Assembly (NCBI GenBank): GCA_023954745.1 | Contig: JAGSHC010000026.1 | Location: forward strand, 1 to 39,840 | Reading direction: 5' to 3' | From: Deltaproteobacteria bacterium | GTDB taxonomy: Bacteria; Myxococcota_A; UBA796; UBA9615 | DNA: 39,840 nucleotides | Shown: in pieces, positions 1 to 39,840 of the stretch | Position numbering within the stretch: position 1 is the stretch's first letter | How the letters are laid out: the number at the start of each line of letters is the position of its first letter | Made by a program: the position numbers and the translations under genes | Notes under the pieces: model-generated | Told to the model about the DNA's origin: nothing | Database searches by the model: none | Seen by the model: only the letters and a program-made list of their open reading frames with translations

Positions 1-519
1 CCCATCCCCGGCGAGCTGCTCGACTCCACCCACCACCATGCGGTGCACGTGCGGGTCCGACGGATGCCCGGACAAACGGCCGCGCGGGACCGGTTCGGGG
101 GCGAGGCACACGCCCGCTACCGACACAACGTCGACCCCGTAGAGCGCTGGGCACGCGCGGGCGCGCGCGCCGGAGGCTACGGCCTGGCGGAGGGCCGGGT
201 GGACCTCGACGGGGAGGTCGCGTTCGTGTGGTCGGATGGGCGGCCGCGGCTCGAGGGTGGACCGCGGCTCTCTGTGTACCCGCTGCCCTCCCAGCGACTC
301 TCGCTCGAACTGGCCGTCCTCGGCCTCGCTGACCTCTCCGGCCTCACCGATCCGGGCCACGCGGCGCTGTTAGAGTCCTTCGCCATGGTCTCTCTCGGTC
401 GCGGCCTGACGCTCTCCTTCGGATACGAACTCCAGGCGGCCCGCGAGGGCGCTCCGGCCTCGTCGCACACCACCGTGCGCCATCAGGGGTATCTGCGGTT
501 CGGCGCACGCACCCGATGA
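1..519 (+). CDS. C-terminal part of a beta-rich, probably outer-membrane protein (5' end outside window)
   Basis: The frame is open from the first base to a TGA at 517-519, so the true start lies to the left; 172 residues are visible. The last 80 residues alternate polar and hydrophobic residues in short strands and end in a charged/aromatic strand (LSFGYELQ, then YLRFGARTR), as in the end of an outer-membrane beta-barrel. No enzyme motif is visible. Its stop overlaps the start of the next gene in an ATGA arrangement, so the two are translationally coupled. The neighbours (membrane cytochrome-like protein and Fe-S flavoprotein) suggest a part in an envelope electron-transfer complex; that role is inferred from context only. 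Confidence 0.6.
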   Translation, partial: PIPGELLDSTHHHAVHVRVRRMPGQTAARDRFGGEAHARYRHNVDPVERWARAGARAGGYGLAEGRVDLDGEVAFVWSDGRPRLEGGPRLSVYPLPSQRLSLELAVLGLADLSGLTDPGHAALLESFAMVSLGRGLTLSFGYELQAAREGAPASSHTTVRHQGYLRFGARTR

Positions 520-1400
520 CATCCGTCAGGCCTCCCACCTGGGCCACCGCGGCCGTTGGCGCCGTGGTCACGGTGCAGTTGGCCGTGGGCGTCTGGGGCT
601 GGAGCTACTGGCGCCTCGATCCCGCGACGCGCGGGACCCACGCCAACGCGGAGCTTCTCGAGCCGGCAGGAGGCGTGGGCCAGCTCCTCGGAATGGCCGG
701 TCTTCTGCTGATTCTCGTCAGCCTCCTCTACTCCCTCCGCAAGCTCCTGCCCCTCGACTGGGCCCTCCCGCCGCCGGCCTCGCTCCTGTGGCTCCACGCC
801 GCCGCAGGAACCCTGGGTCCCGTCTTCGTGCTCCAGCACTGCGGAGGTCGGTTCGAGGGCCTCCCAGGAGTCGCGGCGGTGGCCCTCCTGCTCGTCACGG
901 GAGGCGGACTGCTGGGTCGGTTCTTCTACGGGCGGCTGCCGGCGCGCGCTGCCATGGAGCGAGACCGCAGCCAGCTCCCAACCAGCCTGTTGCTCCGCGC
1001 GTCGGTGGGCGCGCTGCCGGAGCGCCCCAAGGCTCCCGATCCCGCCGTCGTCGACGCCGTGGGACACCTTCAACGCATGCCGGTCGGGACCGCGTCCATG
1101 CTCGCCCTGCCCTGGTACGAAATGAAGACCCGGCGGGTGGAGCAGGCCGTGGTCCACTCCCTCGCCGAGGCCCGCGTTCCCGGCCGCGTCCGCACCGTGA
1201 TTCAGGAAGAGTTGTTCGAGGCGATCCGCGCGCGACGGGGATTCGTTCGGGCCGAGAGCGTGCGCCGGACGCTCCGGTGGTGGCGGATCACCCACGTCGC
1301 TCTCAGCCACGCGATGGTGGTCCTCGCTTTGCTTCACGCCGGCCTCGCCATCACCTACTCGGGCACCGTCGGTCGCATCCTCGGGCTGTTCGGGGGCTGA
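516..1400 (+). CDS. Integral membrane protein, cytochrome b / ferric-reductase-like
   Basis: A 294-residue protein with about five hydrophobic segments (near residues 10-30, 55-75, 85-105, 120-138 and 250-275). Paired histidines sit inside or at the ends of these helices, for example WLHAAAG followed by VLQHCGG, and THVALSHAMVVLALLHAG near the C-terminus, which is the pattern expected for haem b ligands. A long charged cytoplasmic segment separates helices four and five. The start overlaps the previous stop (ATGA) and the next gene starts one base after its stop, so the three form one operon. Likely it passes electrons across the inner membrane between the downstream flavoprotein and envelope acceptors. 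The family is recognised only by general character, not by a diagnostic motif. Confidence 0.65.
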   Translation: MTSVRPPTWATAAVGAVVTVQLAVGVWGWSYWRLDPATRGTHANAELLEPAGGVGQLLGMAGLLLILVSLLYSLRKLLPLDWALPPPASLLWLHAAAGTLGPVFVLQHCGGRFEGLPGVAAVALLLVTGGGLLGRFFYGRLPARAAMERDRSQLPTSLLLRASVGALPERPKAPDPAVVDAVGHLQRMPVGTASMLALPWYEMKTRRVEQAVVHSLAEARVPGRVRTVIQEELFEAIRARRGFVRAESVRRTLRWWRITHVALSHAMVVLALLHAGLAITYSGTVGRILGLFGG

Positions 1401-1401
1401 T

Positions 1402-2721
1402 ATGGACGCCGCACAGATGCTCCTCGCTGGTTTGGGCTCGTACGTTGGGGTGCGGGTGGCCGCGGAGGCCTGGCGAGAGGTGAGGGCCCGTCGGTTGCAG
1501 CGGGACGCCCGCGAGCGCGGCGCCAATGAGCCCGACACCCTCCGTCCCTACGTCGACCCGGCCCGCTGCGTCTGCTCGAGCCTGTGCATCAAGGCCTGCC
1601 CCGAGTCGGATGTCCTTGCGGTGATCGACGGGAGGGCTCAGCTCGTGAATTCGTCGTCCTGCGTAGGCCACGCGCGCTGCGTCGAGGCCTGCCCCACCGA
1701 GGCCATCGAGTTGGTCTTCGGGAGCGATGGACGCGGAGTCGAGATCCCGCAGCTCACTCGGGACTTCCAGACCAACGTGCCCGGCATCTACGTGGCGGGA
1801 GAGCTCGGCGGAATGGGCCTCATCGCGAACGCGGTGAGCCAAGGCGCAGCGGCGGGGGAGGCCGCCCTTCAGGGGGCGAGAGGCCGAGGGAGGAAGACAC
1901 GCACCAACGAGGTGGACGTCGTGGTGGTGGGCGCCGGCCCCGCGGGCATCGCCGCCGCCCTCAAGGTGGCAGAGGGGGGGGGCTCCTACCTGCTCCTCGA
2001 GCAAGACGAGTGGGGAGGGGCCATCCGTCACTACCCGCGCGCTCACATCGTCATGACTCGGGCGGTGCGGTTCCCGGGGTACGGCGTCGTGACGGGCCGT
2101 ACGCTCACCAAGGAGCAGCTCATCGGCATCCTGCAGGCGGTCATCACGTCGGAGGGTCTCGAGGTGGCCGAGCACGAGCGCATGGAGGCGGTGACCGGGG
2201 ACGCCCGGGGGTTCGAGGTCCGCACCAGCAAGCGCACGGTGCGCTGCGCCCGCATCATTCTCGCGGTGGGGCGCCGCGGCACTCCGCGCAAGCTCGAGGT
2301 GCCGGGCGAGAAGCAAGCCAAGGTCATGTACTCGCTGCGCGACCCCGAGGACTACGTCGGCAAGGACATCCTCGTGGTGGGAGGCGGAGACAGCGCGGTG
2401 CAAGCTGCCCTCTCCCTCGCCGCCGAGGGCCGCAACGAAGTGACCCTGAGCTACCGCGGCCCCGAGCTCACCAGGCCGAAGAAGGCCAATCGGGAGCGGC
2501 TCGCGGAGGCAGTGGCCTCCGGCGAGATCCGGGTGCTATGGAACAGCAGGGTGAAGAGCATCTCGGGCCAGACGGTGCTCCTCGACCACGCAGGGGAGGA
2601 CTTCGAGATCCCCAACGAGGTCGTGTTCGCCATGACGGGTGGCGTCCTCCCCACGGCCTTGCTCACCGAGATGGGCGTCGCGGTGGAGTTCCACTACGGA
2701 CGCGAGGTCCGCTACTTCTGA
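1402..2721 (+). CDS. Fe-S/FAD pyridine nucleotide-disulphide oxidoreductase (thioredoxin-reductase-like fold with N-terminal ferredoxin domain)
   Basis: A 439-residue protein. Residues about 50-115 form a two-cluster ferredoxin domain (CVCSSLCIKACP, then CVGHARCVEACP); a short VYVAGE-type segment follows, then an FAD-binding Rossmann motif (VVVVGAGPAGIAAAL, about residue 173) and an NAD(P)-binding motif (ILVVGGGDSAVQAAL, about residue 316). No CxxC redox disulphide is present in the flavin part, so it is not a true thioredoxin reductase; it most likely moves electrons between NAD(P)H and its own Fe-S clusters. The second cluster motif has His where the second Cys is normally found. It sits one base behind the membrane cytochrome-like gene, its probable redox partner. 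Confidence 0.8.
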   Translation: MDAAQMLLAGLGSYVGVRVAAEAWREVRARRLQRDARERGANEPDTLRPYVDPARCVCSSLCIKACPESDVLAVIDGRAQLVNSSSCVGHARCVEACPTEAIELVFGSDGRGVEIPQLTRDFQTNVPGIYVAGELGGMGLIANAVSQGAAAGEAALQGARGRGRKTRTNEVDVVVVGAGPAGIAAALKVAEGGGSYLLLEQDEWGGAIRHYPRAHIVMTRAVRFPGYGVVTGRTLTKEQLIGILQAVITSEGLEVAEHERMEAVTGDARGFEVRTSKRTVRCARIILAVGRRGTPRKLEVPGEKQAKVMYSLRDPEDYVGKDILVVGGGDSAVQAALSLAAEGRNEVTLSYRGPELTRPKKANRERLAEAVASGEIRVLWNSRVKSISGQTVLLDHAGEDFEIPNEVVFAMTGGVLPTALLTEMGVAVEFHYGREVRYF

Positions 2722-2734
2722 GCCGTGTCGGGCG

Positions 2735-3382
2735 CTACCCCGGGGTCAGCTTCGTGGCGAGGTCCTGGGCTACGGCGACCGTGTACAGCGCACGCAGGTC
2801 GGGCCATCGCGAGAAGAGCTCGTCGAGGGCCTCGCGCGTCCACTCGATGTACCGCACGTCCTCCACTGCGCGCACATCGTAGGCAGTGGGCTGCCCCGTC
2901 ACCCACCCGATGGCACCGACGAACTGGCCCGGGAGGACGTCGCCCTTGGCGTTCCCGTCGATGAAGACGGCCCCCTTGCCCTTCATCACGAGCAAGACGC
3001 GGGAGGGAGCCTTGCTCGCCTTGAGCAGCACGAAGCCCTTGGGGCTCGAGCCCCACTTGCCCACATCGAGCAGCCGGCGCAGTTGAGCCGGCGTCATGTT
3101 GGGAAACACCAGGCGTCGAATGCGTAGCTGATCTGCGTCGAGACGCGTCGGGCGCTGCACGCGAAGGAACCGGCGCATCGTCACGACCACCGTGGCCAGC
3201 GAGACCACCGAGAGCGCGAGCACGGGGATCGAGGCACCAGTGCCCCACGCCGCTCCGGCCGCCACGACCGACACGACCACGCCGCCGATCCGAAGCTGGC
3301 GCGCGTCGTCCGACCACGCACCGACCGCCACCACGAGACTGGCGCCAATCAGCGCACTCACTAGGTCCAGACCCAACTCCAC
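2735..3382 (-). CDS. Bacterial Popeye-domain (cyclic-nucleotide-binding-like) membrane protein
   Basis: A 215-residue protein with three N-terminal transmembrane helices (about residues 5-22, 31-48 and 50-68) followed by a soluble domain, exactly the topology of animal POPDC proteins. The soluble domain starts RRLVFPNMTPAQLRRLL, continues with a hydrophobic beta-roll, a PGQF turn, and ends with a segment (YDVRAVEDVRYIEW, then a helix ending AQDLATKL) matching the Popeye pattern FxVTxxAxxxCRYVxW followed by a final helix. The family binds cAMP in animals; the nucleotide is unknown in bacteria. The GTG at 3382 is chosen because GAGGAG lies six bases upstream; an in-frame GTG at 3454 is the alternative. 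It ends 13 bases from the convergent flavoprotein gene. Confidence 0.72.
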   Translation of the reverse strand: MELGLDLVSALIGASLVVAVGAWSDDARQLRIGGVVVSVVAAGAAWGTGASIPVLALSVVSLATVVVTMRRFLRVQRPTRLDADQLRIRRLVFPNMTPAQLRRLLDVGKWGSSPKGFVLLKASKAPSRVLLVMKGKGAVFIDGNAKGDVLPGQFVGAIGWVTGQPTAYDVRAVEDVRYIEWTREALDELFSRWPDLRALYTVAVAQDLATKLTPG

Positions 3383-3520
3383 GACGGTCTCCTCGACGTT
3401 GGGGGAGAGGATCCGATCATGCCACCGCCAGAGTCCACGCGATGGGCCGTACACAAAGTGAGTGCGGCCCCGTCCATCGTTGACCCTGCGAGACGCCCAA
3501 TCTGGTGTCACTCTTCTGCG

Positions 3521-5200
3521 ATGAGTCGGCACGTCCTCCCGCCCGCAGGGCTCCTCGGTCTGGTCCTCTTCCTCGCTCCGCCGTCGTCGGCCAGTGAGAG
3601 CGGGACGGAGCCGGTCCTCGACCTCGGCACCCGCAACGCCGTCGACGCCATCGCGGTGCTCGACCAGGGCTGGTCGGACGAGGAGCGGCTCGAGTACTAC
3701 TACCGCCCCCAGGGCTCGCGGATCGTGCCCTACTCGTGGATGCTGGCGCTCCACGAAGCCGGGACCGACCTGCCCTTCGCGCGGGACGAGCTCATCCTCC
3801 GCAACGGCTACCTCCCAGGGACGCAGGACCCGAAGTGGAACCCAGACGGGCTCCCCCTGGGCTTCGTCAAGGACGGCCGGAACGACTGGGTCGGACTCAG
3901 CTGCGGGGCCTGCCACACGGGCCAGCTCAACTACGAGGGCGTGGGCTACCGCGTCGACGGCGGCGCCTCGAACGGCGACTACGAGGGAATCCTCACGGAC
4001 CTGCTCGCGGCGCTCGATTCGCTGGACGACCCCGGCCGCTTCGACGGCTTCGCCCGCCGCGTGCTCGGCAAGAAGTACTCGGAGAAGCGCAAGGCGAAGC
4101 TGCTCGAGGAGTTGGGGCCCAATCGCGAGTACGTGCGGAACTACGTCCTCGCGACCGAGACGGCGGTCACCGGCGGCTACGCGCGGGTCGACGCCCTCGG
4201 GGGAGCCTTCAACCACCTGCTCGTGAACGTGGCCGGGCTCAAGGACGAGCTGCGCCCGCTGACCAGCCCCGTGTCGTACATGCACATCTGGGACGCAGCC
4301 CGCCACGACCGCACCCAGTGGAACGGCTTCAACCACAACGGAGGCTACGGACGCGTCGCGAGGAACGTCGGGCAGGTCACGGGGGTGTGGAGCCACATCG
4401 ACTTCAAGCCGGGGATGAAGACCACCACCTATCCCTCGAGCGTGCGGGTACCTGGGATGATCGAGACGGAGCGCCTGAACCGGTCGCTCACCTCCCCGGC
4501 GTGGCCCGAGGCCTTTGGGGCCCTCGACGGCAAGAAGGTGGCGGCGGGGGCGGCGCTCTACGCCGAGCACTGTGTCGAGTGCCACGAGGTGTTCGACCGA
4601 GCCGACCCGGAGCGGGAGGCGCGGGCCGTGATCGTGCCCCTCGACGACATCGGGACCGACCCGGAGATGGCGACCACCTTCGCGACGCGCACGACGAAGA
4701 CCGGCGCCTTCGAAGGCCGACGGGTGGGCTTCGGGCAGGGCACATTCGGCGCCGAGGCGAAGGCCTACGAGGTCCTGGTCCACTCGATCATCGGCATCAT
4801 GCAGGCTCAGCCCATGGCCGCGACGGAGGAGCTGCTCATCGCCATCGCCGATGGACGCGGCACCCCGGGCGGCGCCCCCATCTTCGCCAGCGAGGAGGAG
4901 CTCAAGGCCTACCGCGCGCGCACCCTCAATGGGATCTGGGCGACGCCGCCGTTCCTGCACAACGGCTCGGTGCCCACCCTGTTCGACCTCCTCCTCCCCC
5001 CCGAGGAGCGGCCCAAGGAGTTCTGGGTGGGCGACCTCACCTTCGACCCCGTCAAGGTGGGCTACGCCACCGCTGCGTTCGAGGGCGGCTTCCGCTTCGA
5101 CACGACGCTGGAGTCCAACTGGAACACCGGCCACGTGTACGGCGCCGAGCTCAGCGACGACGAGCGCTACGCCATCATCGAGTACATCAAGTCGCTCTGA
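3521..5200 (+). CDS. Secreted dihaem c-type cytochrome, RoxA / cytochrome c peroxidase-like family
   Basis: A 559-residue preprotein beginning MSRHVLPPAGLLGLVLFLA with a clear signal peptide ending near ASE. Two CxxCH haem c sites are present: CGACH (Cys about 128) and CVECH (Cys about 351). Near the C-terminus, NGIWATPPFLHNGSVPTLFD and then FDPVKVGY match the dihaem rubber-oxygenase (RoxA/RoxB) and related peroxidase-like group. Length is at the lower end of, or slightly below, that family's range. It is likely periplasmic or secreted, oxidising a substrate or peroxide with electrons relayed between haems. The ATG at 3521 is chosen because the signal peptide begins there; the open frame extends upstream to 3419 without one. 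It is divergent from the Popeye gene with a 138-base shared promoter region. Actual substrate (polyisoprene, lipid or peroxide) cannot be told from sequence. Confidence 0.8.
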   Translation: MSRHVLPPAGLLGLVLFLAPPSSASESGTEPVLDLGTRNAVDAIAVLDQGWSDEERLEYYYRPQGSRIVPYSWMLALHEAGTDLPFARDELILRNGYLPGTQDPKWNPDGLPLGFVKDGRNDWVGLSCGACHTGQLNYEGVGYRVDGGASNGDYEGILTDLLAALDSLDDPGRFDGFARRVLGKKYSEKRKAKLLEELGPNREYVRNYVLATETAVTGGYARVDALGGAFNHLLVNVAGLKDELRPLTSPVSYMHIWDAARHDRTQWNGFNHNGGYGRVARNVGQVTGVWSHIDFKPGMKTTTYPSSVRVPGMIETERLNRSLTSPAWPEAFGALDGKKVAAGAALYAEHCVECHEVFDRADPEREARAVIVPLDDIGTDPEMATTFATRTTKTGAFEGRRVGFGQGTFGAEAKAYEVLVHSIIGIMQAQPMAATEELLIAIADGRGTPGGAPIFASEEELKAYRARTLNGIWATPPFLHNGSVPTLFDLLLPPEERPKEFWVGDLTFDPVKVGYATAAFEGGFRFDTTLESNWNTGHVYGAELSDDERYAIIEYIKSL

Positions 5201-5227
5201 CTGCGACCTCGCGTCTCCACGGAGCGC

Positions 5228-5261
5228 CGACCGTTCACCGCGCGGTGCGACCGTTCACCGC
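5228..5261. repeat. Two 14-base direct repeats 20 bases apart, candidate operator
   Basis: CGACCGTTCACCGC occurs at 5228-5241 and again at 5248-5261, exactly 20 bases start to start, so both copies would lie on the same face of the helix. A perfect palindrome, ACCGCGCGGT (5237-5246), overlaps the first copy and the spacer. The site lies about 110 bases before the dehydrogenase start in the gap after the cytochrome gene, so it may bind a regulator of that gene. No regulator gene is adjacent. Confidence 0.4.
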
Positions 5262-5369
5262 TCGCGTCAACCGCTCGGGCCGAGGATCTCCAGGCGGGCC
5301 GCGCACCTGACTACGGTCATCACGTCCGAGCCACTTCGGCCCAGGATGAGACTGTCCAAGGAGCCCCCA

Positions 5370-6365
5370 ATGCGAGCCATCGTCCAGACCGCCTACGGAA
5401 CCCCCACCGAGGTCCTCAGCCTCGCCGACCTGCCCGTGCCCACGGTGGCTGACGGCGACGTGCTCATCCGGGTCCGGGCCACCAGCGTGAACACCCCCGA
5501 CTGGGCCGTGGTCTCGGGCACCCCCACCCTCATGCGGTTGGGGTTTGGCTGGTCGAAGCCCCGGGCGACCGTGCGCGGCACCGACGTCGCAGGATTCGTC
5601 GAGGCCGTGGGCGCCGGGGTGACCGAGTTCGCGGTGGGGGATGCGGTGTTCGGGTCGTCCCTCGACTCCGTCGCAGGCACCTTCGCCGAGCTGGCGGTCG
5701 TCCCTCAGGGGCGACTGCTCCGCAAGCCCGAGGCGCTGTCCTTCGAGGAGGCCGCGAGCATGGTGATGTCTGGGCTCACGGCCGTGCGCGCGATTCGGGA
5801 CGTGGCTCAGGTCCGCCCTGGAATGAAGGTGCTGATCAACGGCGCGTCCGGCGGCGTGGGCCTGCTGGCCGTGCAGCTGGCCGTCTCCCTCGGGGCCGAG
5901 GTCACCGGCGTCTGCAGCGGGCGCAACGCCGAGTTGGTCCTCGCTCAGGGGGCGACGCAGGTCATCGACTACACCAGGGAGGACTTCACCGAGAGCGAGC
6001 AGCGGTGGGACGTGATCCTCGACAACGTGATCAATCACCCCCTGCGACGGGTCATGAAGGTGTTGAGCCCGACCGGAGTCGTTCTCCCCAACAGCATCGG
6101 GCAGACCACCGGGCGTCTGGGCCGGGTCCTCGCCGGGATTCCGCGGATGGCCCTCGCGGGGCTGATGAGCCTCTTCTCCCGCCGCATCAAGCTGCCGAGC
6201 ATCACGGTCACCACAGAGACCCTGCAGGCCCTGCTCGACCTGGTCGAGGATGGCGCCATGAAGGTGGTCATCGACCGCACCTATCCCCTGGACCAGGCAC
6301 CCCAGGCAGTCGCCCACATGCTCAGCCACCGCGCCGCGGGCAAGGTCGTCATCGCCGTGGCCTGA
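5370..6365 (+). CDS. Zinc-independent medium-chain NAD(P)-dependent dehydrogenase/quinone oxidoreductase-like
   Basis: A 331-residue MDR-superfamily protein: N-terminal GroES-like domain (residues 1-125, with RGTDVAGFVEAVG where zinc enzymes have GHE) and a Rossmann domain with INGASGGVGLLAVQLA (about residues 153-168). The zinc-binding Cys/His residues of alcohol dehydrogenases are absent, so it belongs with quinone-oxidoreductase/enoyl-reductase-like members that reduce activated double bonds or quinones using NAD(P)H. The start at 5370 is set by AAGGAG six bases upstream; an earlier in-frame ATG at 5346 has no such site. Its TGA stop is followed in the same frame by the steroid-reductase remnant. 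Confidence 0.85.
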   Translation: MRAIVQTAYGTPTEVLSLADLPVPTVADGDVLIRVRATSVNTPDWAVVSGTPTLMRLGFGWSKPRATVRGTDVAGFVEAVGAGVTEFAVGDAVFGSSLDSVAGTFAELAVVPQGRLLRKPEALSFEEAASMVMSGLTAVRAIRDVAQVRPGMKVLINGASGGVGLLAVQLAVSLGAEVTGVCSGRNAELVLAQGATQVIDYTREDFTESEQRWDVILDNVINHPLRRVMKVLSPTGVVLPNSIGQTTGRLGRVLAGIPRMALAGLMSLFSRRIKLPSITVTTETLQALLDLVEDGAMKVVIDRTYPLDQAPQAVAHMLSHRAAGKVVIAVA

Positions 6366-6689
6366 AGGCCTACGCGGCCTCTGTCGACGTCAATCCCACT
6401 CAACGGCTGGCACCACGTGCTGCTGGCGAATCTGCGGGCCCCGGGGGAGACGGGCTACGTGGTCCCCAAGGGCGGGCTGTTTCCCTGGGTCGCCTGCCCG
6501 CACTACCTGGGTGAGCTCATCGCCTGGTACGGCTTCTCCCTGGTGTTCCACCACGTCGGCGCCTGGGTGACCACCGCGACGATGACGTTCTATCTCGCGG
6601 GACGCGCCCACAACACGCTGCGCTCGTACCGAAGCAAGGACCTGGAGCTGCCCACAGGCTGGAAGCGGCTTCTGCCCTTCGTGTACTGA
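6366..6689 (+). pseudogene. 5'-truncated 3-oxo-5-alpha-steroid 4-dehydrogenase (steroid 5-alpha-reductase) remnant
   Basis: The open frame after the dehydrogenase stop encodes only the C-terminal domain of the steroid 5-alpha-reductase family: an Asn-containing lead-in, LANLRAPGETGYVVPKGG, a CPHYLGE motif, a membrane helix and a final KRLLPFVY. The N-terminal membrane helices (roughly the first 150 residues, including a catalytic Glu/Tyr pair) are missing, and no canonical start precedes the conserved part; the first GTG (6417) lies inside the motif. The usual THxWY-type His near the end is replaced (NTLRSY) and the second Glu of GExxEW is Ala. I therefore call it a decayed remnant rather than a functional small membrane protein. 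It shares its reading frame with the upstream dehydrogenase, separated by one TGA. Confidence 0.6.
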
Positions 6690-6705
6690 TCACGAAGCGA
6701 TGGGG

Positions 6706-6912
6706 TCACAGTTCGGCGGGGTCGAACCACAGCTCGATCGCGTCGAGGAGGCTGTAGGCGTCGAGGCCTTGGGGGTTCTCCCCACTCAGAGCGAGAGTCC
6801 CCGGCGGCTGACAACCGCACAGGGTGACGAGCGCACCGACAGCGCCAAGGCGGGCGAGGGAAGGTAGCCAGGCGCCCGGGATCGATCAGCGGCTCGTGGC
6901 TTCCCCGCTCAC
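6706..6912 (-). pseudogene. Small lipoprotein-like reading frame interrupted by an in-frame TGA
   Basis: A GTG at 6912 overlaps the stop of the upstream SnoaL-hotdog gene (GTGA), but the ninth codon (6888-6886) is TGA. Beyond it the same frame runs on for 59 codons and encodes a convincing lipoprotein signal: a hydrophobic stretch ending ALVTLCGC, then a short polar tail ending DAIELWFDPAEL and a stop at 6706-6708. No ATG, GTG or TTG lies between the TGA and the lipobox. It may be a gene broken by a nonsense change (CGA or TGG to TGA), or less likely a recoded UGA. The size and lipobox fit the many small lipoproteins of such genomes; function unknown. Confidence 0.35.
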
Positions 6913-7805
6913 TCCGCCGGTCCGGCCGCTCCAGGCAGTGGAATCAGCGACTTTGTCACCCGTGCGAGAGCCACGGTCTTGCCGTCCAGCGTCGCCTCGG
7001 CGTCCACGAACACCAGACGCTTGCCCACCTTCCGGACCTCGGCGCTCAGCTGCACCACCGCCCCGGGCGGGCTCGCACGCAGCACCTGCACGTGGATGTC
7101 GTGGGTCGCGGCGTTGGTGCCGTCGGGGATGACGGTCACGCAGGCGCAGAACGCGGTGACGTCCAGCACGGTGTAGAGCACCCCGCCGTGCAGCACCCCG
7201 CCCGCGTTGACGACCTCGGGGATGACCGTGACCTGAGCCTGGGCCCTCCCGTCCTCCGCGTCCAGGAGCTCGAAGCCGAGCTTCTTGTGCAGCGGGAAGC
7301 GGCCCATGAGCTCCAGCAAGTCCTCCGAGTGGGAGAACCACTCCGTGGAGTCGGGGCCAGGCTGGCCCTGCGGCGGCGTCAGGCCGAGCTGGTCGCAGAA
7401 CCGGTGCACCTGCCAGTGCTGCTCCACGTGGCAGATCTTGTCGCCCCGGAAGCGCGCGATGGAGACCCCCCGCACCACGAACGTCCGCCCAGAGCCCGGC
7501 GCGCCCCACAGCGGCCCTTGATGGGTGCCGCGGCACGTCCAGTGCGCGATGACGTTGTCCGCCGACTGCACCACGCGCACGATGTCGTAGTGGATGTCGG
7601 GGAACGCCTCGCGGTAGCCGATCACGACGGCCTCGAGGTTGTCGAGCCCGCTGACTTCGCCGCCGAAGCTGGCGTCGATGAAGACGCAGTCCTCTGTGTA
7701 GACCTCGGGCACCAGCCAATGGGCTCCGCCGTTGAAGACGAGCAGGATGAGGCGCTCGAAGGTCGCGACGCGCGGGTCGGAAGAGGACGGGATGGGGGTG
7801 TTCAC
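6909..7805 (-). CDS. Fusion of a SnoaL-like (NTF2-fold) domain and a PaaI-type hotdog thioesterase
   Basis: A 298-residue protein starting at GTG 7805 with GGAGA a few bases upstream. Residues about 10-140 look like a SnoaL-like NTF2-fold cone domain (YTEDCVFIDASFGG near the start, then GYREAFPDIHYDI and a VEQHWQVH strand). Residues about 165-298 form a hotdog domain of the PaaI/YdiI thioesterase type, with NAGGVLHGGVLYTVLD as the signature loop and active helix, and an Asp within it. SnoaL members act as cyclases or isomerases on small hydrophobic ketones; PaaI members cleave acyl-CoA thioesters. The fusion suggests two steps on one acyl or aromatic substrate, which is inference. It follows the MsrA/zinc-finger frame by 31 bases on the same strand. 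Confidence 0.8.
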   Translation of the reverse strand: MNTPIPSSSDPRVATFERLILLVFNGGAHWLVPEVYTEDCVFIDASFGGEVSGLDNLEAVVIGYREAFPDIHYDIVRVVQSADNVIAHWTCRGTHQGPLWGAPGSGRTFVVRGVSIARFRGDKICHVEQHWQVHRFCDQLGLTPPQGQPGPDSTEWFSHSEDLLELMGRFPLHKKLGFELLDAEDGRAQAQVTVIPEVVNAGGVLHGGVLYTVLDVTAFCACVTVIPDGTNAATHDIHVQVLRASPPGAVVQLSAEVRKVGKRLVFVDAEATLDGKTVALARVTKSLIPLPGAAGPAE

Positions 7806-7836
7806 GGTCGGTCTCCACGGTCGAGGCCCCGCCAGT

Positions 7837-7977
7837 CTAATCGGACTCTCGCTCCTCCTGACAGGGAACGCATGGCGTCGCGGTGGGAACAGCGAGCAAG
7901 CGCCCCGCCGGGATGGGCTGCTCGCACTCCGTGCAGAGGCCGAAGCGTCTGGCCCACCTGGTCTCGCGGCGTCCCGC
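7837..7977 (-). other. DksA/TraR-type Cys4 zinc-finger coding segment without its own start, in frame with MsrA
   Basis: After the MsrA TGA (7978-7980) the same frame continues for 46 codons to a TAG at 7837-7839. It encodes RRFGLCTECEQPIPAGRL followed by CVPCQEE, a clear C4 zinc finger of the DksA/TraR type (CxxC, a 17-residue loop, CxxC). No ATG, GTG or TTG precedes it in frame. An ATG overlapping the MsrA stop (ATGA) is in a different frame and encodes unrelated sequence. The finger must therefore arise by UGA read-through (possibly selenocysteine), by frameshifting from the coupled ATG, or it is a decayed gene. Function is unassigned; MsrA itself contains no cysteine, so a joined product would supply four. 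Confidence 0.5.
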
Positions 7978-8619
7978 TCATGCGGCCCACGCCGCGCGCG
8001 ACGCGGACGGCAACTGCGCGAGCCAGGGCTCAGGGTCCACGTCGCCGCGCACCGATGCGTTCAGCTTCGTGGCCAGCGGGTACTGGTCCCACCTCGGCCC
8101 AAGCTCCTGTTCGAGCTGGGAGACGAAGGCCTTCTTGCGGCGCAGTCGGTACTTCTGGTGGTAGTCCTCGGCGTCCCAGAAGCGGGCATCGGGGCGGTCC
8201 CACCGCACCACTCCATCGCGGACCGATGGGCTCTTGCGCCCCATGAGTCGCTCGATCACCTCGAGCTGCTCGACGTCCTGCGGGAACAACGCGGTGCGGT
8301 ACTGCCCGTACCCACCGAGGGGTCGACCGCTCAACGAGAACGGACCCATCAGCTCCTCGAAGCTCACCACGTCGGGGTCGTAGATCACGCGGAACGCCTC
8401 GGCGTGCCCACCGATGTTGCGGTAGGTGGGGTTCAGCTCCCGCCCACCGGCGTAGCCGACGCGCGTCTGCACCACTCCTGGGAGACCCCCGAACCGGGAG
8501 TCGGGTCCCCAGAATCAGCCCATGGCGAAGACGGCGGCCCGCAGGTCCCCTTGCCGGAGGGCTTTGGCGACGTCGTCACCGGAGGTGAGGGTGCTCGTCC
8601 ATCGGCTGGGGTGCGTCAT
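7978..8619 (-). CDS. msrA: Peptide methionine sulphoxide reductase A, probable selenoprotein (Sec at in-frame UGA 8517-8515)
   Basis: The 213-residue product reduces methionine-S-sulphoxide in proteins. The start is ATG 8619, preceded by GAGGAGG at proper distance. Codon 35 is TGA exactly where the catalytic Cys of the universal GCFWG motif belongs: AVFAMG-UGA-FWGPDSRFGG. Reading continues in frame through VVQTRVGYAGG, NIGGHAEAFRVIYDP, the aromatic AEDYHQKY segment and a charged C-terminus. Truncated annotations would start at GTG 8475 and lose the active site. No Cys occurs anywhere in the product, so selenocysteine is the only possible redox residue and there is no resolving Cys. Selenocysteine MsrA is known in some bacteria and algae. 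It lies 34 bases behind the AlgJ-like gene, on the same strand. The second TGA at 7978-7980 is discussed separately. Confidence 0.85.
8480..8514 (-). promoter_or_regulatory. SECIS-like hairpin directly downstream of the MsrA UGA
   Basis: Starting five bases after the UGA, 8509-8506 (GGGA) pairs with 8483-8480 (UCCC). After a CCC bulge (8505-8503), 8502-8495 pairs with 8491-8484 over eight base pairs including one G-U, closing a GUU loop at 8494-8492. The loop begins 20 bases after the UGA and starts with G, which meets the general bacterial SECIS pattern (apical loop roughly 16-37 bases from the UGA, a G in the first two loop positions). Confidence 0.6.
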
Positions 8620-8653
8620 CGCGTCCTCCTCGGAGCCTCATCGCGCAGCGCAA

Positions 8654-9748
8654 TCAGGGGACAGAGAGACTAGGCCGGTCGGGAGGAGTTGCAAGGCGAG
8701 CGGACAGCGCCTCGGCCGCGAGTCCCACCGCGTGGGGGGTCCAGTGGGAGTCATCGCGGCGGTAGAGGTAGGGGGTGGAGTTCGCCGCGTACAGCGCCCG
8801 CAGGTCCACCACCTCGATGCCGGCGTCCGCGGCGGACCGCGTCAGGGCGTCGAAGAAGCCCAGCCCATCACAGACCGCTTCCTCCTCCGCCGAGAGCAGC
8901 TCCGGATAGACCTGCACGGGGTCCGGGACCGGCATGAACACGAAGCCCACCCCCTGCTGAGCGAGGGCGTCCCGGAAGGTCACCAGGCTAGCGACGACCT
9001 CGGCGAGAGCACGCTCTTCGGCGCCCTTGTCGCACAACTGAGCCTCGGCGGGCATCACCAGCGCCGGGGCACCCTGCACATCGCGCACTTCGGGGTGCCC
9101 GCGCAGGCGGTAGCTGACGTCGGCGTACCAGGACCGGACGCGGCGACTGATCCCGTTGTCCCGCTCGACGCTGGCGATGACGTCACGGATGCGTTCGGCT
9201 GTGGGCACCGGCTTCGGCTGGGCCTGGAGCGCGCGCCAGTCCACCGAGAAGAGGCCGAAGGGCTGCACGTTCCGGTTGCTGGGCGCAAACACCACCGCGC
9301 GGGGTGGCGTCTTGGCGAAGCGGGGCTCGGACAGATAGAGGGAGGGAGAGTTGGGGGTCTGACACGCCACGCTGTAGGTGGTCTCCCCCAGGGCTTGGCC
9401 CAGCTGGACCGCGAGGGTCTCGTCATCCCGCAGGCTGCTGCCGGCCACGTAGCTGTCGCCCAGGACCACCACCGACGGGGCCTCGATGCCCGGCAGGTTG
9501 CGGAAGCCCGCGGAGTCCGTCGTGAACGTGGTCTCCCGCCCCTCGTCGAGGGCGCGCAGCGCGTTGCGGTAGGCGAGGTCCCCCATCTCCCGCATGGCGA
9601 TGCGCTGGTCCGGGACGAAGCACATGCCGTCCTTCACCTTCACCTTCTCCCACGGCCGGAACTCCGGCTCGCCGACATCGGCCGCCCACGCCGCCAGAGC
9701 GAGGTAGACCACGCCGAAGGCGAGGGCGAAGCGTTGAGGAGTCAGCAT
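8654..9748 (-). CDS. AlgJ/AlgX-like SGNH-family O-acetyltransferase-associated protein
   Basis: A 364-residue protein with an N-terminal membrane anchor/signal (MLTPQRFALAFGVVYLALAAWA) and an extracytoplasmic SGNH-like domain: VVVLGDSYVAGSSL (block I Ser, about residue 110) and, near the C-terminus, RRDDSHWTPHAVGLAAEAL (Asp/His pair). These are the Ser-His-Asp elements of the AlgJ/AlgX/DltD group, which transfer acyl groups to exported polysaccharides or cell-wall polymers. It begins 16 bases after the stop of the MBOAT gene, the standard partner that passes the acyl group across the membrane. Acceptor polymer unknown; no polysaccharide synthase is in the window. Confidence 0.8.
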   Translation of the reverse strand: MLTPQRFALAFGVVYLALAAWAADVGEPEFRPWEKVKVKDGMCFVPDQRIAMREMGDLAYRNALRALDEGRETTFTTDSAGFRNLPGIEAPSVVVLGDSYVAGSSLRDDETLAVQLGQALGETTYSVACQTPNSPSLYLSEPRFAKTPPRAVVFAPSNRNVQPFGLFSVDWRALQAQPKPVPTAERIRDVIASVERDNGISRRVRSWYADVSYRLRGHPEVRDVQGAPALVMPAEAQLCDKGAEERALAEVVASLVTFRDALAQQGVGFVFMPVPDPVQVYPELLSAEEEAVCDGLGFFDALTRSAADAGIEVVDLRALYAANSTPYLYRRDDSHWTPHAVGLAAEALSARLATPPDRPSLSVP

Positions 9749-9764
9749 CGGGTGGTCTCTGCCA

Positions 9765-11129
9765 TCAGAAGCGGAAGTACAGGAAGGGGGGAGCCTCGAG
9801 GCGGCCGTGGGCCACGAACAAGGACAAGACGAAGAGGAAGACGATGACGAGGAGGAGCCGGGGGCGCGGGGTGGTGTCCCAGAGGTGGCTCGGCGTGGGG
9901 AGGTGGAAGAGCGCGAGCGCGGCCGCCACCGAGCCCGCCACCAGCGGGGTGATCGACCCCACACCGTGGCCGAACACCATGGCGGTCAACCACCGCGTCG
10001 CCACCGTCATGTCGTTGAAGTGAAAGGGAACCCAGAGCGCAGTGACGAGCAAGAACGTCACGGCGGTCTGGCCCACCGCGGGGAGGCGGAGGATGGGATT
10101 GCGCTCCCCCAGGGCCCGCTCCGCGGCGAGCAGCAGCCCGTGTCCCGCTCCCCAGACCACGAAGGCCCACGAGGCGCCGTGCCACAGACCGCCGAGCAGC
10201 ATGGTGATGGTGAGGTTCACGTAGGTGCGCAGGGGACCCCGCCGGCTCCCCCCGAGGGGGATGTAGAGGTAGTCGCGCAGCCAGCTCGACAGCGTGATGT
10301 GCCACCGGCGCCAGAAGTCGGAGAAGGTCCTGGCGCGGTACGGCGCGTTGAAGTTGTTGGGGAACGAGAAGCCGAGGAACAGCCCCAGCCCCACCGCCAT
10401 GTCGCTGTAGCCGGAGAAGTCGAAGTAGATCTGGCCGCTGTAGAACACCATGCCGGCCCAGGCGTCCAGGAAGCCCGGTTGTTCCACGGCGAACAGGGGC
10501 TTCGCCAGGAGAGCCAGCGTGTCGGCGAGCAGGATCTTCTTCGCCAGCCCGACCATGAAGAGGGTGAGACCTCGCACCACGTCGGCGCTGCGCACCGTGC
10601 GGTCCACGAGCTGGGGCGCCACGTCCCGAAACCGCACGATGGGCCCCGCCACGAGCTGCGGGAACAGGGCCACGAACGCCGCGAAGTCCACCGGGGACTG
10701 GGCCGGCTCCACGTCCCCCCGATACACGTCGATGGTGTAGCTCATGGACTGGAACGTGAAGAACGAGATACCCAGGGGCAGCGCCGCCTCCAACAGCGGC
10801 ACCTCGGGTCCGAGGAGGTCGCGCAGGCTCAGGGAGATGAGCCCCACGTACTTGTAGAAGGCCAGCAGCCCCAGGTTCGTGGTGAGGGACGCGATGAGCC
10901 AGGCGCGCCGGGTGGCGGGGTCATCCGAGCGCCCGATCTGGCGTCCTGCGGAGTAGTCGACGACGACCGACAGCAACAGCAGCGGCAGGAACTCGTAGCT
11001 CGAGGTCGCGTAGAAGATGAGGCTTGCGGCGAGCAGAGCAGCGTTCCGGACCCGAGGCGGCAGCAGCTGGTGCAGGACCAGCGTGAGCGGCAGGAACACG
11101 AAGAGGAAGCTGACCTGAAAGAAGAGCAA
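9765..11129 (-). CDS. MBOAT-family membrane O-acyltransferase (AlgI-like)
   Basis: A 454-residue polytopic membrane protein. Family marks are FFTFQSMSYTIDVYRG, the FDFSGYSDMAVGLGLFLG helix, WRRWHITLSSWLRDYLYIPL, and the catalytic-His segment GGLWHGASWAFVVWG. It is likely to move acetyl or another acyl group from a cytoplasmic donor across the membrane to the AlgJ-like partner encoded immediately downstream. The TTG at 11129 is chosen because MLFFQVSFLFVFLPL matches the usual AlgI N-terminus and a stop lies a few codons upstream; there is no better start. It lies 21 bases after the DTW gene on the same strand. Confidence 0.87.
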   Translation of the reverse strand: MLFFQVSFLFVFLPLTLVLHQLLPPRVRNAALLAASLIFYATSSYEFLPLLLLSVVVDYSAGRQIGRSDDPATRRAWLIASLTTNLGLLAFYKYVGLISLSLRDLLGPEVPLLEAALPLGISFFTFQSMSYTIDVYRGDVEPAQSPVDFAAFVALFPQLVAGPIVRFRDVAPQLVDRTVRSADVVRGLTLFMVGLAKKILLADTLALLAKPLFAVEQPGFLDAWAGMVFYSGQIYFDFSGYSDMAVGLGLFLGFSFPNNFNAPYRARTFSDFWRRWHITLSSWLRDYLYIPLGGSRRGPLRTYVNLTITMLLGGLWHGASWAFVVWGAGHGLLLAAERALGERNPILRLPAVGQTAVTFLLVTALWVPFHFNDMTVATRWLTAMVFGHGVGSITPLVAGSVAAALALFHLPTPSHLWDTTPRPRLLLVIVFLFVLSLFVAHGRLEAPPFLYFRF

Positions 11130-11150
11130 GCGCGGGTCCGAGCGAGACGT

Positions 11151-11921
11151 TCAGGGCAGTGAACGCTCCGGGTCCGGGGAACGATAGAGCAAGCTCCGGC
11201 CTGCGGTGGGGCTGGGCCGGCGGGGCACGCGCTCGGTGGGTGCCTTGAAGCCGCGCTGGCTTCGGTAGCTGACGCGGTTCGGGTCCGCGGCGGCGTCGAG
11301 GGCGAGCTGGTTCATGTGTCGGAAGGGCCTGAGGAGGCGCTCGGAGTCCTCCTCGGTGTACTGCTCCACCCCGGCCTCGGCGAGGGCGAGCAGGGTACGG
11401 TCCACCGCCTCGATGGTGCCCAGGCAGGCGGGGTGCGGCTGGTGCTTGATGGCGAACTCCGACGGTCGGCCCACCTTCAGGCTCAGACGGGGGAGGCCCT
11501 GCAGATTGGTGCTGAGCCGCATCATCTTCTTGGCGAAGGGCCAGGTGGCGTCGAGCAGGAACAGCACCGGGGTGCGTCCCGAGACGTCGTCGTCGAGAAG
11601 GTCCTCCCCTGCATCCATGGGCGCGCCAGGAGCCTTGGGGTAGAGCAAGCGGCAGCGCAAGGAGGGGTCTGCGAGGAGGGCGCGCACGCGGGGGTGCTCG
11701 CGAAAGTCGATGCCTACCAGCAGCTCGGAGCCCGGCATGGCGAGGTGCGCGATGCGGCCGGTGCCGTTCTTGATCTTGCGCGCTTCCTTGGGATGCGTGA
11801 GGAAGACGAAGCGCGTGCGGGTCCGCAGGGTCGTGATGTGCGCGCACAAGCAGACGGCGGCCGGACGGCGACAGCGAAGGCACTCGCTGCGAAAGGTGGG
11901 ACCAGGAGGAATGGGGGACAA
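11151..11921 (-). CDS. DTW-domain tRNA-uridine aminocarboxypropyltransferase
   Basis: About 256 residues. The N-terminus has the Cys-rich knuckle SECLRCRRPAAVCLC; the middle has FVFLTHPKEARKIKNGTGR, and the namesake motif appears as FLLDATWPFAKKM. DTW enzymes (TapT and TSR3 relatives) transfer the 3-amino-3-carboxypropyl group of S-adenosylmethionine to uridine in tRNA (acp3U) or to rRNA. The start is uncertain: TTG 11921, five bases after the RIO stop, is used; in-frame GTGs slightly upstream would overlap the RIO kinase end. Tight packing with the RIO kinase gene suggests a shared RNA-processing or translation role. Confidence 0.82.
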   Translation of the reverse strand: MSPIPPGPTFRSECLRCRRPAAVCLCAHITTLRTRTRFVFLTHPKEARKIKNGTGRIAHLAMPGSELLVGIDFREHPRVRALLADPSLRCRLLYPKAPGAPMDAGEDLLDDDVSGRTPVLFLLDATWPFAKKMMRLSTNLQGLPRLSLKVGRPSEFAIKHQPHPACLGTIEAVDRTLLALAEAGVEQYTEEDSERLLRPFRHMNQLALDAAADPNRVSYRSQRGFKAPTERVPRRPSPTAGRSLLYRSPDPERSLP

Positions 11922-11925
11922 CGGT

Positions 11926-13143
11926 CTACTTGCCCTCGCCCGACGGCTTACCGCCCCCACCACCACCGCTCCCGCCGCCTCCGCGACGACGGCGACGACG
12001 GCGACGCCGCTTCTTCGGTGGCTGGTCGCCCGACGCACCCTCGGCCGGCTTGGCGTTCTGAGTCTTCGGAGGCCCCCCGCCGCGGCGGGTCTGCGGCTTC
12101 GGCTTGCCCTTGTCCGGCTGGACGCCGTGGCCCTGTTGGCCGCCCTGGCCCTGGCCCTTCTGGCCGCCCTGGCCCTGCTGACCACCCTGGCCCTGTTGGC
12201 CGCCCTGGCCCCCGCCTCGACGACGCCGACGCCGAGGCGGCTTCTTGCCAGGATCGCGCGCAGGCTCACTCCGGACGACGGGACGCCGAGTCCGCGGAGG
12301 CGGCAAGCCCAGCGCCTCCCGGCGCTCCCGGGCCTCCTGCTCGAGCTGGAGGATGTCTTCGAGCAGCGAGTTCACCTCGGCCTTGGGCTTGGTGTCCTTG
12401 AAGGTGCCGGTCAGCTCTGTCTCGGGGTCGAGCTCGCTGCGCTCGTACAGCGCCCACATCTCGGGGCCGTACTGGGTGCGGCGCAGGTGCGGCGCGAAGC
12501 GCCCAAGGAAGCTCTGCAGGTTCTTCACGTCGCGCAGGAGCAGGCGCTCGGCGCTCTGGTTCCGCGCCGGGTCCACCGCCTGGGGGAAGTCGATGATGAC
12601 GGGTCCGTCGGGGCCCATGAGCACGTTGAAGTCGGAGAGGTCGGCGTGCACGATGCCCGCGCACAGCATCTTGACGACTTCGCGGATGAGGAGCTCGAAC
12701 AGCTCCACCGCCTCCTCGGCGGTGAACGCCACGTCCACCATCCGCGGGGCCGGCTCCCCATCGACGCCCGTGACGAGCTCCATCACCAGCACGCCTTCGA
12801 CGTACGCGTAGGGGATGGGCACGCGCACTCCGGCGCTGCGCAGCAGCTGGATGGCGTCCACCTCGGCCGAGCGCCAGGCCTCTTCGGTCTTGGCCCGCCC
12901 GTGCCGGGAGTTCTTGTTCATGGCGCGCTGCTCGCGGCTGCTACGCACGCGGCGACCCTCGGTGTACTCCGCGCGAGACTGGAAGCTGCGGAAGCGGGCG
13001 TTCTTGTAGACCTTGGCGACCCGGAGCTCCCCCTGGGAGCGCACGAGGAAGATCTCGGCCTCCTTCCCGCTCATGAGCGGGCGAAGGACCTCTTCGATGA
13101 CTCCCTGGTCGAGCAGCGGCTCCAGCCGCTCCGGTACCCGCAT
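11926..13143 (-). CDS. RIO-family protein kinase with long Gly/Gln/Arg-rich disordered tail
   Basis: A 405-residue protein starting at ATG 13143 with AGGAG upstream. The catalytic domain (about residues 1-265) has the nucleotide loop (SGKEAEIFLVR), Lys in VAKVYKN, the catalytic loop IVHADLSDFNVLM and metal-binding IIDFPQAVD; the APE/activation segment typical of ordinary kinases is absent, as in RIO1/RIO3. RIO proteins act in ribosome maturation in archaea and eukaryotes; bacterial roles are poorly known. Residues 290-405 are low complexity: GGQQGQ-type repeats between Arg clusters, likely RNA-binding and disordered. The DTW tRNA/rRNA-modifying gene follows five bases later, fitting an RNA-related role. 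Confidence 0.9.
   Translation of the reverse strand: MRVPERLEPLLDQGVIEEVLRPLMSGKEAEIFLVRSQGELRVAKVYKNARFRSFQSRAEYTEGRRVRSSREQRAMNKNSRHGRAKTEEAWRSAEVDAIQLLRSAGVRVPIPYAYVEGVLVMELVTGVDGEPAPRMVDVAFTAEEAVELFELLIREVVKMLCAGIVHADLSDFNVLMGPDGPVIIDFPQAVDPARNQSAERLLLRDVKNLQSFLGRFAPHLRRTQYGPEMWALYERSELDPETELTGTFKDTKPKAEVNSLLEDILQLEQEARERREALGLPPPRTRRPVVRSEPARDPGKKPPRRRRRRGGGQGGQQGQGGQQGQGGQKGQGQGGQQGHGVQPDKGKPKPQTRRGGGPPKTQNAKPAEGASGDQPPKKRRRRRRRRRGGGGSGGGGGGKPSGEGK
12127..12215. repeat. Imperfect tandem repeat encoding GGQQGQ units in the RIO kinase tail
   Basis: Repeated CCCTGTTGGCCGCCCTGG-like blocks on the plus strand (four or five imperfect copies with small length changes) encode Gly/Gln repeats on the minus strand. 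All indels keep the frame. Such tracts usually vary in length between strains. Confidence 0.7.
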
Positions 13144-13246
13144 GTCGGTCTCCTGAGAGCGGCGAGACTACACGGCGCCAGCCGTCCTGGGCGGCGCCGT
13201 CGCCCCAACTTCACTCCACCAGGGCATCACCCGCTACCGTCACGCC

Positions 13247-13960
13247 ATGCCCTCCCCTTCCCCGGCCCGACGACTCGCGCACGTCGCCGTCGCCGCCGCG
13301 CTCCTGGCTCTTGGCTTCGGGGTCGGCTGGTGGGCGCGGGGACCTGACGAGACCCCGGCTCCACCCGCAGCCGAGCCCACGAGGAGCCCCGCTGCCGCCG
13401 AAACATCACCGGCCCCGACCCCGCTCCCCCCCGTGACCGACGAACCATCCCCCTTCTCCCTCGACGCCGAGGCCATCGACGCCCTCCGCCGCGACGTCGA
13501 GGCGCTCCGGACCTCAGCCCCCCGCATCCGCCGAGCCTGGCCGCAGCAACCCGGCCGCGACAGCGCCGACGAGTGGCCCGAGCGCATGGAGACTCTGTTC
13601 TCGGACTGCGGAGGGGGCCTGGAGCTCGTCGACACCCGCTGCGACGAGTTCCCCTGCGTGGCCACCGTGCGCACCGACGAGCCCCCGAGGGACGAGATCG
13701 TCAAGCTCACAGACCTCTTCGGACCCGACTGCGCGGCCTTGGCCGCCGACATGCCCGACGCGGAGCACGCCCTCATCGTCACCTTCGATGTCGATTGTCC
13801 TGACGGCGCCACTGAGACCATGATGGTCTTCGCCACCGGTGACGCCGCTCCTCTGCAGGAGGCCTATCCGGAGGGCGACGACCAGATCCTGACGCGCCTG
13901 ATGCTCGACCTCTCCCGTCGAAGCGAGGCCTTGGCGGCAGAGTGGCCCTGCGGTGATTGA
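13247..13960 (+). CDS. Hypothetical single-pass membrane-anchored protein
   Basis: A 237-residue protein: short basic N-terminus, one membrane helix (about residues 12-30, AAALLALGFGVGWWARG), a Pro/Ala/Thr-rich linker (33-68), and a soluble extracytoplasmic domain. The domain contains five cysteines (FSDCGGG, TRCDEFPC, GPDCAAL, DVDCPDG) plus one at the C-terminus (WPCGD), probably making disulphides in the periplasm. I do not recognise the family. It is followed after 15 bases, with GAGGA before the next start, by the FHA-GGDEF gene, so the two may be cotranscribed. Confidence 0.75.
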   Translation: MPSPSPARRLAHVAVAAALLALGFGVGWWARGPDETPAPPAAEPTRSPAAAETSPAPTPLPPVTDEPSPFSLDAEAIDALRRDVEALRTSAPRIRRAWPQQPGRDSADEWPERMETLFSDCGGGLELVDTRCDEFPCVATVRTDEPPRDEIVKLTDLFGPDCAALAADMPDAEHALIVTFDVDCPDGATETMMVFATGDAAPLQEAYPEGDDQILTRLMLDLSRRSEALAAEWPCGD

Positions 13961-13975
13961 CGAGGACCCAACCCG

Positions 13976-14884
13976 ATGAGCGACGGCCCCCACAAAGACC
14001 TCGCCCCCACCCTGGAGGGCGCGTTCCCCACCGGACTCATCGAGGCGATTCAGGAGTCGACGGGGCTGAGGGGTTCGTTGCTTGTCATCGCAGGGTCTGC
14101 GGCCGATCTCGGCACCCACCAGGTCGTGGGCGACGAGGTCGTCCTGGGGCGAGACCCCAATCAGCTGCTGTTGCGCGACCCGCAGATCTCGCGGCGCCAC
14201 GCGCGCGTCTTCGCCGACACCGCCGTCTTCTTCCTCGAAGACCTGGGCTCCACCAACGGCACGCTCCTCAACGGTGAGCCCGTCGTCGAGCGCAAGCTGC
14301 TCCGCAACGGAGACACGATCCAGTTGGGGCACACCACCATCAAGTTCGCCCTCGTGGACCCCGCCGAGGCCGCCGTGCTCGAACGCATGGCCGCCCTCGC
14401 CGGCACCGACCCGCTGACGGGCCTGATGGCGAAGCACCGGTTCGACGCGATGCTCACCCAGTGCTTCGACGACGCCCAGTCCAAGGACACGCCGCTGTCG
14501 GTGCTCATGATGGACATGGATGGGCTCAAGGCCATCAACACCGAACACGGCCACCCCGTCGGCGCGCACACCATCTCAGAGGTAGGCCGTCTCATCGGTC
14601 GCATCGTGGGCTTGCACGGCGAAGCGTGCCGGTTCGGGGGCGACGAGTTCTCGGCCTTGTTGCCTGGCTCGCCGATCAGCGGAGGACTGCGCATCGCCGA
14701 GCGCATCCGTCAGGCGGTGGAGGAGGCCACCTTCTCCCTCGGCGAGGTCGAAGTGAGCCCCACCATCAGCATCGGAGTGGCGGAGATCTCCCCAGACCGC
14801 TCCTCCGTGCGCGCTCTCGTCATCGCAGCAGACCAGGCGCTCTACCGGGCCAAGGACCAGGGGCGCAACGCCGTCAGCGACTGA
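13976..14884 (+). CDS. FHA domain-GGDEF diguanylate cyclase
   Basis: A 302-residue cytoplasmic protein. Residues about 34-128 form an FHA phosphothreonine-binding domain (VVLGRD, ISRRHARVF, LGSTNGTLLNG). Residues about 140-300 form a GGDEF domain (DPLTGL, MMDMDGLKAIN, FGGDEF at 220-225, TISIGVAE, ADQALYRAKDQGRN), so it should make cyclic di-GMP. The RxxD inhibitory site normally five residues before GGDEF is absent, so product inhibition is probably lacking. FHA control implies activation by a Ser/Thr kinase phosphoprotein, fitting an organism with many eukaryote-like kinases. Confidence 0.92.
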   Translation: MSDGPHKDLAPTLEGAFPTGLIEAIQESTGLRGSLLVIAGSAADLGTHQVVGDEVVLGRDPNQLLLRDPQISRRHARVFADTAVFFLEDLGSTNGTLLNGEPVVERKLLRNGDTIQLGHTTIKFALVDPAEAAVLERMAALAGTDPLTGLMAKHRFDAMLTQCFDDAQSKDTPLSVLMMDMDGLKAINTEHGHPVGAHTISEVGRLIGRIVGLHGEACRFGGDEFSALLPGSPISGGLRIAERIRQAVEEATFSLGEVEVSPTISIGVAEISPDRSSVRALVIAADQALYRAKDQGRNAVSD

Positions 14885-14951
14885 GCACCGGGCCTCGCCT
14901 CCAGCGCTCAGGGTCTCTCGGCGAGATCGCGTACGGTAGACCTCATCACGC

Positions 14952-14978
14952 TGGGGGGCCGGTCGCGTGCACCCCCCA
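14952..14978 (+). promoter_or_regulatory. G/C-rich stem-loop in the leader before the V8-like protease gene
   Basis: TGGGGGG (14952-14958) and CCCCCCA (14972-14978) are perfectly complementary with a 13-base loop. The structure lies between the GGDEF stop and the protease start. No T-run follows, so an attenuator or leader structure is as likely as a terminator. Confidence 0.35.
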
Positions 14979-15001
14979 CGCTCAGCTGGGGAGCTCCGTT
15001 C

Positions 15002-15919
15002 ATGCCGTTTTCCTCCGAAGAGGCTGCTGCCGCCTTCGCCACCGTGTCCAGCCCCGACCCCTTCGAGGAGAGCCTCGAGATCGCGGAGGACTTCCTCGCG
15101 GACTCCCTGTCGGGCTCGCGAGGCGCTCCCGAAGCCAGCCGGGGTCTCTCGGCGGAGCGGGTGGTGGTGCGCGGGCACGATGCACCCGAGGATGAGGAGT
15201 TCCTCGAGACAATCATCGGCGGTGACGACCGCCAACGCATCCGAGACACCGAGACCTACCCCTGGCGCATGATCTGCCAGGTCGAGATCACCTGGCCGTC
15301 GGACTCGCGGGGCTTCGTGGGCACCGCATGGCTGGTGGCTCCGCGCACGCTGGTGACCGCGGGACACTGCGTCTACGACCCGCAATACGGTGGGTGGGCC
15401 ACGGAGCTGAAGATTACGCCGGGGCGAGATGGCTCGGAGCGCCCCTTCTCCTCCTTCGTCTCTGCTGCGTACTCGACGACGAACCACTGGTTCCACAACC
15501 AGAGCGAGGACCACGACTTCGCGGCCATTCACCTCGATGAGGACGCCGCGGCCCAGGTGGCCGAGCTCGGGCACTTCTCCGTGGCGGTCCTCCCGGGCCG
15601 CGAGCTCACGGGCCTGAACGTGAACCTCAGCGGGTACCCCGTCGACAAGGGCGGCCGCCAGATGTGGCACGACGCCAAGCGCATCACTGGCCTGACGAAG
15701 AAGCGCGTCTTCTACGACATGGACAGCTTCGGGGGGCAGAGCGGCGCGCCGGTCTTTGCCTGGGAGAACCCGGATGACGCACCCCAGGTCATCGGAATCC
15801 ACGCCTACGGCACCGGGGCTACTCCGCGCCACATGGACATCACCGCCAACAGCGCCCCGCGGATCACGCCGGACGTGCTGGCGGTCCTGCGCGAGTGGAT
15901 CGCCAAGGACACACCCTGA
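15002..15919 (+). CDS. V8-like (chymotrypsin-fold) serine protease
   Basis: A 305-residue protein with no signal peptide. Residues 1-70 are an acidic N-terminal region ending FLETIIGGDDRQRI. The chymotrypsin-fold domain follows with the catalytic triad His122 (VTAGHCVY), Asp172 (EDHDFAAIHL) and Ser247 (SFGGQSGAPVF). This is the glutamyl endopeptidase/V8-like branch often found beside signalling NTPases in multicellular-type bacteria. Lack of an export signal points to action inside the cell or through a special secretion route. It is 61 bases upstream of the giant protease-lipase-oxidase gene and shares its strand, so it is likely part of the same island. Confidence 0.87.
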   Translation: MPFSSEEAAAAFATVSSPDPFEESLEIAEDFLADSLSGSRGAPEASRGLSAERVVVRGHDAPEDEEFLETIIGGDDRQRIRDTETYPWRMICQVEITWPSDSRGFVGTAWLVAPRTLVTAGHCVYDPQYGGWATELKITPGRDGSERPFSSFVSAAYSTTNHWFHNQSEDHDFAAIHLDEDAAAQVAELGHFSVAVLPGRELTGLNVNLSGYPVDKGGRQMWHDAKRITGLTKKRVFYDMDSFGGQSGAPVFAWENPDDAPQVIGIHAYGTGATPRHMDITANSAPRITPDVLAVLREWIAKDTP

Positions 15920-15980
15920 CCGAACCTGAGCGACGCCCGGGGAGATGATGAGCCGCGCAGTGCGCGCGAGGGAGACGAAG

Positions 15981-18900
15981 ATGGGGCCCACCGGCAAGGA
16001 CCGACTCGCAGCGCTGCGCGCGCGCCTTGGGCCCGCGGGCCAGAGCCTCTCCACGGCGGAGCTCCTCGAGTATCTGGGGCTCGCCTCCGCGGGAGAGGTG
16101 AACGAATCCACAGCGGGTGGCAGCGGCGACCCGGATCTCGAGATCAGCGAGTCCCTCGAAGCGGCCACCGGCGACGCTCCCATCCTCGACCGCGTGGCGG
16201 AGGCCTTTGACGGCGGGGCCTTCTCGGACGACTGGGGCGAGGTCGAGGAAGCGATCATCGACGCCGCGACCCGCCCCGCGCGCACGATCGCTGACGGCTC
16301 CTTCGTGGACATGCCACCTGCCTTTGGCTGGGTGAACGACGCGCGCGAGCAGGTCGAGCGGGCCATCGCGGCCAGCGGCCGGGTGGAGCTGCACGGAAGC
16401 AGCGCGCCCTACGGCGGCACCGGCTTCGTCGTCGGCGACGGGCTGGTGCTGACCAACCGCCACGTAGCGAAGCTGTTCGCCAGCGGCTCGGGCCGCAACG
16501 ACATCTTCTTCCGCGCCGGACGCACCTCGGGCTGGGACCCGCGCCGGGAGACGCTGGAGCAGGAGTCCCACGAACTGCAGGTCCGCAAGGTCCTGGCCAT
16601 CCATCCCTATTGGGATGCGGCGCTGCTCCAGGTCGAGGGGTTGCCCCGCGAGATCGAGCCCCTTGCGCTGATGGGGACCGCGCCCGCGAACCTCGAAGGC
16701 CTCGATGTCGTCGTCGTGGGCTACCCCGCCGGGGGCCAGAGCCGAAACTCCAGCGCCGACAAGAAGACCGTCTTCGGCATCACGTTCGACGTGAAGCAGC
16801 TCATGCCGGGACAGGTGACGGGGTTCCAGTGGACGCCCAAGTCGCGCCGGAAGCGGGTCCATGCCCTCGCTCACGACGCCTCCACCCTGGGAGGGAACTC
16901 GGGGTCTGCCGTGTTCGATCCCGTCACGGGACGGGTCGTGGGGCTGCACTTCGCCGGAAAGCAGAAGCTCACCAACTGGGCGGTGCCCGCGTGGGAGCTC
17001 GCCCGCGACATCGCGGTGCGCGACCTCAAGGTGTTCTTCCACAATCCAGGTCCGCCCGATGACCCGCGCGCCGAGGACTGGCTCGCCGCAGACCCCGTGC
17101 CCCAGGAAACCAGGGTCATCCCCCGGGTGCCCCCGCCGGCCGCTCCCGCCCCGGCCGCGACTGCAGGTCCCCTCGGCGCGTTGGAGCAGCAAGGCCGCAG
17201 CCGCTACGGACGGTACGCAGGGCCGTGGCTCGACGCGGTGCGCGCGCTCCAGGCGAGCGGGCAGGAGCTCGCGGAGTCCGCCGGGCAGGGAGACGCGCCT
17301 CCCGACGACCTGGCCTCGGCCATCGAGGCGGTGCGCAACGAGCTGGAGCGCCCCGGCGCAGGTCGGCGAGACCCCTACGCGCCTGAGATCGTGCTGCTGC
17401 CCGGCATCATGGGGACCGCCCTCGGACGACCGTCCGGACTCTTCTCTCGGTTGTGGTTGGCTCCGGGACAGTTCCTCGCCGGCAGCCTGGCTGAGCGGCT
17501 CTCCCTCGCCGCCGACGGCCTCCGAGACAAGGTGGAGCAAGGTGGGATCGTCCCCCTGCAGCCCATCGACGCGCTCTACGGCGTCCCGGCGCTGGCCTGG
17601 TGGGCCCGCGGCTTCCGCGTGCACATGATGGGCTACGACTGGCGAAAGCCCCTGGCCGTCGCGGCCAAGCGTCTCTTTCACCGCCTCGGTGAGCTCGCCA
17701 CGGACCGGCCCCATGTGCGCTTCGTCCTGGTGGGCCACTCCATGGGCGGCCTCGTCGCCTCGGTGTTCGCCCACCAGCACCCCGACGCCTACGCAGACCT
17801 CGTCGAGCGGACCATCACCCTCGGCTCGCCCCTGGGGGGCTCGTTTGCAGTGCCCGAGACGCTCTCGGGTGAGTCCCACCTCATGAGGCGCCTCGCGCGC
17901 GCGGTTCCCACCGACAAGGTGGGGGACTTTCGACGCATGGCGAGCACGTTCCCAGGCCTGCTGGCGATGCTGCCCTCCCCCGAAGTCTTCGCAGACGCCA
18001 CCCATGCTCAAGGCGGCGCCGTCGAGTCGCTCTATCGCCGCGCGACGTGGGAGCCGGAGTTCGCGCCATCGGTCCGGTGGCTCGAAGAGTCCCTCCGCCT
18101 CAAGAAGGTGCTGCGCACAGCGCTCGTGCACGCGGGGCGCCCGGTCACCAATCTCGTGGGCACCCACTTGCCCACCCAGGCGTCCGTCGATCTGCGCGGC
18201 TATCCGACCCGTGGGGAGTGGATGGAGACCGGCGACGGCACGGTGCCTTCTCGCTCGGCCCAGGTCCCCGGCGCGGAAGTCCTCAGCATCCGGGCCGCTC
18301 ACCACCTCATCCCCGTGCACCCGAAAGCCATCGCCGCCGTCGCGCACCTCATCCGCACCGGCCGCTGCGAGCTGAGCGCGCCGACCGACATCGGCGAGCC
18401 CATGGAGGAGTCCGTCGAGACCCGCGAGTCCCTCGCCGGCGACGAGAGCTCCGCCGTGCATCTGCGCTCCAAGGTCGAGCGCGGCGCAGAGCTCGGCCTG
18501 GAAGAGTGGGCCTGGCTCCTCGAAGGGGTCCCCCCCACGATGGCCGCCGGCGCGGCCGAATCCGTGGCCAGACCGGCCACTCCCCCCAGTCCAGACCTGA
18601 GCGTGGAGCTGCTGCGGCGATTGGACTTGCGCCCCAAGACCCCAACGACGCGGCCCGTCTCCACTCCGCCGAAGCGACCCCGGGGGTTCCCCGGAGGGGT
18701 CCTGCTTCGATGGGCTCCGGTCGACGCCGGTGAGCACGCGTGGATCGCCGCCCCGACCTCCGAGGATCAGCTGCTCGACACAGTGAACTGGGCCGCCGGC
18801 AGAGGGTGGCGACTCCGGCCCTGGGACGGCGACGCCACCGGCTCGGCCTTTGGCTGGCCCGACCACGCGGCCCCCGAGCGAATGGCCATGCTCGACCTCA

Positions 18901-21900
18901 GCCATCTCCCCTCGGAGCGGGCTCTGGACACCGCCGCGGGGCAACCGGTGGTCACCGCGTCCACGGGACAATCGGTGGACGAGCTGCTCGGCTGGCTCGA
19001 AGAGCAGGGCGACACGGACGGGTACTCCCTCACGAGCGTGCCCGCGTCGGGGCGTCTCTCGGTAGGCACGGCCATCGCCTACGGCTCCGCAGGCACAGGG
19101 ACGGGCGAAGGCGAGTCCGGCTCCCACGGGACAATGGGCAACCTCGTCGTCCGCTTCCGGGCGGTGGTGAGAGCCCCCGGGAACCCCCGGTACACCGTGC
19201 AGGAGTTCACCCGGGAGCACGTCGACGCCCCGGCGTTCCTCCTGCACCTGGGTCGCGCACTGATCGTCTCGGTGTCGCTTCGGGTGGTGCCGAACTACTG
19301 GCTGGAGGTCCGCAACCTCTACCCTGAAGCCGAAGCGCTCTTCGCCGCCGAGGCAGGGGAGACCTCGCTCTCCTCCCTGCTGGACACCACCGCGCGCGTC
19401 GACGTGCGTTGGTACCCGGGCACGACGCGACCTTGGGTTCGGACGTGGGCCCGCATCGCCGAGCGCGCTCTGGGCCGGACCCGGCGCCCCTACGCGTACC
19501 GCTCGAGCCAGGACGTCACTCCGTGGGCGGAGTCCGCGCTTCGGGACCACGCCGCCCAGGGCACCAGCACGTCCGTCACCGAGAGCCAACTCGACCTGAC
19601 CCGCGCCATGGAGCCCGAGGACCTGGTGCGCCACGGCCTGAGCAAGAACCTCCTCCTTCGAGACGGCCAGGTCACGGTCCACACGGAGCGGCACGGGCTG
19701 GTGGTGCTCTGCCCCCGGTCCGAGGTCCAGGCCGTCGTGCACGCGATCACGGCGCAGTACTCGGCCCAACTGGCCAGCTTCGCCGCCGACCACGGCGCGC
19801 ACCCCATGAACGGCCCCCTCACCCTCGGCGTGACGGGCCTCGACGAGCCGGCGGATCTCGGTGGGTCCGATGCCCGGCCTCCTGCCCTGTCCCCAGTGCG
19901 CCCGATCCCCGACGCCCCCGAGGTGGACACCGCCGTCTGGGTGAGGGCGGACTCCGTGGGGGGGACGCCCTATCAGGACGCCTTCCTCGCCGAGCTCGAG
20001 ACCTTCGCATGGACCACCTTCCCCGGCCGCGTGCGTCCCGACTGGAGCGGACTCTTCGCCGTCGACAGCGACGAGGGACCGTGGGGACACGGCGGTCGAC
20101 TCAACCGGGACATCCTCACCGCGTACCCCCAGAACGACGCTGGCATGGGCCTGCGGCAGGTGGGCCAGGCCTTGGCCGGGTGGGACGAGGACGGCGTCTT
20201 CGCGGCTCCCCTGCATCAGCGGCTCTTTGGCGGAGGCCGCAAGCGCACGGTCTCCCAACTCTTCCTGGGAGACGAGGTGTCCGAGGAGTTCATCGAAGGC
20301 GTCAACCCGAAGGACCAGCTCGCCGCCGACCTCGAGTACCTTCGAGCCGGCCCCACCGAGGGCGAGGACCCCTCGGTACGCATCGCGGGAATGGCCTCCT
20401 GGGCCGAGTCCCTCTCCGACGATGACTACGACGAGGCCGTCGCCGCCCTGCGCCGAGAGGTGGGAGCGCAGGACCCATCCGAAGAGCCCGACGAGACGGA
20501 AGAGGGCATCCACATCGGCGGCGCGGATGTGCGGAACCCCCTCACCGTGGCCCGCGTGCGCAAAGAAGTGCGCGCCCTCGACGACTCCGGCTGCCTCGCC
20601 TGGACCCTCCAGGTCGGTGCAGCGGCTCCTCACGACTTCCTCGCGGACGGAGCGAGCGGACGCAGGACGATGAACGACATCGTGGTGGCCGAGGCCCGCG
20701 CGCGCCGTCGCTTCTCCCGCGTCCAGCCGGCGCCGGGGTCCTGGTACCCCTACATCGGCGCAGATGGCGCGGACCGGCACCTCGAGGAGCCGCCGGACTA
20801 CCAGCACCAGCTGCCCACCAGCCTCAGCGACCTCCTCGCGTTGCTCGTGGACTCCGCCGAGTCCGGTGGCGTGCGGGTCACGGGGGGCTCCCACTCCTCC
20901 AGCGACGTCGCACGACCCGATGCCGGGCGCCCGCGCATCGAGCTGCACCAGCTGCCTGACCGCAGCATCGCCTTGCCAGGCAGGGGCTGGAGCCCCGAAG
21001 ACCGGCACTTCCAGTCGCGAGACACCCTCGCGGTGCGCATTCCGGGCTGGTGGAAGGTGTTCGACGCGGTCCGCACCCTCGACACCATCCACGGCGCGGA
21101 GCCCGGGTACGCGCTCGAGAACCTCGGCTCCTACGACCAGCAGACCCTCGTAGGCGCCATGGCGACGGGCACCCACGGCTCGGGCTCAGCGCTGCGCCCC
21201 ATGGCCGACCAGCTGCTGTCCATGGACATCGCCACGGTGCAGAAGGGCGAGGACGGCGCCCCTCGGGGAACCGTCTTCCGGGTGGAGCGGGCGGACGGCC
21301 CCACCGACAAGGACGCCTTCGAGACCTGGATGCGCGGACGCCCCGCACCTGCGGACTGGCAACTGATCCAAGACGACTCGGTGTTTCAGGCGTGCCAGAT
21401 CGGCGTGGGCTCCCTGGGGGTCATCTTCGCCATCACGGTCAAGGTCGTCCCCCAGTTCCGTCTGCACGAGGTGGCCCGGCGCAAGCTCTTCCAGGACGTC
21501 GGACCCGGGGTCATCGCCGATGCGAGGGAGATCTTCGCGCATGCCGGCGCGGAGCCCCACAAAGAGCCCCGCCTCGACCTGCTGGTGAACCCCTACACAG
21601 GCCACGACGGCAAGCAGGTGTGCCAGAGCACGCGGCGCACCTGGCTCGCCTACGACCCAACGAAGCACGGGAAGTACGCGGGGCGGGAGCAGAAGGACCT
21701 GATCAAGCGCGCGAAGCGCAAGGGCCCGAGCTGGTTCGTGCAAACCACCGCCGCGTTCCGGGCCATCGTGGGAGCCGGCGCGTGTCTCGATGTGGCGCTG
21801 GAGCTGAATCAGGGGCCCAAGGCCGGCTGGGACAGCATCAGCTACCAGGTGCTCAAGCTCGGCCTGGGCAAGTACGTTTCGCCACCGTCTCTGGAGTTCG

Positions 21901-22328
21901 CGTTTCCGGTGGAGCAGACCGAGCGCGCCGTGCAGTCCATGAACGAGCTGGCCGAGGAGGCCCACGCGCGCTCCCCGCGCATCTCGCTCACCTCACCGTT
22001 TGGGGTCCGCTTCGTGCGGAGCAGCAAGGCGTGGCTCGCTCCGGTGTCCGGCTGGAATGGGGACACCTACACGGAGAGCCTCTTCACCATGCTCGAACTG
22101 TCGATGTTCCTCCACGCCCCCGGCGCGGAGTGGGTCTTCGAGCAGGCAGCGCAGCGGCTGTTCGACCTGGGGGGCAGGCCACACTGGGGCCAGCTCAACG
22201 ACCTGGGCCCCAACCAGATGCGCGACCTGTACGGCGACCACGCCGTCGACGAGTTCAAGAAAGCCCGTGCGCTGCTCGACCCCTACGGAGTGTTCGACTC
22301 GCCGTTCACCCGCCGGGTGGGCCTCTAG
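15981..22328 (+). CDS. Giant fusion: trypsin-like protease, LCAT-like lipase, cholesterol-oxidase-like FAD domain and second FAD-linked oxidase
   Basis: A 2115-residue protein (start ATG 15981, AGGGAG six bases upstream; ATGs at 15945/15948 are alternatives). Module 1 (about 110-360): trypsin-like protease with His161 (TNRHVA), Asp212 (YWDAALL), Ser307 (GGNSGSAV). Module 2 (about 465-800): alpha/beta-hydrolase of the lecithin:cholesterol acyltransferase type with LLPGIMGTALG, nucleophile Ser587 (VGHSMGGLV), Asp752 (TGDGTVPS) and His774/775. Module 3 (about 905-1420): FAD-linked oxidase resembling class II cholesterol oxidase, with a substrate-binding half. Module 4 (about 1600-2115): FAD/FMN oxidase with RVTGGSHSSSD and an ALO-like C-terminus. 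No signal peptide or membrane helix is evident. The modules suggest attack on proteins and on membrane lipids or sterols with production of hydrogen peroxide. The frame is intact throughout; function is inferred. Confidence 0.85.
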   Translation: MGPTGKDRLAALRARLGPAGQSLSTAELLEYLGLASAGEVNESTAGGSGDPDLEISESLEAATGDAPILDRVAEAFDGGAFSDDWGEVEEAIIDAATRPARTIADGSFVDMPPAFGWVNDAREQVERAIAASGRVELHGSSAPYGGTGFVVGDGLVLTNRHVAKLFASGSGRNDIFFRAGRTSGWDPRRETLEQESHELQVRKVLAIHPYWDAALLQVEGLPREIEPLALMGTAPANLEGLDVVVVGYPAGGQSRNSSADKKTVFGITFDVKQLMPGQVTGFQWTPKSRRKRVHALAHDASTLGGNSGSAVFDPVTGRVVGLHFAGKQKLTNWAVPAWELARDIAVRDLKVFFHNPGPPDDPRAEDWLAADPVPQETRVIPRVPPPAAPAPAATAGPLGALEQQGRSRYGRYAGPWLDAVRALQASGQELAESAGQGDAPPDDLASAIEAVRNELERPGAGRRDPYAPEIVLLPGIMGTALGRPSGLFSRLWLAPGQFLAGSLAERLSLAADGLRDKVEQGGIVPLQPIDALYGVPALAWWARGFRVHMMGYDWRKPLAVAAKRLFHRLGELATDRPHVRFVLVGHSMGGLVASVFAHQHPDAYADLVERTITLGSPLGGSFAVPETLSGESHLMRRLARAVPTDKVGDFRRMASTFPGLLAMLPSPEVFADATHAQGGAVESLYRRATWEPEFAPSVRWLEESLRLKKVLRTALVHAGRPVTNLVGTHLPTQASVDLRGYPTRGEWMETGDGTVPSRSAQVPGAEVLSIRAAHHLIPVHPKAIAAVAHLIRTGRCELSAPTDIGEPMEESVETRESLAGDESSAVHLRSKVERGAELGLEEWAWLLEGVPPTMAAGAAESVARPATPPSPDLSVELLRRLDLRPKTPTTRPVSTPPKRPRGFPGGVLLRWAPVDAGEHAWIAAPTSEDQLLDTVNWAAGRGWRLRPWDGDATGSAFGWPDHAAPERMAMLDLSHLPSERALDTAAGQPVVTASTGQSVDELLGWLEEQGDTDGYSLTSVPASGRLSVGTAIAYGSAGTGTGEGESGSHGTMGNLVVRFRAVVRAPGNPRYTVQEFTREHVDAPAFLLHLGRALIVSVSLRVVPNYWLEVRNLYPEAEALFAAEAGETSLSSLLDTTARVDVRWYPGTTRPWVRTWARIAERALGRTRRPYAYRSSQDVTPWAESALRDHAAQGTSTSVTESQLDLTRAMEPEDLVRHGLSKNLLLRDGQVTVHTERHGLVVLCPRSEVQAVVHAITAQYSAQLASFAADHGAHPMNGPLTLGVTGLDEPADLGGSDARPPALSPVRPIPDAPEVDTAVWVRADSVGGTPYQDAFLAELETFAWTTFPGRVRPDWSGLFAVDSDEGPWGHGGRLNRDILTAYPQNDAGMGLRQVGQALAGWDEDGVFAAPLHQRLFGGGRKRTVSQLFLGDEVSEEFIEGVNPKDQLAADLEYLRAGPTEGEDPSVRIAGMASWAESLSDDDYDEAVAALRREVGAQDPSEEPDETEEGIHIGGADVRNPLTVARVRKEVRALDDSGCLAWTLQVGAAAPHDFLADGASGRRTMNDIVVAEARARRRFSRVQPAPGSWYPYIGADGADRHLEEPPDYQHQLPTSLSDLLALLVDSAESGGVRVTGGSHSSSDVARPDAGRPRIELHQLPDRSIALPGRGWSPEDRHFQSRDTLAVRIPGWWKVFDAVRTLDTIHGAEPGYALENLGSYDQQTLVGAMATGTHGSGSALRPMADQLLSMDIATVQKGEDGAPRGTVFRVERADGPTDKDAFETWMRGRPAPADWQLIQDDSVFQACQIGVGSLGVIFAITVKVVPQFRLHEVARRKLFQDVGPGVIADAREIFAHAGAEPHKEPRLDLLVNPYTGHDGKQVCQSTRRTWLAYDPTKHGKYAGREQKDLIKRAKRKGPSWFVQTTAAFRAIVGAGACLDVALELNQGPKAGWDSISYQVLKLGLGKYVSPPSLEFAFPVEQTERAVQSMNELAEEAHARSPRISLTSPFGVRFVRSSKAWLAPVSGWNGDTYTESLFTMLELSMFLHAPGAEWVFEQAAQRLFDLGGRPHWGQLNDLGPNQMRDLYGDHAVDEFKKARALLDPYGVFDSPFTRRVGL

Positions 22329-22381
22329 CCCACCTCCTCGCTCACCGCCTCACGTCCTTCCCATCTCTTTCTGGAGCCCCC

Positions 22382-23341
22382 ATGAGCAACGACAAGAACG
22401 CCCTCGCCAGCCTCAAGGCCGCCTTTCCCGGGGACGCACCGTCCCTACGTCTGAACACCGTCTCGGGCCTGCGGGGCCCCCTCGCGACCAAGAGCGAGGT
22501 GCCCATCGACTCCACCGACGTCTTCGTCGCTGACTTCGTGGCCCACAAGCCCCTCAAGCGCGCGCACAAGGACGTCATCGGGTACTACCGCGTCCAGGCG
22601 AAGCACGCGCGCCACATTCCCGTGTCCCACGAGTTCATCGGGGTGAATCAGTGGGTGCGGCTGCCGCTGCCCGCGACCGCCAAGCGCTGGACCCGCACGA
22701 CCCGTATCGGAGTGGTCCAGGCCGCCGACCACCTTCTCCGCAACGTCAAAGAGGCCGCACACAAGTACGACAAGCGCCTCGACTTCGCCATCAAGCGGGT
22801 CGACGTCATCACGCCCGCTCGCTTCCACGGGGCGCGGTTCGCGGCCGCGGCGCTCTATCTGCTGTTCGACAGCGAGACGGCCGTGGAGGCGCGTGGGTAC
22901 GTGGCCGAGGGTGGGGGCGCGTTCGGGCGTCCCCAGGCGCTGTATCTCGGGCCCCAGATGGGTGAGACCGCCGGCGACTCCTGCCGCTTCGTCTTCACCG
23001 CCATGGCCGACGTGGACCACGCGTACGACTTCGTGATGAACGTCGACGGCACCCATCCCACGAAGATGGTGCTCAAGGCGTTCATGGGCCCCGAGCGCAA
23101 GCAGCAGTACCTGACCAACACCATCACCTTCCACCCGGTGACGTCCGAATCCCTGGACGAGACGGGGGTCTACACCCCGCAGAGCATGCAGCGGGTGGCC
23201 GCCAACCGGGTGGTGCAGATCGGCGACGCCATCGTCGCAGCGAAGAAGCCTGGCTGGATCGAACACGAGGACGACCTCGTGGCCACCAGGGTCTTCTCGA
23301 AGCTGTTTCCGGCGAAGCCCACCTGGACGGACACGCCGTAG
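22382..23341 (+). CDS. Protein of unknown family, partner of the giant fusion protein
   Basis: A 319-residue protein starting ATG 22382, 53 bases after the giant gene, same strand. It has no signal peptide or membrane helix. It is rich in basic and aromatic residues in the middle (FVAHKPLKRAHKD, RLPLPATAKRWTR) and His-rich near 90-100 (KHARHIPVSHEF). I do not recognise it; no catalytic motif is clear. Position suggests a substrate partner, chaperone or immunity protein for the upstream giant enzyme. It ends 30 bases from the convergent STAND gene. Confidence 0.7.
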   Translation: MSNDKNALASLKAAFPGDAPSLRLNTVSGLRGPLATKSEVPIDSTDVFVADFVAHKPLKRAHKDVIGYYRVQAKHARHIPVSHEFIGVNQWVRLPLPATAKRWTRTTRIGVVQAADHLLRNVKEAAHKYDKRLDFAIKRVDVITPARFHGARFAAAALYLLFDSETAVEARGYVAEGGGAFGRPQALYLGPQMGETAGDSCRFVFTAMADVDHAYDFVMNVDGTHPTKMVLKAFMGPERKQQYLTNTITFHPVTSESLDETGVYTPQSMQRVAANRVVQIGDAIVAAKKPGWIEHEDDLVATRVFSKLFPAKPTWTDTP

Positions 23342-23371
23342 CGGGGGTGCGCTCCAGCCTCGGCTCCCGGC

Positions 23372-26300
23372 CTACTCCACGAGGAGCGGGCTCGCGTAGA
23401 TGGCCTGGAGTTCCTCCTTGAACGGCTCCACCAGTGGGTCCGGGTCCGCCAGCACCGCGTCCACGAGCTCGCCGTACCTCCCCAGACGGGCCGCGGACTC
23501 GAGGAGTCGGCGCGCGTTCTCCCCATCCCCATGCCCCTTCGTCGTGGGGCCCGGTGACCACTGCACCTGGGCGCGCCCCGAGAGGTCCAGGAGCTGGCCC
23601 ATCTTGGGGTAGGCGTCCTGCATGATCTCGAGAACGCGGCGGGTGTCCTTGTCCCGGAAGTCGAGGAGCACTGGGCCGGTGGCTGCCAGGCGGGTGCTCT
23701 CCGGTCCCAGCGGGCCAGTGCCGGTGGTGCGCGGACCGCGCGCCGAGAAGCCGCCGACGAAGACGGCGCGCAGCCCCTCTGCCACATCGGGCGGAAAGCG
23801 ACGGTCTTGGGTCCGGTCGAGGAACGAGAGAAGAAGTCTCTCCACCGAGGTGGCAGCGAGGCGGCTCCCCCAGTCTCGGGAGAGCCCCCGCTGCACCGAG
23901 GCCTCGTCGGACAAGGCACCGTCGAGCTCCTCATCCCAACGCATCAGAGCAGCCCCCAGCGCCTGGGTGGACTCCTCAGCCGGGAAGCCCGCGAGGTTCA
24001 GCCCGTTCTCGAGCAGGGCCGGGACCACGCGCCCAAAGGCGGCCGCGAGTCCACGGGCGAGGCTCGGCTCCGCCTGAGCCCCGTTCCCTCCCACTTGCGC
24101 CAGCAGCTCCCGGACGCGCTGGAGTTCGTCGGCGAGGGCCTCGGCATCCCAGAGCTGGCCAACCTCTGCAATGCGCAACCGAAGGAGCAGCAAGTCCCCC
24201 GCTTCCAGGGGCCGTCCGGCGAGGCGGGGTTCCGACGCCACGGAGTCCAGCACCGTCACGGCGTCCAGGTGCTTGCCCGCCCGAGCCAGCAGATCTCCTG
24301 CTCGGCGCGCTGCCAGACGCAGCCTCAGCGCGCTGCCCGACGTGCGCGCTGCATCCACTGCGCGCCGGGCAGCGTCCGCCGCGGCCTCGGAGGCGCCGGA
24401 GGCGTCCAGAGCCTGGGCTTCCAACTCGTGCAGGCGCGACGCCGGCGTCCTCTCACCCGGCGGGACCTCGGCGAGGGCGGTGAGAGCGTCGCCCCAGGCG
24501 CCACCCTCCAGGAAGCGCGCCGCTCGGTCTGCGAGGGCGTCCTCGGCGTCGATGCGTCGCGCCTCCTCAGCGACCCCAGCGCTGACGACGACCTCATCCG
24601 CCGTGCGGAGCGCGTCGAGAAGCGCCTGGGCGCGCTCGGGGAAGTCCGACGCGAAGGGCTCCAGCCGCCGCGCAGAGTCCCTGGTCACCCCCTTGAGGAT
24701 GGAGGGGATGGGCTCGTGGGCCAGCGCCAGCCGGTGGTACAGGCCCACATCCGACTCCGCGGGCACTTGCTCGAGGGCCAGGGAGTGGACCCGTGCGAGC
24801 CACGCCGCCTTGTCCGGGCGAAGCTGCGCCGCGGCGTAGGCGTACTGCCGCAGATCCTCCTGGTACTCCACGCGCTCTTCGGGAAGCGCCGAGGCGAGCG
24901 CGCCGTGCTCGGAGCCGTATCGCTGCTCGCCCCCATAGCTGCGGACGACAGCGCGCTCCTGGGCCAGGGCGTCGAAGACGAGGCGCGCGGGTGGCGGGTT
25001 GGCGAGTTCGATGGCCGGGTAGAGCACGGACTCGATGATCGTCGGGGTCACGTACATGCCCGCGAGCCCCGCGATGGCGACGGCCCGCACCGCCGTGGCC
25101 AGCTCGGGAGGATGAATCTCCAGGTGGTCCAGGATGCGACCGAAGAGGAACCCTCGGACGTACTCGTCCTTGACCCCCTGCACCGCGGCCTCGCGGGCTG
25201 ACTCCTCGACCGCGAGGACCCCTTCCTTGGCGAGCACCTTGGAGGCGAGACGCAGAGTGAACGGGCTGGTGCCCACCTGACTGAGGATCGCGGTGACCAG
25301 CCCCTGGTCGAGCATCGCAGCCGCTTCGGGGTTCCTGTACTGAACCATGCGGCGCAGCAGGCCGCGCGCGTGGGCCTCCTCGAGCCCTGCGATGCGGTGT
25401 TGGCGCTGGTGTGCCAGGTCCCTGGCCTCCGACGTCCCGCAGCGGGCGAACACTCCATCCTCGGACGCGCGGCCGCTGAGCACGAGCTTGAGGGGGAGAG
25501 CGAAGGAGAGCTCGTAGAACAGGTCGAGCAGATCGGCGGTGGCGGCGTCACCAGCCCTCTGCACCCGCTCCCAGGTGTCGACCACGAGCAGGAGCGGACG
25601 CCCCTCCCCCGCGTCGCGCAGGACCTTCCCCAGCAGCGACACCCCGCCGCGGACGCCGCCCTTGACCCGCTGCTCCTCCCCCGGCTCGAGCAGCGGCCGA
25701 AGCACGCGCGCGTGCCGCGGAAACTGCGCCGCCACCTGGATCGCGAGGGCCCGGAGCACCAGCTCGGGGCGGGCGCGCCAGAGCTCGGGACCATCGAGGT
25801 CGAGCAGGGCCCACGGCTGGTCGGGCTCGGTCGTGTACATCAGGTGCAGGAACGCGCTGACCACCGTCGACTTGCCCATGCCCCCGATGCCCACCAACTG
25901 GAGCGGAGGGTCCGACTCGAGGGCTCCCCCCGCCCGGGGGGGCGCGGCCAGGTAGTCGCTGAGGGCAAACAACTGGGGGTCACGCCCCACCACGTCCACC
26001 TCGCCCTCGAGATTGCGAGGGAGGAACTCGAGCAGCGGCCGGACACGCGCCAGCACCCGCAGGCGACCACGAAGCTGCTCCTCCTCGGGGCCCAACTCGA
26101 GTCGGCGCTTCCGCAGTTGTCCTTGCACGGCCTCGAACCAGGAACGAACCCGAAGCATCTCGAGGGCCTGGGACTCGGTCAGTTCGTCAGGGTCGCAGGG
26201 CCGCTCGAGGATGAGGTTGTCGAGGGCCCACTGCAGCGGATCCGCGTCCCGGGGCGCCACCGGGACCTTCTTGCGCGCCCGCCGAAGGGCGACGTTTCCG

Positions 26301-26557
26301 TTGCGACGGACCAAGCGCGTGAGGATGCGGACGCGCTCCCGACGTCGCAGGCGGTGCGCGGCGTCGGGGTCGGCGTCGGGGCCGATGAGGACGTCGAGCA
26401 GCCCTGGGGGATGGGGCTTCGGCAGGTCACGGACTCGGAAGGTGCCGCTCACCGCCGCCACCTCGGCAGCCCGGCTCTGCATCACCGGACGCCGGACAGT
26501 GCGACGCTGGGCGCGGGCCTCTCGCCAGCCCGCGGGATCCTTGGGGCGCGCTCTCAT
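23372..26557 (-). CDS. STAND-type NTPase with C-terminal EAD1-like adaptor domain
   Basis: A 1061-residue protein. A basic, helical N-terminus (1-200) leads into a NACHT/AP-ATPase-like NTPase: VDVVGRD, Walker A VGIGGMGKSTV (Lys229), Walker B LLLVVDTWE (Asp327), a sensor-like LKLVLSGR and winged-helix region. Residues about 600-880 are Ala-rich helical repeats resembling TPR (alternating Ala/Leu/Arg), the likely sensor. The last 100 residues hold a VQW motif, then GRYGELVDAVL and a DPDP turn, matching in register the adaptor domain of the EAD-protease at 27714. Start ATG overlaps the stop of the EAD-ATPase (ATGA), so the two are coupled. Such proteins act as NLR-like intracellular sensors that oligomerise. 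Confidence 0.88.
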   Translation of the reverse strand: MRARPKDPAGWREARAQRRTVRRPVMQSRAAEVAAVSGTFRVRDLPKPHPPGLLDVLIGPDADPDAAHRLRRRERVRILTRLVRRNGNVALRRARKKVPVAPRDADPLQWALDNLILERPCDPDELTESQALEMLRVRSWFEAVQGQLRKRRLELGPEEEQLRGRLRVLARVRPLLEFLPRNLEGEVDVVGRDPQLFALSDYLAAPPRAGGALESDPPLQLVGIGGMGKSTVVSAFLHLMYTTEPDQPWALLDLDGPELWRARPELVLRALAIQVAAQFPRHARVLRPLLEPGEEQRVKGGVRGGVSLLGKVLRDAGEGRPLLLVVDTWERVQRAGDAATADLLDLFYELSFALPLKLVLSGRASEDGVFARCGTSEARDLAHQRQHRIAGLEEAHARGLLRRMVQYRNPEAAAMLDQGLVTAILSQVGTSPFTLRLASKVLAKEGVLAVEESAREAAVQGVKDEYVRGFLFGRILDHLEIHPPELATAVRAVAIAGLAGMYVTPTIIESVLYPAIELANPPPARLVFDALAQERAVVRSYGGEQRYGSEHGALASALPEERVEYQEDLRQYAYAAAQLRPDKAAWLARVHSLALEQVPAESDVGLYHRLALAHEPIPSILKGVTRDSARRLEPFASDFPERAQALLDALRTADEVVVSAGVAEEARRIDAEDALADRAARFLEGGAWGDALTALAEVPPGERTPASRLHELEAQALDASGASEAAADAARRAVDAARTSGSALRLRLAARRAGDLLARAGKHLDAVTVLDSVASEPRLAGRPLEAGDLLLLRLRIAEVGQLWDAEALADELQRVRELLAQVGGNGAQAEPSLARGLAAAFGRVVPALLENGLNLAGFPAEESTQALGAALMRWDEELDGALSDEASVQRGLSRDWGSRLAATSVERLLLSFLDRTQDRRFPPDVAEGLRAVFVGGFSARGPRTTGTGPLGPESTRLAATGPVLLDFRDKDTRRVLEIMQDAYPKMGQLLDLSGRAQVQWSPGPTTKGHGDGENARRLLESAARLGRYGELVDAVLADPDPLVEPFKEELQAIYASPLLVE

Positions 26558-27612
26558 GCGAAGAACCCGTTCTCCTCGAGCAGCACGAACAGCTCCTCGT
26601 GCGGTTGCGCGTCCGGCGGGGGAACCATGCAGGCCGCGGGATCGGGAAAGAGCGCGTCCAGCCGGGCGCGCAACGCCGTGTCGTCCTGGACCTCACAGCC
26701 CTTCTCGGCCAGGGCGCCCCGCAGCCACTCTTCCGCTCGATCGCGATGCACACCCTCCGGCCGGTCCATCGCCGCGACGAAGCGCAGGTCGGGAGGAGCA
26801 TCCGCCGGGGAGCCCGCGAGCACCAGACGCACGCGAATGCAGTCGTCGCGCACGAGGGTGTCGATGAGCGCAGCGAGGAGCATCCCCATGGAGGGGGTGA
26901 GCACGTCGTCGGCGCTGTCGATGAAGAACCAGGTCAGGGGCCCCTCGCCCTTCGCCCCGAGCTTGAGCCGGGAGCGCAGGGTGTTGAGACCTGCCTTCAG
27001 CGTGGTCTCCGTGCCAGAGAGGTCCACCCGCTCGAGGCCGAGAGCATCGGTGATGAAGTCGCACACCTGCATGTGCCCGTCTACGCCTTCGTAGTCCTCC
27101 AGATCGATGCTGTGCTCGACGTCGACCACTTCGCACAGATAGTTCTCACTCCAACTCTTGCCCGTCTCCGGGTCCCCGAGGAGCACGAGCACCGGCTTGC
27201 CTCCGGGGGCATCCATGGCGCGGACTGCGTCCCGGTAGGCCCGGCGATCCACGAAGGGACGGCCACCGGCGAGGAAGTGGGGGAGGTCGTGAGGGCTCGG
27301 CGCGCCCGTGGGTGGCGCGGCGCTCGCGGCGGCTCCCCAGCGCGACCGGACATGGGCGACGATCGAGGAGCCGGTTGGCTTCTGTTGCTCGACGCGCGCA
27401 AGAAACTGAAGGAACACCGCTTCGCCTTGCGCCACGATCTTGCTGGCAACCTCCACACAGATGCTGTGAGCGGGCTGCTCCCAGAACACCTGGTTGGCAC
27501 AGCCGAACTCGTCCGACAGGACCTTCAGAGCGTGGGTCGGCACAAAGCCACCGAGCACGACGAACAGCCGCTCCAGTGCCTCGGCGAGCTGTGTCTCGGC
27601 CTCCGTCGGCAT
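26554..27612 (-). CDS. EAD1-like adaptor fused to P-loop ATPase
   Basis: A 352-residue protein (ATG 27612, with a G-rich AGGGGGAG site just upstream; a GTG three bases earlier is alternative). Residues 1-80 are an EAD1-like helical adaptor domain, with QVFWEQP and an AQG turn 16 residues after the QP. Residues 115-350 form a P-loop ATPase: GDPETGKS Walker A (146-153), LTWFFIDSADD Walker B (Asp232), then a sensor segment VRLVLAGSP. The domain closely resembles the one at the start of the divergent protease. It precedes, and overlaps by four bases, the STAND gene, forming a two-gene operon. Confidence 0.82.
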   Translation of the reverse strand: MPTEAETQLAEALERLFVVLGGFVPTHALKVLSDEFGCANQVFWEQPAHSICVEVASKIVAQGEAVFLQFLARVEQQKPTGSSIVAHVRSRWGAAASAAPPTGAPSPHDLPHFLAGGRPFVDRRAYRDAVRAMDAPGGKPVLVLLGDPETGKSWSENYLCEVVDVEHSIDLEDYEGVDGHMQVCDFITDALGLERVDLSGTETTLKAGLNTLRSRLKLGAKGEGPLTWFFIDSADDVLTPSMGMLLAALIDTLVRDDCIRVRLVLAGSPADAPPDLRFVAAMDRPEGVHRDRAEEWLRGALAEKGCEVQDDTALRARLDALFPDPAACMVPPPDAQPHEELFVLLEENGFFA

Positions 27613-27628
27613 CACTCCCCCTGCCGCC

Positions 27629-27634
27629 AGTATA
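27629..27634 (-). promoter_or_regulatory. Candidate -10 box for the EAD-ATPase/STAND operon
   Basis: TATACT on the minus strand lies 17 bases before the ATG at 27612, so transcription would start close to the ribosome binding site. No good -35 box is visible at 16-18 bases. It sits in the 101-base divergent gap shared with the EAD-protease gene. Confidence 0.35.
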
Positions 27635-27713
27635 CGAAGGGGCCGTGGTCGATCGATAGGCGTGTTCTTGGTAGAAGACTGGTCGCGGGGTGCGCTCCGT
27701 TCGGGGGATCTTC

Positions 27714-29168
27714 ATGAACACAGCGGACCTTCTCGCCAGTCTGTTCACGGCTTCGGCCCTCCAGAGCTTGTTGGGCGCGGACCCGGCGCTCCAGGCGCTG
27801 AGCAATCACGTCGCCTGGGGCCAGCCCATGGCCCAGGTGGCCTTCTCCGTCTCCCAGGTTGCGGAGGCGCAGGGCTACACCGAGGAGCTGTACGAGGCGA
27901 TCCTGCGAAGTCACCCGAAGCGGGACCGCGAGATTCGGGAGAGCGCCCGCCGCGCGGGGGTGTGGGGCTTGCTCGCGTCGGGGACCCTGCGCGCCCTCGA
28001 CTTCTGGATCGGGCAGACGGGACCGCACAACGTGTACGGACCCCGCCGCGCCCTCGCCCAAACCGCCGGCCTCCCGGTGCTCCAAGACCCCAAGACCCCG
28101 ACCCATCCGAAGCAGCTCCTGCTCGACGCCAACGCGCGCTCCCCCAATGAGCAGTCCCGAGAACAGCTGGCTCAGTTCATCTACGCCCTCGTCGAGATCA
28201 AGGGCGTGCGGGCCTCCTTCGACGCGGGCGGCGAGTCCATTCCCTACGACGCGCTGGTGGAGCTCGGGGTGAGCCATCCCGCCGCCACCTCAGGGCCCGC
28301 GCCCGCCGCCGCCATGGGAAGTTGGACCGTGGACGCCGCCGACGCCCGCCCCGAGAACATCGAGGTGCAAGAAGCGACGACCGTCAGCGAGACGGGGTTC
28401 CTCGACTTCGCGTTCCTCGCCAACGGCGCCGCAGCCGGCGCGACGGTGGCTCGGGTGGTGACGCGCCGCGTGGAGAGCGGCCAGGAGACCGGCAAGGGCG
28501 GCACTGGGAGCGGATTCCTGCTCAAGCCGGGGCTGTTCCTCACCAACCATCACGTGGTGAACGCCCGGGGCGCCCGCGAGCCGGATGCGTCCGCCGACGA
28601 CCTCGAGGCGCAGACCAAGCTGATGGTGGTCGAGTTCGACGTGGACTCGGACACCGCCGATGGGACCAAGGTCCTCGGCGGCACCTTGCTCGCCTGGCAC
28701 CCCCGCAACACGCGTAGCCGCAAGGACGGGCTGGACTTCGCCCTCGTGGAGCTCACCGGGCCCCCACTCCCCGACGGCTCCTCCCGCGATGCCCTGGTGC
28801 GTGAGATGCGGTCCGCCGACCGACCCATGAAGACCACCGACGCCATCAACTGCATCCAACACCCCGGCGGGCAGGAGAAGCAGTTGGCGCTGCGCAGCAA
28901 CCAGCTCCAGGAGTCGGGCCCGACCGCGCTGCGCTACTACACCAACACGGAGCCGGGCTCGTCGGGCTCCCCGCTGTTCGACGACGACTGGCGGGTGGTG
29001 GGGCTGCACCGCGCCGCCATCGCGCGCGACACCAGCTACCAGGGCAAGACGCGCGAGACCCTCAATGTGGGCACCCCCATCCACGAGATCTTGGAGTCCC
29101 TACGCAGCGGGGACGCCGAAGAGACAGACGGCGGCATCGCGCGAGCGAAAGCGCTCCTGGGTCTCTGA
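27714..29168 (+). CDS. EAD1-like adaptor fused to trypsin-like serine protease
   Basis: A 484-residue protein, ATG 27714, GGGGGA upstream. Residues 1-75 are an EAD1-like helical adaptor domain: HVAWGQP, AEAQGYTEELYEAIL, SHPKR. Residues 76-190 are helical and unassigned. Residues 240-460 form a trypsin-like protease with His280 (LTNHHVV), Asp341 (GLDFALVEL) and Ser417 (PGSSGSPLF). No signal peptide, so it acts in the cytoplasm. It is divergent from the EAD-ATPase and STAND operon. Known biology: EADs bring effector proteases to NTPase sensors through like-with-like contacts, and activated proteases cleave host or other targets. Confidence 0.9.
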   Translation: MNTADLLASLFTASALQSLLGADPALQALSNHVAWGQPMAQVAFSVSQVAEAQGYTEELYEAILRSHPKRDREIRESARRAGVWGLLASGTLRALDFWIGQTGPHNVYGPRRALAQTAGLPVLQDPKTPTHPKQLLLDANARSPNEQSREQLAQFIYALVEIKGVRASFDAGGESIPYDALVELGVSHPAATSGPAPAAAMGSWTVDAADARPENIEVQEATTVSETGFLDFAFLANGAAAGATVARVVTRRVESGQETGKGGTGSGFLLKPGLFLTNHHVVNARGAREPDASADDLEAQTKLMVVEFDVDSDTADGTKVLGGTLLAWHPRNTRSRKDGLDFALVELTGPPLPDGSSRDALVREMRSADRPMKTTDAINCIQHPGGQEKQLALRSNQLQESGPTALRYYTNTEPGSSGSPLFDDDWRVVGLHRAAIARDTSYQGKTRETLNVGTPIHEILESLRSGDAEETDGGIARAKALLGL

Positions 29169-29330
29169 ACGCAAGACGGTCGGGCACCCACTCGGCGAGG
29201 TTTGCGTCGTCGAGCCGCTCGAGGAGGGGCCTGAGGAGGTCGCCTCGCGGCCCCGGCCACCGAAGGGCCTGCACCGGGAGCGCCGGCACGGGGAGGTCCT
29301 CGCGACTTCGGCGTCTCTGGAGAGATTTCC
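29169..29330 (-). other. Gap with a protein-like but start-less minus frame; no gene called
   Basis: Between the protease stop and the sigma-factor promoter, one minus-strand frame encodes a helical-looking stretch (PRGDLLRPLLERLDDANL, then AEWVPDRLAFR). It is continuous with a shadow frame over the sigma factor and has no convincing start. A decayed gene is possible, but chance coding in GC-rich DNA is as likely. Confidence 0.2.
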
Positions 29331-29358
29331 GGTTAACACTTCGTGCCCTCGGTTCGTC
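29331..29358 (+). promoter_or_regulatory. ECF-sigma-type promoter upstream of the sigma-factor gene
   Basis: GGTTAACA (29331-29338) resembles an ECF -35 element and CGTC (29355-29358) an ECF -10 element, separated by 16 bases. Transcription would begin about 35 bases before ATG 29401. The placement suggests that the sigma factor activates its own gene. Confidence 0.5.
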
Positions 29359-29400
29359 TTCCCCCCGATGACGACTCCCGCCCTTCGTAGAGTGCGCAGC

Positions 29401-29937
29401 ATGGCCGAGGAACGCCCCTCCCCGACGCGCGCTCCGGACTCCCTCGAGTTCGTCCTGGCTGCGCAGGCGGGTGACCGGGCGGCCTTCGACGCGCTCCATC
29501 GCCTCTATCGCTCGATGGTGCACGCCACGCTCATCGTGCGCATCGGCGCCAGTGAGGCCGAGGACGTGATGCAGGAAGCGTTCGTGACTGCATGGCTGAG
29601 CCTCCCGGATCTGCGCGACCCAGCGGCCTTCGGGCCGTGGCTTCAGAGCATCGCCCGGGCCAAGGCGACGGACCGGCTTCGGCGACGAAAGAAGACGGTG
29701 CCGCTGCCCGAGACCCTGTCGGTGCCGCCGCGGCTGACTCTGGAGGCTCGGGAGGCCCTCGCCGCGCTGGCACGCATGCCCTCCCATTTGAGCGAGCCTC
29801 TGGCGATGCGTCTGCTGGAGGGGATGACGGGGCCGGAGATCGCCGATGCGACGGGTCTGACCCACGGTTCGGTGCGGGTGACACTCCATCGCGCCATGAA
29901 GCGGCTCCGCGAGGAGTTGGAGGTGTCTCATGACTGA
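29401..29937 (+). CDS. ECF-family RNA polymerase sigma factor
   Basis: A 178-residue protein with sigma region 2 (about 20-90: FDALHRLYRSMVHATL, EAEDVMQEAFVTAWLSL, WLQSIARAKATDRLRRR) and region 4 (about 115-170: a helix-turn-helix with MTGPEIADATGLTHGSVRVTLHRAMKRL). Region 1.1 and region 3 are absent, as usual in the ECF group. ATG 29401 is used; ATG 29368 in frame would add 11 residues but overlaps the expected transcript start. Its last eight bases overlap the next gene, the probable anti-sigma factor. No DUF-type C-terminal extension is present. Confidence 0.92.
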   Translation: MAEERPSPTRAPDSLEFVLAAQAGDRAAFDALHRLYRSMVHATLIVRIGASEAEDVMQEAFVTAWLSLPDLRDPAAFGPWLQSIARAKATDRLRRRKKTVPLPETLSVPPRLTLEAREALAALARMPSHLSEPLAMRLLEGMTGPEIADATGLTHGSVRVTLHRAMKRLREELEVSHD

Positions 29938-31399
29938 GCGCGACCCCCTCTTCGATGGAACGCCTGGCCTCCCTGAGGTGGACCGGCTCCAGTCGCTGCT
30001 CGCTCCGCTGAAGACAGAGGTGGCGCCACCGCCCTTGCCCTCGCGGGCGCCGTGGTGGAGACGGCCGTCCGTCCTTTCTGCCGCCGCAACCCTGGCCGCC
30101 GGGCTCGTGCTCACTGTGCTGGTCGCCGGACCGGAGCACAGCGAGGTCGGCGACGCTCGCCAGCTGACCCCACCCGCCCCGGCCATTGGGGGCGCTGGCC
30201 AGGACCGGAGCCTGGAGCGCGCCGGGACCACGGAGCCGGCCGACTTCGCGCCGACCACCAGCCGCCCAGAAGACAAAAGGAAGCCTGTCCCCCGGGAGGG
30301 TCAACGCGGCGGGGGCGGAGAGGACGTCGCTCCGCGCTCGACGGCGCCTCCCGCGGGCGAGCCGGAGTACATGCCGTTGGGAGCAGCCCCGGTGGAGCTG
30401 CTCACGCACCACGAGGGCAACGTCCACCACCCACAGATGTCTCCCGACGGGAGCGAGCTCGTCTACGAGGTGCACTATCCGGCCGAGAAGCGCACGGAGC
30501 TCTGGCTCGCTGGCATGGAGGGACGAGCCCTCGCTGGTGACCCGGTGATGCTGGTCCCCAAGTCCCTCGGCGACCCGTCACCCGATGGCAGCGGCAAGCG
30601 CAGCGCACATTCGTTTGGCTGGGCGCCGACGGGCTCGCCCCACAAGTACGCCTACACCGTGCGCGACTCCGACGGAAGCCAGCAGGTCTACATCGACGAG
30701 TGGTCAGGCCTGATCGCCGAGGGCGTGAACAGGACCCCCACCTGGGACCCCACGGAGGCGCGCTTCGTGTTCACCAGCAACCGCACCGGCAGGGGCGACC
30801 TCTACCTCTGGGACGGCGGCGCCGAGCTTCAGCTCACCTTCGACGAGACCCACGCCGAGCTCTATCCCTCCTGGGCTCCAGCCGGCAACAAGATCGCCTT
30901 CGTGCGCGCTGGAAGGGGGCAGAGCCAGGTGATGGTCCTGGATGTGCACCACCTCAACTCGGTCCCCCTGGTGAACTTCTCCGGCAAGGACAGCACGCGC
31001 CCCTCCTTCTCCCCGGACGGAGGGAGGGTCGCGTTCCTCTCCAACAAGGGCACCGACTCGGTGATGAGGTTCGGGCTCTGGGTGGTCGAGGCGAAGCCAG
31101 GCTCCACCGCCCGGAACATCGGGCGGAGCGTACGGATTCCGAGCCGGGGCGCTCTCAGCTGGACCCCCGACGGTCGCGGCCTCATCGGGGTCATCGACGC
31201 CCCGGAGCAAGGTGACCCCATCGCCATCTTCCCCATCGATGGAGGGCCTCCGCGGATCGTGAGCACCGGCACGGTGCGAAACCGCGACCCCCGACTGCAC
31301 GTAGTGGATGATGCCTGGCGGCTCCTCTTCACCAGCCAGGAGGCCGTGGCCTCAGACCGCGACTGGCACCGCATGTTCGTCTACGACATCCCCCGCTGA
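29930..31399 (+). CDS. Membrane-anchored beta-propeller (PD40/TolB-like) protein, probable anti-sigma factor
   Basis: A 489-residue protein overlapping the sigma gene by eight bases. Residues 1-45 are a short cytoplasmic part without a zinc-binding HxxxCxxC anti-sigma motif; residues about 47-67 are one membrane helix; a Pro/Arg-rich linker follows, then from about 145 a periplasmic propeller with several PD40/WD-like blades (HHPQMSPDGSELVYEV, RTPTWDPTEARFVFTSNRTG, YPSWAPAGNKIAFVRAG, RPSFSPDGGRVAFLSN). Order and overlap mark it as the partner that holds the sigma factor at the membrane and senses an envelope signal; this is inferred, as no canonical anti-sigma domain is visible. Confidence 0.72.
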   Translation: MTERDPLFDGTPGLPEVDRLQSLLAPLKTEVAPPPLPSRAPWWRRPSVLSAAATLAAGLVLTVLVAGPEHSEVGDARQLTPPAPAIGGAGQDRSLERAGTTEPADFAPTTSRPEDKRKPVPREGQRGGGGEDVAPRSTAPPAGEPEYMPLGAAPVELLTHHEGNVHHPQMSPDGSELVYEVHYPAEKRTELWLAGMEGRALAGDPVMLVPKSLGDPSPDGSGKRSAHSFGWAPTGSPHKYAYTVRDSDGSQQVYIDEWSGLIAEGVNRTPTWDPTEARFVFTSNRTGRGDLYLWDGGAELQLTFDETHAELYPSWAPAGNKIAFVRAGRGQSQVMVLDVHHLNSVPLVNFSGKDSTRPSFSPDGGRVAFLSNKGTDSVMRFGLWVVEAKPGSTARNIGRSVRIPSRGALSWTPDGRGLIGVIDAPEQGDPIAIFPIDGGPPRIVSTGTVRNRDPRLHVVDDAWRLLFTSQEAVASDRDWHRMFVYDIPR

Positions 31400-31518
31400 G
31401 GGCACGTCAGGCCCACGAGGACCCAGGCCGCACCCCGCGAACGCGCCAGGCGCACCCCGGACGCCCCCGTCTGACAATGGTCATTGCCCCCACCTCCGCA
31501 GACAGGCCCCATGGAGGG

Positions 31519-33225
31519 ATGAAGAAGCTCGTCAAGATCGCAGGCCTCGGCGCCCTCGTCCTCGCGCTCCTCGCTGGGGGACTGCTCCTTTGGGCCTACA
31601 AGCCCGTGCCGACCTTCGGGCCGCCCGAGCACAGCGCCGCTGCGCCCGACTACTGGCCCACCACCGGGTGGCGCAGCGCGACCCCGGAACAGCAAGGCAT
31701 GGACTCCGAGCGACTGCTCGCGATGCTCGAGGCGTACGAGACGGAGGCGGTGGAGAACCCCGAGCTCTACATCGACTCGATGACGGTGATCCGCGACGGA
31801 TACGTGGTCGCCGACATCTATCCCAACCCCCGCTTCCCCCGGGGAGAGATGCACGTCATCCACTCGGTGACCAAGAGCGTCGTCTCCGCCCTCGTGGGCA
31901 TCGCCATCGAGGAGGGATTCCTGTCGGGAACGGACGCGCTGGTGGTGGAGTTCTTCCCAGACCGAACCTTCGCGAACCTGGACGACCGCAAGCGGGCGCT
32001 CACCGTCGCGGACCTCCTCTCCATGGAGACGGGCCTGCACAGCCGAGACTCGTACCTGTACGCCCACGAGGGGCTCTTCGCGATTCAGCACTCCGACGAC
32101 TGGCTCCAGTTCGCCCTGGACCTGCCCATGACGGCGGAGCCCGGGGAGCGGTTCGACTACAGCAACATCAGCACCTTCCTCCTCGCGGCGATTCTCGAGC
32201 GGTCCACCGGGGAGGACCCCCTCTCGTTCGCGAAGACCCACCTGTTCGGCCCCCTCGGAATCGACACGGTGCAGTGGGAGTGGAACTCCGAGGGCATCCC
32301 CATCGCCTGGGCCCGCATGTGGCTCACCCCCCAGGACATGGCCAAGCTCGGCCTCCTCTACCTCCAGCACGGCCGCTGGGATGGAGAGCAGGTCCTCCCC
32401 GAGGCGTGGGTTCGCGAGAGCCTGACGCCCCATGCGTATCCCCAGAACGTCGTGTACCTGCTCAACGAGGACATGAGCGTGAACGACGAGGCCTCGGACC
32501 AGAACTGGATAGCCCAGCGGTTCTTCCGGCCCTTCGCTGACGGCTACGGCTACCAGTGGTGGCTGGACCGCGAGGGACCCTTCACCGCCCTGGGGACCGG
32601 AGGCCAGTACATCGCGGTCGCTCCCGAAGAGAACATCGTGTTCGTCGTGACGTCGAAGAGCCGAGGCCTCGCCCAGTTCTTCCCCGCGACGTTGTTCTTC
32701 GACCACGTGCTGAAGGCGGTGCGGTCCGACGCGCCGCTGCCCCCCAATGCGAGCGCCAGCGACGAGCTGGCCCGACGGTCGGGACCGCCCCCCGTGCCCG
32801 AGGAGGCACGGACGACCACCACGCTGCCCGCGACAGCCGCCCGGGTCTCCGGGGTCACCTATGCCCTGGAGAGCAACCCGTTCAACACGAACAACCTGCG
32901 CTTCGTGTTCGAGCCCGGCGCCAGCCACGCGGAGCTGTCCTACACGGCAAGGGAGAGCTGGGTCGTCGACTTTCGAGTCGGGTTGGACGGGGTCCGCCGG
33001 GACACACAGACCCCCATCAGCACCTTCTCGGCGGTGGGGGAGTGGACGGGGCCGAACACGTTCCTGCTGACCAACGAGATCATCGGGTACTCGACGTTCG
33101 ACACCTGGGAGTTCTCGTTCGTGGAGGACCGGGTGCAGGTGACGGAGCGGAGCATCTCGGGGGACTACGTGTACGAGGGGCAGGCGAATCCGGCGCCCGC
33201 AGCGAGCCCACCTGTTACCCCGTAG
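31519..33225 (+). CDS. Membrane-anchored class-C beta-lactamase-like serine hydrolase
   Basis: A 568-residue protein starting MKKLVKIAGL with an uncleaved membrane anchor (about 8-26). An upstream ATG at 31477 is in frame, but 31519 gives a proper N-in signal anchor. The serine-hydrolase domain (about 50-410) has the SxxK nucleophile in SVTKS (Ser116, Lys119), the YxN motif as Y214-S-N and a terminal GTGGQY segment replacing KTG. Residues 460-568 form an extra beta-rich domain. Family members are esterases, D-aminopeptidases or penicillin-binding-protein-like; specificity cannot be told. Placed 119 bases after the anti-sigma gene, same strand. Confidence 0.85.
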   Translation: MKKLVKIAGLGALVLALLAGGLLLWAYKPVPTFGPPEHSAAAPDYWPTTGWRSATPEQQGMDSERLLAMLEAYETEAVENPELYIDSMTVIRDGYVVADIYPNPRFPRGEMHVIHSVTKSVVSALVGIAIEEGFLSGTDALVVEFFPDRTFANLDDRKRALTVADLLSMETGLHSRDSYLYAHEGLFAIQHSDDWLQFALDLPMTAEPGERFDYSNISTFLLAAILERSTGEDPLSFAKTHLFGPLGIDTVQWEWNSEGIPIAWARMWLTPQDMAKLGLLYLQHGRWDGEQVLPEAWVRESLTPHAYPQNVVYLLNEDMSVNDEASDQNWIAQRFFRPFADGYGYQWWLDREGPFTALGTGGQYIAVAPEENIVFVVTSKSRGLAQFFPATLFFDHVLKAVRSDAPLPPNASASDELARRSGPPPVPEEARTTTTLPATAARVSGVTYALESNPFNTNNLRFVFEPGASHAELSYTARESWVVDFRVGLDGVRRDTQTPISTFSAVGEWTGPNTFLLTNEIIGYSTFDTWEFSFVEDRVQVTERSISGDYVYEGQANPAPAASPPVTP

Positions 33226-33252
33226 TTCCCTCTGTTGACGCCGTGTTGATGG

Positions 33253-33283
33253 GTTGTGGAACTCCACCACACATCGCCACAAC
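33253..33283. repeat. Nested inverted repeats in the leader of the PPC lipoprotein gene
   Basis: GTTGTGG (33253-33259) and CCACAAC (33277-33283) are a perfect inverted repeat. Within it GTGGA (33256-33260) and TCCAC (33263-33267) form a second short palindrome with a two-base centre. This lies 110-140 bases before the lipoprotein start, a position suited to an operator. Confidence 0.35.
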
Positions 33284-33392
33284 ATGATCTCCCAGTTGAC
33301 TGGTCCCTAGGCTGACCACCTCAGCGCCGGATCCTCCGACGCGAGCGAACCCACCCCCGCCGAAACGGCGCGCGGCAGCCCACGGAGCCCTC

Positions 33393-35075
33393 ATGTCCAC
33401 CATCCCCACCTCCCTCACCGCCCTCCTCTCCATCGACCGCGCCGCCTCCAGCCACTCAGCCCGATCCCTGGGGAGGATGCTCGCCGCCTCAATGCTCCTC
33501 GCGGCCTTCGGCTGCGACAGCGGGCAGGTGCTCATGGACGGAGACACCTACGACTCTCGCCCTGGAGGGTCCGACGGAGGACCGGGAGGCGAGTACGACG
33601 ACGGAGACCACCCGCCCGGCCCCCTCAACCCCGACACGGTGTCCGTCGAGCAGGTCGACTGCTTCGACTACGCCGATGTGCTCACCGAGGACCGCGAGCT
33701 CATCAACCTGCACTTCACCTGTGACGCGTCCACCGCGGGCCTCACGCCCGGCCAGATCGTGTGGGGCGTCGACGACGGGGGCTACCTGCGGCGGATCGTC
33801 AGCGTCGAGAACGTCGGCACGGAAGCTCGCCTCGTCACCGAGTTCGCGTCCCTCGCCGAGGCCGTCACGGACGTGGACTTCGACGAGACCATCGACCTCG
33901 ACGACAGCGCCCGCGGCAAGGCGGTGAACTTCGACGGTCGCGTGCTCGACGAGGTCGCGGTGGACGGAGGCAACTCGACGGTGACCGTGACCCGCGGACA
34001 GCTCGACGTCTCCTCCCAGATCCACGCCAAGGGGAGCTTCGGCTTCCTGCGGCTCAAGTCCGTCACCTCCCGGAACACCTTCAACGTCCACGTGCAGATG
34101 GACGTCGACTACCACTCCGACGGCCCCGTGGATCGGGCCCAGACCGTCGAGCTCGACACCTTCTCGGAGCCCTTCAGCCTGCGGGTGGGCCCCGTCACCG
34201 TGCGCGGCACCCTCAAGAGCAAGGTCTCCCTGGGCTTCGAGCACACCGCCACCGGCCCCATCGATGTCTCCACCTCGTTCTCCGGGGGCGGCAACATCCA
34301 GATGGGCGGCACCTACTACATGCCCAGCAACTGGCAGCCCTACTGGAACCCCAACCTCCAGGGCCAGGTCATCGAGCTGGAGCCCGACGGCATGGAGAAC
34401 TGGGACGGGCGCGTGTACCTCAAGATCGAGGCCAGCGTGCACCTGAACGGCAACCCCGGAGGCACCTCCTGGTACGAGTTCGACTCCGACGGCCACAGTC
34501 AGGGCAGCTGCGAGACCATGGGCTGGCAGACCAGCGGCACCATCGCCGCTCAGACCGCGATGCGACTGCGCTTCATGGGCCGCTCGGTGAACCACGACTT
34601 CCCCGCCATCGACGACGTCGTCGACACCAAGGAAGGCACCCTGTGGCACGAGTCGCCCCCCGCCGGCTGCCCCGGCGCCACCGGGTCGGGCCTCTGCGCC
34701 GCAGCGGCAGACATCACCTGCGGAGGCGTGGTCTACGGCGACACCAGCAGCGACCCCTTCGCCCAGAGCGAGATGGACGCCTACCCCTGCGCCGTGGGCA
34801 ACTACGACGCACCGGAGCTGGTGTACCGCTGGGTTGCCCAGGCCACCGCGGGCCCCGTGGAGTTCCGCATGCTCGGCGCCGAGCCCACCGTCCTGAACCA
34901 CGACATCTTCGTGCTCGGGGGAGGCTCAGGCTGCGCCGCCGACAGCTGCGTCGCCTTCGGCTTCAACAGCGTGGAGTGGGACCCGGTCCCCGGCCAGACC
35001 TACTTCCTCGCCATCGACGGGTTCGACGACAACGCGGGCGCGTTCGAGGCCCAGCTCGACTGCGGGGGCTTCTGA
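33393..35075 (+). CDS. Large exported lipoprotein with C-terminal PPC-like domain
   Basis: Up to 560 residues. The signal contains a lipobox, LLAAFGC (Cys about 41), after an unusually long n-region from ATG 33393 (GGAG upstream); an internal ATG at 33477 would give a short signal. After the Cys is a Gly/Asp/Pro-rich linker (GGSDGGPGGEYDDGDHPPG), then beta-rich domains with many Asp/Thr residues. The last 105 residues, with paired cysteines, a YRWVAQATAGPVEFRML strand and TYFLAIDGFDDNAGAFEAQL, resemble the bacterial pre-peptidase C-terminal (PPC) domain. It is surface-exposed or periplasmic; no enzyme motif is visible, and function is unknown. Confidence 0.75.
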   Translation: MSTIPTSLTALLSIDRAASSHSARSLGRMLAASMLLAAFGCDSGQVLMDGDTYDSRPGGSDGGPGGEYDDGDHPPGPLNPDTVSVEQVDCFDYADVLTEDRELINLHFTCDASTAGLTPGQIVWGVDDGGYLRRIVSVENVGTEARLVTEFASLAEAVTDVDFDETIDLDDSARGKAVNFDGRVLDEVAVDGGNSTVTVTRGQLDVSSQIHAKGSFGFLRLKSVTSRNTFNVHVQMDVDYHSDGPVDRAQTVELDTFSEPFSLRVGPVTVRGTLKSKVSLGFEHTATGPIDVSTSFSGGGNIQMGGTYYMPSNWQPYWNPNLQGQVIELEPDGMENWDGRVYLKIEASVHLNGNPGGTSWYEFDSDGHSQGSCETMGWQTSGTIAAQTAMRLRFMGRSVNHDFPAIDDVVDTKEGTLWHESPPAGCPGATGSGLCAAAADITCGGVVYGDTSSDPFAQSEMDAYPCAVGNYDAPELVYRWVAQATAGPVEFRMLGAEPTVLNHDIFVLGGGSGCAADSCVAFGFNSVEWDPVPGQTYFLAIDGFDDNAGAFEAQLDCGGF

Positions 35076-35123
35076 GTCCGCGGCAGAGGTTCCGGGTGAC
35101 GCCCGGCGGCCTCCCTCCCCGGG

Positions 35124-36131
35124 TCAGCGTGCCGTCAGGGCGCAGACCTGGGGGGTGTGGTCGAAGTAGATGACGTCGGACACCGCGGGGTGTCCGGCGT
35201 CGATGCCGGCGGCCCAGCAGTCGCCGTCGAAGCCGTCGCTGAGCACGTGGTCGATGTTCGCGAGCCCCGAGTAGGTGGGCACCGCGTCGGGACCGACTGC
35301 AGTGTGGAAGCCGAACCCTCCGGCCTCGGCGGCGTCCGCGAAGTAGGACGCGCTGGGATCGCTGAGGAACCTGCCGGGATCGGTGTTCAGGTCCCCCAGG
35401 ATGAGGTTGCTCTCACCATTGGCGGCGGGCTCCCCGCTCCCGTCTCCGAGGTCCTCGAACACCTGCTCGAACTGGGCGACGCGACAGGCCTTGTCGTCGT
35501 CCGACAGCCCCGAGCTGCCGTGCACGTTCACCACGGTGAGCGAGCCGCCGTCGGTCAGCTCCACCACCCCGCGTCCCACCCGCGAGCCGCTGCCGCACCC
35601 GTCGACCTGCCCCCCGGCCAGCCCTTCGAGGCAAAAGTCCTCCTCGCAGTTGGCGAAGCGGCCCAACGTGCTTCGCACTGCGAGGCACTTGTCGGTCTTG
35701 CCGGGATGACACGCCACCTGCCAGCCGTCCCCGAGGATCACCTGGGCGACGGTCGGATCCCCGACCTGCCACTGCTCGCAGACGAAGCCGGCGTGGGCAT
35801 CCACGGGAATCCCCGCGCACTCGTCCGACCAGAAGATCTCCTGAAACCCGACGATGTCCGCCTCGGTGCTCGCGAAGAACGCGGCGGCGTCCTCCACCGC
35901 GGCACTCCAGGCGAGGCCGTCGCCGTACCAGGTGTCCGACAGGGCAGCCTGCTCGTCCCCGTACCCGTCGTCCGGCGCGGCGTCGTGGGGCAGCCCGTCC
36001 GTGGTGCCGCTGTTGAAGCTCGTCGCGACGAAGCGCAACGCCGGGGGTCCTGCCGAGTCGTCGTCGTTCGCCACCGCGCAGCCAGCACCGAGGGCGAGGA
36101 GCAGAAGCAGGCGAGGGTCGAGGCGAGGCAC
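35124..36131 (-). CDS. Endonuclease/exonuclease/phosphatase-family lipoprotein
   Basis: A 335-residue protein starting at GTG 36131 with lipobox LALGAGC and an acidic ANDDDSAG linker typical of myxobacterial lipoproteins. Residues about 30-335 match the EEP fold: ADIVGFQEIF (metal-binding Glu), VVNVHGSS (His/Asn), LILGDLNTD (catalytic Asp/Asn) and YFDHTPQVC (His near the C-terminus). Numerous Cys pairs suggest disulphides outside the cytoplasm. It could be an extracellular DNase or phosphodiesterase/phospholipase. It starts ten bases after the pseudokinase stop, so they form an operon. Confidence 0.82.
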   Translation of the reverse strand: MPRLDPRLLLLLALGAGCAVANDDDSAGPPALRFVATSFNSGTTDGLPHDAAPDDGYGDEQAALSDTWYGDGLAWSAAVEDAAAFFASTEADIVGFQEIFWSDECAGIPVDAHAGFVCEQWQVGDPTVAQVILGDGWQVACHPGKTDKCLAVRSTLGRFANCEEDFCLEGLAGGQVDGCGSGSRVGRGVVELTDGGSLTVVNVHGSSGLSDDDKACRVAQFEQVFEDLGDGSGEPAANGESNLILGDLNTDPGRFLSDPSASYFADAAEAGGFGFHTAVGPDAVPTYSGLANIDHVLSDGFDGDCWAAGIDAGHPAVSDVIYFDHTPQVCALTAR

Positions 36132-36141
36132 GGAGCGCAGG

Positions 36142-37533
36142 CTACAGCGTGAGGAGCGCCGGGTTCTCCTCCGACCGCCACTGCACCGTCGGTGCCTCGC
36201 GGTTGAGCCCGCATCGAATCCAGTACTCCGCGCCGCCGGGGAAGGCCACCAGTTCGCTGTAGTCCACCCGCAGCTCCCAGGAGCGTCCGTCGCCGCGCAT
36301 GGGCTTGCTCACCCACGGCCCCCCGCCCGCGGCGCGCAGCTGGAGCCGAGGCACGCACTCGACAGCATCCCCCCGAAGCATCGCGCGAAAGACCCGGTCG
36401 CCGGTCCCCGGAAGGGGCAGCGGGGGAGCGTGGGTCAGGGTGGCCGAGGGAGCCGACTCCGGGGCCACCGGCAGCGGGACGTCCGACACGCGCACGAGCT
36501 CGACACGGGGAGGCTCGGGCGTGCCGCCAGCGAGCCAGGCGATGCCGAGGCCTCCGACCAGCATCGCGGCGACCAGGAGGGGAAGCGCCGGGCTTCCTCG
36601 GGGTGCGGGAGGCGGCTCGGTGTCAGGGAGGGACCGAGCCACCGGAGCGCCCAACCCCGGGCGGTCCCCCAAGGGCGCGCCACCCACGACTCCGGCCAAC
36701 CAGCGCCTGGCTCTTCGCACCAGGCGGTCACCCGCCAGGGCTCCCAAGGCAGCACCCACGGAGCGCGCATGGGGGAAGCGGCGCTCGCGATCGGTCTGGA
36801 GGAGGCGCACCAGCAGGTCGGTGATGTGCTCCGCCTCTCCCGGTGAGAGGGCGTGCGCCCCACGCAGTTGGTCCTGCAGGGCGGACGTTCGGTCCACGAG
36901 CGTCCCGGTGAACGTCTCGCCCAGGAGCATCTCGTAGGCGATGATGCCGACGTCGTACAGGTCCGCGCGATCATCCCGGCTCTCCACGCCCGCGTTCTTC
37001 CTGGGTCGGACCCGCCGAAGTCCGAAGTCGAGGATCCGGAGGTCGCCTTGCGGCGAGACCACGAGGTTGTCGGCGGTCAGGCCCCCGTGGGCCAGCCGCA
37101 GACTCCGACCGTCCACGTCGCTCGCCTGATGCACCGCTTCCAGTCCATCGACGAGCTGAAGCAAGAGATGAAGAGACGCCTCGAGAGGCAGCGGCGCTCC
37201 TTGCTCCTGACTGCGCCGCAGCAACGAGGAGAGCAAGGCGCCCCGCACGAACGGCACCACCAGAAGAACGCGGGCGCCGTCAGGCCCGGCGTCGACCCGG
37301 ACGAGGTCCCGAACCTCCACCACCGCGGGATGCGCGACCCCTCCCAGAGCCTGGAGTTCGTCGGTGAACGCCGCGCCCCCCTCTGCGACTGCGTCTGGTG
37401 TCAGCAGTCGGAGCACCACGTCGTGCCGCAGACCGAGAGCCCCGGTCTCCCTGCCGCGGTACACGCCGCCGTTGCCGCCCTCACCGAGCAGCTCCAAGAA
37501 CGCGTAGCGACCGATGGTGTGGGGAAGGTGCAC
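36142..37533 (-). CDS. Ser/Thr protein kinase-like protein with degenerate active site (pseudokinase), membrane-anchored
   Basis: A 463-residue protein. The Hanks-type fold is clear: Gly-rich loop LGEGGNGGVYRG, DFG segment ILDFGLRR (Asp169), lobe helices with YDVGIIAYEMLLGETFTG. The VAIK Lys is Arg (HDVVLRLL, Arg42), and the HRDLKPxN loop is HGGLTADN (149-156): the catalytic Asp is Gly and the Lys is Thr. So phosphotransfer is unlikely, though Asn and DFG might still bind nucleotide. A membrane helix (about 310-330, ALPLLVAAMLVGGLGIAW) precedes a periplasmic beta domain of about 130 residues. The downstream lipoprotein gene follows within ten bases. Confidence 0.85.
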   Translation of the reverse strand: MHLPHTIGRYAFLELLGEGGNGGVYRGRETGALGLRHDVVLRLLTPDAVAEGGAAFTDELQALGGVAHPAVVEVRDLVRVDAGPDGARVLLVVPFVRGALLSSLLRRSQEQGAPLPLEASLHLLLQLVDGLEAVHQASDVDGRSLRLAHGGLTADNLVVSPQGDLRILDFGLRRVRPRKNAGVESRDDRADLYDVGIIAYEMLLGETFTGTLVDRTSALQDQLRGAHALSPGEAEHITDLLVRLLQTDRERRFPHARSVGAALGALAGDRLVRRARRWLAGVVGGAPLGDRPGLGAPVARSLPDTEPPPAPRGSPALPLLVAAMLVGGLGIAWLAGGTPEPPRVELVRVSDVPLPVAPESAPSATLTHAPPLPLPGTGDRVFRAMLRGDAVECVPRLQLRAAGGGPWVSKPMRGDGRSWELRVDYSELVAFPGGAEYWIRCGLNREAPTVQWRSEENPALLTL

Positions 37534-37626
37534 GGGGAAATCCTACGCGGTTCCGGCCGAGTCCCCCCGCCCCGCCACTGGCGACCGCTGTGGATTCATG
37601 CCCCCCGGTTGTGCTCTACAGACTGG

Positions 37627-39561
37627 GTGACCGCTCCCTCGCCCCTGTCAGGAGTCACTCCCGCCCGCCTCGGCGCGGTGGTGGCCGCTCCATTGCTTGT
37701 CACCATGGCGGCCTACGCCTGGAGAGCGGCGTTCCACAGCGACGAGCTCAACGTGCTCTTTCACGTGGGCCTCTTCGCGCAGGGAGACTTCGCCCACCCA
37801 GGGCGTCCCGGCTTGCTCTGGCTGGCTCTGACTCCCCTGATGCTCCTCGACGACCCGGTCGCGATCCTCCACGCGAGCCGAGTCACCGCGCTCCTCGCCA
37901 TCTGCCTCGGTGTGGCATGCATCGTCAGTCTGGGGAGCACGCGGACACCCCACGGTGGCGACGCCCTCAGCTGGGCTGACCGACTGCTCCCGGGCGCCGC
38001 CGTGGCCCTGCTGCTCACCTCGGCCTCCTTCGCGCCCCACGCCATCGAGGTGCGCACCGACACCTTCACCACGCCCCTGACCTTGCTGGCGTTGGCGGTG
38101 CTCTGGCGCCGACAGTGGACCCCGCGCACGACCGCCATCGCCGCCGTCGTGGTGGTCGCGGCCGTGCTGTGCAGCCAGAAGTCCGCCTACAACGCCGTGG
38201 GCCTCGCTCTCGCCTGGCTCCTCGCGCGCCCAGCCCGGCCGGACGTCGACGGTCTCAAGGGACGCGCTCGAGACGCGGGCATCGCGGTGGGGGTGGTCGC
38301 GTTCCTGGTGGCTGGCTGGTACCTGGTCCTCGCCCTCGCCTCCGGCGGCGGCGACTTCGTGTCCAACAACCTCCAGACGGCGGCCTCCACCGCGTTCGCC
38401 CCCACCGTCACCCTTGCCGAGAAGATGGGCTGGCTCGCCCAGGCGCGCGCCGGGGCACCGCTGCTCTACGCCGCCGCGATCCCTGGGGTGTTCCTCGCGG
38501 CCTGGCGCGCCCGCACCGACGGGCGCGTGCTCGCCTCAGCCCTCGTCGCCGTCGCCATGTACGGCGTCCTCCCGGTGCATCGCGGCTACTTCCCGTACTA
38601 CATCGCCTCCATCGAGCCGTTCCTGGCGCTGCCGGCCGCTCTCACGGTGGTGACCTTCGCAGACCTCATGGGACGAGCCCTCGCGCGGGTGAAGGTCCCT
38701 CGCGCAGCCACGGTCGCGGTACTCACCGCGCTCGTCGTGGGATTCGCCGCCAACGAGCAGTCCCGAGGACTGAAGAAGGCCTGGCGCGTGACCAACGCCC
38801 CGCAGGTCGACCTCGCCGCCCGCGTGCATTCTCACTTCGGCGGAGACGTGCCCTACCTGGCTGGCCTGAACCTCGTCCCCGGGTACCCCGAGAAGGCGGG
38901 GTACCTCACAGGCGACGTGCGGCGCCGGCACCGCATGAAGGACCGGTCCTTCATCGCCACCCTGCTCAAGAGCGGGGCCCACTTCTTCGTGCGCGCGTAC
39001 ATGTCGCGGGACCTCTACCTGCGACCCAACGAGGCAGCGCTCATCTACCGGAGCTACCTGCCGGTGAGCCCGAACCTCTACCTCCACGGCGCCCGCGCCC
39101 GCTGGACTCCCGGGACCACTCGGGGGAGCCGCACCGAGAACCTGTTCGTGACGGGGAAGTACACGGTGCGCTTCCGAGGCGTTCCCGAGGACCAGCGGCC
39201 CGACGTCTTCGTCGACGGGGTCCCTGCCGGAGAGGGCGATGTGCTGGAGCTCTCACGCGGCGCGGTCCCCATCGTGGTCGGTCCGTCCGAGACCAGCGGG
39301 GAGGTGTGGATCGTGCTCGGTGAGGGAGTCGAGCCCCGGGCGCCGGGCCTGCATGCGGACTACAGCCTCTTCCCCAAGGACCGGAACGGCAGCCGCGGTC
39401 GGTACCAGAAGTACGACACAAAGAAGGGCAAGTACGACCTCGCGGGTCCCCCGAGCGCGCCCTCGACCAAGCGAAACGTGCAGCGACATCGCAAGCGCCT
39501 CGCGGACCTCGACGCCAGGTTCGAGGACCAGGTGCTCGTGCAGCGCGAGCCCTCGCCCTAG
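37627..39561 (+). CDS. GT-C-type membrane glycosyltransferase (PMT/ArnT-like)
   Basis: About 644 residues. GTG 37627 is used; ATG 37705 is the nearest downstream alternative. It has 10-12 membrane helices up to about residue 375. The first extracytoplasmic loop holds FHSDELN, the acidic DE motif used by GT-C enzymes that take sugars from polyprenyl-phosphate donors; SFAPHAIEVRTDTFTTPL follows in the loop after helix 3. The C-terminal 250 residues are soluble, with a beta-rich domain (YTVRFRGVP, VFVDGVPAGEGD) and a basic Lys/Arg end. The acceptor is unknown. It diverges from the pseudokinase gene. Confidence 0.75.
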   Translation: MTAPSPLSGVTPARLGAVVAAPLLVTMAAYAWRAAFHSDELNVLFHVGLFAQGDFAHPGRPGLLWLALTPLMLLDDPVAILHASRVTALLAICLGVACIVSLGSTRTPHGGDALSWADRLLPGAAVALLLTSASFAPHAIEVRTDTFTTPLTLLALAVLWRRQWTPRTTAIAAVVVVAAVLCSQKSAYNAVGLALAWLLARPARPDVDGLKGRARDAGIAVGVVAFLVAGWYLVLALASGGGDFVSNNLQTAASTAFAPTVTLAEKMGWLAQARAGAPLLYAAAIPGVFLAAWRARTDGRVLASALVAVAMYGVLPVHRGYFPYYIASIEPFLALPAALTVVTFADLMGRALARVKVPRAATVAVLTALVVGFAANEQSRGLKKAWRVTNAPQVDLAARVHSHFGGDVPYLAGLNLVPGYPEKAGYLTGDVRRRHRMKDRSFIATLLKSGAHFFVRAYMSRDLYLRPNEAALIYRSYLPVSPNLYLHGARARWTPGTTRGSRTENLFVTGKYTVRFRGVPEDQRPDVFVDGVPAGEGDVLELSRGAVPIVVGPSETSGEVWIVLGEGVEPRAPGLHADYSLFPKDRNGSRGRYQKYDTKKGKYDLAGPPSAPSTKRNVQRHRKRLADLDARFEDQVLVQREPSP

Positions 39562-39593
39562 GAGCCGGCCGCCGCAGGTGACCCCAGCGCCCC

Positions 39594-39840
39594 TCAGCGG
39601 CGACGGCGCAGCACCACTCCGCCCAGGGCAAACAGCAGCATCCAGGCCGGCGTAGAGCCAGGTGTCGTCTGGCTGCAGCCGCAGTCCGGGCCCGTGTCGC
39701 CGGGAACGACGGCGCTGTCGTCGTCGTCGCCCGTGGCGTCGTCGTCGTCGCCCGTGGCGTCGTCGTCGTCGCCCGTCGCGTCGTCGTCGTCGCCCGTCGC
39801 GTCGTCGTCGTCGCCCGTCGCGTCGTCGTCGGCGCCCGTC
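39594..39840 (-). CDS. C-terminus of Asp-rich-repeat surface protein with MYXO-CTERM-like tail (5' end outside window)
   Basis: The frame runs from the right edge to a TGA at 39594-39596 on the minus strand. The visible 81 residues are ATGDDDD repeats followed by DSAVVPGDTGPDCGCSQTT, a hydrophobic helix (WMLLFALGGVVL) and RRRR. This Cys-Gly-Cys, helix and basic end layout matches the MYXO-CTERM family of sorting signals for surface or outer-membrane proteins. The N-terminal function is not in the window. It converges on the glycosyltransferase with a 32-base gap. Confidence 0.75.
   Translation of the reverse strand, partial: TGADDDATGDDDDATGDDDDATGDDDDATGDDDDATGDDDDSAVVPGDTGPDCGCSQTTPGSTPAWMLLFALGGVVLRRRR
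39714..39840. repeat. 21-base tandem repeat encoding ATGDDDD
   Basis: Successive units built from GTCGTCGTCGTCGCCCGTSGC (S is G or C) repeat every 21 bases, about six copies to the window edge, with mainly synonymous changes. They encode a flexible acidic spacer and probably vary in copy number. Confidence 0.8.

Follow-up and report, generated by a model that had tools for sequence, protein, structure and literature searches.

A predicted selenocysteine-type methionine sulfoxide reductase A behind an in-frame UGA in an apparently myxobacterial genome

Does a UGA codon at the catalytic position of an msrA frame end that frame, or is it read as selenocysteine (Sec)? The question is raised by a locus on the minus strand of a 39,840-nt stretch of DNA (hereafter, the window; contig JAGSHC010000026.1 of assembly GCA_023954745.1), in which a frame of 213 codons plus stop (8619 to 7978) carries TGA at 8517–8515, precisely where the Cys codon of the GCFWG motif is expected. 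A previous sequence-only reading had proposed a hidden selenoprotein MsrA starting at ATG 8619 behind an AGGAGG, and direct reading showed all of its coordinates to be exact. The Shine-Dalgarno sequence lies at 8625–8630, with a spacing of 5 nt to the ATG, the nearest in-frame stop 5' of the start is TGA 8640–8638, and direct reading of the interval between them revealed no alternative ATG, GTG or TTG. When the TGA is read through, it becomes residue 35 of a 213-residue product, and no Cys codon occurs elsewhere in the frame, as had also been claimed. By contrast, a mechanical ORF call retains only the segment from GTG 8475 to 7978, and the active site is lost. The frame closes with a second UGA (7980–7978), in agreement with the C-termini of the two nearest relatives, L024 and L105. 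On the evidence given below, the gene almost certainly encodes a peptide-methionine (S)-S-oxide reductase (MsrA) of the 1-Cys selenoprotein type, in which the UGA at 8517–8515 is predicted to be read as Sec (GUFWG) by means of a SECIS element and SelB.

The assignment to the MsrA family was clear. The PMSR profile (PF01625) matched residues 29–164 with 104 bits (cut-off 23.7 bits; E=1.2e-29), covering profile positions 2–150 of 153, so that conserved MsrA sequence does lie on both sides of the UGA. Further, a search of the whole host genome with the same profile recovered the locus independently, with one TGA inside the match. The strict NCBIfam equivalog model TIGR00401 gave 88.4 bits (E=6e-25), and its curated cut-off of 108.1 was not reached by this divergent protein. 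A pattern describing the UGA context of the family, itself derived from this family, fitted the locus with 0 mismatches, while 0 such matches were expected by chance in the window.

The closest known structure, by sequence as well as by fold, is the Sec-MsrA of Clostridium oremlandii (CoMsrA; PDB 4LWJ, 4LWK, 4LWL, 4LWM and 4U66). All of the best PDB matches in a phmmer search were this enzyme and its variants, and when the AlphaFold2 model of the window protein (pLDDT 88) was used as query in Foldseek, ranks 1–7 were all occupied by C. oremlandii MsrA, with full-length CoMsrA above all other MsrAs. CoMsrA is a protein of 209 aa that contains a single Sec and lacks Cys, its Sec form is 20-fold more active than the Cys version, its reductant is glutaredoxin rather than thioredoxin, and its C-terminal helical domain is essential (PMC4333827). 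The window protein shares the catalytic residue within G[U/C]FWG, the lack of Cys, the length of approximately 210 aa and the C-terminal helical domain. The latter corresponds to about residues 162–213 (8136–7981), where the phmmer alignment with CoMsrA continues and the model places helices at 163–173, 181–190, 197–200 and 205–212. The active-site residues of CoMsrA also have their counterparts: Tyr47, Glu55, Gln89, Tyr90, His137 and Tyr140 align with Y66, E74, Q106, Y107, H154 and Y157, respectively, and F36 and W37 align with active-site residues as well. The two proteins are approximately 32% identical over the aligned fold; relative to CoMsrA, the window protein is extended at the N-terminus and its loop near residue 100 is shortened, and its host is GC-rich and apparently myxobacterial, whereas CoMsrA comes from the Clostridia.

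The conservation of the UGA was then assessed in the 80 best matches to the window MsrA among 84,980 species genomes of a public genome collection. TGA occupied the catalytic codon in 79 of these 80 relatives, which span about ten or more phyla; the sole exception, Carnobacterium jeotgali, has TGT. The Sec-MsrA relatives come from Myxococcota, Thermodesulfobacteriota, Nitrospirota, Chloroflexota, Planctomycetota, Acidobacteriota, Synergistota, Calditrichota, Actinomycetota and Rokuibacteriota, as well as from unplaced lineages. In a maximum-likelihood tree, the window protein fell inside the Sec clade, grouping with L024 (Polyangia bacterium Co_bin.371) and L105 (from genome G021) with support of 100/97. 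Judged by these neighbors, the host probably belongs to Polyangia/Myxococcota. These two relatives have the same UGA, the same hairpin downstream of it and an equally compact C-terminus, yet they differ from the window protein at about half of the amino acids (51% and 49% identity, respectively); neither is annotated in the sources consulted.

Closer to the host, the distribution is less regular. Of 74 genomes related to the host, three more contained a full-length match with a single TGA and another one a fragment, while the closest sequenced relative, from the same genus (G001), has Cys-MsrA forms only; the Sec gene is absent from it, and Sec-MsrA is thus patchily distributed. All five carriers in this set (one of them with the fragment) have tRNA-Sec, a co-occurrence of little power since 55 of the 74 genomes carry tRNA-Sec anyway.

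Insertion of Sec would require a SECIS element downstream of the UGA, and a hairpin with the features of such an element was found on the minus strand at 8502–8484. In the RNA, the order from the catalytic codon is UGA-UUCUGGGGACCC-GACUCCCG-GUU-CGGGGGUC, in which GACUCCCG and CGGGGGUC pair in a stem of 8 bp, the GUU apical loop (8494–8492) starts 20 nt after the UGA, and the folding energy is -18.5 kcal/mol for 39 nt. The bacterial SECIS model allows a loop of 3–9 nt, a stem of 4–16 bp, a G in the first two loop positions, a spacing of 16–37 nt and a minimum free energy of -7.5 kcal/mol or lower (PMC13188914); with its loop of 3 nt beginning with G, the window hairpin lies within every one of these limits.

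The residues FWGPDSRFG do not vary among 80 UGA-containing sequences, which allowed a direct reading of the synonymous sites underneath. The codons of the stem were frozen (Ser TCC in 80/80, Gly GGG in 77/80, Arg CGG in 75/80 and Phe TTC in 79/80 sequences), while those directly 5' of the stem varied among all four synonyms (Gly 40/15/15/10 and Pro 30/26/17/7). Across the family, the stem was paired in 89.5% of cells vs. at most 64.8% when the stem was slid along the alignment, and the folding energy was below that of synonymous recodings, with a mean z of -1.9 and 67 of the 80 sequences below -1. In L038, a member with Cys, the hairpin core was not observed. Taken alone, the window hairpin exceeded synonymous recodings (z -1.7, p 0.05) and shuffles (z -1.1) in stability by a small margin only, because the region is very GC-rich. 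Compensatory changes were scarce: L107 shows a two-sided change in the stem, from U-A to G-C, L105 a change on the 5' side only, and the related sequences L056, L091 and L094 form the stem in a shifted register with AGG Arg codons. Covariation was therefore rejected as proof of the hairpin, as true double changes are too few in a stem that hardly varies, and the case rests on the constraint on synonymous codons instead. In sum, a SECIS-type hairpin under RNA-level constraint downstream of the UGA is supported by its fold, the codon freeze, the pairing in the family and the published model, and one GACUCCCGGUUCGGGAGUC hairpin has been retained across many phyla.

We also examined the host assembly (7.13 Mb in 481 contigs, 100% complete, 0.59% contamination) for the machinery on which a Sec reading depends. 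A tRNA-Sec gene with a UCA anticodon and a long extra arm was located at C85:4452-4545 (75.5 bits vs. a cut-off of 47), together with SelA (471 bits), SelB (303.7 bits, with the SelB-specific barrel and winged-helix domains) and SelD (339.7 bits). The sequence-only reading had proposed a search for these four components as a check and had named the absence of selB and tRNA-Sec as a refutation; with all four present, it stands on its main point of refutation. Host SelD has one in-frame TGA in its N-terminal catalytic segment, STVQCAG-U-ASKLP (locus L017, G000:C52, locus position 1528), and is a selenoprotein gene itself; a second SelD-family match, at C322:10173-11093, has no internal stop. Two ordinary Cys-MsrA genes were also detected (C268:795-1253 and C23:8214-8657), which means that the host has other MsrAs besides the Sec form. 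They share PF01625 with the window protein and differ from it in having a TGT or TGC codon at the catalytic position, in lacking the SECIS hairpin and in lying outside the Sec clade. Taken together, the Sec machinery, the TGA shared with the relatives and the SECIS-type hairpin strongly support the hidden-selenoprotein reading.

Could the frame nevertheless be a decaying msrA with a nonsense mutation, of which at most the fragment from GTG 8475 is expressed? Several observations would fit such a pseudogene: the branch of the window MsrA in the tree is long (1.14 changes per column), the genome holds the two intact Cys-MsrA genes, and a remnant of a zinc-finger gene adjoins the frame. Relaxed constraint is a conceivable cause of the long branch, yet every column that is invariant in a 19-row alignment has been kept in the window protein. 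Further, the frame is otherwise intact over its 213 codons and is preceded by a good ribosome-binding site, the UGA falls exactly on the catalytic codon as it does in 79 other species, and both the hairpin and the host machinery for using it have been retained. We consider decay very improbable.

A sequencing or assembly error, with TGC or TGT as the true codon of an ordinary Cys-MsrA, would demand one substitution only, in an assembly broken into 481 contigs. Against this, the TGA recurs in 79 of 80 relatives from independent assemblies, which excludes such an error for practical purposes, so that the sequence-only reading also stands on its second point of refutation; moreover, the freeze of the hairpin codons is confined to members with TGA, and the window protein groups with the Sec-MsrAs, away from the Cys-MsrAs of its own host. 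Reassignment of UGA throughout the genome to another amino acid (e.g., Trp or Gly), without selenium, would account for an in-frame UGA alone and deserves practically no credence, as UGA is a normal stop at 7980–7978, where the nearest relatives also end, tRNA-Sec, SelA, SelB and SelD are all present, no internal UGA was seen at non-Cys columns of the host families searched apart from Sec sites, and Trp or Gly in the catalytic position would yield a dead enzyme.

The zinc finger mentioned above bears on the second UGA. Directly after the stop at 7980–7978, the same frame continues for 46 codons (7977–7840) that encode an orphan C4 zinc finger of the DksA/TraR type (7977–7837, minus strand; PF01258, E=2.3e-11), and no start codon precedes it. 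The closest relatives of the finger are DksA-like proteins that stand alone, several of them in open frames of 133 aa, and they have a long N-terminal coil. An intact dksA-type gene was rejected, as this coil is missing here in all three frames. No SECIS-like fold was found after the UGA at 7980–7978, where the region folded no better than shuffles (z +0.38). Since, in addition, L024 and L105 end nearby without a finger, the segment most likely represents the tail end of a gene that was truncated, probably a dksA-type remnant. On the same grounds, Sec insertion at this UGA, or a fusion across it, was rejected as the main reading. An in-frame finger lacking its own start does permit occasional read-through that would yield a Sec-MsrA fused to the C4 finger, a very unlikely arrangement in our estimation; if it did occur, the four Cys of the finger could sense the redox state or recycle the Sec.

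Returning to the Sec-MsrA that ends at 7978, its Sec35 is well supported as the sole redox residue of the predicted enzyme, and a plausible course of its synthesis and catalysis can be drawn by analogy with the family. The hairpin at 8502–8484 would bind the C-terminal winged-helix part of SelB at the UGA, and SelB would deliver Sec-tRNA-Sec, made by SerRS, SelA and SelD, so that the codon is decoded as selenocysteine and not as a stop. The selenolate of Sec35 would then attack the sulfoxide of methionine-S-sulfoxide, with release of methionine and formation of a selenenic acid. As the protein has no resolving Cys, an external thiol system would be needed to reduce the latter, most likely glutaredoxin/GSH as for the C. 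oremlandii enzyme; the host has seven matches to the glutaredoxin family, all free of internal stops. The enzyme would act beside the two Cys-MsrAs.

With respect to novelty, reviews of prokaryotic selenoproteins (PMC13188914, PMC9312934) list selenoprotein MsrA with the GUFWG motif, in line with the statement of the sequence-only reading that the type is established in some bacteria, and a description from Syntrophobacter dates from 2006 (PMC1794560). A search of the two reviews for Myxococcota gave no mention. The window gene is thus a well-supported addition to a kind of enzyme that was known before from other bacteria: the Sec-MsrA family gains an apparently myxobacterial branch, while the understanding of selenoproteins is unchanged and specialists will regard the case as an ordinary one. 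The practical consequence concerns annotation, where the automatic procedure cuts the active site out of a predicted redox enzyme, a clear error to fix.

Lastly, the genes around msrA were inspected. Searches with tblastn for the window neighbors at the L024, L105, L025 and other loci gave no match, and a shared neighborhood was rejected. Directly upstream of msrA, on the same strand (8654–11129), lie genes for an AlgX-like SGNH protein and an MBOAT O-acyltransferase, likely a polysaccharide O-acetylation pair. On the plus strand, an ORF of 2127 aa (15945–22328) joins trypsin-like protease, LCAT-like hydrolase and FAD/cholesterol-oxidase-like domains. Finally, the segment 23372–29168 encodes an AAA_16 NTPase of 1061 aa, a 353-aa protein that matched nothing in Pfam and a trypsin-like protease with a weak EAD1 domain, a cluster that resembles a conflict/effector system.

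Follow-up and report, generated by a model that had tools for sequence, protein, structure and literature searches.

In the NucA-trypsin conflict systems termed System 3 (Kaur et al. 2020, PMC7159879), a trypsin-like protease stands N-terminal to its effector, the NucA endonuclease, in one chain. According to that report, the NTPases of System 3 carry trypsin, a subset of the systems has EAD1 on a trypsin paralogue, and certain operons have a STAND NTPase nearby. The report on LypABC, a CARD-NLR-like lysis system of Caulobacter (PMC13236601), describes LypC as an N-terminal trypsin followed by a C-terminal endonuclease; the protease Ser296 was needed for lysis, whereas the endonuclease residues were not. 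Trypsin-activated proenzyme nucleases also occur in antiphage systems: in PMC12799240, the Hachiman/AVAST/Lamassu and canu pairs have an MBL-fold nuclease, encoded by a separate gene, and its gate is a partner protease of the trypsin-like or caspase-like type.

We analysed a stretch of 39,840 nucleotides from a Deltaproteobacteria bacterium (the window), in which one gene, ORF 15945, joins a trypsin-like protease to a lipase and two VAO-type folds (Table 1). Its product is probably a membrane-damaging, protease-controlled effector rather than a sterol-oxidising enzyme. The N-terminal trypsin followed by effector modules in one chain is the layout of System 3 and of LypC; unlike in both, the endonuclease is replaced, in ORF 15945 by an LCAT-like lipase and two VAO-fold modules. 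Pfam found no NucA domain (Endonuclease_NS, PF01223) in ORF 15945 or in five neighbouring window proteins, and because NucA is absent we do not count the locus as a member of System 3. The EAD1-bearing trypsin paralogue may have a borderline counterpart in protease 27690, and the nearby NTPase has one in gene 23372, which would belong to the STAND class; Pfam gave no trypsin match in it, a difference from the NTPases described for System 3. The LypA protease and the NLR-like ATPase LypB may resemble 27690 and 23372 in kind, whereas the protease and the small ATPase are separate genes in the window. Gating by a partner protease, as in the Hachiman/AVAST/Lamassu and canu pairs, is also what we propose here, with an effector that, unlike theirs, is not a separate MBL-fold nuclease. 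The locus is a concrete candidate for a system with a lipase in place of the nuclease. On balance we lean, if only slightly, to the view that it is an intracellular, protease-gated, abortive-infection-like system of the NucA-trypsin/CARD-NLR kind, in which lipase and VAO-type folds take the place of the endonuclease. The observations in hand are the domain content, the triads, the losses in module 3, the trypsin clade and a trio of neighbouring genes shared with another genome of the phylum, G196.

Table 1. Features of the locus, with positions in the window.
Feature	Position	Strand	Remarks
Stand-alone trypsin-fold protease, 305 aa	15002..15919	+	25 bp upstream of ORF 15945
ORF 15945, whole, 2127 aa	15945..22328	+	ATG start
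Alternative start of ORF 15945, in-frame ATG, 2115 aa	15981	+	12 codons later
Module 1, trypsin-like protease, aa 141-375	16365..17069	+	triad H173/D224/S319; NucA-fused-trypsin clade
Module 2, LCAT-like alpha/beta-hydrolase lipase, aa 471-812	17355..18380	+	triad S599/D764/H786
Module 3, VAO-type cholesterol-oxidase fold, aa 916-1430	18690..20234	+	without FAD His, Glu475 and Arg477: predicted pseudo-oxidase
Module 4, ALO/alditol-oxidase-like, probable flavoprotein, aa 1591-2127	20715..22325	+	GGSHSSSD and ATGTHGSG kept; HWGQ replaces HWGK
Downstream gene, 319 aa	22382..23341	+	53 bp after ORF 15945; sub-threshold DUF1365 match
Large STAND-like NTPase (AAA_16), 1061 aa, candidate sensor	23372..26557	-	Pfam
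Small AAA ATPase (AAA_22 sub-threshold), EAD1-like N-terminus (suggestive only)	26554..27615	-	
Protease with Trypsin_2 and borderline EAD1, 492 aa	27690..29168	+	

ORF 15945 is a real coding sequence. Its frame is open over 6.4 kb (2132 codons), and GC by codon position gave a coding-like third-position value of 0.86-0.91 in every module and linker. By eye, the GGAG spacing is better ahead of ATG 15981 than ahead of ATG 15945; residue numbers refer to the 2127-aa form, from which 12 is subtracted for the 2115-aa form. Pfam matched Trypsin_2 (aa 158-334, 74.5 bits), LCAT (559-677, 33 bits against a cut-off of 21), FAD_binding_4 (39.9 bits in two stretches, the best at 934-1074), Chol_subst-bind (1130-1428, 140 bits) and ALO (1976-2125, 56.5 bits). 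Together with the coding bias across the linkers, this bears out the preliminary description of four modules in one polypeptide, and the complete protease and lipase triads that it listed were both found. We considered whether an assembly or sequencing error had joined two or three separate genes, namely protease-lipase, sterol-oxidase-like and ALO-like ones. The assembly is fragmented, with 481 contigs, and the full architecture was found in no relative; yet the long open frame, the in-frame linkers with their coding bias and a module 3 that is degenerate, unlike its 80 stand-alone relatives, make such an error quite unlikely.

Module 1 has the complete His-Asp-Ser triad of a trypsin-like protease and matched 10 of 188 genomes of the phylum, its own included. 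Four other genomes gave matches at E<1e-30, three of them to trypsin-Endonuclease_NS fusions (L153, 45%; L154, 42%; L155, 40%) and the fourth to a stand-alone protease (L156, 37%). In a tree of 15 rows, module 1 grouped with the NucA trypsins L153 and L154 (support 97/94), which places it in the trypsin clade of System 3; this clade has eight rows (100/97), the other seven being four trypsins fused to NucA, two fused to PLD and one that stands alone. Among 72,556 plasmids, 31 records matched at E<=1e-10, annotated as NucA (11), PLD (3), S8 peptidase (13) or protease only (4), many of them near-identical rhizobial records. EAD1-ATPase or caspase genes accompany relatives of module 1. Two PADLOC matches, 'nacht' and 'RT-Protease', both fall within the trypsin region and were set aside.

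Module 3 keeps the fold of a VAO-type cholesterol oxidase. Its predicted structure (pTM 0.86) superimposed in Foldseek on 1i19 (BCO2; TM 0.82/0.86) and on 3js8 (TM 0.81/0.85), with 22-29% identity in the structural alignment. Those enzymes have an FAD-linking His and a catalytic Glu and Arg, whereas module 3 lacks all three. An alignment query of GTDB genome contigs gave 156 relatives, and in 80/80 of the best 80 five residues lost from module 3 are kept: the FAD His, the GHGT His, Glu475, Arg477 and the WSK Lys. The covalent FAD His121 is replaced by F969 (or by A964 in another reading of the alignment), and Glu475 and Arg477, whose catalytic roles are described in PMC7588053, by T1293 and G1295. 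Furthermore, module 3 retains 45 of the 74 near-invariant columns, a fraction of 0.61, whereas the leave-one-out values go no lower than 0.79. Judged by these residues, module 3 is a pseudo-oxidase that keeps the sterol-oxidase fold and is catalytically dead. It was found in 1 of 71 genomes of the class, its own, and PF09129 in 2 of 377 genomes of the phylum, the source genome and one with an ordinary 659-aa oxidase.

Could module 3 nevertheless be alive, binding FAD non-covalently and oxidising some other substrate in a rearranged active site? Its fold models well, and a cholesterol-oxidase mutant without the histidyl-FAD bond was still active, with a 35-fold lower turnover (PMC2890692). Against this stand the four further invariant residues lost beyond the FAD His and the low retention of near-invariant columns, and we regard the idea as quite unlikely. 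Residues 964-968 and 972-975, at the expected position of the FAD loop, have a pLDDT <50, which also speaks against a live enzyme, though a local insertion without counterpart in the relatives may be the cause.

Module 4 keeps both FAD His motifs, GGSHSSSD (GxxHS) and ATGTHGSG (TGTHGSG), of which the FAD His is missing in 3 of 14 aligned relatives. E-x-R and HWGK are the catalytic motifs of ALO and alditol oxidase. With this family module 4 shares FAD_binding_4, ALO and the two FAD motifs, whereas it has GVR at the E-x-R site (GxR) and HWGQ at the HWGK site. HWGQ is common to module 4 and 6 of the 14 relatives, and the altered substrate residues also occur in several uncharacterised ones. Module 4 is probably a flavoprotein, as its motifs suggest, and since its substrate residues differ from those of ALO and alditol oxidase, oxidation of sterols or lipids cannot be inferred from it. 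The preliminary description had proposed two FAD-linked oxidase modules: both folds are there, and FAD-binding residues are lacking in module 3 and present in module 4. It had also proposed that a lipase followed by cholesterol-oxidase-like activity makes H2O2. This loses its support because module 3 has lost FAD and catalytic residues and the substrate residues of module 4 are altered; sterol oxidation producing H2O2 was rejected on the losses in module 3.

The same evidence bears on the possibility that ORF 15945 is unrelated to the NTPase and EAD1-like genes and encodes a cytosolic multi-enzyme degrading lipids or sterols by a protease, a lipase and two oxidases in series. Four enzyme-like modules in line, the FAD motifs of module 4 and the convergence of the two gene sets are what such an enzyme would lead one to expect. 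It is unlikely in view of the residues gone from module 3, the rarity of this module in the class, and the fusion to NucA or PLD of 6/7 other trypsins in the module 1 clade. In addition, the same-genus genome G001 had no match to ORF 15945, which therefore fits an accessory system.

The effector genes (15002-23341, plus strand) and the NTPase pair (minus strand) are convergent and not one operon, which counts against a conflict system. Protease 15002 is 31% identical to a protease gene adjoining trypsin-PLD in Mesorhizobium pOM4; besides pOM4, only 1 of 4 plasmid neighbourhoods of its relatives has a second serine-protease gene adjacent, again a point against. A likeness of 15002 to a 355-aa gene of G196 was rejected on comparison. 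Gene 22382 had no match in plasmids or PDB. AAA_16 scored 35.2 bits in NTPase 23372 (cut-off 32.6), with no match in PDB; EAD1 was looked for on this protein and rejected. For the N-terminus of 26554, hhalign gave EAD1 a probability of 38% (E 3e-4), with no Pfam EAD1 match, and direct BLAST of 27690 against 26554 found a 26-residue match only (E 0.024). EAD1 in 27690 reached 20.8 bits with hmmscan and 24.3 with neighbours in a six-frame search (cut-off 24.2); its relative L169 scored 16.0 bits and is 36% identical over the EAD1 region. Rfam had 0 matches within the window.

Among the 188 genomes, with the best <=4 candidates taken from each, G196 alone gave another relative of NTPase 23372 (32%, E 2e-15). 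There, an NTPase (-), an EAD1-AAA (-) and an EAD1-trypsin (+) have the order and orientation seen in the window, and this trio adjoins a trypsin-NucA gene. A separate search with 26554 found no relative in the 188 genomes, G196 included; its G196 counterpart is revealed only by direct comparison. Between 27690 and the G196 EAD1-trypsin (E 1e-13) the match is confined to the trypsin part, and the two are not paired in the 15-row tree, which argues against a conflict system. The trypsin clade and the shared trio nonetheless give comparative support to the earlier suggestion of a controlled effector beside NTPase genes. EAD1 was searched for at the N-terminus of ORF 15945 and is absent, which leaves a physical tie between the effector and the trio hypothetical.

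From these observations we infer how the trio and the effector would cooperate, in what order they would be activated, what the lipase and modules 3 and 4 would do, and that the cell would die. The STAND-like NTPase and the EAD1-like ATPase 26554 would detect an insult and then, through EAD1-EAD1 contact, bring in the EAD1-like trypsin 27690. Proteolysis involving both protease 15002, as partner, and module 1 of the effector itself would then unleash the lipase, which would attack phospholipids of the host membrane. Dead module 3 may bind a hydrophobic ligand or dock on the membrane, and module 4 would probably bind FAD. A more specific version, a suicide effector combining the protease-gated lipase with a domesticated, dead sterol-oxidase fold as lipid sensor or membrane anchor and with a live covalent-flavin oxidase, is possible and is put forward tentatively. 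Because a likely effector here contains a cholesterol-oxidase fold that has lost its catalysis, the part played by such pseudo-enzymes when bacterial cells die can be tested directly.

Delivered effectors commonly include lipase and protease toxins, and the product could in principle be delivered into rival cells, as a predation or interbacterial toxin, rather than act in its own cell. There is only a slim chance of this, since no secretion or delivery genes were recognised by eye among the window's translated ORFs, relatives of module 1 keep company with EAD1-ATPase or caspase genes, and the N-terminus is not signal-peptide-like. On hydropathy only, in agreement with the preliminary description, the first 60 residues hold no such stretch (maximum over 19 residues, 0.68); the maximum of the whole ORF, 1.86 at residue 1817, lies within the module 4 fold.

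The preliminary description knew of no protein so arranged. Nor did the four-module architecture occur in 58 relatives (best <=7 candidates per genome), whose matches, the full-length one of the source genome aside, reach only module 4 or the lipase. None of the 52 matching records among the 72,556 plasmids covered 80% of the query at one place, and the ORFs of the best 80 of the 156 module 3 relatives gave no BLAST match to the trypsin, lipase or ALO modules. A single-protein query of the GTDB genome contigs, weak in that it used six exact peptides, returned 8 pattern matches and no relative. That the collections searched hold no four-module relative to show the architecture maintained counts against a conflict system. 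Searches of the openly licensed PMC literature, some of them aimed at such fusions or pseudo-enzymes, listed no trypsin-lipase-oxidase protein. The main text of PMC7159879 has no word starting 'lipase', 'oxidase', 'FAD', 'oxidoreductase' or 'flavin'; it has 'phospholipase' once, in a reference, and describes alpha/beta-hydrolase domains as partners or effectors.

The fusions and neighbours of LCAT-like lipase modules elsewhere also speak for the conflict-system reading. The alignment of module 2 with LCAT spans the Ser and Asp regions through the domain end, and the Ser-Asp-His triad, in GHSMG, GDGTV and H contexts, aligned in 8/8 lipase modules. In L023, L058 and L059 the LCAT-like lipase is fused to CHAT, so that, as in ORF 15945, lipase and protease-type domain share one chain, with CHAT where ORF 15945 has trypsin and, unlike there, with no oxidase module in Pfam scans. 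In L022 it is fused to trypsin, and in L028 it adjoins an NB-ARC/CHAT NTPase.

Pfam matches to Trypsin_2, LCAT, FAD_binding_4 (in two stretches), Chol_subst-bind and ALO showed that the four modules named in the preliminary description (protease, lipase and two FAD-linked oxidases) are all present in the ORF. The frame is open over 2132 codons, with a GC content at third codon positions of 0.86-0.91 in every module and linker. The contig that bears the ORF coincides with the 39,840-base window from end to end and belongs to a genome of 7.13 Mb in 481 contigs. No full-length relative was found among the matches listed from 58 relatives or in 72,556 plasmids, and the four-module architecture was absent from the best 80 of 156 module-3 loci. 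The genomes searched were partial samples, with a capped number of candidates scored in each, and the conclusions rest on one sequence.

Features of the window around the four-module ORF
Feature	Coordinates	Strand	Remarks
GGDEF diguanylate cyclase	13976-14884	+	NCBIfam; FHA-like N-terminus; precedes the protease genes
Four-module ORF	15945..22328	+	2127 residues; 2115 from the start at 15981 used earlier
319-aa gene	22382-23341	+	53 bp after the ORF; sub-threshold DUF1365 match
Large NTPase, AAA_16	23372-26557	-	Pfam
Small ATPase	26554-27615	-	Neighbour of the large NTPase
Trypsin with borderline EAD1	27690-29168	+	Pfam and six-frame search

Module 3 matches cholesterol oxidase 3js8 with 194 bits. 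We compared it, in BCO2 numbering anchored on the printed alignment, with the best 80 of 156 relatives, drawn from genome contigs. The covalent His121, the GHGT His, Glu475, Arg477 and the WSK Lys were kept in 80/80 relatives, and the ORF has F969 (A964 by another alignment), A1049, T1293, G1295 and G1369 at these sites. PMC7588053 describes FAD as linked to His121, and Glu475 and Arg477 as crucial for catalysis. One point against inactivity is a mutant without the histidyl-FAD bond, which retains activity with a 35-fold lower turnover (PMC2890692); the loss of the histidine alone would therefore not decide. Among 74 columns identical in at least 77 of the 80 relatives, module 3 keeps 45 (18/22 Gly/Trp, 11/23 DENQHKR and 6/14 FYLIVMA). 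This proportion, 0.61, compares with 0.79 for the lowest leave-one-out value among the relatives, indicating that the losses extend beyond the active site. Judged from its sequence, module 3 is a pseudo-oxidase, a reading based on the five residue losses taken together.

The AlphaFold2 model of module 3 (33-row alignment) was good (mean pLDDT 82.9, pTM 0.86), and Foldseek ranked 3js8 first together with 1i19 (TM 0.81/0.85 and 0.82/0.86). Ends aside, pLDDT fell below 50 at residues 964-968, 972-975 and 1243-1245, the first two stretches being the predicted FAD loop site. This loop also carries an insertion compared with the relatives, so the low pLDDT there would not on its own prove that FAD binding is lost.

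Of the two FAD-linked oxidases proposed initially, only module 4 retains its FAD motifs (GGSHSSSD and ATGTHGSG). In place of the E-x-R and HWGK of alditol oxidase it carries G-x-R and HWGQ. Among 14 aligned relatives, HWGQ occurred in six (L002, a paralogue in the same genome, L003, L004, L006, L008 and L019), HWGL in three, HWGK in four and neither in one; the FAD His was absent from 3/14. The model (pLDDT 76.1, pTM 0.81; first 48 residues unmodelled) was closest to alditol oxidase 2vft (TM 0.59/0.77). Module 4 is likely an FAD protein. A 707-aa paralogue on another contig of this genome, C239 (L061:7549-9672), shares the HWGQ change and is preceded by a long extension at its N-terminus.

The protease triad of module 1 is H173/D224/S319, and its trypsin groups with NucA-fused trypsins. 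For module 2, matches included group XV phospholipase A2 and human LCAT, to which it was also aligned; in a set of eight aligned lipase modules, S599/D764/H786 corresponded in 8/8. Coupling of a lipase to a protease-type domain is, on these gene arrangements, a recurrent design, because LCAT-like modules are joined to CHAT domains at three loci (L023, L058, L059) and to trypsin in L022, and that of L028 is encoded next to an NB-ARC/CHAT NTPase. The large fusions L058:3797-9412 and L059:5094-8207 are CHAT counterparts of the trypsin-lipase design; L058 additionally has DUF7379 and a sub-threshold TPR-S match.

By analogy with LypC, trypsin-activated nucleases (PMC12799240) and System 3 (PMC7159879, section 32), we propose that the ORF encodes a protease-gated lipase effector. 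PMC13236601 reports that LypC requires its protease serine for lysis, its endonuclease residues being dispensable, and that some CARD-NLR variants have phospholipases in place of gasdermins. We infer the link between the NTPase-ATPase-trypsin trio and the effector, the activation order, and the parts played by modules 3 and 4.

Among the matches listed from 188 phylum genomes, the large NTPase had a relative, also AAA_16, only in genome G196, whose contig carries NTPase(-), EAD1-AAA(-), EAD1-trypsin(+) and trypsin-NucA(-) consecutively. Direct comparison with the G196 counterparts gave E 4e-5 for the small ATPase and E 1e-13 for the trypsin part of the EAD1-trypsin. Two results count against this likeness: a search of the 188 genomes gave no small-ATPase relatives, and the tree does not join the two EAD1-trypsins. 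According to PMC8195603, the domains found attached to adaptors of this kind include trypsin, caspase and alpha/beta-hydrolases that hydrolyse membrane lipids.

The upstream protease gene 15002 shares 31% identity (E 6e-34) with one adjoining the trypsin-PLD gene of Mesorhizobium pOM4, in a row that also contains a caspase and a hydrolase. 15002-type proteases may pair with a second serine protease; one was adjacent in 1/4 further neighbourhoods of 15002 relatives and absent in 3/4.

The 319-aa gene, a possible third operon member, had no relatives in plasmids or the PDB. Two genes lacking a Pfam match, one of 355 aa (L154:5566-6633) and one of 303 aa (L153:6111-7022), each adjoin a trypsin-NucA gene, possibly as an unrecognised partner. 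In G064, a class relative, one protein is 42% identical to the window's EAD1-like trypsin over residues 12-476. A contig of that genome (C693, locus L175) weakly matched the EAD1 region of this trypsin and bears, by eye, a MoxR-like ATPase gene, which may point to a MoxR-vWA ternary system within the class.
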